Below, in pieces: positions 1 through 64,000 of a DNA stretch of 64,000 nucleotides; within the stretch, counting starts at the first letter, position 1, and each line of letters starts with the position of its first letter. The notes beneath the pieces are model-generated. The model saw nothing but the letters and a program-made list of their open reading frames with translations. It had not been told where the DNA came from and made no database searches. The stretch spans positions 2,329,501 to 2,393,500 of the forward strand of contig NZ_CP009291.1 of the NCBI RefSeq assembly GCF_000767465.1, written 5' to 3'. Source of the DNA: Novosphingobium pentaromativorans US6-1. Lineage in GTDB: Bacteria > Pseudomonadota > Alphaproteobacteria > Sphingomonadales > Sphingomonadaceae. Position numbers and translations under genes: made by a program.

Positions 1-86
1 CGACCGATGACTACGCGCCCTTGCTCTGCCCCCACGCATTTCCTAGCAAAGACGAGGTGGAGCCAAACTCATGCGAAAGGCACTCT

Positions 87-809
87 ATGGCACGCGTTGC
101 AATTGTTACTGGCGGGACTCGGGGTATCGGAGAGGCAATTTCACTCGCATTGAAGGATCGTGGGCATAACGTCGTTGCGAATTACGCAGGCAATGACGAA
201 AAGGCGATGGCTTTCACGGAACGGACTGGTATTCCAGCCTATAAATGGGACGTGGGCGACCATGAGGCCTGCCTCGACGGCTGCGCAAGAGTGGCCGAGG
301 AAGTCGGCCCGGTCGACATTGTCATCAACAATGCCGGCATTACCCGCGACGGCGTGCTCCACAAGATGAGCTTCGAAGACTGGAACGAGGTGATGCGAAT
401 CAACCTCGGCGGTTGCTTCAATATGGCCAAGGCCACCTTCCCCGGAATGCGGGACCGCGGTTGGGGCCGTATCGTCAACATCGGCTCGATCAACGGCCAG
501 GCCGGGCAGTACGGCCAGGTCAACTACGCCGCCGCCAAGTCGGGTATCCACGGATTCACCAAGGCGCTGGCGCAGGAAGGCGCCAAGTACGGCGTGACCG
601 TCAACGCCATCGCGCCCGGCTACATCGACACCGACATGGTTGCGGCCGTGCCGCCGCCGGTGCTGGAAAAGATCGTCGCCAAGATCCCGGTCGGCCGCCT
701 CGGCCACGCTTACGAGATCGCCCGCGGCTGCGCGTTCCTCTGCTCGGAGAACGCCACTTTCGTCACCGGCTCGACGCTGAGCATCAACGGCGGCCAGCAC
801 ATGTACTGA
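87..809 (+). CDS. phaB: Acetoacetyl-CoA reductase (PhaB-type SDR)
   Basis: This NADPH-dependent short-chain dehydrogenase (240 aa) reduces acetoacetyl-CoA to (R)-3-hydroxybutyryl-CoA, the precursor of polyhydroxybutyrate, in the cytoplasm. The Rossmann motif TGGTRGIG lies at residues 8-15, NNAG at 81-84, and the catalytic Ser-Tyr-Lys set at S134, Y147 and K151 (segment SINGQ...NYAAAKSG). The SINGQ-GQ-GQ-NY pattern is typical of PhaB rather than FabG. An in-frame extension reaches back to position 21, but the ATG at 87 has AAAGG just upstream and gives the family length. No phaA or phaC is visible inside the window. A long perfect hairpin follows the stop codon. Confidence 0.9.
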   Translation: MARVAIVTGGTRGIGEAISLALKDRGHNVVANYAGNDEKAMAFTERTGIPAYKWDVGDHEACLDGCARVAEEVGPVDIVINNAGITRDGVLHKMSFEDWNEVMRINLGGCFNMAKATFPGMRDRGWGRIVNIGSINGQAGQYGQVNYAAAKSGIHGFTKALAQEGAKYGVTVNAIAPGYIDTDMVAAVPPPVLEKIVAKIPVGRLGHAYEIARGCAFLCSENATFVTGSTLSINGGQHMY

Positions 810-815
810 ACCCGG

Positions 816-855
816 CGTATGGAGCGATCGGGCCACCGCTCGTTCGCTCCATACG
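816..855 (+). terminator. 12-bp perfect inverted repeat after phaB
   Basis: The arms CGTATGGAGCGA (816-827) and TCGCTCCATACG (844-855) are exact reverse complements separated by 16 nt, starting 6 nt after the phaB stop. There is no T-run afterwards, so it is either a non-canonical terminator, an RNA-stability element, or a binding site. Confidence 0.5.
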
Positions 856-955
856 GATGCCCGGTTCCGGCGGCCGTTTGACCGACACGCACGCGCCGCC
901 GCCGCGCCGTGCCGGGAAATTGCTCCCTCGGCACGATAAGCAGCAAGGTCGCGCA

Positions 956-1195
956 ATGCCCTCCCCCTATCATCCGCCCGTCAAGCGATCGGTCGAAATC
1001 GCCGGGCACAAGACCTCGATCAGCCTGGAACCTGTGTTCTGGGACCTGCTCAAGGACAGGGCCGCGGCGGAAAAGATCCCCGTCAACGCCCTCATCGCGC
1101 GGATCGATGCAGAGCGTCTCGAAGCCGACACCCCGCCAGGACTTGCCAGCGCAGTCCGCGTGTGGCTGGCACTGGCCTACCGGCAGCCGATGTAG
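956..1195 (+). CDS. Ribbon-helix-helix (RHH_4-type) small protein
   Basis: This 79-aa protein has the pattern of the RHH_4 family: KRSVEIAGHKTSISLEP, then FWDLLKDRA, then NALIARID. That is one beta strand followed by two helices, as in MetJ/Arc-like DNA-binding folds. The family is common in alphaproteobacteria and mostly uncharacterised, so a transcriptional or antitoxin-like role is inference. No toxin-like partner adjoins it; the neighbours are phaB and an unknown gene on the other strand. The ATG at 956 is chosen because the family begins shortly before the KRSV motif. Confidence 0.75.
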   Translation: MPSPYHPPVKRSVEIAGHKTSISLEPVFWDLLKDRAAAEKIPVNALIARIDAERLEADTPPGLASAVRVWLALAYRQPM

Positions 1196-1259
1196 AAAGG
1201 GCCGGACGTGAGGCCTTGCCCGGATCCCGTCGCCCGATAAGTCGCGCTCTTCCCGGCGA

Positions 1260-1433
1260 TCAGTCGAATTGCCCCACGGGCATCTCAACGGGTGTGCGGT
1301 CAGCCAGTTGCTGGCTCACCGCCTGAGGGTTTGCTTCATACTTGCGCCAGTGCACCGCCCGCTCGGCATCGACCGAAGGGCGGCGTCCACGCGAGCGCGA
1401 AAACAGCCCCTTGATGCTCTTGACGATCCCCAT
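1260..1433 (-). CDS. Small basic protein of unknown function
   Basis: A 57-aa product that I do not recognise. It starts MGIVKSIKGLFSRSRGRR, an amphipathic, strongly basic N-terminus, and is followed by a short acidic/hydrophilic tail with VHWRKYEANP. The ATG at 1433 is preceded by GAGG at suitable spacing. An upstream ATG in the same frame would add 16 residues. The high content of charged residues and the Sphingomonadales-style context argue for a real gene, but no function can be assigned. Confidence 0.45.
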   Translation of the reverse strand: MGIVKSIKGLFSRSRGRRPSVDAERAVHWRKYEANPQAVSQQLADRTPVEMPVGQFD

Positions 1434-1711
1434 ACTTTCAACCTCATCGAGATGAATCACCATCCGCGTTAACCTTAACACGAATTTGGCGCCTCTATAT
1501 CAAAAGACATATGCCTCATCCGAAAAAGAAGCTAACCAAATCCTGCTTCGAAGCGCGGAAATCCCGGCTTTCCGCAGCAAGTGCACTGATCCACACCCGA
1601 CATCTGCGGCGAACGCCTTGATCTTAAAGCGTTAATCCTTGGATCGCTTTTGCGCCCGGCGAACCGCACACCGCGAACCGGAAAGAGCACTGCGGCGCCA
1701 CGATCTTAACC
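1434..1711. other. Intergenic stretch with one hairpin, no convincing gene
   Basis: This gap is AT-richer than its surroundings. It contains a perfect 7-bp inverted repeat (GCGGAAA at 1555-1561, TTTCCGC at 1569-1575) and two short TTAA pairs. A 36-codon plus-strand frame at 1511-1621 has no ribosome binding site and is not called. It presumably carries the promoter of the small minus-strand gene. Confidence 0.4.
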
Positions 1712-1746
1712 AAAAGGGGCGGTCACCACCCGGCGCCGCCCCTTTC
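1712..1746 (-). terminator. Hairpin terminator after the 74-aa gene
   Basis: AAAGGGGCGG (1713-1722) pairs with CCGCCCCTTT (1736-1745). Read on the minus strand the stem ends in CTTTTGG, a short T-run, directly downstream of the 74-aa minus-strand gene. Confidence 0.6.
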
Positions 1747-1790
1747 GAGTCTCCCGAATGCTATCGGGACAAATTGCTCCACGTGGAACT

Positions 1791-2018
<228 letters not shown>

Positions 2019-2082
2019 TCAACTCCTCTCGTCTATACGAGGAAGTAATGCATGGGGACTGCCGGTGGTTGCCGCCTGCGGC

Positions 2083-3366
2083 TCAGTCGCCGCCGACCCG
2101 TTCGACCTGAGCGCCGACCAGAGCGAGCTTTTCCTCGAGCCGCTCGTACCCGCGATCGAGGTGATAGAGGCGGTGCACCTGGGTCTCGCCCTCGGCAGCC
2201 AGGCCGGCAATGACGAGGCTCATCGAAGCGCGCAAGTCGGTTGCCATGACTTCCGCCCCGGTCAGCCTAGGAACACCGTGGACGATGGCCGTGCGGCCCG
2301 AAGTCTCGATATGCGCGCTCATGCGGTTGAGTTCGGGAACGTGCATGTAGCGGTTCTCGAAGATGGTCTCGTTCAGAACGCTGGTACCCTCGGCCCGGCA
2401 CAGCAGCGCCATGAGCTGGGCCTGCATGTCGGTGGCGAAGCCGGGATAGGGCGCAGTGGACAGGTTGACCGGGCGCAGCTTTCCGTCGGACGCAACATGG
2501 ATGCCGCCCGCGCGCGGCTCGACGGAAACGCCGGCATCGCGCAGCGCTTGCACGGTCGCTTCCATGTCCTCGATCCGCGCGCCCTTGAGCATGACCTCGC
2601 CCCCGGTGATCGCCGCGGCGCAGGCATAGGAGCCGGCCTCGATGCGATCGGGCATGACCATGTAAGTGGCACCGTGCAGGCGCGGCACGCCATGAATGGT
2701 GAGGTCGGACGTGCCGATACCCTCGATCTGCGCGCCCATCGCCACGAGCAGGTTGCACAAGTCGACGATTTCCGGCTCGCGCGCGGCATTGTGCAGCGTC
2801 GACTTGCCGTTCGCCAGCACTGCCGCCATCAGCGCGTTCTCCGTGGCGCCGACCGAAACGACCGGGAAGGAATAGCGGCCGCCGGGCAGGCCGCCATCGG
2901 GCGCGATCGCCTTCACGTAGCCCGCGGCCAGTTCGATCTGCGCGCCGAAAGCCTCCAGCGCCTTGAGGTGCAGATCGATCGGGCGATTGCCGATGGCGCA
3001 GCCGCCCGGCAGCGAGACGGTGGCTTCGCCCATGCGCGCCAGCATCGGGCCGAGGACGAGAATCGACGCGCGCATCTTGCGCACGAGGTCATAGGGGGCG
3101 ACCGAGCTGGTGATGCGCGTCGCCTGCAGGGTCATGACGCGGCCGAAGTCTTCCGGGCGCGATCCGGCGATCATCGTCGAGACGCCGAACTGGTTCATGA
3201 GGTGCTGGAAACCGTCGATATCCGCCAGACGCGGCAGATTGCGCAGGGTCAGGGGTTCGTCGGTCAGCAGCGCGCAAGGCAGCAGCGTAAGCGCGGCGTT
3301 CTTTGCACCAGATACGGGAATCGTTCCGGAAAGGCGCTTTCCGCCTTCAATGATGATCTTGTCCAT
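2083..3366 (-). CDS. murA: UDP-N-acetylglucosamine 1-carboxyvinyltransferase
   Basis: MurA transfers enolpyruvate from phosphoenolpyruvate to UDP-GlcNAc, the first committed cytoplasmic step of peptidoglycan synthesis and the target of fosfomycin. The 427-aa product has the family length and fold. Substrate-contact K22 lies in SGAKNAAL, and the catalytic cysteine C123 sits in [15 protein letters not shown], so it is the Cys form that is fosfomycin-sensitive in other bacteria. It is transcribed divergently from galU across a 145-bp promoter region. Confidence 0.97.
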
Positions 3367-3511
3367 TTAGTGCCATTTAGTGGAATTCGTCAGGGCGGCA
3401 AGCATCGCACGCAACCTTCCGGTCGCCGAAGAATTAGGCTTACTCATGTTGCACTGCCGCATCCAAGGCGCTTTAATCGGCCTGCAACAAAACGAGGCGA
3501 AGACTTAGTCC

Positions 3512-4393
3512 ATGTCAGACAACAATTTCCGCAAGCCCGTCCGCAAGGCCGTCTTTCCTGTTGCCGGTCTGGGCACGCGCTTCCTGCCCGCCACCAAGGC
3601 GATCCCCAAGGAACTGCTTCCGGTGGTCGATCGCCCGCTGATCCAGTACGCCGTGGATGAGGCGCGCGAGGCGGGGATCGAGGAGTTCGTCTTCGTCACA
3701 GGTCGCGGCAAGACCGCGATCGTGGAGCATTTCGATACCGCCTACGAACTGGAAGCGACGATGAATTCGCGCGGAAAGTCGCTCGATCCGCTGGATCCGA
3801 CGCGCATCCAGCCGGGTAATCTGGTCACCGTGCGCCAGCAGGTGCCGATGGGACTGGGCCACGCGATCTGGTGCGCGCGCGCCGTCGTCGGCGACGAGCC
3901 CTTCGCGATCTTCCTTCCCGACGAGCTGATGTACGGCTCACCCGGCTGCATGGCGCAGATGGTCGAGGCCTACAACACGGTCGGCGGCAACCTCGTCTCG
4001 GTGATCGAAGTCCCGCATGAGGAAGTCTCGAGCTACGGCGTCATCGCGCCGGGCGAAAGCAAGGGCAACCTTACCGAAGTGAAGGGCCTCGTGGAGAAGC
4101 CCAGGGCAGAAGACGCCCCTTCGAACAAGATCGTCTCGGGCCGCTACATCCTCCAGCCCGAGATCATGGGCCTGCTCGCCAACCAGGGCAAAGGTGCAGG
4201 CGGCGAAATCCAGCTGACCGATTCGATGGCCAAGCTGATCGGCGCACAGCCCTTCCATGCCGTGACTTTCGATGGCCGCCGCTTCGACTGCGGATCGAAG
4301 GTCGGCTTCGTCGAAGCGACCCTCGCCATCGCGCTCGACCGTGAGGACATGGGCGCCGAAGTGCGCTCGATGATGCAGGCCATGCTCGGCTGA
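3512..4393 (+). CDS. galU: UTP--glucose-1-phosphate uridylyltransferase
   Basis: GalU makes UDP-glucose from UTP and glucose-1-phosphate, feeding exopolysaccharide, LPS and glycolipid synthesis. The 293-aa protein carries the nucleotidyltransferase signature AGLGTRFLPATKAIPKE near the N-terminus, followed by PLIQYAVDEA. Later motifs include VEKP and FDCGSK. It diverges from murA and converges on a lytic transglycosylase gene, with stem-loop sequences between. Confidence 0.95.
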   Translation: MSDNNFRKPVRKAVFPVAGLGTRFLPATKAIPKELLPVVDRPLIQYAVDEAREAGIEEFVFVTGRGKTAIVEHFDTAYELEATMNSRGKSLDPLDPTRIQPGNLVTVRQQVPMGLGHAIWCARAVVGDEPFAIFLPDELMYGSPGCMAQMVEAYNTVGGNLVSVIEVPHEEVSSYGVIAPGESKGNLTEVKGLVEKPRAEDAPSNKIVSGRYILQPEIMGLLANQGKGAGGEIQLTDSMAKLIGAQPFHAVTFDGRRFDCGSKVGFVEATLAIALDREDMGAEVRSMMQAMLG

Positions 4394-4403
4394 GAGACAG
4401 GAC

Positions 4404-4447
4404 GGGCGCGCTGCAGCTGCGGCGCGCCGCCTAGGCCGTCACGGCCT
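4404..4447. terminator. Paired GC-rich hairpins between convergent genes
   Basis: GGCGCGC (4405-4411) pairs with GCGCGCC (4422-4428), and a second short stem AGGCCG...CGGCCT follows near 4433-4447. No T-run is seen. The position between the converging galU and transglycosylase genes suggests a bidirectional transcription end. Confidence 0.4.
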
Positions 4448-4463
4448 GAACCGCCTAGCAGAT

Positions 4464-5084
4464 TTACTGGCGGACCGGATCGGCCAAACGCGCCATGATC
4501 GCCGCGACATAGGCCTGCGTCTCGCGAATGCGCGGGATGCCACCGGCCTGCTGCACGCGCATCGGCCCTGCATTGTAGGCCGCCAGCGCCTTCTCGATAT
4601 CGCCGCCGAAAGCGTCCAGCTGCATGCGCAGGTATCGCGCGCCGCCTTCCAGATTCGCCATGGGATCGGCGGCATCGACCCCCATCTGCCGCGCGGTGCC
4701 GGGCATGAGCTGGGCGAGACCGCGCGCGCCGACGGGGGAAACCGCCTTTTCGTTCCAGCGGCTTTCCTGCCAGACCACGGCTTCGAGCAGGCTGGGGCTG
4801 ATGTCATACTTCGCCGCCAGCTCGGCCACGCGTGTCCGCCAGCGCGAAGGCCCGGCGGCATCGAGGGCATGGGTGATCGACTGGGGCTCCAGCCCGGCGT
4901 CGAGATGCTCGGGAACCGCTAGTGCTTCGCCGGCCAGGGCCTCCTGCCCGGGAAGCTGGACCGGACCGCCTGCAATCCAGGTGAAGCCGCCCTCGCCCAC
5001 TTGCAGGACATCGGCGCAGGCAACGCCCGGGATGGCCAGAATCGTGGCACCCAGGGCAGCAATGATCGCATTACGCATGTCCAA
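4464..5084 (-). CDS. Lytic transglycosylase, SLT domain
   Basis: A secreted murein lytic transglycosylase that cleaves the MurNAc-GlcNAc bond in the periplasm. Residues 1-24 form a signal peptide (NAIIAALGATILAIPGVACA). The SLT domain covers roughly residues 80-200, with the catalytic glutamate in VVWQESRWNEKA, then GARGLAQLMPGTA and AAYNAGP. At 206 aa it is a minimal, single-domain form. The start is ambiguous: TTG at 5084 has AGGGA at about 10 nt, while ATG at 5078 is only two codons in. Confidence 0.9.
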   Translation of the reverse strand: MDMRNAIIAALGATILAIPGVACADVLQVGEGGFTWIAGGPVQLPGQEALAGEALAVPEHLDAGLEPQSITHALDAAGPSRWRTRVAELAAKYDISPSLLEAVVWQESRWNEKAVSPVGARGLAQLMPGTARQMGVDAADPMANLEGGARYLRMQLDAFGGDIEKALAAYNAGPMRVQQAGGIPRIRETQAYVAAIMARLADPVRQ

Positions 5085-5188
5085 AGGTCACGATTCCCTC
5101 GCCAGTCCCGGCCCCATACCGCAATTGCCGCCCGAGCCTCAAGCGGATTGCACCATGGCGGCCGGGTGCGGCGAGCGCCCGGCTCGGG

Positions 5189-6280
5189 TCAGTCGAGGCC
5201 GAGCGCAGTGCGGATCGCGCGCCAGGAGAGCAGCTTGAAGTTCTGCGCATCGGGGGCGTTGTCCCCGTCCTGCGCAATGAACAGGCCTTCCGGGAACTGC
5301 GGACCGAAATCGCCGAGCACCACCTCGATCCCGTCGGTATCGCTGGTCCCGTCGATCGCCCCGCCATTGATGCGGAAGCGGCCTGCGAGCTTGCCCGAAG
5401 CCGGATCGAACACGGCATAGGCATTGTCGCCCTGGCTCGAAGCCACCAGCCAGCTGCTGCTGCCGCCCGGTTTCTGGGCAATGGCAAGTCCCTCGACATC
5501 GTCGACCAGCCCGTCTTCGGCCCCGACGCGCGCGAACGGCGCGGCTTTCAGTTCGCCCGTCAGAGGCACGCGCCAGATGCCGACGTCCTCTTCGGCGATG
5601 TAGAGCGTGTGTGTCGCATCGTCGACGACGCAGCCTTCCGACTGGCTGGCGAACTTCACCTGCCGCAGATAGTCCGGCACGATCCGGCCATCCTTTTCGT
5701 ACAGGCCGCTTTCGGCGACGGTCCCATCCTTGAGCACGACATAGGCCCGCGCCAGCTCGTTCGGGCCGAGCGCACCGCCAAGGCAGAACCCGTAGGCCTC
5801 GGCCGGTGCATGACCGGCAGGCAGGAAGGTATCCGAACCGATTTCCGTCAACTTGCCCGTCGCACCATCGAGCCAGAACAGGGCAATGCGCGGCTGCGCC
5901 TTGTCGGTGCGGTCGCTGGCAGCCACGAGGATACGCGTGCCGCCATCGGCCATGCGCACCTCACGCAGGTCGACATTGTTGATCGCCCCGGCAGCAAGGA
6001 AATCGCGAACCTTGCCGTCAAGATCATAGACATAGAGACCGGCCTTCTTGTCGGTGCCGACGATCAGGCTCGCCGCGGGATCGGCCGCATTGCGCCAGAT
6101 TGCCGGGTCGTCGGCGGCATCGGCATGGGCCGTACCCACCGGCAGGGTTTCGGCCTGGGCCGGAACGTCGATGGCAGGCAGGTAGGGCCGCGGCGCCTCG
6201 CCGGTTGTCGCGCAACCGGCGAGGAGGACGGCCGGGAGCATCACTCCCGACCCGGCCCCGAGGATGGTCCGCCAATCCAT
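5189..6280 (-). CDS. 3-phytase, beta-propeller type, lipoprotein
   Basis: A beta-propeller phytase (BPP) that releases phosphate from phytate in a calcium-dependent way. The 363-aa product starts with a lipoprotein signal (AVLLAGC), so it is probably tethered in the outer membrane or periplasm. Family signatures are clear: DAADDPAIW and IVGTDKKAGLYVYDLDG near residues 55-90, NNVDLR, EGCVVDD...LYIAEEDVGIW, DDVEGLAI, GDNAYAVFD, and SDTDGIEV...FPEGLFIAQDGDN. The start ATG shares one base with the stop of the upstream TonB-dependent receptor gene (TGATG), implying translational coupling in one operon. Adjacency of BPP and TonB receptor genes is known from other Gram-negatives. Confidence 0.93.
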   Translation of the reverse strand: MDWRTILGAGSGVMLPAVLLAGCATTGEAPRPYLPAIDVPAQAETLPVGTAHADAADDPAIWRNAADPAASLIVGTDKKAGLYVYDLDGKVRDFLAAGAINNVDLREVRMADGGTRILVAASDRTDKAQPRIALFWLDGATGKLTEIGSDTFLPAGHAPAEAYGFCLGGALGPNELARAYVVLKDGTVAESGLYEKDGRIVPDYLRQVKFASQSEGCVVDDATHTLYIAEEDVGIWRVPLTGELKAAPFARVGAEDGLVDDVEGLAIAQKPGGSSSWLVASSQGDNAYAVFDPASGKLAGRFRINGGAIDGTSDTDGIEVVLGDFGPQFPEGLFIAQDGDNAPDAQNFKLLSWRAIRTALGLD

Positions 6281-9042
6281 CAGAAGTTCATCCTTGCACC
6301 GAACTTGAAGGTCGGGCCGTACTTCTCGAACTGCAGCAGGCGCTGCGCACCGGCGAAGTTCTGGTAGGCGAAGTACTTCGCGTTGTTGATGTTGATGACG
6401 TCGAGCGTCAGGCGCAGGTTGTCGGTCACCTTGAGCTTGCCCGAGAAATCGAGCTGGAAGTGATTGTCGACGAACCTGTCTTGCGTCGCATCGTCACCCA
6501 CTTCATCGAGGTACTTGTCACGATAGGTCCCGGCCAGACGCAGGTCCACCGGACCCTTCTCATAGCCAAGCACGACGTTGAAGGTGTTCTTCGAAGAGCT
6601 GGGCAGCGAGATCTTGCGACCGTCGGCCAAGGTGCCGTTGGCGTAAGTGTAGGTGTAGTTGAGCTGGGTCAGCAGGCCGTCGAAGGGCGCCGGCAGCATC
6701 GAATAGACCTGGCTGAAGCTCGCTTCGAAACCGACTATTTGAGCGCTGTCGCCGTTGATGGTGGTCTGGAACTGGTCGTAGAGCGTGCCGTTGTAGGTGA
6801 AGTCGTCGAAGGTCTGCTTGACAGCGTAGTTGCTGATATCCTTGTAGAAGCCTCCGAACGAGATCGCCCCGTTGCCCGAGAAGTAGTACTCGAACCCGAC
6901 GTCGGCGTTCCACGCTTCGTAGGGCTTGAGATCGGGGTTGCCGAATTCAGCCTCGTTGTCCTCGTTCACCGTGTTGCGCGGCGCCATTGCCGAGAGCTTG
7001 GGACGCACGAGACTCTTGTAGCCTGCCGCGCGGAACACGAGGTCGTTCTGCGGAGCCCAGCGGACCGTCAGGCTCGGCAGCCAGTCGGTGTAACTGCGTT
7101 TGAACCGGACCGGATCGACGGCAACGGTATCCCCGTCATCCGTGACGATGTTGCCGTTGAGCACATTGCGGGTGTGCTCCATGCGCACGCCGCCGATGAC
7201 GCGCAGGGCATCGCTGTCCCAACGGGCCAGGGCATAGCCGGCGGTGATGTCTTCCTTGACCGAATAGTCGTCCGTCGCCGAAGCGAGCGCGGTCTCGTAG
7301 TCGTCGATCTCGAAACCGTCGCGGTTGGCGAGCAGGAAGTCCTTGGGGCCGGTCTTGCTGGCGACGGGGCCAAGGCTGATCCCGTCGAGCCGGTAGGTCT
7401 GCTCGCCCAGCACGTCGGCAAGCGTGTAGTCGCCGTCGTAGTCACCGTAGTAGATCATGTCGAAGTTGTAGGACTTCTTACGCCAGCGTGCCTTCGCGCC
7501 CGCCTGGATCGTGAAGTCGCCGCTGTCGGTCGCGAAAGTCCGCGCCAGGTCGGCCTTCACCGCATATTCCCGGTCCTGGCTGTCCGAATTCGTGGTCAGC
7601 TCGGTGCGGTTGAACTTATAGAGCGTAGGATCGTTGACGAGGTCGGCCCCGCTGGCAATCGAATAGTGCGGAACCCGCGGATCGCTGTAATCCCAGTCGA
7701 TCGCCACGCCATCGTCGTCGAAACGGGCGCGGAAGCGGGTCGGGTCGACGGAGAAGTCTTCCTTCTCGGTCGACTTGGCATAGCTGGCCGACCAGTTGAA
7801 CTTCCAGGTCCCGGTATCGGTGTCGCTGCCGATCGCGACGGTGCGGATGCGCTGGCGCTCGAAGCGATCCTTGAGGTCGCGGCGCACTTCGATGCGATCG
7901 TCTGAATCGCGGAACGATGCACTGGCATCGTCGCCGGCAAAGGGCTCGGCGTCGAAGATGAAAGTCGTGCGGCGGCGATACTCGTGATCGTCGAACTGGC
8001 TCCAGTTGCCGCGCACATAGGCGGTCGTCGTGTCGGACACGCGCCAGTCGAAGTTGAGCGTCGCGTTGAGGCGCTTACGCGTGACGTCGTAGTCGCGGTA
8101 TTCCAGTTCGGGCGAATAGGCGATGCCGCCGTCGGTAACGTCCCAGTTGTCCGATTCGACGTTATCCGTCTCGAACTTGCGCTCGTAGTAGCTCACGCCG
8201 CCCGAAACGCCGAAGTCGTCGCCGATGCGCGTCGAGAAGTCGAAACCGCCCTTGGGCGTGACCTCGCCCGAGTAGTCGTTGTAGCTGCCCTCGGCGCGGA
8301 CCGCGTAGTAGTCCTTCTTGCGGTCGAAGGCGCTGGTGGTCTTGATCTCGATCGAGGCGCCGATGGTGTCGGCGTCCATGTCCGGTGTCAGCGACTTCTT
8401 CACTTCGATCGATTCGATCGTGTCAGAGGAAATGACGTCCAGCGCGACCTGACGGGTATCCGATTCCGGCGCAGGCACGCGCACGCCGTTGAGCGAGGTG
8501 GCGTTGAGTTCGGGATCGAGGCCGCGCACGGAAACGAAGCGGCCTTCGCCCTGGTCGTTGAGAATGTTCACGCCCGGCAGGCGGCGCAGCGATTCGGCGA
8601 CGTTCTGGTCCGGGAACTGGCCGATGGCATCGCGCGTCAGCACCGATTCCACCCCGTCGGCGGCCTTCTGGCGCGAGAGCGAGCTGGACAGGTTGGCCGC
8701 CTGGCCGACGACGAGGATGTCGCCCCCGCCGATGCCGCGCAGGTCGAAATCGCCCGAAACGCTGCCCGTCTCCGGCACTTCGATCGTCCGCGATTCGATC
8801 TCGGCGCCGACATAGCGCGCTTCCAGCGTGTAGGTGCCCGCCGGAATGTCGGCGATGATGTAATTGCCGCTGCGGTCCGTCTCCACCGAACGGTCCAGTT
8901 CGACGATTCTGACCGAGGCCGACTGCAGAGCGCGCGTGCCGGTGGCGTCATAGACGTTACCGGAAATTTCGCCTGCATGGGCAATGGAGGCAAAAGAGGC
9001 CGAAGCAAGCAGCCCCGCAAGGAGGCGAGCAGTGGAGTTCAT
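6280..9042 (-). CDS. TonB-dependent receptor, phytate operon
   Basis: An outer-membrane TonB-dependent transporter of 920 aa. Order of parts: signal peptide (1-23, ending AHA), a CarboxypepD_reg-like beta domain (about 25-90), a TonB-box-like DILVVG near residue 107, the plug (QFPDQNVAESLRRLPGVNI, then GRFVSVRGL), and a long barrel ending in F as usual (FGARMNF). This is the Caulobacter/Xanthomonas-type receptor. Coupling to the phytase gene by a 1-nt overlap suggests that it imports phytate or its breakdown products; the substrate is inferred. The ATG at 9042 gives a proper signal peptide and has AGGGA upstream; longer frames are unlikely. A tandem PhoB-like site sits 60-100 bp upstream. Confidence 0.93.
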   Translation of the reverse strand: MNSTARLLAGLLASASFASIAHAGEISGNVYDATGTRALQSASVRIVELDRSVETDRSGNYIIADIPAGTYTLEARYVGAEIESRTIEVPETGSVSGDFDLRGIGGGDILVVGQAANLSSSLSRQKAADGVESVLTRDAIGQFPDQNVAESLRRLPGVNILNDQGEGRFVSVRGLDPELNATSLNGVRVPAPESDTRQVALDVISSDTIESIEVKKSLTPDMDADTIGASIEIKTTSAFDRKKDYYAVRAEGSYNDYSGEVTPKGGFDFSTRIGDDFGVSGGVSYYERKFETDNVESDNWDVTDGGIAYSPELEYRDYDVTRKRLNATLNFDWRVSDTTTAYVRGNWSQFDDHEYRRRTTFIFDAEPFAGDDASASFRDSDDRIEVRRDLKDRFERQRIRTVAIGSDTDTGTWKFNWSASYAKSTEKEDFSVDPTRFRARFDDDGVAIDWDYSDPRVPHYSIASGADLVNDPTLYKFNRTELTTNSDSQDREYAVKADLARTFATDSGDFTIQAGAKARWRKKSYNFDMIYYGDYDGDYTLADVLGEQTYRLDGISLGPVASKTGPKDFLLANRDGFEIDDYETALASATDDYSVKEDITAGYALARWDSDALRVIGGVRMEHTRNVLNGNIVTDDGDTVAVDPVRFKRSYTDWLPSLTVRWAPQNDLVFRAAGYKSLVRPKLSAMAPRNTVNEDNEAEFGNPDLKPYEAWNADVGFEYYFSGNGAISFGGFYKDISNYAVKQTFDDFTYNGTLYDQFQTTINGDSAQIVGFEASFSQVYSMLPAPFDGLLTQLNYTYTYANGTLADGRKISLPSSSKNTFNVVLGYEKGPVDLRLAGTYRDKYLDEVGDDATQDRFVDNHFQLDFSGKLKVTDNLRLTLDVININNAKYFAYQNFAGAQRLLQFEKYGPTFKFGARMNF

Positions 9043-9099
9043 GGTGGAGAGTTCCCTGTGACTTTTCTGATGTCGCGGGGCGCCCACTAGGCACGAACG

Positions 9100-9139
9100 A
9101 TGACACTGCCGTGCCAATCCGACGACAGTTTGATGACAA
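9100..9139 (-). promoter_or_regulatory. Tandem Pho box (four PhoB half-sites)
   Basis: Read on the minus strand, four 7-mers lie exactly 11 bp apart: TTGTCAT (9139-9133), CTGTCGT (9128-9122), TTGGCAC (9117-9111) and GTGTCAT (9106-9100). The PhoB half-site consensus is CTGTCAT/C with 4-bp spacers and an 11-bp period. The first pair makes a near-consensus 18-bp Pho box; the second pair continues in phase. It lies about 60 bp upstream of the TonB receptor start. Confidence 0.8.
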
Positions 9140-9249
9140 TAGGTTGCAAAACAGCAACTTAGGTTAAAGCTCTGAACAGGGAAAAACGGCGCAAGTCCGC
9201 GCCTTCAGCACCGACAGCACTTACATTCGACATGGCGATGAAAGAATAA

Positions 9250-9324
9250 TGGTGCTGCTGGGGAGGATTGAACTCCCGACCTCACCCTTACCAAGGGTGC
9301 GCTCTACCACTGAGCTACAGCAGC
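9250..9324 (-). tRNA. tRNA-Thr (anticodon GGU)
   Basis: On the minus strand the sequence folds as a tRNA. The 7-bp acceptor is GCTGCTG/CAGCAGC (9324-9318 with 9260-9254). The D-arm contains AGCTCAGTGGTAGAGC. The anticodon stem CACCC/GGGTG encloses loop TTGGTAA, giving anticodon GGT. The T-arm is GGGAGTTCAATCCTCCC. The 3' CCA is encoded at 9252-9250. Confidence 0.96.
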
Positions 9325-9452
9325 GCCTGCAACCGGCAAAGTCCGGCGCCGTCTCCCCGGCGATGCGGGGCAGGGGCGCGCTATTGTCTGCGTGCGGACC
9401 AATTGTCAAGCGTCGCTTGCGCTTTCCCGATCATGGATGCATTGCGCATGCC

Positions 9453-9614
9453 ATGAACGACGATGTCCGCAAACCCCAGGCATCCCCCGCAGCCGCGCAG
9501 ACTCGCGAGGAAAGGCTGGCTGCCAAGCTGCGCGAGAATCTGCGCCGCCGCAAGGCCCAGGCCCGGGCCCTGGGCGCCCCCGGCGATGCCGCGAGCGATG
9601 CGCAGCCCGATTGA
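9453..9614 (+). CDS. Conserved small basic protein, unknown function
   Basis: A 53-aa product from the ATG at 9453. Its core is TREERLAAKLRENLRRRKAQARA, an amphipathic basic helix resembling small conserved sphingomonad proteins of unknown function. It sits between tRNA-Thr and gpmA on the gpmA strand. It has no membrane segment or cysteine. No role is assigned; an RNA- or DNA-contacting helix is a guess from charge alone. Confidence 0.55.
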   Translation: MNDDVRKPQASPAAAQTREERLAAKLRENLRRRKAQARALGAPGDAASDAQPD

Positions 9615-9749
9615 GCCGCGCGCGAAAACGAATCGGGCAGGCTTTCCAAATCGCGCCCGGAAAGCTAGGGGCTGCGGCCTGAAAGTTCAGTCCGACCCTT
9701 TCGAAGGTACCGCCACGGCCAAGACGCCGCCAAATAAAGGATATCCGCC

Positions 9750-10442
9750 TTGCCTCGCCTGATCCTCGTTCGCCACGGCCAGAGCCAATGGAATCTCGAG
9801 AACCGTTTCACCGGCTGGTGGGACGTCGACCTCACCGAGAAAGGCGAAGCAGAGGCCCGAGCGGCCGGCGCGCTGCTGAAGGAAAAGGGCATCCTGCCGA
9901 CCGTCGCGTTCACCTCGCTGCAGACCCGGGCGATCAAGACGCTGCACTTCGCGCTGGAGGCCGCGGGCATCCTGTGGATCCCGGAAACCAAGGACTGGCG
10001 CCTCAATGAGCGTCACTACGGCGGGCTCACCGGCCTCGACAAGGCCGAGACCGCGGCCAAGCACGGCGAGGACCAGGTGAAGATCTGGCGCCGCAGCTTC
10101 GATACGCCGCCGCCGGTCCTCGAACGCGGCAGCGAGTTCGACCTGTCCTCCGACCCGCGCTATGCCGGAATCGACGTGCCGCAGACCGAGAGCCTCAAGG
10201 ACACCATCGCGCGCGTCCTGCCCTATTACCAGAGCTCGATCGTCCCCCACCTGCGGACGAGCTCGGATGCCACCGTGATCGTTTCGGCCCACGGCAATTC
10301 CCTGCGCGCGCTGGTGAAGCACCTCTCCAACATCTCGGACGAGGAAATCACCGGACTGGAAATCCCGACCGGCCAGCCGATCGTCTACGACCTCGACACC
10401 GACCTCAACGTGGTCGACCGTTACTACCTGTCGGAGCGTTGA
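9750..10442 (+). CDS. gpmA: 2,3-bisphosphoglycerate-dependent phosphoglycerate mutase
   Basis: This enzyme interconverts 3- and 2-phosphoglycerate in glycolysis and gluconeogenesis. The 230-aa histidine-phosphatase-fold protein has the phospho-acceptor motif [10 protein letters not shown] at residues 6-15, then [13 protein letters not shown] and the second histidine in SAHGNSLR. The start is TTG at 9750, supported by AAAGG 9 nt upstream. Its stop is one base before the purE GTG, so the two are probably co-transcribed. Confidence 0.95.
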
Positions 10443-10443
10443 G

Positions 10444-10929
10444 GTGAGCGAACAGCCGACTGTCGCGATCATCATGGGCAGCCAGTCCGACTGGCCGACC
10501 ATGCAGCGCGCCGCCGCCATGCTCGACAAGCTGGGCGTGCCCTACGACGCGCGCATCGTTTCCGCGCACCGCACGCCCGATCGTCTCGTCGCCTTCGCCA
10601 AGAGCGCCGAGGACGAAGGCTTCAAGGTGATCATCGCCGGAGCGGGCGGCGCGGCGCACCTGCCGGGCATGGTCGCATCGATGACGCACCTGCCGGTGCT
10701 GGGCGTGCCGGTCCAGTCGAAAGCGCTTTCGGGGCAGGACAGCCTGCTCTCGATCGTACAGATGCCCGCCGGCATTCCTGTAGGCACACTGGCGATCGGC
10801 GAAGCGGGCGCGGCCAACGCCGGCCTCCTTGCTGCCTCGATCCTGTCCACCGGCGATGCCGAGCTGGCCGAACGCCTCAAGGCGTTCCGCGCCGAGCAAA
10901 CCGAGAGCGTGGCCGAGCGCCCGTCCTGA
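10444..10929 (+). CDS. purE: 5-(carboxyamino)imidazole ribonucleotide mutase
   Basis: Class I PurE converts N5-CAIR to CAIR in purine synthesis, acting on the product of PurK, encoded next. The 161-aa protein has the family signature [12 protein letters not shown] near residue 10, SAHRTPDRL, and the [11 protein letters not shown] loop with conserved PVLGVPV. It begins with GTG at 10444, one base after the gpmA stop, and purK follows after 58 nt. Confidence 0.96.
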
Positions 10930-10987
10930 CCGGCAAGCGAAACGCATTCCTCCCAACCCAAGACCAAGAAAGCACAGTCCCGGGCCA

Positions 10988-12546
<1,559 letters not shown>

Positions 12547-12557
12547 GCCCAGACGAC

Positions 12558-13490
12558 ATGATTCGCCTCGACAACCACAATCCCATCCCCGAATCCTGCC
12601 GCGGCGCGATCATCGCGCTGGGCAACTTCGACGGATTCCACCAGGGCCACCAGGCCGTGGTCGGCGAAGCGATCGCCTGGGCCCGGGCGGAAGGCCGCCC
12701 GGCCGTCGTGGCGACATTCGATCCGCATCCGGTGCGTTATTTCCAGCCCGAAGCCGAACCGTTCCGACTCACCACCCTCGCTCAGCGGCAGGAACTATTC
12801 GCTGCAGCCGGGGCCGATGCCATGCTGGTGTTCCACTTCGACGCGGCAATGGCGAACACGACGGCTGAGCACTGGATCGAGGAAATCCTCGCCGGTCAAC
12901 TCGGCGCTGCCGGCGTCGTGACCGGCGACGACTTCACTTTCGGCAAGGGCCGCGGCGGCAATCCCTGCATCCTGCGCGAAATGGGCCCGCAATTCGGCAT
13001 CTCCTCGCGCTCGGTGGGCGCGGTGCACGACGATGAAGGCCCGATCAGTTCCAGCCGCATCCGCGACGCGCTGCGCGCGGGCGAGTGCGAGACGGTCAAG
13101 CGCCTGCTGACCCGCCCCTTCGCCATACGCGGCATCGTCCAGCACGGCGATAAGCGCGGCCGCGTGATCGGCTTCCCGACCGCGAACCTCGACCTCGGCA
13201 CATACCTGCGTCCACGTTACGGCATCTATGCAGTGACCGGACACCTTCCCGACGGCCGCACGGTGCTCGGCGCTGCCAACATCGGCGTGCGCCCCACCTT
13301 CGATCCGCCGCGCGAACTTCTCGAGCCGCATTTCTTCGACTTTTCCGGTGACCTCTACGGCCAGGAAATCGAGATCGCCTTTCACCACTATCTGCGAGCC
13401 GAAGCGAAATTCGATTCGCTCGACGCCCTGGTCGCGCAGATGACCCGCGACTGCGACAAGGCCCGCGAACTGCTTTCCGATCTGGCCTGA
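12558..13490 (+). CDS. ribF: Bifunctional riboflavin kinase/FAD synthetase
   Basis: RibF phosphorylates riboflavin to FMN and adenylates FMN to FAD. The 310-aa protein has the N-terminal nucleotidyltransferase with ALGNFDGFHQGHQ (about 17-29), DPHPVRYF, and SSSRIRDAL. The C-terminal kinase domain follows, with HGDKRGRVIGFPTANLD (about 196-212). ATG at 12558 follows folA by 11 nt. A 203-bp gap, free of a convincing gene, separates it from ileS. Confidence 0.96.
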   Translation: MIRLDNHNPIPESCRGAIIALGNFDGFHQGHQAVVGEAIAWARAEGRPAVVATFDPHPVRYFQPEAEPFRLTTLAQRQELFAAAGADAMLVFHFDAAMANTTAEHWIEEILAGQLGAAGVVTGDDFTFGKGRGGNPCILREMGPQFGISSRSVGAVHDDEGPISSSRIRDALRAGECETVKRLLTRPFAIRGIVQHGDKRGRVIGFPTANLDLGTYLRPRYGIYAVTGHLPDGRTVLGAANIGVRPTFDPPRELLEPHFFDFSGDLYGQEIEIAFHHYLRAEAKFDSLDALVAQMTRDCDKARELLSDLA

Positions 13491-13693
13491 GAGTTTCTCC
13501 GGGGCATCCCCAGATCAGCACGGCACACTCCGCGCATCCTGAGCGGGATTGATAATCCTCGCTCGCAGGCGGCTGTCACGGCGCAAAGGGACGTACAGGT
13601 CCGTCCGATTCTGCTCCAATCTGGCGGAACTGGCGCCCGACACGAATGCGCACCCTTTTCCGATGGCGCAGATTGCTCTAACGCCCGCCGATC

Positions 13694-16561
13694 ATGACCG
13701 AACAGCGCGATTATCGTAGCACCGTCTTCCTGCCGAAGACCGATTTCCCGATGAAGGCCGGACTCCCCCAGAAGGAGCCGGGCATTCTGGCGCGCTGGCA
13801 GGAACAGGACATTTACGCAAGAACGCGCGAGGCCCGCTCGGGCCGCGACAAGTTCATCCTTCATGACGGCCCGCCCTACGCCAATGGCGACATGCACATC
13901 GGCCATGCGCTCAACCACATCCTCAAGGACATGGTCGCGCGCACCCAGACGCTGCTGGGCAAGGACGCGCCCTACGTTCCGGGCTGGGACTGCCACGGCC
14001 TGCCGATCGAATGGAAGGTCGAGGAGCAGTACCGCAAGAAGAAGAAGAACAAGGACGAAGTCCCGGCCGAGGAATTCCGCGCCGAATGCCGCGCCTATGC
14101 ACAGAGCTGGGTCGACGTGCAGCGCGAACAGCTCAAGCGGCTGGGCGTCAACGGCCACTGGGACAAGCCCTACCTGACGATGGACTTCGCCGCCGAGGCG
14201 ACCATCGTCACCGAACTGCTCAAGTTCGCCGAGAACGACATGCTCTACCGCGGCGCCAAGCCGGTGATGTGGAGCCCGGTCGAAAAGACCGCGCTGGCCG
14301 AGGCCGAGGTCGAGTACGAGGACATCGTCTCCACCCAGATCGACGTCGCCTTCGAGATCGTCGAAGCCGAGGACGAGGACCTGCTCGGCGCCTCGGTGGT
14401 GATCTGGACGACCACGCCCTGGACGATCCCGGTCAACCAGGCGATCGCCTATGGCAAGCACATCGATTACCACATGATCGAGGTCGAGGGCGGCGCGCGC
14501 TACATGGTCGCCGAACCGCTCGTCGAGAACTTCCTCAAGCGTATCGGCGCCGAGAGCCACAAGCTGCACTTCTTCATCAAGGGCGCGTCGCTTGCAGGCA
14601 CCAAGGTGCGCCATCCGATGCACGCGCTGGGCGGCTTCTTCGCCGAACCGCGCCCGCTGCTCGACGGCTCCAGCTTCGTCACCACCGAAAGCGGCACCGG
14701 CTTCGTCCACATGGCGCCCGACCACGGCGAGGACGACTTCGAGCTGTGCAAGGCGAACGGGATCAATCCCAAGTTCGCGGTCGAGGGCGACGGTCGCTAT
14801 CGTGAGGACTGGGGTTGGCTCGGCGGCCAGGGTTCGGTCATCAACCCGAAGTTCAACGCGCCCGACGGCCCGATCTGCAGCGACCTTCGCGAAGCCGGCG
14901 GCCTGCTGGCGGCCAGCGCGGACTACAGCCACTCCTATCCGCACTCGTGGCGGTCCAAGGCCAAGGTGATCTTCCGCTGCACGCCGCAGTGGTTCGTGCC
15001 GATGGACAAGGCGCTGGGCCACCTGCCCGCCACCACCCGCGCTGAGCAGCGCTGGGAAGGCGAAGGCGGCGCGGTCGACCAACTGGACGAGAGCGAGGGC
15101 GCTGCCCCGACGCTGCGCCAGGCCGCCGTGCAGGCAATCGCCGCTACCCGCTTCGTTCCCGAAAAGGGCCGCAACCGCATCGGTTCGATGGTCGAAGGCC
15201 GCCCCGACTGGGTCCTGTCGCGCCAGCGCGCCTGGGGCGTGCCGATCACGCTGTTCGTCAACCGCGAGACCGGCGAATACCTCGTCGACGCCGAAGTCAA
15301 CGCCCGCATCATCAACGCGATCCGCGAATCGGGTGTGGATGCCTGGAGCGAAGCGCGCGCGCAGGAATTCCTCGGCCCGGACTACAAGGCCGACGACTAC
15401 GAGCGGGTCACCGACATTCTCGACGTCTGGTTCGATTCCGGCTCGACCCACGCCTTCGTCCTCGAAAGCGGCAAGTGGCCCGAACTGGCCCCGCACGAGG
15501 ATCACGTCGGCCCGATCGCCGATCTCTACCTCGAAGGATCGGACCAGCATCGCGGCTGGTTCCAGTCCTCGCTGCTCGAAGCCTGCGCGACGCGCGGCCA
15601 TGCGCCCTACAAGGCCATCCTCACCCACGGCTTCACGATGGACGCCAAGGGCATGAAGATGTCCAAGTCGCTGGGCAACACGGTCAGCCCGCTCAAGGTC
15701 ATGGAGCAGTACGGCGCCGACATCATCCGGCTCTGGGCGCTTTCGGTCGACTTCACCGAAGACCACCGCATCGGCGACGAGATCCTCAAGGGCGTGGCCG
15801 ACCAGTACCGCCGCCTGCGCAACACGTTCCGCTACATGCTGGGCGCGCTCGCCGACTTCGACGAAGCCGAACGCCTGCCGGTTGCCGAAATGCCGGAACT
15901 GGAGCGCTATGTGCTCGCCCTGCTCGGCAAGCTCGACAGGAAGCTGCACGAAGCGGTCCGCGACTACGACTTCAACGAGTACGTGCGGTCGCTGATCGAC
16001 TTCTGCAACGAGGACCTTTCGGCCTTCTTCTTCGACATCCGCAAGGACTGCCTCTACTGCGATGCGCCGACGGATCCGAAGCGGCGCGCCTATCGCACCG
16101 TCCTCGACACGCTGTTCCATGCGCTGATCCGCTATGCCGCGCCGGTGATCGTCTTCACCACCGAGGAAGTCTGGGGCACGCGCTATCCCGATGGCGACAG
16201 CGTCCACCTGCTGGAATGGCCCAAGGTGCCCGAGGTCGAGGCCGACCTGGCGCGCTGGGATGCCCTGCGCGACCTGCGCGAGAAGGTCACCGAAGCGATC
16301 GAGCCGCTGCGCCGCGAGAAGATCGTCGGCTCCAGCCTTGCCGCCGAAGTGACCGTACCGGCATCGGCTCCCGAAGCGGACTTCGCCGAACTGTTCATCA
16401 CAGCGACAGTGACCCGGGGGCAAGGCGAAACAGTGTCCGCGTCCCCGACCTCCCACCACAAGTGCGGCCGCTGCTGGCGCCACCTTCCGGAAGTGTCCGA
16501 GGACGGCGCGCTGTGCGATCGCTGCGACGATGTCGTCGGCGCGATGGAAACCCCTGCGTGA
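13694..16561 (+). CDS. ileS: Isoleucyl-tRNA synthetase
   Basis: This class I synthetase charges tRNA-Ile. The 955-aa product has the HIGH signature at residues 68-71 (HIGHALNH) and KMSKS at 655-659, with the CP1 editing domain between them (TTTPWTIP, then SGTGFVHMAPDHGEDDFE). The C-terminus carries a zinc-binding CGRCWRH...CDRC motif. It overlaps or abuts lspA: its stop TGA shares bases with a GTG that could start lspA, as in many bacteria where ileS and lspA are neighbours. Confidence 0.98.
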   Translation: MTEQRDYRSTVFLPKTDFPMKAGLPQKEPGILARWQEQDIYARTREARSGRDKFILHDGPPYANGDMHIGHALNHILKDMVARTQTLLGKDAPYVPGWDCHGLPIEWKVEEQYRKKKKNKDEVPAEEFRAECRAYAQSWVDVQREQLKRLGVNGHWDKPYLTMDFAAEATIVTELLKFAENDMLYRGAKPVMWSPVEKTALAEAEVEYEDIVSTQIDVAFEIVEAEDEDLLGASVVIWTTTPWTIPVNQAIAYGKHIDYHMIEVEGGARYMVAEPLVENFLKRIGAESHKLHFFIKGASLAGTKVRHPMHALGGFFAEPRPLLDGSSFVTTESGTGFVHMAPDHGEDDFELCKANGINPKFAVEGDGRYREDWGWLGGQGSVINPKFNAPDGPICSDLREAGGLLAASADYSHSYPHSWRSKAKVIFRCTPQWFVPMDKALGHLPATTRAEQRWEGEGGAVDQLDESEGAAPTLRQAAVQAIAATRFVPEKGRNRIGSMVEGRPDWVLSRQRAWGVPITLFVNRETGEYLVDAEVNARIINAIRESGVDAWSEARAQEFLGPDYKADDYERVTDILDVWFDSGSTHAFVLESGKWPELAPHEDHVGPIADLYLEGSDQHRGWFQSSLLEACATRGHAPYKAILTHGFTMDAKGMKMSKSLGNTVSPLKVMEQYGADIIRLWALSVDFTEDHRIGDEILKGVADQYRRLRNTFRYMLGALADFDEAERLPVAEMPELERYVLALLGKLDRKLHEAVRDYDFNEYVRSLIDFCNEDLSAFFFDIRKDCLYCDAPTDPKRRAYRTVLDTLFHALIRYAAPVIVFTTEEVWGTRYPDGDSVHLLEWPKVPEVEADLARWDALRDLREKVTEAIEPLRREKIVGSSLAAEVTVPASAPEADFAELFITATVTRGQGETVSASPTSHHKCGRCWRHLPEVSEDGALCDRCDDVVGAMETPA

Positions 16562-17076
16562 GCAGTCCCATGCGCAACCGGCTGCTGGGCCTGCTGATCG
16601 CGGCCGTGGTCTTCCTTATCGACCAGGGCTTCAAGTCCTGGGTGGTGAACGGCCTCAACCTGCGCGAAGTGCGGGTCATCGAACTGTTGCCGTTCTTCGA
16701 CCTCAACTGGACACAGAACTTCGGCGTCTCGCTGGGCCTGTTCACTGCCGGGTCGACCGAGGGCCGCTGGGCGCTCGTGGCGATGACCGCGGCAATCGCG
16801 ACTTTCGTGTTCGTCTGGCTGCTGCGCGAGCGCAAGATGGCCGACATCGCCGCCCTGGCCCTCGTGCTCGGCGGTGCGCTCGGCAATATCCGCGACCGCT
16901 TCCTGCTCGGCTACGTGATCGACTATGCCGACTTGCATTTCGGGGAATTTCGCCCCTTCCTGATCTTCAATATCGCCGATGCCGCCATTACCATCGGCGT
17001 CCTGATTATCCTTGCCCGATCCCTGCTTTCGCGCGAGAAGCCTGATTCAACGGTCGAAACGGCCCCGGAGAGTTGA
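16558..17076 (+). CDS. lspA: Lipoprotein signal peptidase (signal peptidase II)
   Basis: LspA is the inner-membrane aspartyl protease that removes signal peptides from diacylated prolipoproteins. Four hydrophobic segments are visible, with conserved DQ near the N-terminus, NFGVSLGLF, and the two catalytic aspartates in GNIRDR and FNIADAA. GTG at 16558 overlaps the ileS stop by 4 nt (GTGA) and has GGA upstream, giving 172 aa; an ATG at 16570 would give 168. Several predicted lipoproteins in this window would be its substrates, including the BamF-like protein encoded next. Confidence 0.94.
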   Translation: MSSPMRNRLLGLLIAAVVFLIDQGFKSWVVNGLNLREVRVIELLPFFDLNWTQNFGVSLGLFTAGSTEGRWALVAMTAAIATFVFVWLLRERKMADIAALALVLGGALGNIRDRFLLGYVIDYADLHFGEFRPFLIFNIADAAITIGVLIILARSLLSREKPDSTVETAPES

Positions 17077-17080
17077 TTTG

Positions 17081-17497
17081 ATGCCCAAGATGAAAACTGG
17101 CGCCCTCGTTCTCGTCACTGCAGGCGCCGTGTTCCTGTCCGGCTGCGGCAGCACCGGCCTGTTCAATCGCAATCGTCCCGACGAATTCGCGGTGCAGCGC
17201 CAGTCGCCGCTGGTCGTACCGCCCGATTTCTCGCTGAGCCCGCCCAAGGAAGGCCAGCCGCGCCCGACCGACGGCACCCTGCAGCAGCAGACGCTCGACG
17301 CGATGTTCGGCGGCCCGCAGGCCCGCAGCGAGATCGAGAAGACCACGCTGGGCATGGCCGGCACGCCCGACCCGGCAATCCGCTCGACGGTTGGCGATCC
17401 CTCGACCTACACGGTCGCCAAGGGCCAGGTCACCCGCCAGATCCTCTCCGCCCCCGAAGGCGACGGACGCGACGCGCAGACCGCCATCGGCGGCTGA
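17081..17497 (+). CDS. DUF3035 lipoprotein, BamF-like
   Basis: A 138-aa lipoprotein with signal peptide and lipobox FLSGC (cysteine at about residue 22). The conserved RPDEFAVQRQSPLVVPPDFSL stretch follows and resembles the BamA-contacting segment of BamC. DUF3035 proteins have been described as the alphaproteobacterial BAM-complex subunit BamF, so a role in outer-membrane protein assembly is likely. GGAGAG lies 8 nt before the ATG at 17081. It follows lspA by only 4 nt and ends the plus-strand operon at a clear terminator. Confidence 0.78.
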   Translation: MPKMKTGALVLVTAGAVFLSGCGSTGLFNRNRPDEFAVQRQSPLVVPPDFSLSPPKEGQPRPTDGTLQQQTLDAMFGGPQARSEIEKTTLGMAGTPDPAIRSTVGDPSTYTVAKGQVTRQILSAPEGDGRDAQTAIGG

Positions 17498-17516
17498 TTT
17501 GCCACGACAGATCGCG

Positions 17517-17550
17517 AAAAGGCCGGGGCGATTGCTCCGGCCTTTTTGTT
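17517..17550 (+). terminator. Rho-independent terminator
   Basis: AAAAGGCCGG (17517-17526) pairs with CCGGCCTTTT (17537-17546), followed by TTGTTT. It closes the ileS-lspA-BamF-like run and faces the convergent CNNM gene. Confidence 0.88.
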
Positions 17551-17601
17551 TGCGGACGGCCGATTGAGCTCCGGCGAAGGCATCCAAGGCCCGGCCGAGC
17601 G

Positions 17602-18936
17602 TCAGCCGTCGCCGGAAACCCCGTCGTCCCCGCCGTCGACCGCCTCCATCTCGACCAGGAGCTTGTCGATGCGCAGGCCGTCCATGTCGACGACCTCGAA
17701 GCGCCAACCCTGTTCGGTGAAGACTTCACCCTCGCGGGGGACTTTCTTGAGAACCGCAAGCACGAAGCCGGCCACGGTCGCATATTCGCGGTCATGGGAC
17801 AGATCTATGTCCAGCCGCTCGGCAAAGGCGTCGGCCGGCATCGAGCCGGAGACGAGCAGCGAACCGTCGGCGCGTTCGATAACCATCGGCTCGTCGCCTT
17901 CGTCCTGGTGGCTGACGAAGTTACCGGCAAGGGCCGCAAGCATGTCCGAAGGCGTCACCACGCCTTCGAGATGGCCGTACTCGTCATGGACCACCGCCAT
18001 CGAGACTTCCGCCACCTGCAGCTTGCGCAGCGCATCCATCGCATCGAGCTGGTCGGGAATGACTTCGGCCTTCTTCATCATGGCGCGGATATCGACCTCG
18101 CGCCCCTCGACGAGCGCGGCCAGGACCTCGCGGACCTTGAGGATGCCCAGCACCTTGTCGGGTACGTCCTCGTCCGCCACGGGCAGCAGCGAGTGCGGCG
18201 ATCCGGCAATCCGCGCGCGCAGTTCCTCGCTGGTGGAATCGACGTCGATCCAGTCGATCTGGTTGCGCGGGGTCATCAGTTCGCGCACCGGCCGGTCGGC
18301 CAGCTTCATGACCCCTGCCATCATTGCCCGCTCGTCCTCGTCGATCGCGCCCGAACGGGTCGCCTCGGCGAAAATCATGTGCAGTTCCTCGGCGGTCAGC
18401 TGCTCTTCCCCGCCGCGGCGCACCGCCAGCAGGCGCAGGATCAGGCCCGAGGACTTGTCGAGCAGCCAGACGAAAGGCGCCATGATCTGCGCCAGCAATG
18501 CCATCGGCCGGGCCATGATGATCGCCACCGGCTCCGCGGCGCGCAAGGCCAGTTGCTTGGGCACCAGTTCGCCGATCACGAGGCTGCCGTAAGTCGTCGC
18601 GATAATGACGAGCGCGAAACCGATCTGGCCCGAGAGATGGCCCGGAACGCCCAGCATCGCCAGCCTCTCGCCCACCGGCTCGCCCAGGCTTGCCCCCGAA
18701 TAGGCGCCCGCGATGATGCCGATCAGGGTGATGCCGATCTGCACCGTGGAGAGAAACTTGCCCGGGTCCGAAGCAAGATCGAGCGCAGTCTGCGCAGCTC
18801 TGCTACCTTTTTCCGCGGATACCTTGAGCCGGGCCGCCCGAGCCGACACGATCGCCAGTTCGGACATGGAAAACAGGCCGTTGATCAGGATCAGGCCGGC
18901 GATGATGAGGAGGTCTGTCCAGGGAAAGGGCGTCAC
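17602..18936 (-). CDS. CNNM/CorC-type membrane protein with CBS pair
   Basis: A 444-aa inner-membrane protein of the hemolysin/CNNM family (older name UPF0053/TlyC). The N-terminal CNNM domain (about 5-190) has several hydrophobic segments and the motif NGLFSMSELAIVSAR. A tandem CBS pair (about 205-330, MTPRNQIDWIDVD through VVHDEYGHLEGVVTP) and a C-terminal CorC_HlyC domain (about 345-430) follow. Family members are linked to Mg2+/Co2+ transport; 'hemolysin' is a legacy label. The start is GTG at 18936 with AGGGA 5 nt upstream. Confidence 0.9.
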   Translation of the reverse strand: MTPFPWTDLLIIAGLILINGLFSMSELAIVSARAARLKVSAEKGSRAAQTALDLASDPGKFLSTVQIGITLIGIIAGAYSGASLGEPVGERLAMLGVPGHLSGQIGFALVIIATTYGSLVIGELVPKQLALRAAEPVAIIMARPMALLAQIMAPFVWLLDKSSGLILRLLAVRRGGEEQLTAEELHMIFAEATRSGAIDEDERAMMAGVMKLADRPVRELMTPRNQIDWIDVDSTSEELRARIAGSPHSLLPVADEDVPDKVLGILKVREVLAALVEGREVDIRAMMKKAEVIPDQLDAMDALRKLQVAEVSMAVVHDEYGHLEGVVTPSDMLAALAGNFVSHQDEGDEPMVIERADGSLLVSGSMPADAFAERLDIDLSHDREYATVAGFVLAVLKKVPREGEVFTEQGWRFEVVDMDGLRIDKLLVEMEAVDGGDDGVSGDG

Positions 18937-19131
18937 AATATCCCTGCGCTAGCAGAGATTTCCGCAATAGCGAAGCGCTGCGTGAAGCGGCAACAAATGC
19001 TCACAAGCGAACGTGCCTCTGGAACATAGGCGGGCAACAAGCGTTTGGCCGACATCATCAATTTGCCATTCATGTTCACTATCACACAGATGAATGCGCA
19101 GACAGAGATATACAGAGGAAGGGCCAAGACC

Positions 19132-19806
19132 ATGAAACGAACTCGCCTGTTCACGGCAACAGCCGCCGCCATTTCGCTGATCGCAGTGTCCGGCTGCGTC
19201 ACCGATCCGAACACCGGCGAACGCAAGGTCTCGCGCACGGCCATCGGCGGCGTGGGCGGCGCCGGGCTCGGCTATCTTCTGGGCAGCGTGATCGGCGGCA
19301 AGACCGCGCGCATCGTCGGCGCGGGCATCGGCGGCGTCGCCGGTGGCGTGGTCGGCTACCAGATGGACAAGCAGATCAAGGAACTGAAGGAACAGACCGC
19401 CGGTTCCGGCGTCGACGTCAGCCAGGAAGGCGACGGTATTCTCGTCAACCTGCCCGACGTGACTTTCGCCGTGGATTCCACCGCGATCAGCCCCTCGTTT
19501 CAAGCGACGCTCGACAAGGTCGCGCAGAGCATGATCCAGTATCCCAACAGCCTGATCGACGTGTACGGCCACACCGATTCAACCGGCTCGGACGCGTACA
19601 ACATGGACCTGTCCAAGCGCCGTGCCGATTCCGTCGGGCGCTACCTGATTTCGCGCGGCGTGTCGTCGGCTCGCATCCAGACCCAGGGCATGGGCGAGAA
19701 CTACCCGGTAGCCGACAATTCGACCGCCGAGGGCCGCGCGCTCAACCGCCGCGTGGAAATCAAGATCACCCCGGTGACGACCGACGAGGCTGCCGCCGCA
19801 CGCTGA
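19132..19806 (+). CDS. OmpA-family lipoprotein with glycine zipper
   Basis: A 224-aa outer-membrane lipoprotein (lipobox AVSGC, cysteine near residue 22). A glycine-zipper segment follows (GGVGGAGLGYLLGSVIGG...GAGIGGVAGGVVG, about 38-76), then an OmpA C-terminal peptidoglycan-binding domain with DVYGHTDSTGS and NRRVEIKI. It resembles YiaD/Pal-type anchors that tie the outer membrane to the wall. GGAAGG lies upstream of ATG 19132; upstream in-frame extension codons have no support. Confidence 0.92.
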   Translation: MKRTRLFTATAAAISLIAVSGCVTDPNTGERKVSRTAIGGVGGAGLGYLLGSVIGGKTARIVGAGIGGVAGGVVGYQMDKQIKELKEQTAGSGVDVSQEGDGILVNLPDVTFAVDSTAISPSFQATLDKVAQSMIQYPNSLIDVYGHTDSTGSDAYNMDLSKRRADSVGRYLISRGVSSARIQTQGMGENYPVADNSTAEGRALNRRVEIKITPVTTDEAAAAR

Positions 19807-19835
19807 TTGCACACCCCGTAGACGGGATCGGTAGA

Positions 19836-19869
19836 GGGGTCGGCGCGTGGGAACGCCGGCCCCTTCTTC
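19836..19869 (+). terminator. Hairpin terminator after OmpA lipoprotein gene
   Basis: GGGGTCGGCG (19836-19845) pairs, with one G-T wobble, with CGCCGGCCCC (19854-19863), followed by TTCTTCG. Confidence 0.55.
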
Positions 19870-19970
19870 GTTGGCGCCCACTGCACGATGGGCAGCCCGC
19901 GTGAATCTTCCCCAGTTCGGCCTTGCGCCGGTCATTTCCTTTTGCGCATGGGCGCTCTAGTTAACCGGGT

Positions 19971-21218
19971 GTGACGCCCGCTTCGCGCAAGATCCTGCTC
20001 GTTTCCGCTGCCGGCCTGGGGCTGTGCGCCGCCATGGTGGCAGGCCGCGGGCTGAGCCAGGTGGGTGCATTCGCGGTGCTCAATCCCGCGGTCGACGCCA
20101 CCCGGGCGCAGGAAGACATGCTGGCCGCGCGCCGCGAGGGCGATGCCGCTCGCGAGCGCGCCGAAAAGCTCGAAAAGCAGGCGCGGCAGGTAACCCAGCA
20201 GGCCGAGAAGACCGCGCGCGAGGCCGCTGCGGTCGCCGCCCGCATCCAGCAGACCGAAGCAGCCATTGCGGTACAGGCGGCGAAAGTCCGGCTGGTCGCC
20301 TCGCAGAGAGCCGAGCTGCGCGCGCGTCTGGCCGAGCGGCAGGCACCGCTGGCCGGGCTGACCGGTGCGTTGCAGCGCCTGTCGCGCCGACCGCCCCTGC
20401 TCGCCCTGCTGCGGCCGGGATCGGTGCGCGATGCCGTTTACCTTCGCGCCCTGCTCGATACGATGCTGCCCGAAGTGCAGCGCCGCACCGCCTCACTGCG
20501 CAGCGAGATCGAGCGTGGCCGGGCGCTGGAGCGCAATGCCCAGGCCGCGGCCAACGACCTGAAGATGGCCGAGGCGGAAATGCGCCGACGGCGCGGCGAA
20601 CTGGCAACCCTGGAAGCACGCCAGCGGCTGGCCAGCCGCGAGGCTACCGGCGTCGCCGCGCGCGAAAGCGAGCGCGCCCTGGCCCTGGCCGAAAAGGCCC
20701 GCGACCTGAGCGATATCGTCGACGAGATGGGGCGGCAAGGCGAACTGCGCCAAGAGCTGGCCGCACTGCCCGGACCGATCATGCGTCCGCCGCGCCCCGA
20801 GGAAGCGCAAGTGATCGCCTCCTCGCAGTTCGTCACCCCGCCCGAGGGTCTTCCCACCTACATGCTTCCCGTCACCGGCCGCGTCGTGACCGGATTCGGA
20901 GAGGATGCTCCCGGGCTCAACCGTTCGCGCGGCATCACCCTGGCGACCCGGGCCAATGCCCAGGCCGTCGCCCCTGCGCCGGGACGCATCGCCTATGCCG
21001 GGCCCTACCGCGGCTACGACCGCATCGTCATCATCGAACACAGCGGCGGCTGGACCTCGCTGATCACCGGCCTCGCCCGCCTTGACGTCGATGTCGGCGA
21101 ACGGGTGGTGGCCGGATCGCCGCTGGGCATGACAGGGCCCGGCCAGCCGCAAGTCCTCGTCGAACTGCGGCGCGAGGGCGAACCCGTTAATCCCCTGCAA
21201 TATATCCGCTCGCTATAG
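19971..21218 (+). CDS. EnvC-like murein hydrolase activator, degenerate LytM
   Basis: A 415-aa exported protein: hydrophobic N-terminal segment (about 5-30), a long Ala/Arg/Glu-rich coiled coil (about 45-265), and a C-terminal LytM/M23 domain (about 300-415). The LytM metal ligands are missing. The usual H-x3-D position reads NRSRGITLA, and HLH is replaced by VLV in PQVLVELRREGEPVNP. That is the pattern of EnvC, which activates amidases rather than cutting murein. GTG at 19971 is the start. It precedes ctpA, a common pairing. Confidence 0.88.
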   Translation: MTPASRKILLVSAAGLGLCAAMVAGRGLSQVGAFAVLNPAVDATRAQEDMLAARREGDAARERAEKLEKQARQVTQQAEKTAREAAAVAARIQQTEAAIAVQAAKVRLVASQRAELRARLAERQAPLAGLTGALQRLSRRPPLLALLRPGSVRDAVYLRALLDTMLPEVQRRTASLRSEIERGRALERNAQAAANDLKMAEAEMRRRRGELATLEARQRLASREATGVAARESERALALAEKARDLSDIVDEMGRQGELRQELAALPGPIMRPPRPEEAQVIASSQFVTPPEGLPTYMLPVTGRVVTGFGEDAPGLNRSRGITLATRANAQAVAPAPGRIAYAGPYRGYDRIVIIEHSGGWTSLITGLARLDVDVGERVVAGSPLGMTGPGQPQVLVELRREGEPVNPLQYIRSL

Positions 21219-21362
21219 TGCAGTGACGAGGATCGCTGCTTCACACCGTGCCGAGGGCCAAGGCCGCATCGCTGGCAATTGGCGCAAAGGCCCGGTAATA
21301 TGCGCGATCATGTGCCAAGACCGGCTGCGGCCGGCGTGACGAACGAGAGGCAGTCAAGCCCG

Positions 21363-22727
21363 ATGAAGATCAGATCCATCCTGCGCGCGACCATGCTGGT
21401 TTCCGCCGTAGCGGTCCTGCCGGTGGCAACGTCCGGCCTGTCGGCCGTCGACAGCCGCGTGAATCCGGGTTTCGACAAGCTGTTCACCATCTACGAACTG
21501 GTGAAGCAGAACTATGTCGACCCGGTCGACGACGACAAGCTGCTCAAGGGCGCCATCGACGGCATGCTCGCCAGCCTCGATCCGCACTCCAACTATCTCG
21601 ACGGCCCTTCGCTGCAGCGGCTCGAGACGATGATCGACGGCAACTATTCCGGCCTCGGCCTTTCGGTCGTGGAGGATGACGGCGCGGTCAAGGTGGTCTC
21701 GCCGTTCAAGGGCAGCCCGGCGGAAAAGGCCGGAGTGAAGGCGGGCGACTACATCACCCACCTCGACGGCGTGCTCTACTACGAACGCGACCTCGACGAG
21801 GCCGTGTCCAAGATGCGCGGCCCGGCCGGCACTTCGATCCGCCTGACGATCTATCGCCCCGGGCGCGACGAACCCTTCGACGTCACCGTGACTCGCGGCG
21901 TCATCGAGCTCGAGCCGGTGACCTGGGAGCTCAAGGACGACATCGGCGTCATCTCGGTCAACGAATTCTCGCGCGATGTCGGCAACGACGTGAACAAGGC
22001 GATCGCCGACCTCAAGAAGCAGGCGGCAACGGCGGGCGGCAAGCTCGACGGCCTCGTGCTCGACCTGCGCTCCAATCCGGGCGGTTCGCTCGACGAAGCC
22101 GTGGCGCTCTCGGACCTGTTCCTCGACAAGGGCGTGATCGTCTCGCAGCGCGGCCGCATCGCCAGCGAGAACCAGTATTATCGCGCCGAAACCATGTTCC
22201 GCGGCGACGTCGTCAAGGGCATGCCGGTGATCGTCCTGGTCGACGCGGGCTCCGCCTCGGCCTCGGAAATCGTGGCCGGCGCGCTGCAGGACCAGCACCG
22301 CGCTGTGGTGATGGGCGAGCGCACCTTCGGCAAGGGGTCGGTCCAGTCGTTCATCCAGCTCGACAAGAACAGCGCAGTCAAGCTGACGACGGCGCGCTAC
22401 TTCACGCCTTCGGGCCACTCGGTGCAGGAAGGCGGCATCGTGCCCGACATCAAGGTGCCGCAGATGTCCGATCCCGATGCAAGGGCCCGCGCCGAACGGG
22501 CAGTGCGCGAATCCGACCTGCGCGGCCACCTGATCAACGAGGCCGCGCTTGAGGACAAGGACCTCGAGAACGACAAGATGGACGATCCGCGCTTCAAGGT
22601 TTCGGCCGAGGAGCTGAAGGAAAAGGGCATCGACGACTTCCAGCTTCACTACGCGATCGCGACGCTGCAGCGCACCGCCGGCAAGCCGGCGCTCGCAACC
22701 AATGCGCCATCCGACAAGAAGAACTGA
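21363..22727 (+). CDS. ctpA: Carboxyl-terminal processing protease, S41 family
   Basis: A periplasmic serine protease of 454 aa. Parts in order: signal peptide (about 1-27), a conserved IYELVKQNYVDPVD region, a PDZ domain (about 85-170, GLGLSVVEDDG...GSPAEKAGVKAGD), and the S41 catalytic core with LRSNPGGSLDEA, catalytic serine in DAGSASASEIV, and lysine in GKGSVQS. Such enzymes trim periplasmic proteins, including murein hydrolases and their partners. That fits the EnvC-like gene immediately upstream. ATG at 21363 is chosen because it starts the signal peptide. Confidence 0.95.
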   Translation: MKIRSILRATMLVSAVAVLPVATSGLSAVDSRVNPGFDKLFTIYELVKQNYVDPVDDDKLLKGAIDGMLASLDPHSNYLDGPSLQRLETMIDGNYSGLGLSVVEDDGAVKVVSPFKGSPAEKAGVKAGDYITHLDGVLYYERDLDEAVSKMRGPAGTSIRLTIYRPGRDEPFDVTVTRGVIELEPVTWELKDDIGVISVNEFSRDVGNDVNKAIADLKKQAATAGGKLDGLVLDLRSNPGGSLDEAVALSDLFLDKGVIVSQRGRIASENQYYRAETMFRGDVVKGMPVIVLVDAGSASASEIVAGALQDQHRAVVMGERTFGKGSVQSFIQLDKNSAVKLTTARYFTPSGHSVQEGGIVPDIKVPQMSDPDARARAERAVRESDLRGHLINEAALEDKDLENDKMDDPRFKVSAEELKEKGIDDFQLHYAIATLQRTAGKPALATNAPSDKKN

Positions 22728-22755
22728 GCGGGCCGGACACGGGAAAGCTGAACAT

Positions 22756-23262
22756 ATGACCGTCGCCGTCGCCACGCCCTTGCGCGCCGCCCGCCTGCTT
22801 GCGCTCGCCATTCCGCTGGCTTTGCTGGGCGGCGCCTACCTCAGCCAGTACGGCTTCGGCCTCTACCCTTGCGAGATGTGCTGGTGGCAACGCTATCCGC
22901 ACATGATCGCGATACCGTTCGCCCTGCTTGCCTTTTTCTGGCGACCGGTCGCGCCGCTGGTGGCGATCGCCGCGCTGGCAGTGCTCGTTTCAGGCCTGAT
23001 CGGCGGCTTTCACGCCGGAGTCGAGTATGGCTGGTGGCATGGCGTCACCGCCTGCACCGCCAGCGTGTTCGACGGCGGCGGCGATCCCCTTGCCGCGATC
23101 ATGAAGGCCCCGGTGATCCGCTGCGACGTGGCGCCCTGGGACCTGTGGGGCATTTCGCTGGCGGGCTGGAATTTCCTCATTTCCACCGGCGGGGCCCTGC
23201 TTGTCTTCACGCTGATCGCGATGAACGGCAAAGTACAGCTCACGGCGCCCGAAAAGGTATAA
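22756..23262 (+). CDS. dsbB: Disulfide bond formation protein B
   Basis: DsbB reoxidises periplasmic DsbA by passing electrons to quinone in the inner membrane. The 168-aa product has four hydrophobic segments. The first redox pair is in PCEMCWWQRYPH, and the second periplasmic cysteine pair is in TACTA and IRCD. No dsbA is in the window. It lies between ctpA and coq7, the latter a ubiquinone-synthesis gene. Confidence 0.88.
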   Translation: MTVAVATPLRAARLLALAIPLALLGGAYLSQYGFGLYPCEMCWWQRYPHMIAIPFALLAFFWRPVAPLVAIAALAVLVSGLIGGFHAGVEYGWWHGVTACTASVFDGGGDPLAAIMKAPVIRCDVAPWDLWGISLAGWNFLISTGGALLVFTLIAMNGKVQLTAPEKV

Positions 23263-23284
23263 GGCACAAGGTTTGGACACAGGC

Positions 23285-23809
23285 ATGGACGCGAAATCGG
23301 AACGCAACGCCCGGATCCTCAGGGTCGATCAGGCCGGCGAATATGGCGCCACGCGCATCTACGCAGGCCAGCTCGCGGTCATGGGTACCCGCGCCGAGCA
23401 TTCGAGCGAGATCGCCGGCATGGCCGAGCAGGAAGCCGATCACCGCGCCCGCTTCGATGCGATGATCGCCGAGCGAGGCGTGCGCCCCACCCTGCTCCAG
23501 CCGGTGTGGTCCGTCGCCGGTTATGCGCTGGGCGCGGCAACCGCACTGCTGGGCCCCAAGGCCGCGATGGCCTGCACCGCCGCAATCGAAACCGAGATCG
23601 ACCGCCACTACACCCAGCAACTCGAAGAGCTGGAAGGCGACGACGACACTGAACTGCGAGAGACGATCCGCGAATTCCGCGATGACGAGCGCGAGCATCG
23701 CGACGCCGCACTGGCCGCCGGGGCCGAGCAGGCGCCCGCCTATCCGCTGTTGTTCAACGCCATCCGGCTGGGCTGCCGCGCGGCCATCAAGCTGTCCGAG
23801 CGCATCTGA
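23285..23809 (+). CDS. coq7: Demethoxyubiquinone hydroxylase
   Basis: Coq7 is a di-iron monooxygenase that hydroxylates 2-polyprenyl-3-methyl-6-methoxy-benzoquinol late in ubiquinone synthesis. Ferritin-like ligands are visible: DQAGEYGATRIY, EQEADH, then AIETEIDRHY and DEREHRD. The 174-aa length suits the short bacterial form. A TTG at 23273 has better-spaced AAGG (8 nt) and would add four residues, so the start is uncertain. It sits 22 nt after dsbB. Confidence 0.93.
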   Translation: MDAKSERNARILRVDQAGEYGATRIYAGQLAVMGTRAEHSSEIAGMAEQEADHRARFDAMIAERGVRPTLLQPVWSVAGYALGAATALLGPKAAMACTAAIETEIDRHYTQQLEELEGDDDTELRETIREFRDDEREHRDAALAAGAEQAPAYPLLFNAIRLGCRAAIKLSERI

Positions 23810-23929
23810 CGCTTCGCAGGAGAAATTGATCCGCGTCAGGGCTTTCTTCCTGGCTTCACCTACCGTTCAAGGCCGGTCTGGCCTATATCCTGACCGATAA
23901 CGATCAATCCGATGCATGGAGCATAACCG

Positions 23930-24526
23930 ATGGCCCGCCTCCTGACTGCCGCCGCAGCCCTCGCCGCCCTTTCCGCGGGCCTGACTTTCGCAGCCGCTCC
24001 TGCCACCGCGCAAGAGGACGATGGCGAGAAGGTCAACCAGGTCATCGTCTTCGGCGACGATCCCTGCCCCGAATCGTCGGGCAACGAGATCACCGTCTGC
24101 GCGCGCAAGGCCGAAGCGGAACGCTACCGCATTCCCGAACCTCTGCGCGGTGTGGATTCGCCCAAGTCCGAAGCCTGGACCAACCGGGTGGAAGCCTACG
24201 AAACGGTCGGCGCGTTCGGCACGATGAGCTGCTCTCCGGTCGGCGGCGGTGGCGCGCTAGGCTGCACCCAGAAGCTGATCGACCAGGCCTATGCCGAGAA
24301 GGCCAACGCCTCCGACGTGAAATTCAGCGAACTGATCGCACAAGAACGCGCCAAGCGGCTCTCGACCATCGATGCCGAAGCGGCCGCGCAGCAGAAGCGG
24401 GTCGAGGCGGCCGAAAAGGCCTATCTCGAGCAGAAGCAGCGCCAGCAGGCGGAAACCGATGCCGCCGAAGACAAGAGCGGCACCGCGACCATTGCTACGC
24501 CGGTTGATGAATCCGAAGACAAGTAA
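23930..24526 (+). CDS. Conserved exported protein of unknown function
   Basis: A 198-aa protein with a clear signal peptide (ALAALSAGLTFAAAPATAQ, cleavage about residue 28). The most distinctive part is VFGDDPCPESSGNEITVCARK, then ERYRIPEPLRG. Two further cysteines (MSCSP, LGCTQ) suggest two disulfides in the periplasm. The C-terminal third is a charged Ala/Glu/Lys/Gln helix. GGAG lies 8 nt before the ATG. The pattern looks like a conserved sphingomonad protein, but I know no function for it. Confidence 0.7.
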   Translation: MARLLTAAAALAALSAGLTFAAAPATAQEDDGEKVNQVIVFGDDPCPESSGNEITVCARKAEAERYRIPEPLRGVDSPKSEAWTNRVEAYETVGAFGTMSCSPVGGGGALGCTQKLIDQAYAEKANASDVKFSELIAQERAKRLSTIDAEAAAQQKRVEAAEKAYLEQKQRQQAETDAAEDKSGTATIATPVDESEDK

Positions 24527-24571
24527 GCGCGGCCGGTCCGCCCTTCGCGGCGGGCTGCGGCGTCGAACATG

Positions 24572-24601
24572 AAAAAGGCCGGGATCGCTCCCGGCCTTTT
24601 T
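24572..24601. terminator. Bidirectional rho-independent terminator
   Basis: AAAAAGGCCGGG pairs with CCCGGCCTTTTT across a short ATCGCT loop. A-rich and T-rich flanks on both sides let it serve the plus-strand exported-protein gene and the convergent fabI. Confidence 0.88.
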
Positions 24602-24635
24602 ACTTTTCGGTTCGCGTTCCGATCTTGCCCGAAAC

Positions 24636-25439
24636 TCAGGTCAGGGCAATGTCGGGAGCATCTTCCTGCTTCATGCCCACGACGTGGTAGCCGGCATCGA
24701 CATGGTGCGTCTCGCCGGTCACGCCCGAGGAGAGGTCCGAGAGGAAATAGAGGCCCGAACCGCCGACGTCCTCGATCGTGACGTTACGGCGCAGCGGCGA
24801 GTTCAGCTCGTTCCACCTTAGAATGTAGCGGAAATCGCCGATGCCGCTGGCAGCCAGCGTCTTGATCGGACCGGCCGAGATCGCATTGACGCGGATGTTC
24901 TGCGGGCCGAGATCGTTGGCAAGATACTGCACCGAAGTTTCAAGCGCGGCCTTGGCCACGCCCATGACGTTGTAGTGCGGCACGACCTTTTCCGCGCCGT
25001 AATAGGTCAGTGTCAGGATCGAGCCGCCATTCGGCATCATTTCCACCGCCCGCTTCGTCACCGCGACGAGGCTGTAGGCGGAGATGTTCATCGTCATCAG
25101 GAAGTTTTCAAGGCTGGTATCGACGTACTTGCCGCGCAGCTCGCTCTTGTCCGAAAAGCCGATGGCGTGGACGATGAAGTCAATCGTGTCCCAGCGCTCG
25201 CGGATCTGGTCGAAGCACGCGTCGACCGCTTCCATGTTCGCCACGTCGCATTCGACGAGAAAATCGCTGCCAAGGCTTTCGGCCAGCGGCTTCACGCGCT
25301 TGGCGAGTGCTTCCCCCTGATAGGAGAAGGCCAGCTCGGCGCCGTGTTCATGCAGCTTCCTGGCAATGCCCCAGGCCAGCGACTTATCATTGGCTAGGCC
25401 CATGATCAGGCCGCGTTTCCCCTGCATCAGACCGGTCAT
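24636..25439 (-). CDS. fabI: Enoyl-[acyl-carrier-protein] reductase (NADH)
   Basis: FabI carries out the last reduction of each fatty-acid elongation cycle and is the triclosan target. The 267-aa SDR-fold enzyme has the nucleotide motif GLANDKSLAWGIA near residue 14 and the FabI-type active site Y156-x6-K163 (HYNVMGVAKAALE). It overlaps the upstream YihY-family gene by 4 nt (ATGA), so the two are likely translated from one message. Confidence 0.96.
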   Translation of the reverse strand: MTGLMQGKRGLIMGLANDKSLAWGIARKLHEHGAELAFSYQGEALAKRVKPLAESLGSDFLVECDVANMEAVDACFDQIRERWDTIDFIVHAIGFSDKSELRGKYVDTSLENFLMTMNISAYSLVAVTKRAVEMMPNGGSILTLTYYGAEKVVPHYNVMGVAKAALETSVQYLANDLGPQNIRVNAISAGPIKTLAASGIGDFRYILRWNELNSPLRRNVTIEDVGGSGLYFLSDLSSGVTGETHHVDAGYHVVGMKQEDAPDIALT

Positions 25440-26467
25440 TCGTGTTCATCCTGTACTTCGTTATCGTCCTGGGCCGAGGACGCCCGCGCCCGCCTGAGCA
25501 ATTCGCGCTCTTCCGGCGATTCCGCGAGCGCCGCATTGAGTTCGGCGCCCACGACCATCCCTAGTCCGACAAGCCAGAAAAAGAAAAGCGCGATCATCAC
25601 TCCGGCGAGACTTCCGTAAGTCAGATCGTAAACGAAGAAATTGCGCAACACCTGCGGGAGCAACCAGACGACAAGCAGCCACCAGACGGTAACGAGCGCG
25701 GCGCCGGGCCACTTGGGATAGATCCCGCGCTGGTAGGCCCGCGGCGTCAGCAGGTAGAAAAGCGTGTAAATTGAACCGAATAGCGTGGCGGTCGAGATCG
25801 TGCGCGAGACCATGATCTGGTCGATCACCGAATCGAGGCGGGGAAACAGAACCAGAAGGACTTCCTCGATCGCCCCGATCAGGACCTGCGATGACAGCGA
25901 GACCAGAAGCAGGATCACCGAGCCGAAAATCAGACCGGTGGAAAACAGGCGGTAGCGCCAGAAGGCCCTGTCCTTGGCCATGCCGTAGGCGCGGTGGAGA
26001 ATGTCGCGGATCGTCTCGATCAGGCTGGTCGCGGTCCACAGGCCGAACAGCCCGCCGACCCAGAGCAGCCAGCCATGCCGGGCCGCCACGACGTCGCGCG
26101 CGACCGGGTCGATCACTTCGGCCACGCGCGGTGGCACCGCGATCAGCAGGGCATCGATCGAAGCGTCGAGGCGACCCTGCTCGCCAAGCGCCGAGAAAAT
26201 GGCGGCCAGGGCGATGAAGAAGGGAAACAGCGCCAGCAGGGTCATGTAGGCAAGGTTGCCGGCGTGGATGAAGCCGTCGTGCCACGCCCCCGACAAAACC
26301 CGCCGCAGGACGGCGAAAAAGCGCGATCCGGGCCCGGCCCGGCGCCGCAGCTCATCCTTGATCCGGTCACGCCGCCGTAGCGCCTCGCGCCGCCGGGACT
26401 CTGGCGAGAGGTCCGCCATGACCCGGTCCAGCGGGTCATCCTGTTCTATAGGCTGTTCGACCTGCAC
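25436..26467 (-). CDS. YihY/BrkB family inner-membrane protein
   Basis: A 343-aa membrane protein with about six hydrophobic segments between residues 60 and 310. It has typical YihY features: AGNLAYMTLLALFPFFIALAAI, the GLWTATSLIETIRDILHRAYG stretch, and TYGSLAGVMIALFFFWLVG. The hydrophilic termini are charged. The family was once called ribonuclease BN or BrkB in error; its function is unknown. The GTG at 26467 follows the DnaJ gene by 24 nt; an ATG at 26419 is an alternative start. Confidence 0.88.
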   Translation of the reverse strand: MQVEQPIEQDDPLDRVMADLSPESRRREALRRRDRIKDELRRRAGPGSRFFAVLRRVLSGAWHDGFIHAGNLAYMTLLALFPFFIALAAIFSALGEQGRLDASIDALLIAVPPRVAEVIDPVARDVVAARHGWLLWVGGLFGLWTATSLIETIRDILHRAYGMAKDRAFWRYRLFSTGLIFGSVILLLVSLSSQVLIGAIEEVLLVLFPRLDSVIDQIMVSRTISTATLFGSIYTLFYLLTPRAYQRGIYPKWPGAALVTVWWLLVVWLLPQVLRNFFVYDLTYGSLAGVMIALFFFWLVGLGMVVGAELNAALAESPEERELLRRARASSAQDDNEVQDEHE

Positions 26468-26491
26468 CGGGCAGTCATAGGTCCTGGGCCG

Positions 26492-27451
26492 TCACACGCC
26501 AAGTTTGCCGCGCACGTCACGGTTGTCGCGCCAGCCCTCCAGCCGCTTGGCAAGGTCGCTGTCGTTTTCCGGCAGTACGATCTCGAGGGTAATGAGCTGG
26601 TCCCCGCGCGATCCGTCCTTGCGGCTGAAGCCCTTGCCCTTGATACGCAGGACCTTGCCCGAGCTGACCCCCGGAGGGATCGAGAGCATGACCGCACCCG
26701 ATGCCGTGGGTGCCTTGACCTTGGCTCCGGCGATCGCCTCGTCCAGCGTGATCGGCAGATCGATCCGCAAGTCGTCGCCGTCGCGGTGGAAGAACGGGTG
26801 ATGCTGGATATGCACCGTCACGGTCGCATCGCCGGGGCCGCCCGGCCCCTGCTCGCCCTTGCCGGCAAGGCGCATCTGCGTGCCTTCCTCGACTCCGGCG
26901 GGCAGCTTGAGGTCGATGGTCTTGCCATCGGAAAGGGTAATGCGCTGGTCCTTGCGTTCGGCCGCGTCGGTCAGCGAGACGGAAAGCCGGTAGGACACGT
27001 TGGCACCGCGCGGCGCCCGCCCGCGACCTCCGCCCATTCCTCCCATACCGCCCATACCGCCCATACCGCCGGCGCCGCCGCGTGGGCCGCCACCGCCGAA
27101 GATCCCGCCGAACAGGTCTTCGAGGTCAATGCCGTCGTTGCTGCCGAAGCCTCCGCCGAAACCGCGCTGGCCGCCCGGTCCGCCGCCGAAACCACCGCCC
27201 GGGCCGCCGAAGCCGCCCATCGTCGGATTGCCGTCGGCATCGATCTCACCGCGATCGAACTGCGCGCGCTTGGCCTTGTCGGAAAGCAGGTCATAAGCCG
27301 CGGTGACCTGGCTGAAGCGGTCAGCGGCCTTCGGATTGTCCTTGTTGGCGTCGGGATGAAACTCCTTCGCAAGCTTGCGATATGCGGACTTGATGTCCTT
27401 CTCGCTCGCCCCGCGCGAAACGCCTAGAATGGTATAAGGATCTGCTGCCAT
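26492..27451 (-). CDS. CbpA-type DnaJ co-chaperone
   Basis: A 319-aa J-domain protein without the zinc-finger domain, hence class II (CbpA/DjlA-like) rather than DnaJ itself. Residues 1-70 form the J domain with the HPD motif in [11 protein letters not shown]. Residues 75-145 are a Gly/Phe/Met-rich linker with repeated GGM units. The C-terminal substrate-binding beta domains occupy about 150-315 ([25 protein letters not shown], then RIKGKGF). It would stimulate DnaK ATPase. It precedes the YihY and fabI genes on the same strand. Confidence 0.92.
27033..27068 (-). repeat. 9-bp tandem repeat in the DnaJ linker
   Basis: Four copies of a 9-bp unit (three exact CCCATACCG and one CCCATTCCT on the plus strand) encode the Gly-Gly-Met repeats of the J-protein linker. 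Copy number could vary by slippage without shifting frame. Confidence 0.75.
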
Positions 27452-27689
27452 GGTGACATTTAGCTAGGTGTCCAATTGGATTACGGCAAGCGCTGTCTGT
27501 GCGGCAGCGTCTCTGGCGACTTTCCCACGGGGGGACAGGCCGCTATTGGCATTCCCATGCCAAGCATTGCGCGCCCCGATTGTCCCCGATCAAGGCAGGA
27601 TGCCCTCGCTTGCTCCACAAGGACCGGGGCAACCCCGACCGCAATCGTCGCAGCGGCATTCGTTGAATTCAACCTGACAGGATATTTCC

Positions 27690-28316
27690 ATGGAAGCTGA
27701 ACAGGCCCGCGAGGTCATCCCCCACGGCGACCCCTTTGCGCTGTTCACGGCCTGGTACGACGAGGCCCGCGAAACCGAGCCCAACGATTCCAATGCCATG
27801 GCCCTGGCCACCGCGACGCCCGAGGGCCTGCCGTCGGTGCGCATGGTCCTGCTCAAGGGCTACGGCCCGGATGGCTTCGTCTTCTACACCAACGGCCACA
27901 GCCGCAAGGGCCAGGAGATCGCCGCCAACCCCAACGTCGCGCTGCTGTTCCACTGGAAGAGCTTGCGCCGCCAGATCCGCATCGAAGGCCGGCTCCAGCC
28001 GGTCAGCGATGCCGAGGCCGACGCTTATTTCCACTCGCGCGCGCGCGATTCCCAACTGGGCGCGGTCGCGTCCGACCAGTCGGCCCCGCTCGACAGCCGC
28101 GAGACCTTCCTGGCCCGCTACGAAGCCGCGCGTGACAGGTTCGCTCATGGCGAAGTCGACCGCCCGCCGCACTGGGGCGGCTTCCGGGTGGTGCCCAGCG
28201 CCATCGAATTCTGGCATGATCGCCCCTATCGCCTGCACGAGCGCCGCCGTTTCGTGCGCGATGTCACGTCTCATGGCCATGCCGGTGCATGGTCCAGCAC
28301 CCTGCTCTACCCGTGA
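27690..28316 (+). CDS. pdxH: Pyridoxamine 5'-phosphate oxidase
   Basis: PdxH uses FMN to oxidise pyridoxamine or pyridoxine phosphate to pyridoxal phosphate. The 208-aa protein has the family length. Its motifs are SVRMVLLKGY and FYTNGHSRKGQEI (FMN-binding region), FHWKSLRRQIRIEG, and the C-terminal signature EFWHDRPYRLHERRRF. It ends with the usual P after a hydrophobic tail. The next gene starts 10 nt later, with GAGG overlapping the pdxH stop. Confidence 0.95.
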   Translation: MEAEQAREVIPHGDPFALFTAWYDEARETEPNDSNAMALATATPEGLPSVRMVLLKGYGPDGFVFYTNGHSRKGQEIAANPNVALLFHWKSLRRQIRIEGRLQPVSDAEADAYFHSRARDSQLGAVASDQSAPLDSRETFLARYEAARDRFAHGEVDRPPHWGGFRVVPSAIEFWHDRPYRLHERRRFVRDVTSHGHAGAWSSTLLYP

Positions 28317-28326
28317 GGTCCAGCAC

Positions 28327-29274
28327 TTGAGCTTGAATCACGATCACGAATCGGCCGGACTGAACCGCAGCGCCGCTCTTGCCAGCATCGGCGCGGCGTT
28401 TTTCCTTCTGGCGCTCAAGTCGTGGGCCGCGTGGTCGACAGGCTCGATCGCGATGCTCGGCAGCCTTGCCGACACCACGCTCGACCTCGTTGCCAGCTTG
28501 GCCACGCTCCTGGGCGTGTGGATCGCATCGCAGCCCGCAGACGACAAGCACCGCTTCGGCCACGGTAAGGCCGAAGCCATCGCCGCCCTGTTCCAGATCC
28601 TGCTGATCTCGATCTCGGCACTGGGCATCGCCACCCGCGCGATCGAGGAATTCCTGTCCGGCGGGCGGGTCGAAGCAGCCGACATGGGGATCGGCGTCTC
28701 CGTAGTGGCGATCGTGGTCACTTTCGCGCTGCTGTCCTGGCAGCGCTACGTGATCCGAAAGACCAAGAGCCTCGCGATCCATACCGACAGCGTCCACTAC
28801 CAGTCGGACCTGCTCCTCAACGTCGCCGTGATCGCAGCGCTCGTGCTCGACCAGTACGCGGGACTGCGCGGCGCTGACCCGGTGTTCGGCCTGGGCATCG
28901 CCCTCTGGCTGGGGTGGGGCGCCTGGAACGCTTCGAAGGCCGTGCTGAACCAGTTGATGGACCACGAATGGCCAGAGGAAAAGAAGCAGCGCGTGCTGGA
29001 GCTGATTGCCCACAATCCCGACATCAGCGGGGTCCATGACCTGCGCACGCGCGTTTCGGGCAACAAGCACTTCGTGCAATTCCACGTCTGGGTCGACGCC
29101 AACATGACCGTGCGCCAGGCCCACCGCGTGATGGACGACATCGAGGGAACCATTCACGCCGAATTCCCCGAAGTGGAGATCCTGATCCACACCGACCCGG
29201 ACGGCCTCGTCGACGAAGTGGGCAGTGCGGGCAAGGACGTCCTGCCCCCTATCCGCGTCGAAGCCACGAAATAG
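28327..29274 (+). CDS. Cation diffusion facilitator (CDF) transporter
   Basis: A 315-aa inner-membrane divalent-cation/proton antiporter (FieF-like). About six hydrophobic segments lie in residues 15-210, with metal-site aspartates in LADTTLDL, the conserved HRFGHGKAEA, and HTDSVHYQSDLLLN. The cytoplasmic domain has SGVHDLRTR and HVWVDANMTVRQAH. No initiating ATG fits; TTG at 28327 has GAGG 8 nt upstream, overlapping the pdxH stop. The metal (Fe, Zn, Co or Cd) cannot be told from sequence alone. Confidence 0.9.
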   Translation: MSLNHDHESAGLNRSAALASIGAAFFLLALKSWAAWSTGSIAMLGSLADTTLDLVASLATLLGVWIASQPADDKHRFGHGKAEAIAALFQILLISISALGIATRAIEEFLSGGRVEAADMGIGVSVVAIVVTFALLSWQRYVIRKTKSLAIHTDSVHYQSDLLLNVAVIAALVLDQYAGLRGADPVFGLGIALWLGWGAWNASKAVLNQLMDHEWPEEKKQRVLELIAHNPDISGVHDLRTRVSGNKHFVQFHVWVDANMTVRQAHRVMDDIEGTIHAEFPEVEILIHTDPDGLVDEVGSAGKDVLPPIRVEATK

Positions 29275-29284
29275 GCGGCCTGCC

Positions 29285-30427
29285 TCAGTTCGAGGGGAAC
29301 AGCGCCAGCAGGGCGCCCAGTTCGTAATGCAGCGCCTGTTCCTGCTGCGCGTCGCTGGCTCCCAGCCGCACCACCGTCAGCAGCTGGCTTGGCGAACCGA
29401 TGACGTACTGGCCATGTTCGCCAAGACAGGCGAAAACGTCGGACTTGGCAGTGCCGGGATAGAGCCTTGCGTTCTCGCCCGGTTCGGCCCGGTTGAGCCA
29501 GACCCCGGCGCCATAGCCCGGATTGCGCGGGCTCGGCGCCAGCATGAACTGCACCCAGCGACGCGGCAGGATCTGCGCGCCCTTGACCGAACCGTTGTGG
29601 CGCAGGAACTCGCCCAGGTTCGCCCAGTCGCGTGCCGAGGCATCGACCATGGCCGCACCGATCATCGTGCCCGCCCGGTCATACTCGACGCGCATGGTCT
29701 TTAGCCCAAGCGGGTCGAGCACGCGGTTGTCGAGGTATTCTTCCACGGCCCTGCGACGGCGGCCCGGATCGCTGTCGGGCGAAAGCACCCGCGCGGCGAG
29801 GTCGGAAAGGATCACCGCGCTCGCGGAGGAATTCTCGAAGACCTGTCCGGCCGGCGCTTCGAGCGGCTGCGCCTCGGCATAGGCCGCCATGTCGTCGCGG
29901 CCATCGAGGAACAGCATGCGGATGCGATCCGACTGGCGCGCGACATCGCCTTGCCCGGCATCGCCGGTCTCACTGTGGCGCAGGCCCGAACGCATCTGCA
30001 GCAGCTGCTTGAGTGTGATTTCGCCGCGCGGATCGCCCGGGCGCTGCCATGCGGGCACCGGAGCCGATTCGTTCAGCCGCAGGCGTCCGTCGCTGACGAG
30101 CTGGCCGATCATCAGCGCCGTCACGCACTGGCCCATGGCCCAGCCCTGCAGCGGCGTCGTGGCCGAAACGCCCTGTCCATAGCGCTCGGCAATCACCGAG
30201 CCGCGCTTCATGATCACCAGTGCGTCTGTCCGCCCGACCGCATCGTCGTCGAACAGGCGGTCGATCGCGCGGCCAAGGGCATCGCGGGGCGCGCCGCCTT
30301 CGTCCTTGATCGCGGCCTGCGCCTGCGCGCTGGGAGGCGGCGGCGCATCTGCTCCACCGTTACTGCAGCCCCACAGGGTTGGCACGGCAAGGAAGGCGAG
30401 GATATGGGAGAGGCGGCGCACCGTCAT
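29285..30427 (-). CDS. Serine-hydrolase-fold lipoprotein lacking catalytic residues
   Basis: A 380-aa protein of the beta-lactamase/6-aminohexanoate-dimer hydrolase family by overall pattern (GQLVSDGRLRLNE, LKQLLQMRSGL, LGLKTMRVEYD). The N-terminus is a lipoprotein-like signal ending PTLWGC at residue 21. At the place of the catalytic S-x-x-K the sequence reads A97-M-G-Q100 (WAMGQCVTALMIG). The usual Tyr of Y-x-N is N199 (FENSS). It therefore looks catalytically dead and may bind rather than hydrolyse. ATG at 30427 is preferred over a TTG at 30466. Transcribed away from the small membrane-protein gene at 30460. Confidence 0.8.
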   Translation of the reverse strand: MTVRRLSHILAFLAVPTLWGCSNGGADAPPPPSAQAQAAIKDEGGAPRDALGRAIDRLFDDDAVGRTDALVIMKRGSVIAERYGQGVSATTPLQGWAMGQCVTALMIGQLVSDGRLRLNESAPVPAWQRPGDPRGEITLKQLLQMRSGLRHSETGDAGQGDVARQSDRIRMLFLDGRDDMAAYAEAQPLEAPAGQVFENSSASAVILSDLAARVLSPDSDPGRRRRAVEEYLDNRVLDPLGLKTMRVEYDRAGTMIGAAMVDASARDWANLGEFLRHNGSVKGAQILPRRWVQFMLAPSPRNPGYGAGVWLNRAEPGENARLYPGTAKSDVFACLGEHGQYVIGSPSQLLTVVRLGASDAQQEQALHYELGALLALFPSN

Positions 30428-30459
30428 GATGCGCGGTGTAGTGTGCGAGGCGCGAGCGG

Positions 30460-30831
30460 ATGGCAACAGCCAAGGTAAATACGACTGGTGACAGGCAGCC
30501 TTCGCGCTGGAAGCGCAATCTCGTGCTGCTGGTGCTGGCCGTTGCGGGCACCGCCCTCGCCTTTTCGTGGAACAGCCTGGGCGCGCAGGCTCGGATCACC
30601 ACGGCCTACGGCGCGCGCGTCGGCTGCGTGTGCCGCTTCGTTTCGAATCGCGAACTGAACAGCTGCAAGGGCGATATCGCCGCCGCGGGTCTGGGACGCA
30701 CCGCCAGCCTGATGTTCCTCTCCGACGATGCCGAGACCAAGTCGCTGACCGCCAGAGTCCCGCTCTTGGCAAGTTCGAGGGCAACCTATAGCCAAGAACG
30801 CGGCTGCCAGCTGGAACCGTGGGACGACTAG
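30460..30831 (+). CDS. Small membrane-anchored cysteine-containing protein
   Basis: A 123-aa product with a single N-terminal membrane segment (LVLLVLAVAGTALAF, about 21-36) and a periplasmic domain of about 85 residues. Four cysteines stand out: VGCVCRF (two), LNSCKG, and RGCQLE. They could form two disulfides or bind a metal. I do not recognise the family. Its start lies 33 bp from that of the hydrolase-like lipoprotein gene on the other strand, so the promoters must lie within or overlap each other's leaders. Confidence 0.65.
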   Translation: MATAKVNTTGDRQPSRWKRNLVLLVLAVAGTALAFSWNSLGAQARITTAYGARVGCVCRFVSNRELNSCKGDIAAAGLGRTASLMFLSDDAETKSLTARVPLLASSRATYSQERGCQLEPWDD

Positions 30832-30843
30832 GCTGTCTGCAGG

Positions 30844-32019
30844 TCAGGCCGGAATGACTTCAGCCGCCTCGGTTTCCTCGATCCAGCCGCCACCGACGAT
30901 GCGCTCGCCGCAATAGATCACTGCGGCCTGCCCGGGGGCTACGCCATATTCCGGGCTGGCGAAGCGGATCACGGTGCCCGCGCCTTCGCCCAGCGGACCT
31001 TCCAGCGTAACCGGAACCGGCTTGGCCAGCGAGCGCACTTTGGCGGTCAGCGGCGCGTCGGGCAGCGGCCCGATGCGGTTGGTCTCCGAAAGCCGTGCCG
31101 CAGCAACGCCGAGCAGCCGGCGCGGGCCGACCAGGACCCGGCGCGTCTCGGCATCGAGGCGTACGACATAGAGCGGCTCGGGCTGTCCGCCGATCTCGAG
31201 CCCCCGGCGCTGGCCGACGGTATAGTGAATGATCCCGCGATGCTCGCCCAGCACTTCGCCGCTGGTGGCGTGTACGATCTCGCCCGGCGCTTCGCCCTCG
31301 GGACGCACCTGGCGCACGATCCTGGCGTAGTCGCCGTCGGGAACGAAGCAGATGTCCTGGCTGTCCGGCTTGGCCGCCACGCGCAGGCCCGCCGCCTCGG
31401 CCAGCCGGCGCGTCTCCGTCTTCGGCAAGCCGCCCAGGGGAAAGCGCAGGAAGTCGAGCTGTGCCTCGGTCGTGCCGTAAAGAAAATAGCTCTGGTCGCG
31501 TGCCGGATCGACTGCGCGGTGCAGCTCGGACCCGGCCGGGCCGAGGACGCGCTGGACGTAGTGCCCGGTCGCCAGACAATCGGCGCCCAATTCGCGCGCC
31601 ATCGTCAGCAGGTCGGTGAACTTGGGCCCCATGTTGCAGCGGATGCAGGGGATCGGGGTCCGGCCCGCAAGGTAATCGTCGGCGAAGCGCTCGACCACTT
31701 CCTCGCGAAAGCTGCTCTCATGGTCGAAGACATAGTGGGCTATGCCCAGCCGGTCTGCCACCGCGCGCGCATCGCGGATATCGTCGCCGGCGCAGCAGGC
31801 GCCCTTGCGCCCGGTCGCCGCGCCGTAATCGTAAAGCTGCAGGGTGACGCCGATGGTCTCCGCGCCCGTCGCAGCCGCCAGCGCGGCCACGACCGAACTG
31901 TCCACGCCGCCAGACATCGCCACGACGATACGGCGCTCGCAAAGCGGTTCGGGCAGCTGGAACAGTACGGACGGATCGAGCCTGTCGAGCAGTCCGGCAA
32001 TATCGGGAGTCGCAGTCAT
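30844..32019 (-). CDS. mnmA: tRNA-specific 2-thiouridylase
   Basis: MnmA installs 2-thiouridine at wobble U34 of tRNA-Lys, Glu and Gln. The 391-aa protein has the PP-loop SGGVDSS at residues 36-42. The first catalytic cysteine region is [13 protein letters not shown], and the persulfide cysteine lies in [10 protein letters not shown]. The remaining C-terminal beta domain ends near [17 protein letters not shown] at 32019 has GGGG upstream; an ATG at 32031 adds four residues. Confidence 0.95.
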
Positions 32020-32155
32020 GCGTGGCCCCATACAGGGGTATGCGCGGTTTTCCTACCTTTCAGCGCGATTTCGAAACCGCTGGCCCGGAAACGGGACGCA
32101 ACTGCGCAGAGGCTTCTTTACCCTCCCTTCACCATGTCTAGCGTATGGCAGTTCC

Positions 32156-32488
32156 ATGAACATCGCCTTTGATCATGAGACCTGCAAAGCAGGGCATGCG
32201 CTGGGTCGCAGCAGCGAGGAGTTCACGGGGTTCCCGTCGGCTCCCGATTGGAATGACCTGAGGACGCGTCTGTTTGCAGCCCATGAAGTGCGGACAATCC
32301 TGACCGGGCAAGGCACGCCGGTCCGCTTGCGGACGCGCGGCAGCTTCGCAGGCGAGGCGGCATCATTGCTGAATACTTACGGGCTACGCTCAAGCCCTGT
32401 TAACCTTGAAGTTTCAACCAATGGCAAGCCTGACGGGGCCAAGGTCGCACGAGTTGCCGGCGACAACAATGCCGGCGAACGAGGGTAA
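32156..32488 (+). CDS. Small protein of unknown function upstream of sciP
   Basis: A 110-aa product starting MNIAFDHETCKAGHALGR. It has one cysteine, a VRTILTGQGTPVRLRTRGSF stretch, and a flexible C-terminus. There are no membrane segments. I do not recognise the family. Its stop lies two bases before the sciP ATG, so the two genes should share a transcript. That arrangement makes a cell-cycle link possible but unproven. Confidence 0.6.
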   Translation: MNIAFDHETCKAGHALGRSSEEFTGFPSAPDWNDLRTRLFAAHEVRTILTGQGTPVRLRTRGSFAGEAASLLNTYGLRSSPVNLEVSTNGKPDGAKVARVAGDNNAGERG

Positions 32489-32490
32489 CG

Positions 32491-32790
32491 ATGATCGAGA
32501 ACCAGAAGATTCGCCCAGCCCAGGTGATCGGGCCGCTTGGTGAGCCGCTGACGATTGAGTCGCTGCCGCCCCCCAACACGACCCGCTGGGTCGTGCGCCG
32601 CAAGGCCGAAGTCGTCGCTGCCGTCAATGGCGGCCTGCTGACGATCGACGAGGTCTGCGAACGGTACCAGCTTACGCTGGAGGAATTCGCATCCTGGCAA
32701 AGGGCGGTCGATCGCTCAGGCATGCAGGGCCTGCGTGTGACGAGAATTCAACACTACCGCGATCTCTACGAGCGTCAGCAGAAGTATTGA
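32491..32790 (+). CDS. sciP: CtrA inhibitor SciP (DUF1153)
   Basis: SciP is a small helix-turn-helix protein that, in Caulobacter, represses CtrA-activated promoters in newly replicated cells. The 99-aa product shows the DUF1153 pattern: GPLGEPLTIESLPPPNTTRWVVRRKAEVV near residues 14-42, GGLLTIDEVCERYQLTLEEF (the HTH, about 47-66), and SWQRAVDRSGMQGLRVTRIQ. A hairpin terminator follows. The function is taken from the Caulobacter family. Confidence 0.92.
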   Translation: MIENQKIRPAQVIGPLGEPLTIESLPPPNTTRWVVRRKAEVVAAVNGGLLTIDEVCERYQLTLEEFASWQRAVDRSGMQGLRVTRIQHYRDLYERQQKY

Positions 32791-32822
32791 CAGTTTCTCT
32801 TCAGGTTCGCTGAAATCATTCG

Positions 32823-32858
32823 GAAACGGCGGTAAACAAACGGTTTGCCGCCGTTTCT
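32823..32858 (+). terminator. Long hairpin terminator after sciP
   Basis: GAAACGGCGGTAAAC (32823-32837) pairs with the downstream GTTTGCCGCCGTTTC with a single mismatch and a 4-6 nt loop, followed by TGATTCC. The stem is long and stable, but the T-run is weak. Confidence 0.7.
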
Positions 32859-32902
32859 GATTCCAGCAAGTCAAATTTACGGTTCGAGCGCAAGGCATTA
32901 GC

Positions 32903-32922
32903 CGCTCGACGCCCGTCGAGCG
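32903..32922. promoter_or_regulatory. Perfect 9-bp inverted repeat upstream of RND genes
   Basis: CGCTCGACG-CC-CGTCGAGCG is a perfect 9-2-9 inverted repeat lying 170-190 bp upstream of the RND adaptor gene. The 9-mer TATATGTCG follows it at 32924-32932 and recurs at 32969-32977. The rest of the 302-bp gap between sciP and the adaptor holds no gene. An operator for an efflux regulator is possible; no regulator gene is adjacent. Confidence 0.4.
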
Positions 32923-33092
32923 ATATATGTCGTGAAGCGGGTGAAAGTTGCCAGCCGGTCAGCGCACGTATATGTCGGCACCCATGAAATTCTGCCGCAG
33001 GTGCGGCCCGGATCGTCGTATCCCGGCTCTATAGCGGCAAATCGCTCCGCACCGGACAGGAGTGTTCGGAGAGGGGTTATTGCGGTGAACCG

Positions 33093-34292
33093 ATGAATTA
33101 CGACACCAAGATTGAATCGATACCGGAAGAAGACGCCCTCGCCGCAAGTGAATTGTTGTCTGGCGACGACGACCAGGACCGGATCATGCGCCGCCGCATC
33201 TGGGTGGCGGCCGCCATTGCGCTCGTCCTGATGGTCGGCATCTGGGCCCTCACCCACTTGCGCGGCGGCTCCGACCTCACCGACGAGTCCGACATACAGA
33301 CGCCCGTCGTCACTGTCGTCGTGCCGGGCAAGACCACAGTGCAGGGCGAAATCAGCGCTACCGGCACCCTCGCCGCACGCCGCGAGATGCCGGTCGGCTC
33401 GGTCGGCGAAGGCGGCGAGATCCGTCAGGTCCTCGTCGAGCCGGGCGATTGGGTCGAACGGGGACAGGTCCTCGCCATCGTCGACCGTTCGGTGCAAAGC
33501 CAGCAGATCGCCAGCCAGACCGCACAGGTCGATGTCGCCCGCGCCGATGCCCAGCTTGCGCAGTCGAACCTCGAACGCGCGCTCAAGCTCGTCGACCGCG
33601 GCTTCATCTCCAAGGCCGACGTCGACCGGCTGACTGCCGAACGCAATGCGGCCAATGCGCGCGTTCGCGTGGCGCAGGCCACGCTCGGCCAGCTCAAGGC
33701 CCAGGCCGCGCGCCTCAACATCGTCGCCCCCGCCGCGGGCCTCGTGCTCGAACGCAATGCCGAGCCCGGCCAGGTGGTCGGCGGCGGCACCGGCGTCCTG
33801 TTTCGACTGGCCAAGGCCGGCGAGATGGAGCTGCTCGCCGATCTGAGCGAAGACGATCTCGCCAAGCTGAGCGTGGGCGTGACCGCGCAAGTCATCCCGG
33901 TGGGCTCGAACAAGACATTCACCGGCCAGGTATGGCAGATCTCGCCCGTCATCGATCCCGACAACCGCCAGGGCACCGCGCGCATCGCGCTGTCCTACGC
34001 CAAGGAACTGCGTCCGGGCGGCTTCGCCTCGGCAACCATCGAGACCGGCGCCGTCGTCGCCCCGATGCTGCCGGAATCGGCGATCCAGAACGACGAAAAG
34101 GGCGCCTTCGTCTATGTCGTGGGCAAGGACGACAGGGTCCAGCACCGCGACGTGAAGACCGGCCTGGTCACTGCCGACGGCATCGCCATCAAGTCCGGGC
34201 TCAACGGCACGGAGAAAGTCGTGCTGCGCGCCGGCGGGTTCCTCAACAACGGCGACAAGGTCCAGACCAAGCTTGTCACCGAGAAGAACTGA
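33093..34292 (+). CDS. RND efflux periplasmic adaptor subunit
   Basis: A 399-aa membrane-fusion protein. A charged N-terminal tail (1-35) precedes one membrane segment (IWVAAAIALVLMVGIWAL, about 36-53). The HlyD-type core follows with lipoyl halves (EISATGTLAARREMPV...GEGGEIRQVLVEPGDWVERGQVLA and LNIVAPAAGLVLERNAEPGQVV). Between the halves is an alpha-helical hairpin (about 140-205). It bridges the permease encoded 10 nt downstream to an outer-membrane channel, which is not in the window. Substrate unknown. Confidence 0.93.
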   Translation: MNYDTKIESIPEEDALAASELLSGDDDQDRIMRRRIWVAAAIALVLMVGIWALTHLRGGSDLTDESDIQTPVVTVVVPGKTTVQGEISATGTLAARREMPVGSVGEGGEIRQVLVEPGDWVERGQVLAIVDRSVQSQQIASQTAQVDVARADAQLAQSNLERALKLVDRGFISKADVDRLTAERNAANARVRVAQATLGQLKAQAARLNIVAPAAGLVLERNAEPGQVVGGGTGVLFRLAKAGEMELLADLSEDDLAKLSVGVTAQVIPVGSNKTFTGQVWQISPVIDPDNRQGTARIALSYAKELRPGGFASATIETGAVVAPMLPESAIQNDEKGAFVYVVGKDDRVQHRDVKTGLVTADGIAIKSGLNGTEKVVLRAGGFLNNGDKVQTKLVTEKN

Positions 34293-34301
34293 ACCGGACG
34301 C

Positions 34302-37300
34302 ATGAGCCTGCGCAACATCTCGGCATGGTCGATCCGCAATCCGATCGTCCCCATCGTCTTCTTCGTCGGCGTGATGATCGCCGGCATGGTTTCGTTCTCG
34401 CGGATGGACGTGAACAACATGCCGGACATCGAGTTCCCGGGCGTTCACGTGCTGGTCACCCAGCCAGGTGCCGCGCCGAGCGAAATCGAAACGCAGATCA
34501 CCCAGAAAATCGAGGCAGCGACGCGCTCGGTCCCGGGCGTCGAGGAAATCCAGTCGACGGCGTCCGAGGGCAGTTCCTCCACTTTCGTGATGTTCTCGAT
34601 CGGCACCGATCCGGACGTCGCCACCAACCAGGTCAAGAATGCGGTCGACCAGATCCGCAGCGACCTGCCCGATGGCATCCTCGAACCGCAGGTCGCCAAG
34701 GTCGAGGCCGGCGGCGGCGGTAGCCTCGCGCTCTTCGCGGTCAGCGCCGACGACATGACGATGGAGCAGCTCAGCTGGTTCATCGACGACACCATCGCCA
34801 AGAAGCTGCTCTCGATCGAAGGTCTCGCCGCGGTGTCGCGCCAGGGCGGCGTGGACCGCGAGATCCGCGTGGTCGTCGATCCCGACAAGATGGCCGCGCT
34901 GGGCGTGACCGCGCGCGACGTCAACAATGCCCTGCGCCAGGTCAACACCGATGCGGCCGGCGGCCAGGCCGAAATCGCCGGTTCGCGCCAGTCGGTCCGC
35001 GTGCTCGGCAATGCCGACAACGCGTTCGACCTCTCGCAGACCCGCATAAACCTGGGTGGCGGCCGTTCGATCAAGCTGTCGGACGTCGCCAAGGTCTATG
35101 ACGGCTATTCCGAGCAGACCCGCATCGCCAAGCTGCATGGCCGCGAGGTAGTGACCTTCGGCTTCGAACGCGCACTCGGCGCCTCTGACGTGACCGTCTA
35201 CGACGCGGCGATAGAGGCGCTTGAGAAAATCAAGCAGGACAACCCGCGCGTCCACGTCACGCAGCTGTTCTCGCAGGTGGACTACACCAAGGAACAGTAC
35301 ACCAGCTCGATGGAAGCGCTGGTCGAAGGCGCAGTGCTGGCCATCGTCATCGTCTACCTGTTCCTGCGCGACTGGCGGGCAACCTTCATTTCCGCCATCG
35401 CGATCCCGCTCTCGGCCATCCCGACCTTCTGGTTCATGGACATGATGGGCTTCACGCTCAACTTCCTGTCCCTGCTGGCGCTCAGCCTCGTCGCAGGCGT
35501 TCTGGTCGACGACGCGATTGTGGAGATCGAGAACATCGTGCGCCACATGCGCATGGGCAAGTCGGCCTACCAGGCCTCGATCGACGCTGCCGACGAGATC
35601 GGACTCGCCGTCGTCGCCACCACATTCTCGATCGTCGCGGTATTCCTCCCCGTCGGCCTCATGCCCGGCATTCCCGGCCAGTTCTTCAAGGCATTCGGCC
35701 TGACCGTCGTCGTCGCGGTGCTGATGAGCCTTGCCGTCGCCCGCCTCATCACGCCGATGGTGGCCGCCTACTTCCTCAAGGCCCACGGCCACGCGGAACA
35801 CGGCGAAGGCCGCGCGATGGACCTGTACATGAAGGTGCTGGCCTGGACTCTGGACACCACCGAGGCGAAGCGCCGGCGCGCGCAGATCGCCGAAGTCCCC
35901 GCGCAGATGTGGTACTACCCGGTCGGTGCGCTCGCCATTGTCCTGATCATTGCCTTGGGCGCTGGTGCAGCCACTGCGGTCTACTACCTTCTGCACCTGG
36001 TGTTCACGTCGGCCGGGCTCAAGAACGGCGCCGTGATCATCGCCGCCCTGATCGCACCGCTGGCCGTGCCGATGGTCGCCTTTGTTCTGGGCAGGATTGC
36101 CTCTGGCACCGCCGCGGGCTTCGGCCATTTCGGCCGTTGGTATCAGACACTTTCCGCGCGTCTGTCCGCCCGCTCGCGCGACCACCGCTTCTATGCTTTT
36201 TGCGCCGGGCTCTACGCGCTTGTCGTCACGGCCGCCCTGCTCGTGGGCTCGCAGCAGCAGTTCCAGCCCAACGAGAACAACAATACCAGCCAGATCAATA
36301 TCGAGATGGTCCCCGGCACGACCATCGAGCAGACCTCGGCCCTCTCGGACCAGGTCACCCGCCTCATCGAAAAGCAGCCCGAGGTCGAACGCGTCCTCGA
36401 AACCTCACGCGAAGCGGCCGCGACGCTCTACGTCTCGCTGAAGCCGGCCAAGGAACGCGACACGACCAGCAAGCAGTTCGAACAGCGTCTGGCGCCCCAG
36501 CTCCAGAAGATCGCCGATGCCCGCGTGACCTTCGCCAGCCAGGCCGGCGGCTTCGGTACCGGTCGTGACATCTCGGTCATGCTCTCGGGTAACGATTCAG
36601 ACCTGCTCAATGCCACTGCGCAGAAGCTCGTCGAGCAGATGCGCAGCGTCAAGGGTGTGGTCGCCCCGCGCATTGCCGCCGACCTCAAGCGCCCGGAGCT
36701 GGTCATCGTGCCCAGGCTGGACCTTGCCGCCCAGCTAGGGGTGACGACGACGGCCCTGAGCCAGACGATCCGCATCGCTACCCTGGGCGAAATCGACCAG
36801 AACGCCGCCAAGTTTTCGCTCAGCGACCGCCAGATCCCGATCCGGGTGATCCTGCCGCGCTCCTCGCGCCGCGATCTCACGACGATCGAGAACCTGCCGG
36901 TGCCCACCGCGACCGGCGGCTCGGTACCGCTCAAGCGCGTCGCCGAGATCCGCTTCGGCGCCGGTCCGACCCAGATCCAGCGCTACAACCAGTCCCGCCG
37001 CGTCTTCGTCGGCGCCGATCTCGGCGAAGGCCAGGTCAAGGGGCCGCTGATGGAGCAGATCCAGAAACTGCCGATCATGCAGCACCTTCCGGCAGGCGTC
37101 TCCAATGCCCCGGTGGGCGAGGACAAGTGGCAGGCGGAGATGATCAGCGATTTCGTCATCGCCGTCATCAGCGGCATCTTCCTGGTCTTCGCGGTGCTGG
37201 TGCTGCTCTACAAGCGCTTCGTCTCTCCGCTGGTGAACATGGCCTCGCTGCTGCTTGCCCCGCTGGGCGGCATGATCGCCCTCACCATCGTCGGCCAGCC

Positions 37301-37742
37301 GGTGTCGATGCCGGTCTATATCGGCATTCTCATGCTGCTGGGCATCGTCGCCAAGAACTCGATCCTGCTGATCGACTTTGCGATCGAGGAAATGGCGAGC
37401 GGCGTCGACAAGCTCCACGCGATCATGGACGCAGGGCACAAGCGTGCGCAGCCGATCATCATGACCACCGTAGCCATGACCGCGGGCATGGTGCCGACCG
37501 CAGCCTCCCTTTCAGGCGACGGTGCCTGGCGCGCACCCATGGGTATCACCGTGATCGGCGGCCTGCTGCTTTCGACGTTCCTGACGCTCATCATCGTCCC
37601 GGCGGCATTCAGCCTGGCGGACGGCTTCGAGAAGCGGATCGGCCCGCGCCTGCGCAAGTCCCTGCTCACCTTCGAACCGCATCACGCGCACGAGACACGT
37701 CATCCCGGCGACAAGGACGGCGCGGCCGTCCCTGCCGAGTAG
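34302..37742 (+). CDS. RND efflux permease with extra membrane segments
   Basis: A 1146-aa inner-membrane proton-driven pump, about 100 residues longer than AcrB-type permeases. TM1 starts at [16 protein letters not shown]. The proton-relay aspartates are in TM4 ([11 protein letters not shown]), and the TM10 lysine is in [13 protein letters not shown]. The extra length lies between TM6 and TM7 (about 500-630), where two further hydrophobic stretches appear, at about 538-563 ([14 protein letters not shown]) and 576-602 ([20 protein letters not shown]). The pair with the adaptor gene is intact, but there is no outer-membrane factor. Substrate cannot be inferred. Confidence 0.93.
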
Positions 37743-37769
37743 GCAGCCTGGGCAAGGACACAGGGAACC

Positions 37770-39059
37770 TTGCAGGGCGCGGCGCGTAAAACTGAAGTGG
37801 TGACACAGGACAGACAGAGGCAGGATCGCGCGAGGCGCATGCGCCTGTTCGCGACGGGGCTGCTGCTGCTGATGGCCGGGTCCTTCATCGCGCTGCGGCG
37901 TCTCGCGGTGCTTCACCCCGCCTGGGACCCGGTGCTGGGCTATGCGATCGCTTTTACCGAGGCGGCGATGGTCGGCGGCCTCGCCGACTGGTTCGCCGTC
38001 ACTGCACTGTTCCGCCGGCCGCTGGGGCTGCCGATCCCGCACACCGCGATCATCCCGGTCAACAAGGACCGTATCGCCGATTCGATGGCGACCTTCCTGC
38101 GCGACAACTTCCTGACGCCGCAAGTGGTGGCCCGCCGCCTGAACGGCTTCAACCTCGCAGCCAGTGCCGGGGCCTTCCTCGCCGATCCGCGTCGCGACGA
38201 ACAGTCGCGCCTACGGGCCGGCGCCGCGGGCCTCTTCGCCGACATCCTGGAATCGCTCGACCCCGACCAGATGGGCGGCATGGTCAAGGCCGGCTTGCGC
38301 AAGCAACTCTCCCGCATCGATCTCGCCCCCCTGCTCGGCCAGATCCTTGCCAATGCCATTGCCGACAAACGCCACCTGCCGGTGCTGGCGTCGGTCCTGC
38401 GCAAGATCGGCGAGGCCATCGAGGCAAACGAGCCGATGATCCGAGAGATGATTCACCAGCGCGCCAACGCAATCATGCGCTGGACCGGGCTGGACGAACG
38501 CCTTGCCAACGGTGTGCTCGACGGCGCCTATCGCCTGCTGGCCGAAGTGATCGTGCAGCCGGACCACCCCTTGCGCGCCAAGATCGACGAGGCGCTCGGC
38601 CGCCTTGCCGACGATCTGCGCCACGATCCGGCAATGCGCACCAAGGTTGAGCGCATCAAGACAGAGTTGATCGAGAACCCGGCCATGGCGGCCTGGCTCG
38701 ATGCCATGTGGGAACGCGCCCGCGAGGCGCTCCTGCGTGCAGTCCGCAACCCCGACAAGGCGCTTTCGGGCAGCCTCGGCGATTCGATTTCCCAGCTTGG
38801 CCTTGCCCTCGGCGAGGACCGGCGCCTCCAGGCCCTCGTCAATCGGTTCGCCCGCAGGACGCTGGTCGGCGTAGCCTCGCGCTATGGCTCGGAAATCGTG
38901 CGACTCGTATCCGAAACCGTGAAGCGCTGGGATGCCAAGACCGTTTCGGACCGGATAGAAGGTGCCGTGGGCCGGGACCTGCAGTTCATCCGCATCAACG
39001 GCACCCTTGTCGGCGGGCTCGTCGGCATGGCAATCCACACCGTGGAGCGATGGCTGTGA
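37770..39059 (+). CDS. DUF445 family membrane protein (YjiN-like)
   Basis: A 429-aa protein with an N-terminal hydrophobic segment ([19 protein letters not shown]). The conserved [23 protein letters not shown] and [17 protein letters not shown] follow, then a long alpha-helical region and a final hydrophobic hairpin ([20 protein letters not shown]). The family function is unknown. The start is uncertain: TTG at 37770 has AAGGA upstream, while GTG at 37797 or 37800 and ATG at 37839 are in frame. It follows the RND permease by 27 nt. Confidence 0.85.
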
Positions 39060-39592
39060 ACGCCAGGAAACCCCTTCTGACCACCGGGCGCTACGACTTG
39101 TGGCAACCCCGGCCGGGCGATCTGGACGGGCTGGTGCGCCTGCTCGAAGGCAAGGACATGACCCGTTTCCTGGGTCCCGCGCGCGCGGACCACTTCTCGC
39201 AGTTCGAACGGCTCAGCCGCAACACCGGAAGCTGGGCGCTCTACGGCTACGGCACGTTCTATGTCCGCAAGCGCGGCGAGGCCGACCTCATTGCCAATTG
39301 CGGCATTTTCCATTCCTGGCGCGGCTTCGGCAAGGGCATGGACGACGTGCCCGAAGCAGGCTGGATCGTGCGCCAGGACCACTGGGGCGAGGGCCTCGCC
39401 GGCGAAGTCATGGCTGCGGTTCTGCCCTGGTTCGACCGGGTCCACGGCAAGCGCCGGATCGCCTGCATGATCGAGGAAGGCAACACCCCTTCCGAACGCC
39501 TTGCCGCCCGCCTCGGCTTCAGACCCTACGGGCAGCACTTGGCGGAAGACGACAAGACGATCCTCAACCTCTTCGAGCGCCTGCCCGCCTGA
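39056..39592 (+). CDS. GNAT family N-acetyltransferase
   Basis: A 178-aa acetyltransferase of the RimJ/RimL-like GNAT group. The N-terminus reads [26 protein letters not shown]; the acetyl-CoA loop is [15 protein letters not shown], and the C-terminus has [15 protein letters not shown]. The GTG at 39056 overlaps the preceding stop (GTGA) and has GGAG 8 nt upstream; an ATG at 39050 is closer to that GGAG than is usual. The substrate is unknown. It may be co-transcribed with the DUF445 gene. Confidence 0.87.
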
Positions 39593-39616
39593 TCCGGGGT
39601 TCTGCAGCAGGCATAC

Positions 39617-39650
39617 AAAAAACCCCGAAAGCAAGCTCTCGGGGTTCCTT
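39617..39650. terminator. Rho-independent terminator between GNAT and etfA
   Basis: AACCCCGA (39621-39628) pairs with TCGGGGTT (39639-39646). On the minus strand it is followed by a TTTTTT run (39622-39617), making it a strong terminator for etfBA. On the plus strand the tail is TCCTTG. Confidence 0.85.
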
Positions 39651-39675
39651 GTCATGAATTCAGCGACTTCGAGCT

Positions 39676-40605
39676 TCAGAGCTTGCCGGTCAGCTCCGGC
39701 ACGGCCTTGAACAGGTCGGCGACGAGGCCGATGTCGGCGACCTGGAAGATCGGCGCGTCCTCGTCCTTGTTGATGGCGATGATGGTCTTGGAGTCCTTCA
39801 TGCCGGCGAGGTGCTGGATCGCGCCCGAGATGCCGACGGCGATATAGACTTCCGGCGCCACGATCTTGCCGGTCTGGCCGACCTGGTAGTCGTTGGGCAC
39901 GTAGCCGGCATCGACTGCCGCGCGCGAAGCACCCACGCCTGCGCCGAGCTTGTCGGCGAGCGGCATGATGTATTCCTCGAAAGTCGCCGCATCCTTGAGC
40001 GCACGGCCACCCGAGACGATGATCTTGGCGCTGGTCAGTTCCGGACGTTCCGACTTGGCCAGTTCGGCTCCGACGAAGCTCGACAGACCGGCCTCGCCCG
40101 GTCCGGCGACATCTTCGATAGCAGCCGAGCCGCCGGTGGTGGCGGCCTTCTCGAAGGCGGTACCGCGCACGGTGATGACCAGCTTGGCATCGGTGCTTTC
40201 GACCGTGGCAATCGCGTTGCCGGCATAGATCGGACGGGTGAAGGTCTTCTCGCCTTCGACCGAGAGGATGTCCGAAACCTGCATCACGTCGAGCAAGGCG
40301 GCGACGCGCGGCGCCACGTTCTTGCCGGTGGTGGTTGCCGGGGCGAGGAAGGCGTCGTGATCGGCCATGAGATCGGCGATCAGCGGCGCGACGTTCTCGG
40401 CCAGGCCATGCTCGTAGGCCGCATTGTCGGCCAGGTGGACTTTGCCCACGCCAGCGATCTGCGCGGCCGCTTCGGCGACGGCGCGGCAGCCCGAACCGGC
40501 AACGAGGAGGTGGACTTCACCCAGCTTGGCAGCCGCGGTAACAGTGGCGAGCGTCGCGTCCTTGAGCGACGCGTTGTCGTGTTCGACCCAAACAAGCGTC
40601 TTCAT
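39676..40605 (-). CDS. etfA: Electron transfer flavoprotein subunit alpha
   Basis: The FAD-binding half of ETF, which carries electrons from acyl-CoA and other flavin dehydrogenases to ETF-quinone oxidoreductase. The 309-aa product has an N-terminal domain starting [11 protein letters not shown] and the C-terminal FAD-binding region with [52 protein letters not shown] and [15 protein letters not shown]. It begins 2 nt after etfB. No ETF dehydrogenase gene is in the window. Confidence 0.97.
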
Positions 40606-40607
40606 GA

Positions 40608-41354
40608 TCAGGCGACTCCCATTTCCTTGAGCTTGGCGACGAGGGCATCGACGTCCTCGACCTTGATGCCCGCCTGGCGCACCGGCGGTTCGGAGACCTT
40701 GAGGGTCTTGAGACGCGGAGCGATCTCGACGCCGTAGTCGGCCGGCGACTTGCTATCGAGCGGCTTCTTCTTCGCCTTCATGATGTTGGGCAGCGAAGCA
40801 TAGCGCGGTTCGTTGAGGCGCAGGTCGGTGGTGACGATCGCCGGCATGGCGAGCTTCACGGTCTCCAGACCGCCGTCGACTTCGCGAGTCACGGCAACGC
40901 TGTCGCCGTCGATCTCGACCTTGCTGGCGAAAGTGCCCTGCGGGCGGCCCAGCAGCGCCGCGAGCATCTGGCCGGTCTGGTTGCTATCGTCGTCGATGGC
41001 CTGCTTGCCGAGGATGACGAGGCCTGGATTCTCTTCGCCAACGATGGCCTTGAGGATCTTGGCAACGGCGAGCGGTTCGACTTCTTCGTCGGTCTCGACG
41101 AGAATCGCGCGGTCCGCACCCATGGCGAGCGCCGTGCGCAGTGTTTCCTGTGCCTTGGCCGGGCCGACCGAGACCGCGATGATCTCTTCGGCCTTGCCGG
41201 CTTCCTTCAGGCGGATGGCTTCCTCGACGGCGATTTCGTCGAAGGGGTTCATGCTCATCTTGACGTTGGCAAGGTCAACGCCCGTGCCGTCGGACTTCAC
41301 CCGCGGCTTCACGTTGTAGTCGATCACCCGCTTTACCGGGACGATGATTTTCAT
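40608..41354 (-). CDS. etfB: Electron transfer flavoprotein subunit beta
   Basis: The AMP-binding partner of EtfA. The 248-aa protein starts [18 protein letters not shown] and contains [13 protein letters not shown], the recognition region [16 protein letters not shown] and [22 protein letters not shown], all typical of EtfB. AGAGGA precedes the ATG by 8 nt. It is the first gene of the etfBA operon, which ends at the strong terminator after etfA. Confidence 0.97.
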
Positions 41355-41526
41355 GCGATTCGGTCCTCTCTAAGGTCGGGACGGCAAATTTAACCGCGCA
41401 ATTAAACTATAACGGGCTCGCTATTGCGCCCCCCGGACTTCCCGTCAAGCCCCTCCAATAAACTGAAGATCCATAGAACGTAGACAGGAGGTCGCGGATC
41501 GGGTGCCGGGAAAGCTACGTACGCAA

Positions 41527-41554
41527 ACGGCGGAGGTTATCGAACCCCCGCCGT
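41527..41554 (-). terminator. Hairpin after sucC
   Basis: ACGGCGGAGGTT (41527-41538) pairs with AACCCCCGCCGT (41543-41554) with one mismatch. On the minus strand GTTTGCG follows. It lies 37 nt past the sucC stop. Confidence 0.6.
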
Positions 41555-41590
41555 CAGCTAGTGCGTCATGCCAAAATGGGCCTGAAACGA

Positions 41591-42790
41591 TCAGGCCGCG
41601 TTCTTGACTTCCGCGACGATCTTCTTGGCGGCATCGCCCAGGTCGTTGGCGGGGACGATCGGCAGGCCCGAATTGGCCAGGATGTCCTTGCCCTGCTGGA
41701 CGTTGGTGCCTTCGAGACGAACCACGAGCGGCACACCCAGGTTCACTTCCTTGGCCGCAGCGACGATGCCTTCCGCGATGACGTCGCACTTCATGATGCC
41801 GCCGAAGATATTCACGAGGATGCCCTTCACGTTGGGGTCCTTGAGAATGATCTTGAACGCCGCAGTCACCTTCTCGGTGGTGGCGCCGCCGCCCACGTCG
41901 AGGAAGTTGGCCGGGAACGAGCCGTTGAGCTTGATGATGTCCATCGTCGCCATGGCGAGGCCGGCGCCGTTGACCATGCAGCCGATATCGCCGTCGAGCT
42001 TGATGTAGGCGAGGTCGTACTTGCTCGCTTCGATCTCGGCCGGGTCTTCCTCGGTCTCGTCGCGCAGGGCGAAGACGTCGGGGTGACGGTAGAGAGCGTT
42101 CGAGTCGAAGCTCATCTTGGTGTCGAGGACGAGCAGCTGGCCGTCCTTGGTTTCGACCAGCGGATTGATCTCGAGCATGTCGCAGTCAAGCGCCATGAAG
42201 GCCTCGTAGATCTGCTTGGCGATCTTCTGGGCCTGCTTGTTGAGGTCACCGTCCAGCTTGAGCGCATAAGCGACCGCGCGGCCGTGGTGGGGCTGGAAGC
42301 CTTCGGCGGGGTCGATGGTGACGGTGGTGATCTTTTCGGGAGTCGAGTGCGCGACTTCCTCGATGTCCATGCCGCCCTCGGTCGAGGCGATCATCGCGAC
42401 ACGGCCCGAGGCGCGGTCGACGAGCATCGAGAAGTAGTATTCCTTGGCAATGTCGACGCCGTCGGTCACGTAGAGGCGGTTGACCTGCTTGCCGGCTTCA
42501 CCGGTCTGCACGGTAACGAGGGTGTTGCCGAGCATTTCCTTGGCGAAGGCTTCGACTTCCTCGATCGACTTGGCAAGGCGAACGCCGCCCTTCGCGTCGG
42601 GGCCGAGTTCCTTGAACTTGCCCTTGCCACGGCCACCGGCATGGATCTGGGCCTTCACGACATAAAGCGGACCAGGCAGCTGCTTGGCGGCGGCGACCGC
42701 TTCTTCGACCGTGAGGGCGGCGATGCCGGCGGGAATGCCCACGCCATACTTCGCAAGCAGTTCCTTCGCCTGATATTCGTGAATGTTCAT
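41591..42790 (-). CDS. sucC: Succinyl-CoA synthetase subunit beta
   Basis: The ATP-grasp subunit of succinyl-CoA ligase (TCA cycle). The 399-aa product begins [17 protein letters not shown] and has [14 protein letters not shown], then [14 protein letters not shown] and the C-terminal [14 protein letters not shown]. The frame is open upstream, but the ATG at 42790 gives the family start. The alpha-subunit gene sucD, often the next gene, is absent on both sides, so it must be elsewhere. Confidence 0.96.
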
Positions 42791-42964
42791 ATGAAGAATC
42801 GCTTTCTGCTGGAGTGTCCTAGGGAAGGCGCGGGGAGCCCCGTATTTTGCCGCGCCGCATAAGCACATCCCTGCGCGCTTGAAAAGTCCCGATCCCTGCG
42901 CAATTTCATAGGTGGGACGCAACACACTCGGGAAACATGATTCCCGGCAACCGATTGTTCAAAG

Positions 42965-43759
42965 ATGATAGACCGCAGCAAACTGGAATCCATCGTGCGC
43001 GAGGCTGGCCGCCTTGCCCTGGCCGGCTGGCCGGGTGACGGGCATGACCTCAAGCACTGGGAAAAGACGCCCGGGAGCCCGGTGTGCGAAGCGGATCTGG
43101 CGGTGGACGCCTTTCTCAAGAGGGAATTGTCTGCCCTGCTCCCGTCGGCCGGCTGGCTTTCCGAGGAAACCGCCGACGCACCCGACCGCCTGCAGGACCA
43201 GCTGGTGTGGCTGGTCGATCCGATCGACGGAACGCGCGATTTCATCGCCGGGCGGACCGGCTGGGCCATTTCGGTCGCGCTCGTGAACACGCGCCGCCCG
43301 CTTTTCGGCTATCTCTATGCCCCGGTCCGCCGCCGCGACGAAGGCGGGGAGTTCTGGCATGCCGAAGCGGGCAAGGGCAGCTGGCGCAATGGCCGGCGAC
43401 TCGTCGCGAGCGATTGCAAGTCTCTCCTGGGGGCGCGGGTTCCCGCGAAGAAGCTGGCCGCCGAGGACACCGATCTCACCCTTGTCGACCAGCCCAATTC
43501 AATCGCGCTACGCATGGCCATGGTTGCCGCGGACGAGGCGGATCTGCTCGCCACGCTGCGCTGGGGCTATGAGTGGGACATCGCCGCCGCAGGCCTGATC
43601 GCGCGCGAGGCCGGCGCCACGGTCACCGACGCCTTCGGCAAGGCGCTCAATTACAACAAGCACGACCCGCGCGCCTTCGGCGTGCTCGTCACTTCCTCGG
43701 CGATTCACGCTGATGCCGTGACCCGACTCGCGGATCGCGCCCGCCGATTCTCGGCCTGA
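42965..43759 (+). CDS. 3'(2'),5'-bisphosphate nucleotidase, CysQ-like
   Basis: A 264-aa inositol-monophosphatase-fold enzyme. CysQ removes phosphate from PAP, the by-product of sulfate assimilation. Motifs: KTPGSPVCEADLAVDAFL (about 35-52), the metal motif EET (68-70), LVDPIDGTRDFIAGR (about 82-96), and the C-terminal WDIAAAGLIAREAGATVTD. The sequence fits CysQ better than HisN or SuhB, though the exact substrate is inferred. It is followed after 17 nt by a small membrane-protein gene. Confidence 0.85.
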   Translation: MIDRSKLESIVREAGRLALAGWPGDGHDLKHWEKTPGSPVCEADLAVDAFLKRELSALLPSAGWLSEETADAPDRLQDQLVWLVDPIDGTRDFIAGRTGWAISVALVNTRRPLFGYLYAPVRRRDEGGEFWHAEAGKGSWRNGRRLVASDCKSLLGARVPAKKLAAEDTDLTLVDQPNSIALRMAMVAADEADLLATLRWGYEWDIAAAGLIAREAGATVTDAFGKALNYNKHDPRAFGVLVTSSAIHADAVTRLADRARRFSA

Positions 43760-43776
43760 GTCGCAAAAGCCAGTTC

Positions 43777-43956
43777 ATGTTCGCCATCGGTTGCCTGCTG
43801 CCCGTCCTGCTCTTCGTCGCCGGTGCCATTCTGGGGGCCATGCTCGGCGGCAATGCGGGTTCGATCTGGGGCGCGGCGATCGGCTTTGCGGTGGGGGTGA
43901 TCGTTCCGGTGCTGTTTCTGCTCATCGCCCGAAAGGGACGCAGGCGCGGCGGCTGA
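43777..43956 (+). CDS. 59-residue membrane protein
   Basis: A short gene that is easy to miss. The product starts MFAIGCLLPVLLFVAGAILG and has two hydrophobic segments (about 3-24 and 30-50), glycine-rich packing motifs (GAILGAMLGG, GAAIGFAVG), and a basic tail ARKGRRRGG. Positive-inside logic puts the C-terminus in the cytoplasm. It begins 17 nt after the cysQ-like stop, in the same orientation, and ends 6 nt before the convergent rlmH stop. Coding quality (regular GC-rich third positions) supports it; the ribosome binding site is weak. Function unknown. Confidence 0.6.
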   Translation: MFAIGCLLPVLLFVAGAILGAMLGGNAGSIWGAAIGFAVGVIVPVLFLLIARKGRRRGG

Positions 43957-43962
43957 CCCCGC

Positions 43963-44388
43963 TCATCCGGAGCGGTGATAGGGATGTCCTGCCAGAATCG
44001 CGGTCGCACGCCAGAGCTGTTCGGCCAGCATCGCCCGGGCCATGAGATGCGGCCAGGTCATCTTGCCGAAGCACAGCAGGTGGTCCGCCCGGGCCCTCGC
44101 CTCGTCGCCGTGGCCGTCGGCGGCGCCGATCAGGAAACGGCATTCCCGCACGCCTTCGTCACGCCAGCGACCCAGCAGCGCGGCGAATTCTTCGGACGAC
44201 ATCGCCTTGCCCCGCTCGTCGAGCAGGACCTCGCGCACGGGCGTCTGCACCGGGGGCGGAACCTTGCCGCCGGTGTCGGGCAATTCGCTGTGCTTGAAAG
44301 GCCAGGTGATCCGCTTGGCATAGCGATCGAGCAGCTCGGCTTCCGGCGAGCGGGCGATCTTGCCGCGAGCGATGATATGCAAAAGCAT
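43963..44388 (-). CDS. rlmH: 23S rRNA pseudouridine-1915 N3-methyltransferase
   Basis: RlmH methylates pseudouridine 1915 in helix 69 of 23S rRNA. The 141-aa SPOUT-family protein begins MLLHIIARGKIARSPEAELLDRY and has the knot motif FLIGAADGHG and the C-terminal LAEQLWRATAILAGHPYHR. ATG 44388 is the family-like start; a GTG at 44403 would add five residues. It is last in the minus-strand set proA-nadD-rsfS-rlmH, a usual grouping of ribosome-maturation genes with nadD. Confidence 0.95.
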   Translation of the reverse strand: MLLHIIARGKIARSPEAELLDRYAKRITWPFKHSELPDTGGKVPPPVQTPVREVLLDERGKAMSSEEFAALLGRWRDEGVRECRFLIGAADGHGDEARARADHLLCFGKMTWPHLMARAMLAEQLWRATAILAGHPYHRSG

Positions 44389-44511
44389 GGCGTTGGCGCG
44401 CACTGCCCCATGGGACGCAGGCGCGTCTCAAGCTCCTTTCGCGAGCCCGGCCGGTAGTCTTCCGGACCGGGTCTATCCTCTCAAACCGTCTTCAACGGAC
44501 CGAATCGACCC

Positions 44512-44910
44512 TCAGGCTGCGCCCGAGGGACCGTCGAAACCCCACATCCGTTCAAGGTTGTAGAAGCTGCGTACTTCGGGACGGAAGAGATGGACGATCA
44601 CGCCGCCTGCGTCGACGAGTACCCAGTCGGCTGCCGGCAGGCCCTCGACGCGGGGATTGCCGAAGCCGCCCTGTTTGAGGCGTTCGCCGAGTTTCTGGGC
44701 CATCGCGGCCACTTGCCTCGTCGACCGGCCGGAAGCGATCACCATGTAGTCGGCGATGCTCGACTTGCCTTCGAGATCGATCGTAACAAGGTCCTGCGCC
44801 TGGTCGTCATCCAGGGACTGCAGGACCAAGGCCAATTGCGGGTCGTCGCTGTCGACCATGGCCGGGGGCGTTGCGCCGGTTGAAGCCGGCTGTATCTGTG
44901 CCTGTGGCAT
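44512..44910 (-). CDS. rsfS: Ribosomal silencing factor RsfS
   Basis: RsfS binds ribosomal protein uL14 and blocks 30S-50S joining when nutrients are short. The 132-aa protein carries LVLQSLDDDQAQDLVTIDLEGKSSIADYMVIASGRSTRQV, the family core, then DWVLVDAGGVIVHLFRPEVRSFYNLERMW. The first 20 residues are low complexity, so the true start could be the internal ATG at residue 18. It lies between nadD and rlmH, as in many bacteria. Confidence 0.94.
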   Translation of the reverse strand: MPQAQIQPASTGATPPAMVDSDDPQLALVLQSLDDDQAQDLVTIDLEGKSSIADYMVIASGRSTRQVAAMAQKLGERLKQGGFGNPRVEGLPAADWVLVDAGGVIVHLFRPEVRSFYNLERMWGFDGPSGAA

Positions 44911-45023
44911 CTAGTTCGGTACTGCTCCTTTCAATGACCGTCCCGGCGCGATGGCAAACATCCCGCCGCAGACAATCAGGTTTTCGAGGGGATGGATTCG
45001 CAGCAAAGACGGGCGAGGCCCAA

Positions 45024-45692
45024 TCACGCTGCATCTCCGGTAATCGGGCGGTGCGTGACACCGTCCCGATAGCGACCGTTGCGCGAAAGTCCGTTCGACG
45101 GCTTCCGGGCCCAGTCCGGATCGGCCCGGCGTATCGCCGTTGCCGACCGCGTATCGGGGTCGAATCGCAATGTCACCAGCGCAGGTGCGCTCCACCTTTC
45201 CGGACCTCTGAGACTGGATTGGGGTCTCCGGAACTTCCCCAGCCAGGCCATCGCGGGGCTCGCGAGGGCAGCGCCATCATACCCCGGACGCGCAATTACC
45301 GCAATCGGCATGAGTCGGGCGAGATTGCGCCAGTCCTTCCAGCGGTGCAGCTGGGCGAGATTGTCCGCGCCCATGAGCCAGACGAACCGGCGTTTCGGAT
45401 AGCGCCGAAGCAGCTTCCCGAGCGTGTCGACGGTATAGCGAGTCCCCAGTTCCCGCTCGATCGCAGTCACGCGGATTCGCGATCTGCGCGCCTGCCGCCG
45501 GGCCGAGGCGACACGCGCCGCCAGCGGCGCCATGCCCGCCGTCGGCTTGAGCGGATTGCCTGGAGAGACCAGCCACCAGACCTCGTCCAGCCCCAACGCG
45601 TCCATCGCGAAGAGGCTGATGCGCCGATGAGCGCCATGCGCCGGGTTGAAACTGCCGCCCAGCAGACCGGTGACCGGCCCCGTGCGGCCCAT
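45024..45692 (-). CDS. nadD: Nicotinate-nucleotide adenylyltransferase
   Basis: NadD adenylates nicotinate mononucleotide in NAD synthesis. The 222-aa protein has the nucleotidyltransferase motif LGGSFNPAHGAHRRIS (about 10-25), VWWLVSPGNPLK, and the second motif near RSATAIRR. ATG at 45692 has GAAAGG about 10 nt upstream; a GTG at 45758 would overlap proA and is less likely. Its C-terminal part is basic and short for the family. Confidence 0.93.
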   Translation of the reverse strand: MGRTGPVTGLLGGSFNPAHGAHRRISLFAMDALGLDEVWWLVSPGNPLKPTAGMAPLAARVASARRQARRSRIRVTAIERELGTRYTVDTLGKLLRRYPKRRFVWLMGADNLAQLHRWKDWRNLARLMPIAVIARPGYDGAALASPAMAWLGKFRRPQSSLRGPERWSAPALVTLRFDPDTRSATAIRRADPDWARKPSNGLSRNGRYRDGVTHRPITGDAA

Positions 45693-45721
45693 TCGGGTTG
45701 CCTTTCTCAGGGCCGTCTCAC

Positions 45722-47011
45722 TCAGGGCCGGGCCTGCCCGTTCCCGCGCACCTGCCACTTGTAGGTCGTCAGCCCTTCGAGCGCGACCGGGCCGCGCGCA
45801 TGAAGGCGGCCGGTGGCAATGCCGATCTCCGCGCCGAGACCGAACTCCCCGCCGTCGGCGAACTGGCTCGAGGCATTGACCATGACGATGGCGCTGTCGG
45901 CTTCGGCAAGGAACCGCTCGGCCACGTCCTCATCGGCCGTGATGATCGCGTCGGTATGATGCGAGGAATGCGCCGCGATGTGATCGAGCGCAGCATCGAG
46001 GCCGTCGACGACGGCAACCGAGAGCACCGCGTCGAGATACTCGGTATCCCAGTCTTCCTCGGTCGCAGGCAGGATCCGCGGATCGAGCGCGCGCGCACGG
46101 GCATCGCCGCGCAGTTCGCAGCCGGCATCGAGCAATGACGTCACGACGTCGCGCGAACCGGGGAACTGCGTATCGAGCAGCAGGGTCTCCATCGCCCCGC
46201 AGATACCGGTCCGCCGCATCTTGGCGTTGAGCGCGACGCTACGGGCCATTTCCGGATCGGCAGCAGCATGGACGTACGTGTGGCAGATGCCGTCGAGGTG
46301 GGCGAGCACCGGCACGCGGGCATCGGCCTGGACCCGCGCGACGAGGCTCTTGCCGCCGCGCGGCACGATCATGTCGATCAGGCCGGCCGCGGTCAGCATG
46401 GCACCGACGACCGCACGGTCCTGCGTCGGTACGAGTTGGATCGCCGCTGCAGGTATGCCGACACTCTCCAGCCCCTTGGCCATCGCGGCCTGGATCGCTC
46501 GGTTGGAATGGAGCGCCTCGCTGCCGCCGCGCAGCAGCACGGCATTGCCTGAGCGCAGACACAGGGCTGCGGCATCGGCGGTCACGTTGGGACGGCTTTC
46601 GTAGATGATACCGATCAGGCCGATCGGGATACGCACGCGGCTGAGTTGCAGGCCGTTGGGCCGCTCGGTCCGTTCGATAACCTGCCCGACGGGATCGGGC
46701 AAGGCGGCGACCTGCTCGAGGCCATGGGCAATGCCTTCGAGACGCGCCGGGTCGAGCCGCAGGCGATCGAGCAGGGCACCGGTCAGGCCCTTGGCTTCAC
46801 CTGCAGCGATGTCGAGAGCGTTCGCCTCGAGGATTGGCCCTTCCGCCTCCCGCAGAGCCGCAGCCGCAGCGCGCAGGGCCTCGGCCTTCCTGGCATCGCT
46901 GAGCCGGGCAAGGACGCGCTGGGCGGCGCGTCCGTCACGGGCGATGCGCGCAACGAGCATTTCGGGCGATTCGGTATCGGTCGTACCGGCTATCGTGGTC
47001 TCTACGGTCAT
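45722..47011 (-). CDS. proA: Gamma-glutamyl phosphate reductase
   Basis: ProA reduces gamma-glutamyl phosphate to glutamate semialdehyde in proline synthesis. The 429-aa aldehyde-dehydrogenase-fold protein shows PIGLIGIIYESRPNVTADAAALCLRSGNA, IVPRGGKSLV, the catalytic cysteine in RRTGICGAMETLL, and TEYLDAVLSVAVVDGLD. It precedes nadD by 29 nt. No proB is present in the window. Confidence 0.96.
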   Translation of the reverse strand: MTVETTIAGTTDTESPEMLVARIARDGRAAQRVLARLSDARKAEALRAAAAALREAEGPILEANALDIAAGEAKGLTGALLDRLRLDPARLEGIAHGLEQVAALPDPVGQVIERTERPNGLQLSRVRIPIGLIGIIYESRPNVTADAAALCLRSGNAVLLRGGSEALHSNRAIQAAMAKGLESVGIPAAAIQLVPTQDRAVVGAMLTAAGLIDMIVPRGGKSLVARVQADARVPVLAHLDGICHTYVHAAADPEMARSVALNAKMRRTGICGAMETLLLDTQFPGSRDVVTSLLDAGCELRGDARARALDPRILPATEEDWDTEYLDAVLSVAVVDGLDAALDHIAAHSSHHTDAIITADEDVAERFLAEADSAIVMVNASSQFADGGEFGLGAEIGIATGRLHARGPVALEGLTTYKWQVRGNGQARP

Positions 47012-47305
47012 GGGCGCGAACTAGCACCGAAGCGGCCGCCTGTCACCGATCCGCATCACTAACCAGATCGGTGCGACTCGGATAAATGGTTAACCGCTTA
47101 CGGAAACAGGGCAACCATTCTTGACAAGAACTGCGCAAACCCGGGGCTTGGGTCAAAGGGCGGTTCCATCAAGTCATCGCACCGGGCGCTCAACTCACCC
47201 CGATTCTGCAGCCCTTTAAGGCCAGTCGATTCGCAATTTGCCCCCTCCCCTGCTACCTGCCGGCGCCGGGACTGGGAAAACAACAGTTTAGCGAGCGGGG
47301 TCGTT
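47012..47305. other. Divergent promoter region, proA / M23 gene
   Basis: This gap has no convincing gene. It carries a TTAACCAT-like octamer on the minus strand (47093-47086), which matches a CtrA half-site, and TTGACA at 47121-47126. Neither is strong alone. Confidence 0.35.
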
Positions 47306-48442
47306 TTGAATTTCACATCAGCCGGGGCGTGGCTTTCACGCCTCAGGGCCAAATTTCCAGATCGCGAGTTCATCATGCGGTCAGACGGACAGGTCCGATT
47401 CATCCGCATTTCCTCTGCCATGCAGCTGAGTGCCGTCGGCGGCGCAGTGTTGCTGGCGACGGCCTGGTGCGGCTCGATGGGCGCAGTGGCGTTCGAGCGT
47501 TGGTCCGCGACGAGCGAACAGGCCGAACTGCTCGACCGTGAAGCCAAGGTCGCCACGGCCGAAAGCCGAGTCGCCAAGTATCGCGACGGCCTCGATGAAG
47601 TGACGTCCGACCTCTCGCGCCGCCAGAAGTTCATCGAACAGATGGTCGAAGCGCACATCGGCGACCTCCCCGAAGACAAGGCCGAAGACGAGACCGTTTC
47701 CGACAGCACGCCGGAGACCGCCAAGTCCGTCTCCAAGGTCAGCGCCGTCCTGCCCGAGGCTTCGGAACTGACCCGGATCGAGTCCGAGCAGCTCGCCTTC
47801 GTCGAACGCCTGACCCGCTATGCCGACCGCCGCTCCGAATCGGCCTCCAACGCCATTCGCAAGCTCGGTCTCAATCCCAGCACGATCATCGCCGGCTCGC
47901 GCCGCGCTGAAGGTGGTCCGCTGCTGCGCCTTGCCACCGGCAAGGACGGTTCGCTGGACCCGCGCTTCAAACGTCTGGGCGTCAGCCTCGCCCGGATGGA
48001 CGCCCTGGAAAACGGTCTCGCGTCGATCCCGCAGGTAAAACCCGCCAGGGTCGCCTACGTTTCCTCGAGCTACGGCTATCGTGCCGACCCGTTCACCGGC
48101 GCCGCCGCTTTCCATGCCGGGCTCGACTTCCCCGGCCCGAAAGGATCGCCGATCTACGCTGCGGCCAAGGGCAAGATCACTTTCGTCGGTCGCCGCCAGG
48201 GCTACGGCAACTGCATCGAGATCAGCCATGGCAATGGCCTGATGACCCGCTACGGCCACCTTTCGGCCTTCAAGGCCAAGGTCGGCCAGAAGGTCGACGC
48301 CGGAACCGTCATCGCCGCCATGGGCAGCACCGGTCGCTCGACCGGTTCACACCTCCACTTCGAAGTCCGCGTCAATGGCCGGCCGGTCAACCCGCGCCCG
48401 TTCCTCGAGGCTGCCACCAATGTTCAGCAAGAAGCCCGCTAA
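47306..48442 (+). CDS. M23 peptidase paired with bactofilin
   Basis: A 378-aa membrane-anchored murein endopeptidase. One membrane segment (SAVGGAVLLATAWCGSMGAVAF, about 42-62) is followed by a coiled coil (about 70-115), an acidic linker, and a LytM domain (about 250-370). Its metal ligands are intact: FHAGLDF (H-x3-D), YGHLSAF and GSHLHFEVR. The start is TTG at 47306 with GCGGGG upstream. The next gene, a bactofilin, begins 23 nt inside its 3' end. Such pairs shape the cell wall at local sites in other bacteria. Confidence 0.92.
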   Translation: MNFTSAGAWLSRLRAKFPDREFIMRSDGQVRFIRISSAMQLSAVGGAVLLATAWCGSMGAVAFERWSATSEQAELLDREAKVATAESRVAKYRDGLDEVTSDLSRRQKFIEQMVEAHIGDLPEDKAEDETVSDSTPETAKSVSKVSAVLPEASELTRIESEQLAFVERLTRYADRRSESASNAIRKLGLNPSTIIAGSRRAEGGPLLRLATGKDGSLDPRFKRLGVSLARMDALENGLASIPQVKPARVAYVSSSYGYRADPFTGAAAFHAGLDFPGPKGSPIYAAAKGKITFVGRRQGYGNCIEISHGNGLMTRYGHLSAFKAKVGQKVDAGTVIAAMGSTGRSTGSHLHFEVRVNGRPVNPRPFLEAATNVQQEAR

Positions 48443-48854
48443 TATGGCCAAGTCGAATGCAGGCCTGCGTCCGTCGAATGGTTCGACGTTCTCGATGCTG
48501 GGCGCCGACACCAATATCGTCGGTAATATCGAGGCTTCGGCAGACCTGCACATCGACGGCCGGATCGAAGGCGACATCACCTGCAATGCCCTGGTCCAGG
48601 GTGAGGCGAGCGAAATCGTCGGCGCCGTGAAGGCGGAAACGGTCCGCATCGCCGGCACCGTGCGCGGGACCATCGCCGCACGCGAGGTCGTCGTCCTCAG
48701 GACCGCGAAGATCGACGGTGACGTGGCCTACGATGCCCTCACCATCGAACAGGGTGCCCGCCTAGACGGACGCCTGAGCCCGAGCGGTGGCCACATGCCA
48801 CCCGCCTTCGGCGCTGCCGACGAAGCGCAAGTCGCGCTCGAAGCGGCCGAATAA
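48420..48854 (+). CDS. Bactofilin (polymer-forming cytoskeletal protein)
   Basis: A 144-aa bactofilin that should self-assemble into filaments through a right-handed beta-helix core (residues about 20-115: ADTNIVGNIEASADLHIDGRIEGDI, then GAVKAETVRIAGTVRGTI and AKIDGDVAYDALTIEQGARLDG). The N- and C-terminal tails are disordered. ATG 48420 has GAGG 9 nt upstream and overlaps the M23 gene by 23 nt; a second ATG at 48444 is just after the M23 stop. The pairing with M23 points to a wall-shaping role. Confidence 0.92.
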   Translation: MFSKKPANMAKSNAGLRPSNGSTFSMLGADTNIVGNIEASADLHIDGRIEGDITCNALVQGEASEIVGAVKAETVRIAGTVRGTIAAREVVVLRTAKIDGDVAYDALTIEQGARLDGRLSPSGGHMPPAFGAADEAQVALEAAE

Positions 48855-48906
48855 TCGCAATTCCGTGATGTGAAGCAGGCCGCTCGCTCAGGAGCGCCTG
48901 CTCTTT

Positions 48907-50592
48907 CTACTTGCCCAGCACCTCGGCACGCAGCGCCTTGCGGTCGAGCTTGCCGACCATCGTCTTTGGCAGCGAATCGCGCAGGACCACCTTGTCGACG
49001 CGCTCATGCTTGCCGACCCGCTCGTTGAGCCAGGCGGCGATGTCTTCGGCGCTCGCAGCCTCACCGCTTTCGGCGACCACATAGGCGCGCGGGACTTCAC
49101 CGTGATACTCGTCGGGCACGCCCAGCACCATCGCTTCGCGCACGGCGGGATTGGCGAGGAGGATTTCCTCCACCTGGCTGGGAAAGACCTTAAACCCGCC
49201 AACGGCGATCATGTCCTTGCTGCGGTCGATAAGGTGGACATAGCCGTCCTCATCGATCGTTGCGATGTCACCGGTGCGCAGCCAGCGCTTGCCTTCCAGT
49301 TCGACGAAGACCGCGGACGCGGCCTCGGGCCGATTCCAGTAGCCGGCCATGACCTGCGGACCATTGATCGCCAGTTCACCCGGCTCGCCTGAGGCTGCCG
49401 CACGCGTGGGATCGTCCTTGTCTAGCAGGCGCAGGTCCGTGCCGGGCATGGGATGGCCGATGGTTCCCGGTCGTTCCGGCCCGTCGAAAGGATTGGTGGC
49501 GACAACCCCGGCGGCCTCGGTCAGCCCGTAGCCTTCAACCAAGGTCGCGCCACTCGCCTGCTCAAAGCGCGCCTTGACCGGGCCCGGCAGCGGCGCCCCA
49601 CCGGAAATGCAGGTGAACAGGCTTGAGAAATCGGTCCGGGCCATGTCGGGATGATCGAGCAGGGCCTGGTACATCGTCGGCACGCCAGGCATCGCCGTCG
49701 CTTTCACCCGCTGCAGCGTGGCCAGGCATTGCCCGGCATCGAAGCGCGGCAGCATGGCGATGGTGCCGCCATCATAGACCGTGCGGTTCAGCACCGTCGC
49801 ATTGGCAAAGACATGGAAGAAGGGCAGAACGCCGACGATCACGTCGCGCGCATGGGCGTGGGGATCGATCTCTTCGATCTGCCGCGCGTTCACCGTGAGA
49901 TTCTGGTGGGTGAGCATCGCGCCCTTGGGTGTTCCGGTCGTGCCGCCGGTATACTGGAGCATCGCAAGGTCGGTCATCGGCTCGATATCGACCGGCGCAA
50001 GGTCACCTTCATGCAGCACGTCGGTAAATTCGAACACGCCTTCTTCGCGCGGGATAGCGGCGATATCCTTGCGGCGAAGCAGGCGCAGGCCAAGGCTTTT
50101 CCAGAACGGCAGCATGCTGGAGAGACGCGCGACCACCAGCCATTCAAGCGCCGATTCGCGGTGCACCTTGCAAGCCGTCGGCAGGAGAGCGGGAACGTCG
50201 AGCGTCACCAGCAGGCGCGCCCCGGAATCGGCAACTTGCGCTTCCAGTTCCGTAGCCGTGTAGAGTGGTGAGAAGTTGACGACGGTAACGCCAGCCATGA
50301 AGGCGCCGAAGTAGGCCGACAGGTAACAGGGCACGTTGGGCAGGAAGAGCCCGATCCGGTCGCCCTTGCCCAGCCCCAGCGATTGCAAGCCGCAGGCGAA
50401 GCGACGCGCCTCTGCATCGATTTGCCGATACGTGAACGTGCGCCCGAGAAAGTCGGCGAGAACCCGCTCACCGTAAGCCGCCACACTGCCCGCGAACATC
50501 TGCGGCATGGCAAGCGGGGCGAAATCCTGCTGCCAGTCGCAAGGGTGCGCATAGCTTTCCCGCCAGGCCCTGGGACCGATCCTCTCATCCAT
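48907..50592 (-). CDS. Long-chain fatty acid-CoA ligase
   Basis: A 561-aa adenylate-forming enzyme that activates fatty acids to acyl-CoA. AMP-binding motifs are YTGGTTGTPKGAMLTH (about 215-230), EGYGLTEAAG, and the hinge TGDIATIDEDGYVHLIDRSKDMI. The final SLPKTMVGKLDRKALR contains the catalytic lysine. The product resembles FadD in length and order. ATG 50592 is chosen; ATG 50643 gives 17 more residues. Neither has a strong ribosome binding site. Confidence 0.9.
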   Translation of the reverse strand: MDERIGPRAWRESYAHPCDWQQDFAPLAMPQMFAGSVAAYGERVLADFLGRTFTYRQIDAEARRFACGLQSLGLGKGDRIGLFLPNVPCYLSAYFGAFMAGVTVVNFSPLYTATELEAQVADSGARLLVTLDVPALLPTACKVHRESALEWLVVARLSSMLPFWKSLGLRLLRRKDIAAIPREEGVFEFTDVLHEGDLAPVDIEPMTDLAMLQYTGGTTGTPKGAMLTHQNLTVNARQIEEIDPHAHARDVIVGVLPFFHVFANATVLNRTVYDGGTIAMLPRFDAGQCLATLQRVKATAMPGVPTMYQALLDHPDMARTDFSSLFTCISGGAPLPGPVKARFEQASGATLVEGYGLTEAAGVVATNPFDGPERPGTIGHPMPGTDLRLLDKDDPTRAAASGEPGELAINGPQVMAGYWNRPEAASAVFVELEGKRWLRTGDIATIDEDGYVHLIDRSKDMIAVGGFKVFPSQVEEILLANPAVREAMVLGVPDEYHGEVPRAYVVAESGEAASAEDIAAWLNERVGKHERVDKVVLRDSLPKTMVGKLDRKALRAEVLGK

Positions 50593-50653
50593 AATTGCAG
50601 TGTGAAGCGTCACTGGTCCCACGGCAAGGGCAGTGCAGCTCATGCAAACGATT

Positions 50654-50687
50654 ACAGCGGGAACGGCCTTTCGGTCATCCCCGCTGT
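50654..50687 (-). terminator. Hairpin after trcR
   Basis: ACAGCGGG (50654-50661) pairs exactly with CCCGCTGT (50680-50687). The loop is long, and no clear T-run follows on the minus strand, so it is only a candidate terminator. Confidence 0.35.
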
Positions 50688-50721
50688 TGGAATTCTCGTC
50701 CGTTCTGGAGGTAGAGTCGGC

Positions 50722-51423
50722 TTACTCGCCGTTCTCTGCCTCGGCAGCGCGCTTGGCTTCGAGCCAAGCGGCGGCTTCGGCTTCCTGCGCGGCCTCGCTG
50801 GCGGCCTTGGTGGCGGCCTCGCGCTCGGCGCGCAGTTCCTCGATCAGCGCCTCGCGATCGTCGACCAGACGCTCGTCGCCGGCGACCTCTTCCTCGATGC
50901 CGGCCTTCTTGGCGGCCTTGGCAACGATCGCATCCAGCTCGCGCTGCGAGCACAGGCCCAGCGTAACCGGATCCTTCGGCGTGATGTTAGCAATGTTCCA
51001 GTGCGAACGGTCGCGGATCGCGGCGATGGTGTTGCGAGTCGTTCCGATCAGCTTGCCGATCTGCGCGTCCGACACCTCCGGGTGGTTGCGCAGGATCCAG
51101 GCGATGCCGTCCGGCTTGTCCTGGCGCTTCGAGACCGGGGTGTAACGCGGGCCCTTGGTGCGACTGACGGTGACGGGCACCTTGTGCATCTTGAGCTTGT
51201 ACTCAGGGTCCTGCTGGCCCTTTTCGATCTCGTCCATGGTCAGCTCGCCGGCGCGCACAGGATCGCGGCCAGTGTACTTGCTGGAGGCCAGGTCATCGGC
51301 CATCGCCTGCACTTCGAGCATGTGCAGGCCGCAGAATTCGGCGATCTGCTCGAAAGTCAGGGCAGTATTGTCGACCAGCCAGGAGGCGGTCGCATGCGGC
51401 ATGAGCGGTGTCGGCTGGCTCAT
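50722..51423 (-). CDS. trcR: Cell cycle transcriptional regulator TrcR (DUF1013)
   Basis: A 233-aa DUF1013 protein. The family is confined largely to alphaproteobacteria and includes Caulobacter TrcR. Features: SWLVDNTALTFEQIAEFCGLHMLEVQ (HTH-like, about 14-40), GIAWILRNHPEVSDAQIGKLIGTTRNTIAAIR (a second HTH, about 110-140), and a C-terminal Glu/Ala-rich helix (about 195-230). The ATG at 51423 is the family start; the frame is open upstream. With sciP it gives two cell-cycle regulators in this window. Confidence 0.92.
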   Translation of the reverse strand: MSQPTPLMPHATASWLVDNTALTFEQIAEFCGLHMLEVQAMADDLASSKYTGRDPVRAGELTMDEIEKGQQDPEYKLKMHKVPVTVSRTKGPRYTPVSKRQDKPDGIAWILRNHPEVSDAQIGKLIGTTRNTIAAIRDRSHWNIANITPKDPVTLGLCSQRELDAIVAKAAKKAGIEEEVAGDERLVDDREALIEELRAEREAATKAASEAAQEAEAAAWLEAKRAAEAENGE

Positions 51424-51468
51424 TGTTCTGGATCTCCGACGAACTTTGGCAAGTAGCGCAAATAATAA

Positions 51469-51493
51469 GGGCCGCCCCTTCGCGGAGCGGCCG
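51469..51493 (-). terminator. Hairpin between GST gene and trcR
   Basis: GGCCGC (51470-51475) pairs with GCGGCC (51487-51492). On the minus strand the stem is followed by CTTATTATTTG, a T-rich tail. It would end the quinone oxidoreductase-GST transcript, or form part of the trcR leader. Confidence 0.5.
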
Positions 51494-51624
51494 TTCCCGA
51501 CCCGATTTAGGTGAAACTTCCGGATTCGGCAAGCACGATGCCCGAGAATCGCGCATTCTCGGCTCAGACCGCATCGGCAAGGCTGGCAAGGCGCGCTCTC
51601 CGGCCGGGCCGTCATTGCCGCAAG

Positions 51625-52242
51625 TTAATCCATCGGCACGTAACCGGGAAGCGCGGAGACGCGGTCAAGCCAGCGGCAGATCGCCGGATAATCGTGCAGG
51701 CGAAAGCCCCCCGCCTCGCAGACGTGGGTATAGGCATAGAGCGAGACATCGGCGAGACTCGCGCTGCTGCCGACGAACCACTGGTGCACGGCAAGGTGCT
51801 GTTCCATGACTGAAAGAGCTGCCTCGCCCCCCGCCCGCTTCGCCATGATCTGGTCGCGCTGCATCGGCGTGAGATTGGCCTCGCCGACATAGCAGAGCCA
51901 GAATCGCAGGGTCGCGATATTCGGTTCGTGATTGTACTGCTCGAAGAACATCCAGCGCAGCATGTCGGCCCGCTCGAACCGGTCGGCGGGAACGAGGCGC
52001 GATCCCTCGGCCAGATACCAGCAGGCGGCATTGCTTTCCGGCAGGAACCTGTCGCCGATCTGGAGAACCGGGATCCGGCCATTGGCATTCACGTTCGCCA
52101 CGAATTCCGGCGTGCGCGTTTCGCCCTTCATGATGTCGTAACCGCGCCGCTCGAGCGGCAGCCCCAGCAGGGCCGCCGTCAGACGGATCTTGTAGCAATT
52201 GCCGCTGCGGGGATCCTCGTGGAGGATCAGGTTCTCTCGCAA
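51625..52242 (-). CDS. Glutathione S-transferase family protein
   Basis: A 205-aa GST. The N-terminal thioredoxin-like domain has HEDPRSGNCYKIRLTAALLGLP with the glutathione-contact S/C position, then NGRIPVLQIGDRFLPESNAACWYLAEGS, in which ES contacts the gamma-glutamyl group. The helical C-terminal domain includes VGSSASLADVSLYAYTHVCEAGG. The start is TTG at 52242, preceded by AGGAGG at good spacing. Substrate unknown. It follows the quinone oxidoreductase gene by 51 nt on the same strand. Confidence 0.9.
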   Translation of the reverse strand: MRENLILHEDPRSGNCYKIRLTAALLGLPLERRGYDIMKGETRTPEFVANVNANGRIPVLQIGDRFLPESNAACWYLAEGSRLVPADRFERADMLRWMFFEQYNHEPNIATLRFWLCYVGEANLTPMQRDQIMAKRAGGEAALSVMEQHLAVHQWFVGSSASLADVSLYAYTHVCEAGGFRLHDYPAICRWLDRVSALPGYVPMD

Positions 52243-52293
52243 TCCCTCCTCCTGCAGTCGAAAGCGGCTTTTCCCGCCAATGACGTCATGACG

Positions 52294-53295
52294 TCAGCCC
52301 GCGAGAACGATCTTCCCGACATGATCTCCGGATTCCATGTAGGCATGCGCTCTGGCTGCTTCAGCCAGCGGGAACTGCTTGTCCATGATCGGGCGCAAGG
52401 AACCGTCGGCCACCATGGGCCAGACATTCGTGAGCAGTTCCTGCGCCAGCAGTTCCTTGAACGTGTCGGACCTCGGCCGCAGCGTCGAGCCCGTCAGGGT
52501 ATAGCGCTTGCTCATCACGAAGGCCATGTTGATCTCGGCCCGGGCACCGCCCTGAACCGCGATCGTCACGTGCCGCCCGTCCGGGGCAAGACACTTGAGA
52601 TTGCGGGCGACGTAATCGCCGGCGACCATGTCGAGCACGAGGTTTACGCCCTTGCCGTCAGTGATCCGCGCGACTTCGGCGACGAAATCGAAAGCCTTGT
52701 AATCGATGGCGTGATCGGCGCCGATCTTGAGCGCCTGGGCGCATTTCTCCGCCGACCCGCAGGTAACGATGACAGTCAGGCCGAAGAGCTTGCCGAGCAT
52801 CGTCGCCATCGTCCCGATGCCGCTGGTGCCGCCGTGAACGAGCAGGGTTTCACCCTCGCAGGCATAGCCGCGTTCGAACACGTTGTGCCAGACGGTGAAC
52901 AGGGTCTCGGGCAAGGCCGCGGCCTGGTCGAGCGAAAGGCTGGCAGGTACAGGCAGGCAGTGCCCGGCGCGGGCGATGCAGAATTCGGCATAGCCGCCAC
53001 CGGAAACGAGCGCGCAGACCCGGTCCCCCTCCCCGATTTGCACGACCCCTTCCCCGACCGCAACGACCGTGCCGGAAACCTCCAGGCCCGGAATCGGCGA
53101 GGCGCCCGGCGGCGGCGGATAATGGCCCTGCCGCTGCACGACATCGGGTCGGTTCACGCCTGCGAAGGCAACCTGGACGAGGACTTCTCCCGGGCCCGGA
53201 ACAGGCACGGGAAGCTCCTGCGGCTGCAGCACCTCGGGACCTCCCGGTTCGAGAAATCCCACGGCGGTCATGATCTTGGGCAGTTTAACTGACAT
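52294..53295 (-). CDS. NAD(P)H quinone oxidoreductase, PIG3 type
   Basis: A 333-aa zinc-independent medium-chain dehydrogenase/reductase. The N-terminal GroES-like domain has GVNRPDVVQRQGHYPPPPGASPIPGLEVSG. The cofactor motif is HGGTSGIGTMA (about 158-168). No structural-zinc cysteine cluster is seen, in line with the quinone-reductase branch. The next gene on this strand is a GST, hinting at a shared role in electrophile or redox stress, which is inference. Confidence 0.92.
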   Translation of the reverse strand: MSVKLPKIMTAVGFLEPGGPEVLQPQELPVPVPGPGEVLVQVAFAGVNRPDVVQRQGHYPPPPGASPIPGLEVSGTVVAVGEGVVQIGEGDRVCALVSGGGYAEFCIARAGHCLPVPASLSLDQAAALPETLFTVWHNVFERGYACEGETLLVHGGTSGIGTMATMLGKLFGLTVIVTCGSAEKCAQALKIGADHAIDYKAFDFVAEVARITDGKGVNLVLDMVAGDYVARNLKCLAPDGRHVTIAVQGGARAEINMAFVMSKRYTLTGSTLRPRSDTFKELLAQELLTNVWPMVADGSLRPIMDKQFPLAEAARAHAYMESGDHVGKIVLAG

Positions 53296-53382
53296 GGCTT
53301 TCTAGTTGGCACAGTCACTGGCCACAAGGAAACCACTTTGATGCATTGACATGGAGAAATTCCCGTCCGATGCTGCAGTGCA

Positions 53383-53601
53383 ATGGACGATGATGATCGA
53401 CCGCGGCGGCGGTCGTCCGGGGACAACCTCGGCGCTGCCAGCCTCCTCGCCAGCGAAAGCCTGGATCGCTATTCGCTGGACGAACTCGATGCACGTGTCG
53501 CGCTTCTCCACGAAGAGATCGATCGCATAAAGGCGCACCGCCAGAAAGCCTCGGCGCACATGCAGGCGGCCGAGTCCCTGTTCAGGCCGAGGACATCGTG
53601 A
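53383..53601 (+). CDS. DUF1192 domain-containing protein
   Basis: A 72-aa protein with the DUF1192 core SLDELDARVALLHEEIDRIKAHRQ, a single amphipathic coiled-coil-like helix (about 31-54). Function unknown; the family is alphaproteobacterial. It diverges from the quinone oxidoreductase over 87 bp and lies 125 nt upstream of clpA on the same strand. Confidence 0.85.
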   Translation: MDDDDRPRRRSSGDNLGAASLLASESLDRYSLDELDARVALLHEEIDRIKAHRQKASAHMQAAESLFRPRTS

Positions 53602-53643
53602 TGGCGGCAGGTTCCCAACGTGAACCTCGCAAGCACCCTGAGT

Positions 53644-53658
53644 GTTCCTATATGGAAC
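53644..53658. promoter_or_regulatory. Inverted repeat in candidate clpA promoter
   Basis: GTTCC-TATAT-GGAAC is a perfect 5-5-5 inverted repeat 69-83 bp before the clpA start. It contains CCTATATGG, which resembles the -10 of alphaproteobacterial sigma-32 promoters, and a CTCG (53626-53629) sits 17 nt upstream in place of the usual CTTG. Confidence 0.3.
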
Positions 53659-53726
53659 CTGAAACCAGTTTTCGTCCAAAAACTCCCCTGCAAGGAGAGT
53701 CCCACTTCGCAATGAAAGTGTCCTAG

Positions 53727-56099
53727 ATGCCCAGTTTCGCGCAAAGCCTAGAAAAGACCCTGCACTCCGCGCTGTCACACGCGTCCGAGCGGAGCCACGA
53801 ATATGCGACTCTCGAGCACTTGCTGCTCGCGCTGATCGACGATCCGGACGCGGCCCAGGTCATGCAGGCTTGTGGCGTGGATCTCGGCGATCTGGGCGAT
53901 GTCGTGCGGCAGTACCTCGACCAGGAATACCAGTCGCTGAAAACCGAGGAAAAGGGCGACCCGGCCCCGACCGCCGGATTCCAGCGGGTGATCCAGCGCG
54001 CGATCCTGCACGTACAGTCTTCGGGCAAGGATACCGTGACGGGTGCCAACGTCCTCGTCGCCCTGTTTTCCGAACGCGATTCCTACGCGGTCTATTTCCT
54101 GCAGCAGCAGGACATGAGCCGTCTCGACGCAGTCAGCTACATCAGCCACGGCATCGGCAAGGGCGGCAAGCGGATCGAGGACCGCAGCCCCAAGGGATCG
54201 GAGGAACAGACGCCGACCCCGGAAGAAAAGGCCGAGACCAAGGCCGCCAACAAGAAGGACTCGGCGCTCGACCAATTCTGCGTCAACCTCAACGAGAAGG
54301 CGCTGGCGGGCAAGGTCGACCCGCTGATCGGGCGTGGCCCGGAAGTGGATCGCACGATCCAGATCCTGTGCCGTCGTTCCAAGAACAACCCGCTCTACGT
54401 GGGCGATCCCGGCGTCGGCAAGACCGCTATCGCGGAAGGCCTGGCGCGCAAGATCGTCGAAGGCGAAGTGCCTGAAGTCCTTTCCGAAGCTGTGATCTAC
54501 TCGCTCGACATGGGCTCGCTGCTCGCCGGCACGCGCTATCGCGGCGACTTCGAGGAACGCCTCAAGCAGGTGGTCGCCGAGCTCGAAAAGATGCCGCACG
54601 CGATCCTGTTCATCGACGAGATCCACACGGTGATCGGCGCCGGCGCTACCAGCGGCGGCGCGATGGACGCCTCCAATCTGCTCAAGCCGGCGCTTTCGGG
54701 CGGTACGATCCGCTGCATCGGTTCGACCACCTACAAGGAGTTCCGCAACCACTTCGAAAAGGACCGCGCCCTGCTGCGCCGGTTCCAGAAGATCGATGTG
54801 AACGAGCCCACGGTCGAGGACACCGTCAAGATCCTCAAGGGCCTTCGCACGGCGTTCGAGGATCACCACGGCGTGCGCTACACGCCCGACGCGATCAAGA
54901 CCGCGGTGGAGCTTTCGGCCCGCTACATCAATGACCGCAAGCTGCCCGACAAGGCGATCGACGTGATCGACGAAGTCGGCGCGATGCAGATGCTCGTGCC
55001 GCCCAGCCGCCGCAAGAAGACGATCACCGCCCGCGAGATCGAACAGGTCATCGCAACGATGGCCCGCATCCCGCCCAAGTCGGTCTCTTCGGACGACAAG
55101 AAGGCGCTCGAGAATCTCGAGCGCGACCTGAAGCGCGTGGTGTTCGGCCAGGACAAGGCGATCGAAGTCCTGTCGACCGCCATGAAGCTGAGCCGCGCCG
55201 GCCTGCGCGATCCGGACAAGCCGATCGGCTCGTTCCTGTTCTCCGGCCCGACCGGCGTGGGCAAGACCGAAGTCGCCAAGCAGCTTGCCACGATCATGGG
55301 CATTCCGATGCAGCGCTTCGACATGTCCGAGTACATGGAGCGTCATTCGGTCAGTCGCCTGATCGGCGCGCCTCCGGGCTACGTCGGGTTCGACCAGGGC
55401 GGTCTGCTCACCGATGCCATCGACCAGCAGCCGCACTGCGTCCTGCTGCTCGACGAAATCGAGAAGGCCCACCCCGACCTGTTCAACATCCTCCTGCAGG
55501 TGATGGACAACGGCAAGCTGACCGACCACCACGGCAAGACCGTCGACTTCCGCAACGTCGTCCTGATCATGACGACCAATGCAGGCGCTTCGGACATGGC
55601 GAAGCAAGGCATCGGCTTCGGCGACACCTCCAAGGCCGACGCCGGCGAGGAAGCCGTGAAGCAGATGTTCAGCCCCGAGTTCCGCAACCGTCTCGATGCC
55701 ATCGTGCCCTTTGCCTATCTCGCCAAGGAGACGATCAGCCGGGTCGTGGACAAGTTCATCCTCCAGCTCGAACTGCAGCTGGCCGACCAGAACGTCCACA
55801 TCCAGTTCGACTCCGATGCGCGCGAATGGCTCGGCCACCGTGGCTACGACCGCCTCTACGGTGCCCGCCCGATGGCACGGGTCATCCAGGAGCGCGTCAA
55901 GCAGCCGTTGGCGGAGGAGCTGCTCTTCGGCAAGCTCGCCCATGGCGGCGAGGTCCACGTCTCGGTGAAGGAAGATGCGCTCAACTTCGAGCTGACGCCT
56001 GCACCGCCGAAGGAAACGAAGTCCAGGAAGAAAAAGGCACCTGCCAAGAAGCCGGTCCGCAAGACCGGGCCCCAGCCGGAAGAGAACACCGACGACTGA
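53727..56099 (+). CDS. clpA: ATP-dependent Clp protease ATP-binding subunit ClpA
   Basis: ClpA unfolds substrates and feeds them to ClpP. The 790-aa product has the N-domain repeats (about 1-140, [31 protein letters not shown]). Two AAA+ modules follow, with Walker A at about 225-233 (GDPGVGKTA) and 507-515 (GPTGVGKTE). The second module contains the ClpP-contact loop IGFG (about 630). The C-terminal tail is Lys/Pro-rich ([14 protein letters not shown]). ClpS, the adaptor often encoded just upstream, is not present here; a DUF1192 gene takes its place. Confidence 0.96.
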
Positions 56100-56122
56100 G
56101 GCCGCACGGCATGATCGACGCG

Positions 56123-56156
56123 AAGGGGCGGGCACCGGGAGGTCCCCGCCCCTTTT
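56123..56156 (+). terminator. Rho-independent terminator after clpA
   Basis: AAGGGGCGGG pairs with CCCGCCCCTT, followed by TTT. It lies 24 nt past the clpA stop. Confidence 0.85.
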
Positions 56157-56290
56157 TCGTTCGGCCCCTCATTTCGCCCGGCTTCCAGGCCGCATTCCGA
56201 CAATTCGCCGCTGTTTGACCGCGATCAAGTTCCACGTGAAACGCATGGGCTATCCGGCGAGAAAAGCCCCCACGTGCGGAGAAGATATCA

Positions 56291-56704
56291 GTGCCGAGCC
56301 AAGCCCCCGTCATCGAAGAAACCCGGAACCCCGATACCCCCTACTATCGCCTTGGCGGCGCCCCCGTGTTCGAGGCGATCTGCAACCGCTTCTACGACCT
56401 GATGGATGAAGACCCGCAATACGCTGAACTGCGCGCGATGCATGCCGAGGACCTTGGCCCGATGCGCGAAGCCCTGCCCCGTTTCCTCGCCGGATGGGCC
56501 GGCGGTCCGCGCGACTGGTTCGAGGCCGTTCCGGGTCGATGCATGATGAGTGTGCACAAGCCTTTCGCCATCAACAGGGCCGTCGCCGATCAATGGGCCG
56601 ACGCCATGACGCGGGCCGTCTCCGATGTCGCGCCCGAACCCGCGGACATGGCCAAGGCAATGGGCGAGGTTCTCGGCAATCTCGCGCGCGGCATGGGCCG
56701 CTGA
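56291..56704 (+). CDS. Group II truncated haemoglobin
   Basis: A 137-aa haem protein of the 2/2 globin fold. Key residues visible: B10 tyrosine in CNRFYDLM, the proximal (F8) histidine in MSVHKPFAI, and the G8 tryptophan in VADQWADAM, which marks group II. YYRLGG near the N-terminus is also typical. Roles in oxygen, nitric oxide or redox chemistry are known for the group. GTG at 56291 is the start. It follows the clpA terminator and stands alone. Confidence 0.9.
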   Translation: MPSQAPVIEETRNPDTPYYRLGGAPVFEAICNRFYDLMDEDPQYAELRAMHAEDLGPMREALPRFLAGWAGGPRDWFEAVPGRCMMSVHKPFAINRAVADQWADAMTRAVSDVAPEPADMAKAMGEVLGNLARGMGR

Positions 56705-56790
56705 TCTGCGCCTGCAGATCGACGCTCACGCAAATCGCTTCTTTTCAGATCTCTCTCGCCAGACGGACAGGCGCGCGATAGGCTGCACCG

Positions 56791-57438
56791 GTGAATGCAC
56801 TCGATCCACCGCGACAGGCCCTTGCGACTGCGCTTGCCGCGCTGGCGGGTTATGTGGACGCCGTTGGGTTCCTTTCCGCAGATCGCTATTTCGTATCGTT
56901 CATGTCGGGCAACTCGACGCGAATGGCCACCGATCTGATCGCCGAAGGGCCGCGCAAGGCCATGGTCCCGGCGCTGCTGATCCTCGGTTTCGTGCTGGGC
57001 GTGGCGATGGGCAATGTCGTCGCACACAAGGCGGGCCGCTGGCGAAAGCCCGCCGTCCTCTCGTTCGTTACCGCGCTCCTCGCATTGGCGGCGCTCCTGG
57101 CCTTGTCGCAATACCTTGAAGCGATGATGGCCATGCTCGTCTTCGCCATGGGCGCGCTTAACAACACGATGCAGCGCAACGAGACGCCCGTGGCGCTGAC
57201 TTATCTCACCGGGGCGCTGGTCCGCATCGGTCAGGGCCTGGGCGGCATGCTAACCGGACGTGGAGCGAACGGCATTGCCGGTTTCTTCGCCCTGTGGCTG
57301 GCCCTGGCCGGCGGCGCGGCACTTGGCGCGACGATGTTCCTGAGAGTCGGCGCGGCATGCCTGCCCCTCGCCGTCCTCGCCGCGGCACTGCTTTCACTTG
57401 CGGGCTGGCGCATCGCCCGGGTCAATCACGGATCCTGA
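56791..57438 (+). CDS. DUF1275 (YoaK-like) membrane protein
   Basis: A 215-aa inner-membrane protein with about six hydrophobic segments. The DUF1275 hallmarks are AGYVDAVGFLSADRYFVSFMSGNSTRMA (about 17-44), GALNNTMQRNETPVALTYLTGALVRIGQGL (about 115-145), and GAALGATMFLRVG. Function unknown. The start is GTG at 56791. It converges with the DUF167 gene, and their 3' ends overlap by 17 nt. Confidence 0.88.
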   Translation: MNALDPPRQALATALAALAGYVDAVGFLSADRYFVSFMSGNSTRMATDLIAEGPRKAMVPALLILGFVLGVAMGNVVAHKAGRWRKPAVLSFVTALLALAALLALSQYLEAMMAMLVFAMGALNNTMQRNETPVALTYLTGALVRIGQGLGGMLTGRGANGIAGFFALWLALAGGAALGATMFLRVGAACLPLAVLAAALLSLAGWRIARVNHGS

Positions 57439-57703
57439 ACTGCTTCTCGCGAGAAGTTGCGCCGCGCAACAACTCCAGCCGCGACGGGGCCAGGCCAAGG
57501 GCGCCCGCAAGCAGGTCGCGCACGGCATCGTTGGCCTTGCCGTCCTGCGGCTTCGCCCGGACCTTGGCGAGCAGCCTGCCCGCCGCGATCTCCAGCCCTT
57601 CGACCTTTGCGCCCGGAGTCACGCGGACTGCGAGCCGACTTTCCGCATCGACCAGCGCCCTGAGCGCCTGCGCATCGGGAAGTGCTGGCCTGGGCCTTGC
57701 CAT
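57422..57703 (-). CDS. DUF167 (YggU-like) protein
   Basis: A 93-aa protein with the DUF167 pattern LAVRVTPGAKVEGLEIAAGRLLAKVRAKPQDGKAN, then LLAGALGLAPSRLELLRGATSREKQFRI. The family is widespread and uncharacterised. Its ATG shares one base with the stop of the gamma-carbonic-anhydrase gene (TGATG). It is the last gene of the hemB operon. Confidence 0.92.
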   Translation of the reverse strand: MARPRPALPDAQALRALVDAESRLAVRVTPGAKVEGLEIAAGRLLAKVRAKPQDGKANDAVRDLLAGALGLAPSRLELLRGATSREKQFRIRD

Positions 57704-58266
57704 CAGCCTGCGACGCCAAGTGCCTCGGCATGGTTTCGGCCGTTGATGACATAACGAGCGACACCTTCGCGATTGGCGGCAATCGCCTCATCGGACAGAT
57801 CGCGCATGAACTTGGCCGGACGCCCTATCCAAAGCTGGCGGGCGCCGATGCGCTTGCCGGTCAACTGCGCCCCGGCGGCAAGCATGCCGTCGGTTTCGAT
57901 ATGGCTGCCGTCCATCACGATCGCGCCAAGCCCGACGAAGGCGCTGTCTTCCAGCGTGCAGCCATGAACCATCGCCATGTGGCCGATCAGAACGTCCTCT
58001 CCGATCAGCGTCGGATAGCCTTCGGGTCGCCCCGCCTTGGGGCTGTCGCAATGAACGACGGTACCATCCTGGATATTGGTGCGCGCGCCGATGACGATGC
58101 GGTTCACGTCCGCGCGGATCACGCAATTGTACCAGATGCTCACGTCGGGGCCGATTTCGACATCGCCGACGATCCGGCAGCCCGGCGCGATGAAGGCGCT
58201 GGAGTGGATCTTCGGAGCCTTGCCGTGGATGGCGGCGACGGTGATGTCGTTGCGGTTCTCGATCAT
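57703..58266 (-). CDS. Gamma carbonic anhydrase family protein
   Basis: A 187-aa left-handed beta-helix protein with hexapeptide repeats. The three metal histidines of gamma-class enzymes are present: VVHCDS, IGHMAMVHGC (two). IWYNCVIRADVNRIVIGARTNIQDG is the family signature. Activity as carbonic anhydrase is not proven for most members (YrdA/PaaY-like). The ATG overlaps the upstream gene's stop by 4 nt (ATGA); the frame is open further upstream but not used. Confidence 0.92.
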   Translation of the reverse strand: MIENRNDITVAAIHGKAPKIHSSAFIAPGCRIVGDVEIGPDVSIWYNCVIRADVNRIVIGARTNIQDGTVVHCDSPKAGRPEGYPTLIGEDVLIGHMAMVHGCTLEDSAFVGLGAIVMDGSHIETDGMLAAGAQLTGKRIGARQLWIGRPAKFMRDLSDEAIAANREGVARYVINGRNHAEALGVAG

Positions 58267-60476
58267 GGGTATCCTATCAGCCTGGACCAGCGGATGAACG
58301 GCAGGATAGAGGCATGGTCGTCCGTCCAGGGCCTCTGTGCCGGTGCTTGAAGCCGACTCCATGGGCTATCGGGATGCATCTTCGCAAGCTCGTTGATTGA
58401 AGAGCTGTCGCGCGAAAGGGCGATCCAGTGCGACGGCGTATAGAGGTCGAGGTTCTCCGGCCAGTCCTGGCGCACACGCGCGGTCAGCCCTTCGCTGCGG
58501 GCCAGGGCCGCGATGACCGGCTCCAGTTCCACGTAGCGGTTCGAGATATGCATGAGCAGGACCCCGCGCTCGCTCAACGCGCGCAAGTACACCTGCAGGG
58601 CCTCTTGGGTAAGCAGGTGAAGCGGGATGGCATCGGACGAAAAGGCATCGATCACCAGCATGTCGAACCGGCGCGGCGGCACCGCTTCCAGCTCCAGCCG
58701 GGCATCGCCCAGGATCACCCGCGCCCGCGGCGCGCAGTCACGCAGGTAGGTGAACTTGCCCGAGGTCGAATAGTGCAGGATGACGGGATCGATCTCGAAG
58801 AAGGTCCAGTCCTGACCCGGTCTGGCGTAACAGGCCAGCGACCCGGTGCCGAGGCCGACGACCCCGATTCGCGCCGAGTCTCCCTCCAGCCGATCCGCCG
58901 ATGCCAGCGCCAGGCCGACGCCGGACCTTGGCCCGTAATAGGTCAGGGGCATGCGCCGCTTGTCAGGATCGAGCGACTGCTGGCCATGCAGCGTCGTGCC
59001 GTGGCTGAGTATGCGAAGGCCAGAGGAACGATAGTCGCGCACGGTATAGATGCCGAAGTAACTGCGGGTGCGCTGGCCCTCGTAGCTCGACATGATCGTG
59101 AGCAGGCCGCCCTGCCCGAGCATCGCCAGCAGCAACACTGCCACGAAAGCCCAGCGCCAACCCATGACCATCACGCCGGTCCCGGTGAGGAAGACCGTCA
59201 GCAGCATTGCGGTCATCTTCGTGCCGGGTTCGGTGAAGAGATCGAAGAGCTGGACCGAAAGGAACAGCGCCAGCAGCAGGAGAAGCACGAGCGCGATCCG
59301 GGCCAGCCTCTGGTCGAGGCCTTCCATGCGGCGCCAGCGCAGGATTTCATCGAGCGGGACAAGCAGGGCCGCACCGAGAATCAGCAGGGGATGTTCCCAG
59401 GACCAGTCGAATACGAGCGGCGCGACAAGAGCCGTGAACAGGCCGCCCAAGGCCCCGCCGGCCGACATGATCAGGTAGAAGCCGGTCAGGTGCCCTGCAT
59501 CGGGTCGCAAGTCATAGAGCCGGGCGTGCAGCGCGACCGAAACCACGAAGAGCAGCACGCAGCTCCCGCCTGCCAGCAGCAGCGCCCCCGACCCATCGGC
59601 CAGCATCGCATAGCTTCCAGTGAAAAGCAGGACGACAGGCGCGACGAATGTCAGCACCCCAGCAAGAACGCGGCGATCGGCAAAGGCGACGACGAAACTG
59701 AGCAGGTAGAGCCCTAGCGGAATTACCCAAAGCAGCGGTGACGCGAAGATGTCGGTCGTCAGGTGGGTCGTCGTCGAGAGCATCAGTCCCGAGGGGATCG
59801 CCGCCAGGGCAAGCCAGTGCAGCTTGCGACGCCATGACGTCACCTCGCTTGCGCGCAGCAGCGGTGCGCTCGGTCTTGCGGCGTCGACAGTCTTGCGGCG
59901 GGACCATGCGCAGGCAGCGACCAGGAGGATCAGCAGGCCATATCCCACGGCCCAGACGAGGCTCTGGCCGTGCAGCGCCAGCAAGGGTTCGGCCACGAGC
60001 GGATAGGCGACCAGTCCGGCGAAGCTGCCGAGATTCGACGCGGCGTAGAGCGCCCAGGGCTGCCCGGCGCGGGAATCGGCAGCGAACCAGCGCTGCATCA
60101 GCGGCGCCTGTGCGGCGATGAGGAAAAATACCGGGCCGACCGTCAGCAGGAGCAGCCAGGGCACCCAGATCGCTTCCCAGCCGGGCGCGGGCGAAGCCAC
60201 TTGCGCCAGCGCGATCGGCAGGGTCGTGGCGGCGATGCACAGGGCGATCAGGTGGATGACAGCCTGCCGCCACAAGGGCTTTCGCGAAAGCCAGTGCGCA
60301 TAGCCGTATCCGGCAAGAAGGAGCGCCTGATAGACCAGCATCGCGCTGTTCCAGACATTGGGCGCACCGCCCAGCCGCGGCAGGGCCATCCGCGCGACCA
60401 TCGGCTCGACCATGAACAGCAGGAAACTGCCGACAAGGATCGTCAGGATGAAGAGCGCGCGGTTCGACCTGCCCAT
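58263..60476 (-). CDS. Fused MFS-like membrane/spermidine synthase-like protein
   Basis: A 737-aa protein. The N-terminal two-thirds (about 5-480) has many hydrophobic segments (LFILTILVGSFLLFMVEPMVARMALP and on). The C-terminal third (about 500-710) is a SAM-fold aminopropyltransferase-like domain with IGVVGLGTGSLACYA, FFEIDPVI, and VIDAFSSDAIPLHLLT. This is the known 'fused MFS/spermidine synthase' arrangement; actual polyamine synthesis is not established. ATG at 60476 is chosen. It overlaps the gamma-CA gene by 4 nt and starts 10 nt after the GNAT gene. Confidence 0.9.
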   Translation of the reverse strand: MGRSNRALFILTILVGSFLLFMVEPMVARMALPRLGGAPNVWNSAMLVYQALLLAGYGYAHWLSRKPLWRQAVIHLIALCIAATTLPIALAQVASPAPGWEAIWVPWLLLLTVGPVFFLIAAQAPLMQRWFAADSRAGQPWALYAASNLGSFAGLVAYPLVAEPLLALHGQSLVWAVGYGLLILLVAACAWSRRKTVDAARPSAPLLRASEVTSWRRKLHWLALAAIPSGLMLSTTTHLTTDIFASPLLWVIPLGLYLLSFVVAFADRRVLAGVLTFVAPVVLLFTGSYAMLADGSGALLLAGGSCVLLFVVSVALHARLYDLRPDAGHLTGFYLIMSAGGALGGLFTALVAPLVFDWSWEHPLLILGAALLVPLDEILRWRRMEGLDQRLARIALVLLLLLALFLSVQLFDLFTEPGTKMTAMLLTVFLTGTGVMVMGWRWAFVAVLLLAMLGQGGLLTIMSSYEGQRTRSYFGIYTVRDYRSSGLRILSHGTTLHGQQSLDPDKRRMPLTYYGPRSGVGLALASADRLEGDSARIGVVGLGTGSLACYARPGQDWTFFEIDPVILHYSTSGKFTYLRDCAPRARVILGDARLELEAVPPRRFDMLVIDAFSSDAIPLHLLTQEALQVYLRALSERGVLLMHISNRYVELEPVIAALARSEGLTARVRQDWPENLDLYTPSHWIALSRDSSSINELAKMHPDSPWSRLQAPAQRPWTDDHASILPFIRWSRLIGYP

Positions 60477-60486
60477 GGCCTGCGTC

Positions 60487-62122
<1,636 letters not shown>

Positions 62123-63784
62123 TCAGCCGACCTTCTTCGGCTCGAGACGGTCGATCTCGCGGGTGTCCGCAGCCTGCTCCGCTTCGGGCTTTACGAAGCT
62201 GTCGAGCGCCGCGCCGGGTTCGACCGTCAGGAGCGCCCTCATCCGCTGCCTGAACTCATCGCGTTCCTTGCCGTCGATCTGCGGGCGGGTGACGAGACGG
62301 ATCGACAGGGGATCGACCGTCTTGCCGCCGCGATAGGCTTCGAAATGCAGGTGCGGCCCAGTCGACAGACCGGTGGACCCAACGTAACCGATCACCTGCC
62401 CCGCTCTTACGTGGGTACCGTTCTTCACCGCGATGCGGCTCATGTGGCCATAGCCGGTGCCGAGGCCGCCGCCGTGGTTGATCCGCACGTAATTGCCGTG
62501 GCCGCCATGGCGCCCTGCATAGGTGACCGTGCCATCGCTCACGGCATAGATCGGCGAGCCGTAGGCTGCGCCGAAATCGACGCCGGCATGCATGCGCGTG
62601 TAGCCGAGAATCGGGTGACGGCGCATTCCGTAGCGTGAGGTGATCCGTCCCGCGACCGGCATCCCGATCGGCGCGCTGCGCGTCTCGGCAAGGCCAGAGG
62701 CGGAGAACATCTGCCCGTCCTTGCCCCAACGCATGAGCTGGAGGCGCGGCTTCCCATCGCGTTCGACACCCGCATAGAGCAGCTCGCCCACTTGCCGTTC
62801 GCCCTTGGCCGAACGCTTGTAGGAGAGGATCAGGTCGAATTCGTCATTCGCCGAAATGTCGTTTTCGAGCGAGAGATACTTGTCGACAGCACGCAGGTAG
62901 CTCTGGATCGCGGCGACCGGCGCCCCGGCATTGCGCGCCGATCGATAGAGGCTCGACCCGACGGTGCCGCGAATGCGCAATGGGGTCGTATCGACGGCAA
63001 TGGGATGGCGCACCAGGGCCAGCGCACCGTCATGGCGTTCGACCGAGAGATCGAGGTCGAAACGCGCGCGAAAGGCCATTTCGTCCAGCGGTCGCGAGGC
63101 GCCTTCGGTCGGGCGCTTGCCCAGAGTGATGTCGAACTGTGTACCCGAAGCGATGTCGGACAGCGGCACCGCACCGGAAATGAGATCGGAAACCTGAGAA
63201 ATGTCGGTGTTGCCGACACCCGCCCGCTCCAGCATGCGGCGGAAGCTGTCGCCCTGCCCCAGTGTGGAGACCAGTTGGATCATTGGCCGTTCGGGCACTT
63301 TCGCCAGGGGGCGGACCAGCGGACTTGCCCCCATGTGGCGGCCGCTGTCGGCACCGAAGGCAAGCGGCGCGATGGTCTGGCTGCGGAATTCGTCGCGAAC
63401 CCGGTCGTTGACCGGCATCGGCGTCGCCGCCTCTACTGACGAAAAGCTCGGTGAAAGGGCAATGGCGGCTGCGCTCAGGCCGAAGAGCGTGGCAAGACCG
63501 CGATACCAGCGCGGACTGCCGATGTCGGTGGCAAGATCGGGCGCAAGCTCGACCTTTTCGCACCACGATTCGATATCCTGCTTCCACGCCTGAATGCGCT
63601 CTCGAAGGCCCGGACCGTCTGAAGCGGTTTCGCCGGAAGGAGTCGGAGTTGCAGGCTCGGCGCTCTCGGGCAGAACCTGGGCATGCGAGAGCGAGGCAGC
63701 CGATGCCGCACCGCCTGCATAGTCCCCTTCGGCCGAATTTCCGCCGTTCTCGTCAAGCGCCTTGAACAAAGGCCCCTTCCTCAT
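62123..63784 (-). CDS. Large M23 family metallopeptidase
   Basis: A 553-aa envelope murein endopeptidase. The N-terminus is hydrophilic (about 1-85), followed by one hydrophobic segment (LATLFGLSAAAIALSPSFSSVEAA, about 97-120). A central region (about 170-370) resembles the OapA/LysM-like and beta part of long M23 proteins (FRRMLERAGVGNTDISQV). The C-terminal LytM domain (about 395-490) has intact ligands: HAGVDFGAAYGSP, YGHMSRIA and GPHLHFEAYRGG. ATG 63784 lies 54 nt inside the longest frame, which opens with TTG. Confidence 0.9.
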   Translation of the reverse strand: MRKGPLFKALDENGGNSAEGDYAGGAASAASLSHAQVLPESAEPATPTPSGETASDGPGLRERIQAWKQDIESWCEKVELAPDLATDIGSPRWYRGLATLFGLSAAAIALSPSFSSVEAATPMPVNDRVRDEFRSQTIAPLAFGADSGRHMGASPLVRPLAKVPERPMIQLVSTLGQGDSFRRMLERAGVGNTDISQVSDLISGAVPLSDIASGTQFDITLGKRPTEGASRPLDEMAFRARFDLDLSVERHDGALALVRHPIAVDTTPLRIRGTVGSSLYRSARNAGAPVAAIQSYLRAVDKYLSLENDISANDEFDLILSYKRSAKGERQVGELLYAGVERDGKPRLQLMRWGKDGQMFSASGLAETRSAPIGMPVAGRITSRYGMRRHPILGYTRMHAGVDFGAAYGSPIYAVSDGTVTYAGRHGGHGNYVRINHGGGLGTGYGHMSRIAVKNGTHVRAGQVIGYVGSTGLSTGPHLHFEAYRGGKTVDPLSIRLVTRPQIDGKERDEFRQRMRALLTVEPGAALDSFVKPEAEQAADTREIDRLEPKKVG

Positions 63785-64000
63785 CGCAACCCACAGGCTC
63801 AGGCCGAACCTGGCACCCACCCCGGGCACTTTCTGCAAAAACCATGCCTGCTCAAGGTTAAGACCCCCCTAACTCTGTGGATTTCCACCCCCATACAGGA
63901 CGAGTCGACCCTTGTACGCGGCCAGCGGCGATGCCACATTCGCTGGTGAAATGGTTCAGGACCGGAATGCAACGGCGCGCGGTGACGCTCCTTCAGGGGT
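63785..64000. other. Right edge: promoter region, no supported gene
   Basis: Upstream of the large M23 gene. It contains a CtrA-like site (TTAA-N7-CTAAC, 63858-63873). The last 34 bases include an ATG at 63967 in an open frame that runs off the window; this is too short to call. Confidence 0.4.
63858..63873 (-). promoter_or_regulatory. CtrA-like binding site upstream of M23 gene
   Basis: On the minus strand the site reads TTAG-N7-TTAACC, matching seven of the eight core bases of the TTAA-N7-TTAA CtrA consensus. It lies about 75 bp before the ATG of the large M23 peptidase gene. Chance occurrence is possible. Confidence 0.25.

Follow-up and report, generated by a model that had tools for sequence, protein, structure and literature searches.

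Which regulator controls the operon for a TonB-dependent receptor and a phytase in Novosphingobium pentaromativorans US6-1, and is this operon a member of the phosphate-starvation regulon? We addressed this question in a stretch of 64,000 nucleotides (the window) of the genome of this strain, which contains the whole operon on its minus strand. The first gene (6280..9042) encodes a TonB-dependent receptor of 920 aa with Pfam plug and barrel domains (NCBIfam TIGR01782, 579 bits). It overlaps by one base with the second gene (5189..6280), the product of which (363 aa) belongs to the beta-propeller phytase family and is predicted to have this enzyme activity (PF02333, 225.7 bits, cut-off 21; the single match in the genome). 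The two genes are probably cotranscribed. A gene for a lytic transglycosylase with an SLT domain (4464..5084, PF01464, 92.9 bits) follows on the same strand after 104 bp. The upstream neighbour, which is located outside the operon and also on the minus strand, is a tRNA-Thr(GGT) gene (9250..9324, tRNA gene call). A terminator-like stem at 9188..9203 on the same strand, marked by the consensus scan only, lies between this gene and the array described below and is perhaps the terminator of the tRNA. The N-terminus of the phytase (LLAGCATT) resembles a lipoprotein signal, and Cys23 is invariant in 11 aligned phytases; it is possible that the phytase is anchored in the membrane beside its receptor.

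An earlier note on this DNA had named four PhoB-like 7-mers upstream of the operon, spaced by exactly 11 bp on the coding strand. Reading of the minus strand from 9139 to 9100 confirmed this array, which consists of half-site 1 (TTGTCAT, 9133..9139), half-site 2 (CTGTCGT, 9122..9128), half-site 3 (TTGGCAC, 9111..9117) and the promoter-proximal half-site 4 (GTGTCAT, 9100..9106), with the spacers caaa, cgga and ggca. The distance to the operon, given in the note as about 60 bp, is 57 bases when counted to the ATG of the receptor gene (9042). A full PhoB site is composed of two tandem half-sites with TGTCA tracts, as stated in the available part of PMC6194859. The repeats in the window are direct and have a TGTCA core, from which half-sites 2 and 3 deviate (TGTCG and TGGCA). 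To score the array we used four copies of CTGTCAT, a consensus that was fixed beforehand and is the one given for E. coli in the available text of PMC4415409. The array matches it in 22 of 28 positions (6, 6, 4 and 6 for the individual half-sites), half-site 3 being the weak one. A TA follows 11–12 bases past half-site 4 and is part of a probable −10 region (CCTAGT, 9086..9091, minus strand), which departs far from TATAAT. The consensus scan found no sigma-70 consensus promoter at 8800–9500, and this is expected for an activator-dependent promoter. We conclude that the array is very probably the operator of a PhoB-dependent promoter with two tandem 22-bp Pho boxes, and that this promoter would be induced by phosphate starvation.

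Short TGTC words in an intergenic region could also fall into phase by chance. With a period of 11, no other position in the window, on either strand, scores as high as the array. Scores of 19 come from the same array shifted by one repeat, an independent site reaches 17 at best, and other periods (8–10 and 12–14) yield at most 17–18. When the intergenic region (207 bp) was shuffled 20,000 times with its dinucleotides kept, no shuffle reached 22 (maximum 20), and neither did any of 3,000 shuffles in which any period from 7 to 15 was allowed. A pattern of 14 specified bases has a single exact match in the 5.46-Mb genome, which is the site in the window; as the pattern was drawn from the array and its orthologs, the match at this place is by construction, while its uniqueness is not. 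If up to two mismatches are permitted, this pattern occurs at 42 places in the genome, compared to 15 for a reversed control. Patterns of two half-sites are common in the window, and this speaks for chance: the window search gave one exact match (G000:C1:2338624-2338638), and with one mismatch allowed the number of matches in the window is not significant (2 found, 1.94 expected). Because the two-half-site pattern alone is not significant in the window, the strength of the site lies in its four-fold phasing. Genome-wide, the same pattern with one mismatch has at least 219 matches versus 52 for the reversed control, a count on which we did not rely. Considering the shuffles, and also that period and spacing are kept in orthologs and at most of the non-orthologous and divergent loci (see below), the probability of a chance phasing is negligible.

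A PhoB-dependent promoter requires that PhoB is encoded in the genome, which indeed carries a pstSCAB-phoU-phoB cluster. The PhoB protein scores 332.8 bits with TIGR02154 (cut-off 296.2), and its stretch RTVDVHIRRLRKA, which we take to be the DNA-recognition helix of PhoB, is identical to that of E. coli PhoB in an alignment to the 1gxp chain. PstC, PstA, PstB and PhoU are above their cut-offs; PstS is recognized, with a score below its own (161.7 versus 206.6). The best candidate for PhoR, about 5 kb upstream of pstC, has 265.6 bits and is thus below the cut-off of 334.2, as are the candidates in 13 of 14 control genomes. The genome contains a second PhoB-like ORF, located about 2.3 kb past phoB, which reaches 146 bits with TIGR02154 and is below the cut-off. 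At L092:13378-14182, a second PhoB-like ORF near the pst cluster is preceded by TGTCA-type 11-bp repeats, and another Pho-like array is oriented in the opposite direction, towards a phosphoesterase-like ORF.

To obtain PhoB sites from the genus itself, we collected the pst surroundings from 12 Novosphingobium genomes. A search expression located the pst promoter in 10 of them (not in L100 and L101). Like the array in the window, these promoters have TGTCA-type half-sites with 11-bp steps just ahead of the operon gene, in this case about 45–60 bases ahead of pstS, but with three clear half-sites, not four. They end on GTGTCAT and have AATAGG rather than CCTAGG as −10 region at a fixed spacing, both features being present by construction, since the search expression required GTGTCAT as the last half-site and a fixed distance to AAT/AATAGG, which also sets the TA at 11 bases past the last half-site. 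In an unanchored scan, 9 of the 12 pst loci showed AAT at the corresponding position. From nine distinct 7-mers of the 10 located promoters we built a PhoB log-odds matrix that did not include the phytate operon. The array in the window has a score of 31.3 with this matrix and takes rank 1 of 127,922 window positions; none of 20,000 mononucleotide shuffles was as good, the best one reaching 22.1. Scoring with a PhoB matrix, a check named in the earlier note, thus came out in favour of the site.

Many regulators of the OmpR family bind direct repeats. The array may therefore be bound by another member of the OmpR/PhoB family that recognizes 11-bp repeats, for example by the second PhoB-like protein encoded near pst, and the presence of this ORF in the genome is in agreement with such a view. 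The half-sites, however, match both the sites in the pst promoters of the genus and the PhoB sites of E. coli, it is the PhoB above the cut-off that has the helix stretch of the E. coli protein, and the gene content of the operon is that of phosphate scavenging. We consider another regulator very unlikely, and PhoB itself would be the protein that binds to the array.

The earlier note had also named conservation of the 11-bp period in orthologous promoters as a check, and this conservation was found. A same-genus search covered 58 other genomes, drawn from a larger group, and gave 11 loci with a receptor of at least 58% identity. All 11 have an ORF of 338–386 aa directly after the receptor gene, and the phytases of 10 of them align at 52–80% identity (L007 was left out). 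The tRNA-Thr(GGT) gene is located directly ahead of the operon in 9 of the 11; of the two exceptions, L011 has a tRNA-Gly gene instead and L013 has no tRNA gene in the stretch examined. In addition, GTDB genomes were scanned with the phytase alignment, and the best 80 of 425 loci were used. The nearest named relative among these best 80 of 425 is Novosphingobium mathurense (phytase 90%), and in 53 of the 80 a receptor-like gene lies directly upstream of the phytase gene. After removal of nine duplicates and of 14 loci that were set aside (receptor below 44% identity, or a cut or partial alignment), and with the window and the same-genus loci included, 42 ortholog promoters were compared. They are related, hence all counts are over non-independent promoters. 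The mean best score is 20.1 for a period of 11 and 13.9–14.5 for periods of 7–10 and 12–15, and period 11 is the best of the nine periods in 41 of the 42. A score of at least 18 is reached in 36 promoters, and in 34 none of 200 shuffles was as good. The TA 11–12 bases past the last half-site is also present in 36 of the 42; among the six that lack TA at +11 is L174, which has a score of 23. All six promoters with scores below 18 (L146, L163, L172, L173, L177 and L178) are from other named groups, not Novosphingobium, and for three of them (L163, L172 and L177) 10–62 of 200 shuffles were as good. The array is weaker outside Novosphingobium.

The conservation of single letters was measured in 33 arrays chosen for a score of at least 19. 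In these arrays conservation rises sharply at half-site 1, peaks at the GTCA cores of the first and the fourth half-site, where these letters are 97–100% invariant, and picks up again at CCTAGGGGCCCC beyond half-site 4. At the TA of the −10 region, T is found in 97% and A in 100% of the 33 arrays. Half-site 2 is less conserved than half-sites 1 and 4 except for its G and C. The commonest letters of half-site 3 are T-T-G-G-C-A-C, with the C at 94%, the A at 91% and the last C at 82%.

These data bear on the question whether both boxes are functional. In a single-box promoter, only one box would work, and the other would be a non-functional remnant owing to the weak third half-site. Half-site 3 matches the consensus in only 4 of 7 positions in the window, half-site 2 is conserved to a lower extent than half-sites 1 and 4, and the located pst promoters of Novosphingobium have three clear half-sites, all of which would fit to such a remnant. 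However, half-site 3 is weak but retains its own letters across the 33 arrays, and thus appears as a conserved variant; the outermost half-site 1 is conserved as much as half-site 4; and a weak third half-site is also present in E. coli pstS. We regard a single functional box as improbable and favour an operator of two boxes.

The closest known layout is that of pstS of E. coli K-12 (NC_000913), the boxes of which are bound by PhoB. The half-sites CTGTCAT, CTGTCAT, CTTACAT and CTGTCAC (spacers aaaa, attc and ataa) are followed by ten bases and then TA. Both promoters have in common four half-sites with 11-bp steps, a weak third half-site, and TA 11–12 bases after half-site 4. Because every element of the E. 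coli pstS layout is shared, we assigned the site in the window to the PhoB-dependent promoters with two boxes. There are also differences: the E. coli array is located 66 bp from the start codon (57 in the window), its half-sites are nearer to the consensus (25 versus 22 of 28), its −10 region is richer in A+T, and it drives a phosphate transporter, whereas the array in the window precedes a phytate operon. The phoA promoter of E. coli, like the site in the window, has TA at +11 past the last half-site. Two Pho boxes in phase are not unusual, as the four half-sites of pstS show. PhoB and tandem repeats were reportedly the subject of structural studies by Blanco et al. in 2002, 2011 and 2012. 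Multiple Pho boxes are also described for the ugp promoter of E. coli in the available part of PMC4415409, and according to that of PMC10294691 the distance from the pho box to the core promoter is strict.

The shared layout suggests the following mechanism. Under phosphate starvation a sensor kinase would phosphorylate PhoB, and protomers of PhoB~P would align head to tail, one on each of the four half-sites, possibly in a defined order and with cooperativity. The proximal pair of half-sites would replace the −35 element and recruit sigma-70-type RNA polymerase to the weak −10 region (CCTAGT) at its fixed distance. Receptor and phytase would then be produced at the same time. This would allow phytate or the products of its breakdown, the likely substrates of the receptor, to pass through the outer membrane and to serve as a source of phosphate.

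The combination of genes has precedents. Citromicrobium bathyomarinum is, as we assume, a sphingomonad relative. In the marine strain JL354 of this species a TonB receptor gene adjoins a phytase gene as in the window, and phytic acid was proposed as substrate (PMC3400609, in the available text of which PhoB has 0 occurrences). In a different species, Caulobacter crescentus, the PhoB regulon contains a phytase and TonB receptors according to the available part of PMC11208175, which parallels the control by PhoB that we propose here. As the earlier note had supposed, the site itself seems to be undescribed for sphingomonad phytase operons; we found no description in the open-licence literature.

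The 14 loci that had been set aside, minus L180, which is cut off, provide 13 operons with a non-orthologous receptor. Scores of at least 17 were obtained for 11 of them, and TA is found at +11 in 10 of the 13; period 11 tops the other periods in 10 of the 13 as well. For the 11 scoring operons at most 10 of 500 shuffles were as good, and for six of them none. L138 and L182, the other two, have no array (295 and 487 of 500 shuffles as good).

A further 27 of the best 80 of 425 loci have no receptor gene directly upstream of the phytase gene. Just upstream of the phytase gene, 24 of these loci score at most 16, the exceptions being L155, L167 and L181 with at least 17. In 14 of the 27, the phytase gene has as its neighbour on the opposite strand a receptor-like gene, in some cases recognized by weak similarity only. 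In 12 of these 14 divergent pairs, the highest-scoring minus-strand array of the whole locus is located immediately ahead of this receptor gene, with scores of 16–19 (L129, L135, L154, L159, L161, L164, L166, L167, L169, L176, L179 and L181; several are Sphingobium). Two loci (L160 and L168) have an array where a receptor gene begins that is located farther upstream. For the remaining 11 of the 27 loci the search revealed no receptor, and all arrays score 18 or less.

An 11-bp array might be a general feature of promoters of such receptors. This was tested with 18 loci of receptor paralogs, in which the ORF was chosen by receptor similarity and no phytase match was found in the 1.5-kb flanks; 17 of them were usable (L021 is cut). 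The mean score of the 17 is 14.9 at period 11 compared to 15.8 at the best other period, two of them reach 17, and period 11 is the best in only three. Since period 11 is not favoured in these paralogs, we rejected this explanation.

In sphingomonads, the four-half-site layout may be specifically selected at loci for receptor and phytase. It is found again at non-orthologous and divergent loci, and only three half-sites are clear in the pst promoters located in the genus; we put this forward as a tentative idea that we judge doubtful. If true, the conserved weak third half-site would lead to a steeper or later response to PhoB for phytate than for phosphate uptake.

The mechanism itself is textbook, and the layout of the array was already known from E. 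coli pstS. What may deserve further study is that the layout with four half-sites comes back at loci that are non-orthologous or divergent. Together with the 42 orthologs these loci form a natural set of promoters, from which it may be learned how the number and strength of half-sites tune the response to PhoB. For Novosphingobium, good sequence evidence places the use of phytate under the phosphate-starvation regulon.
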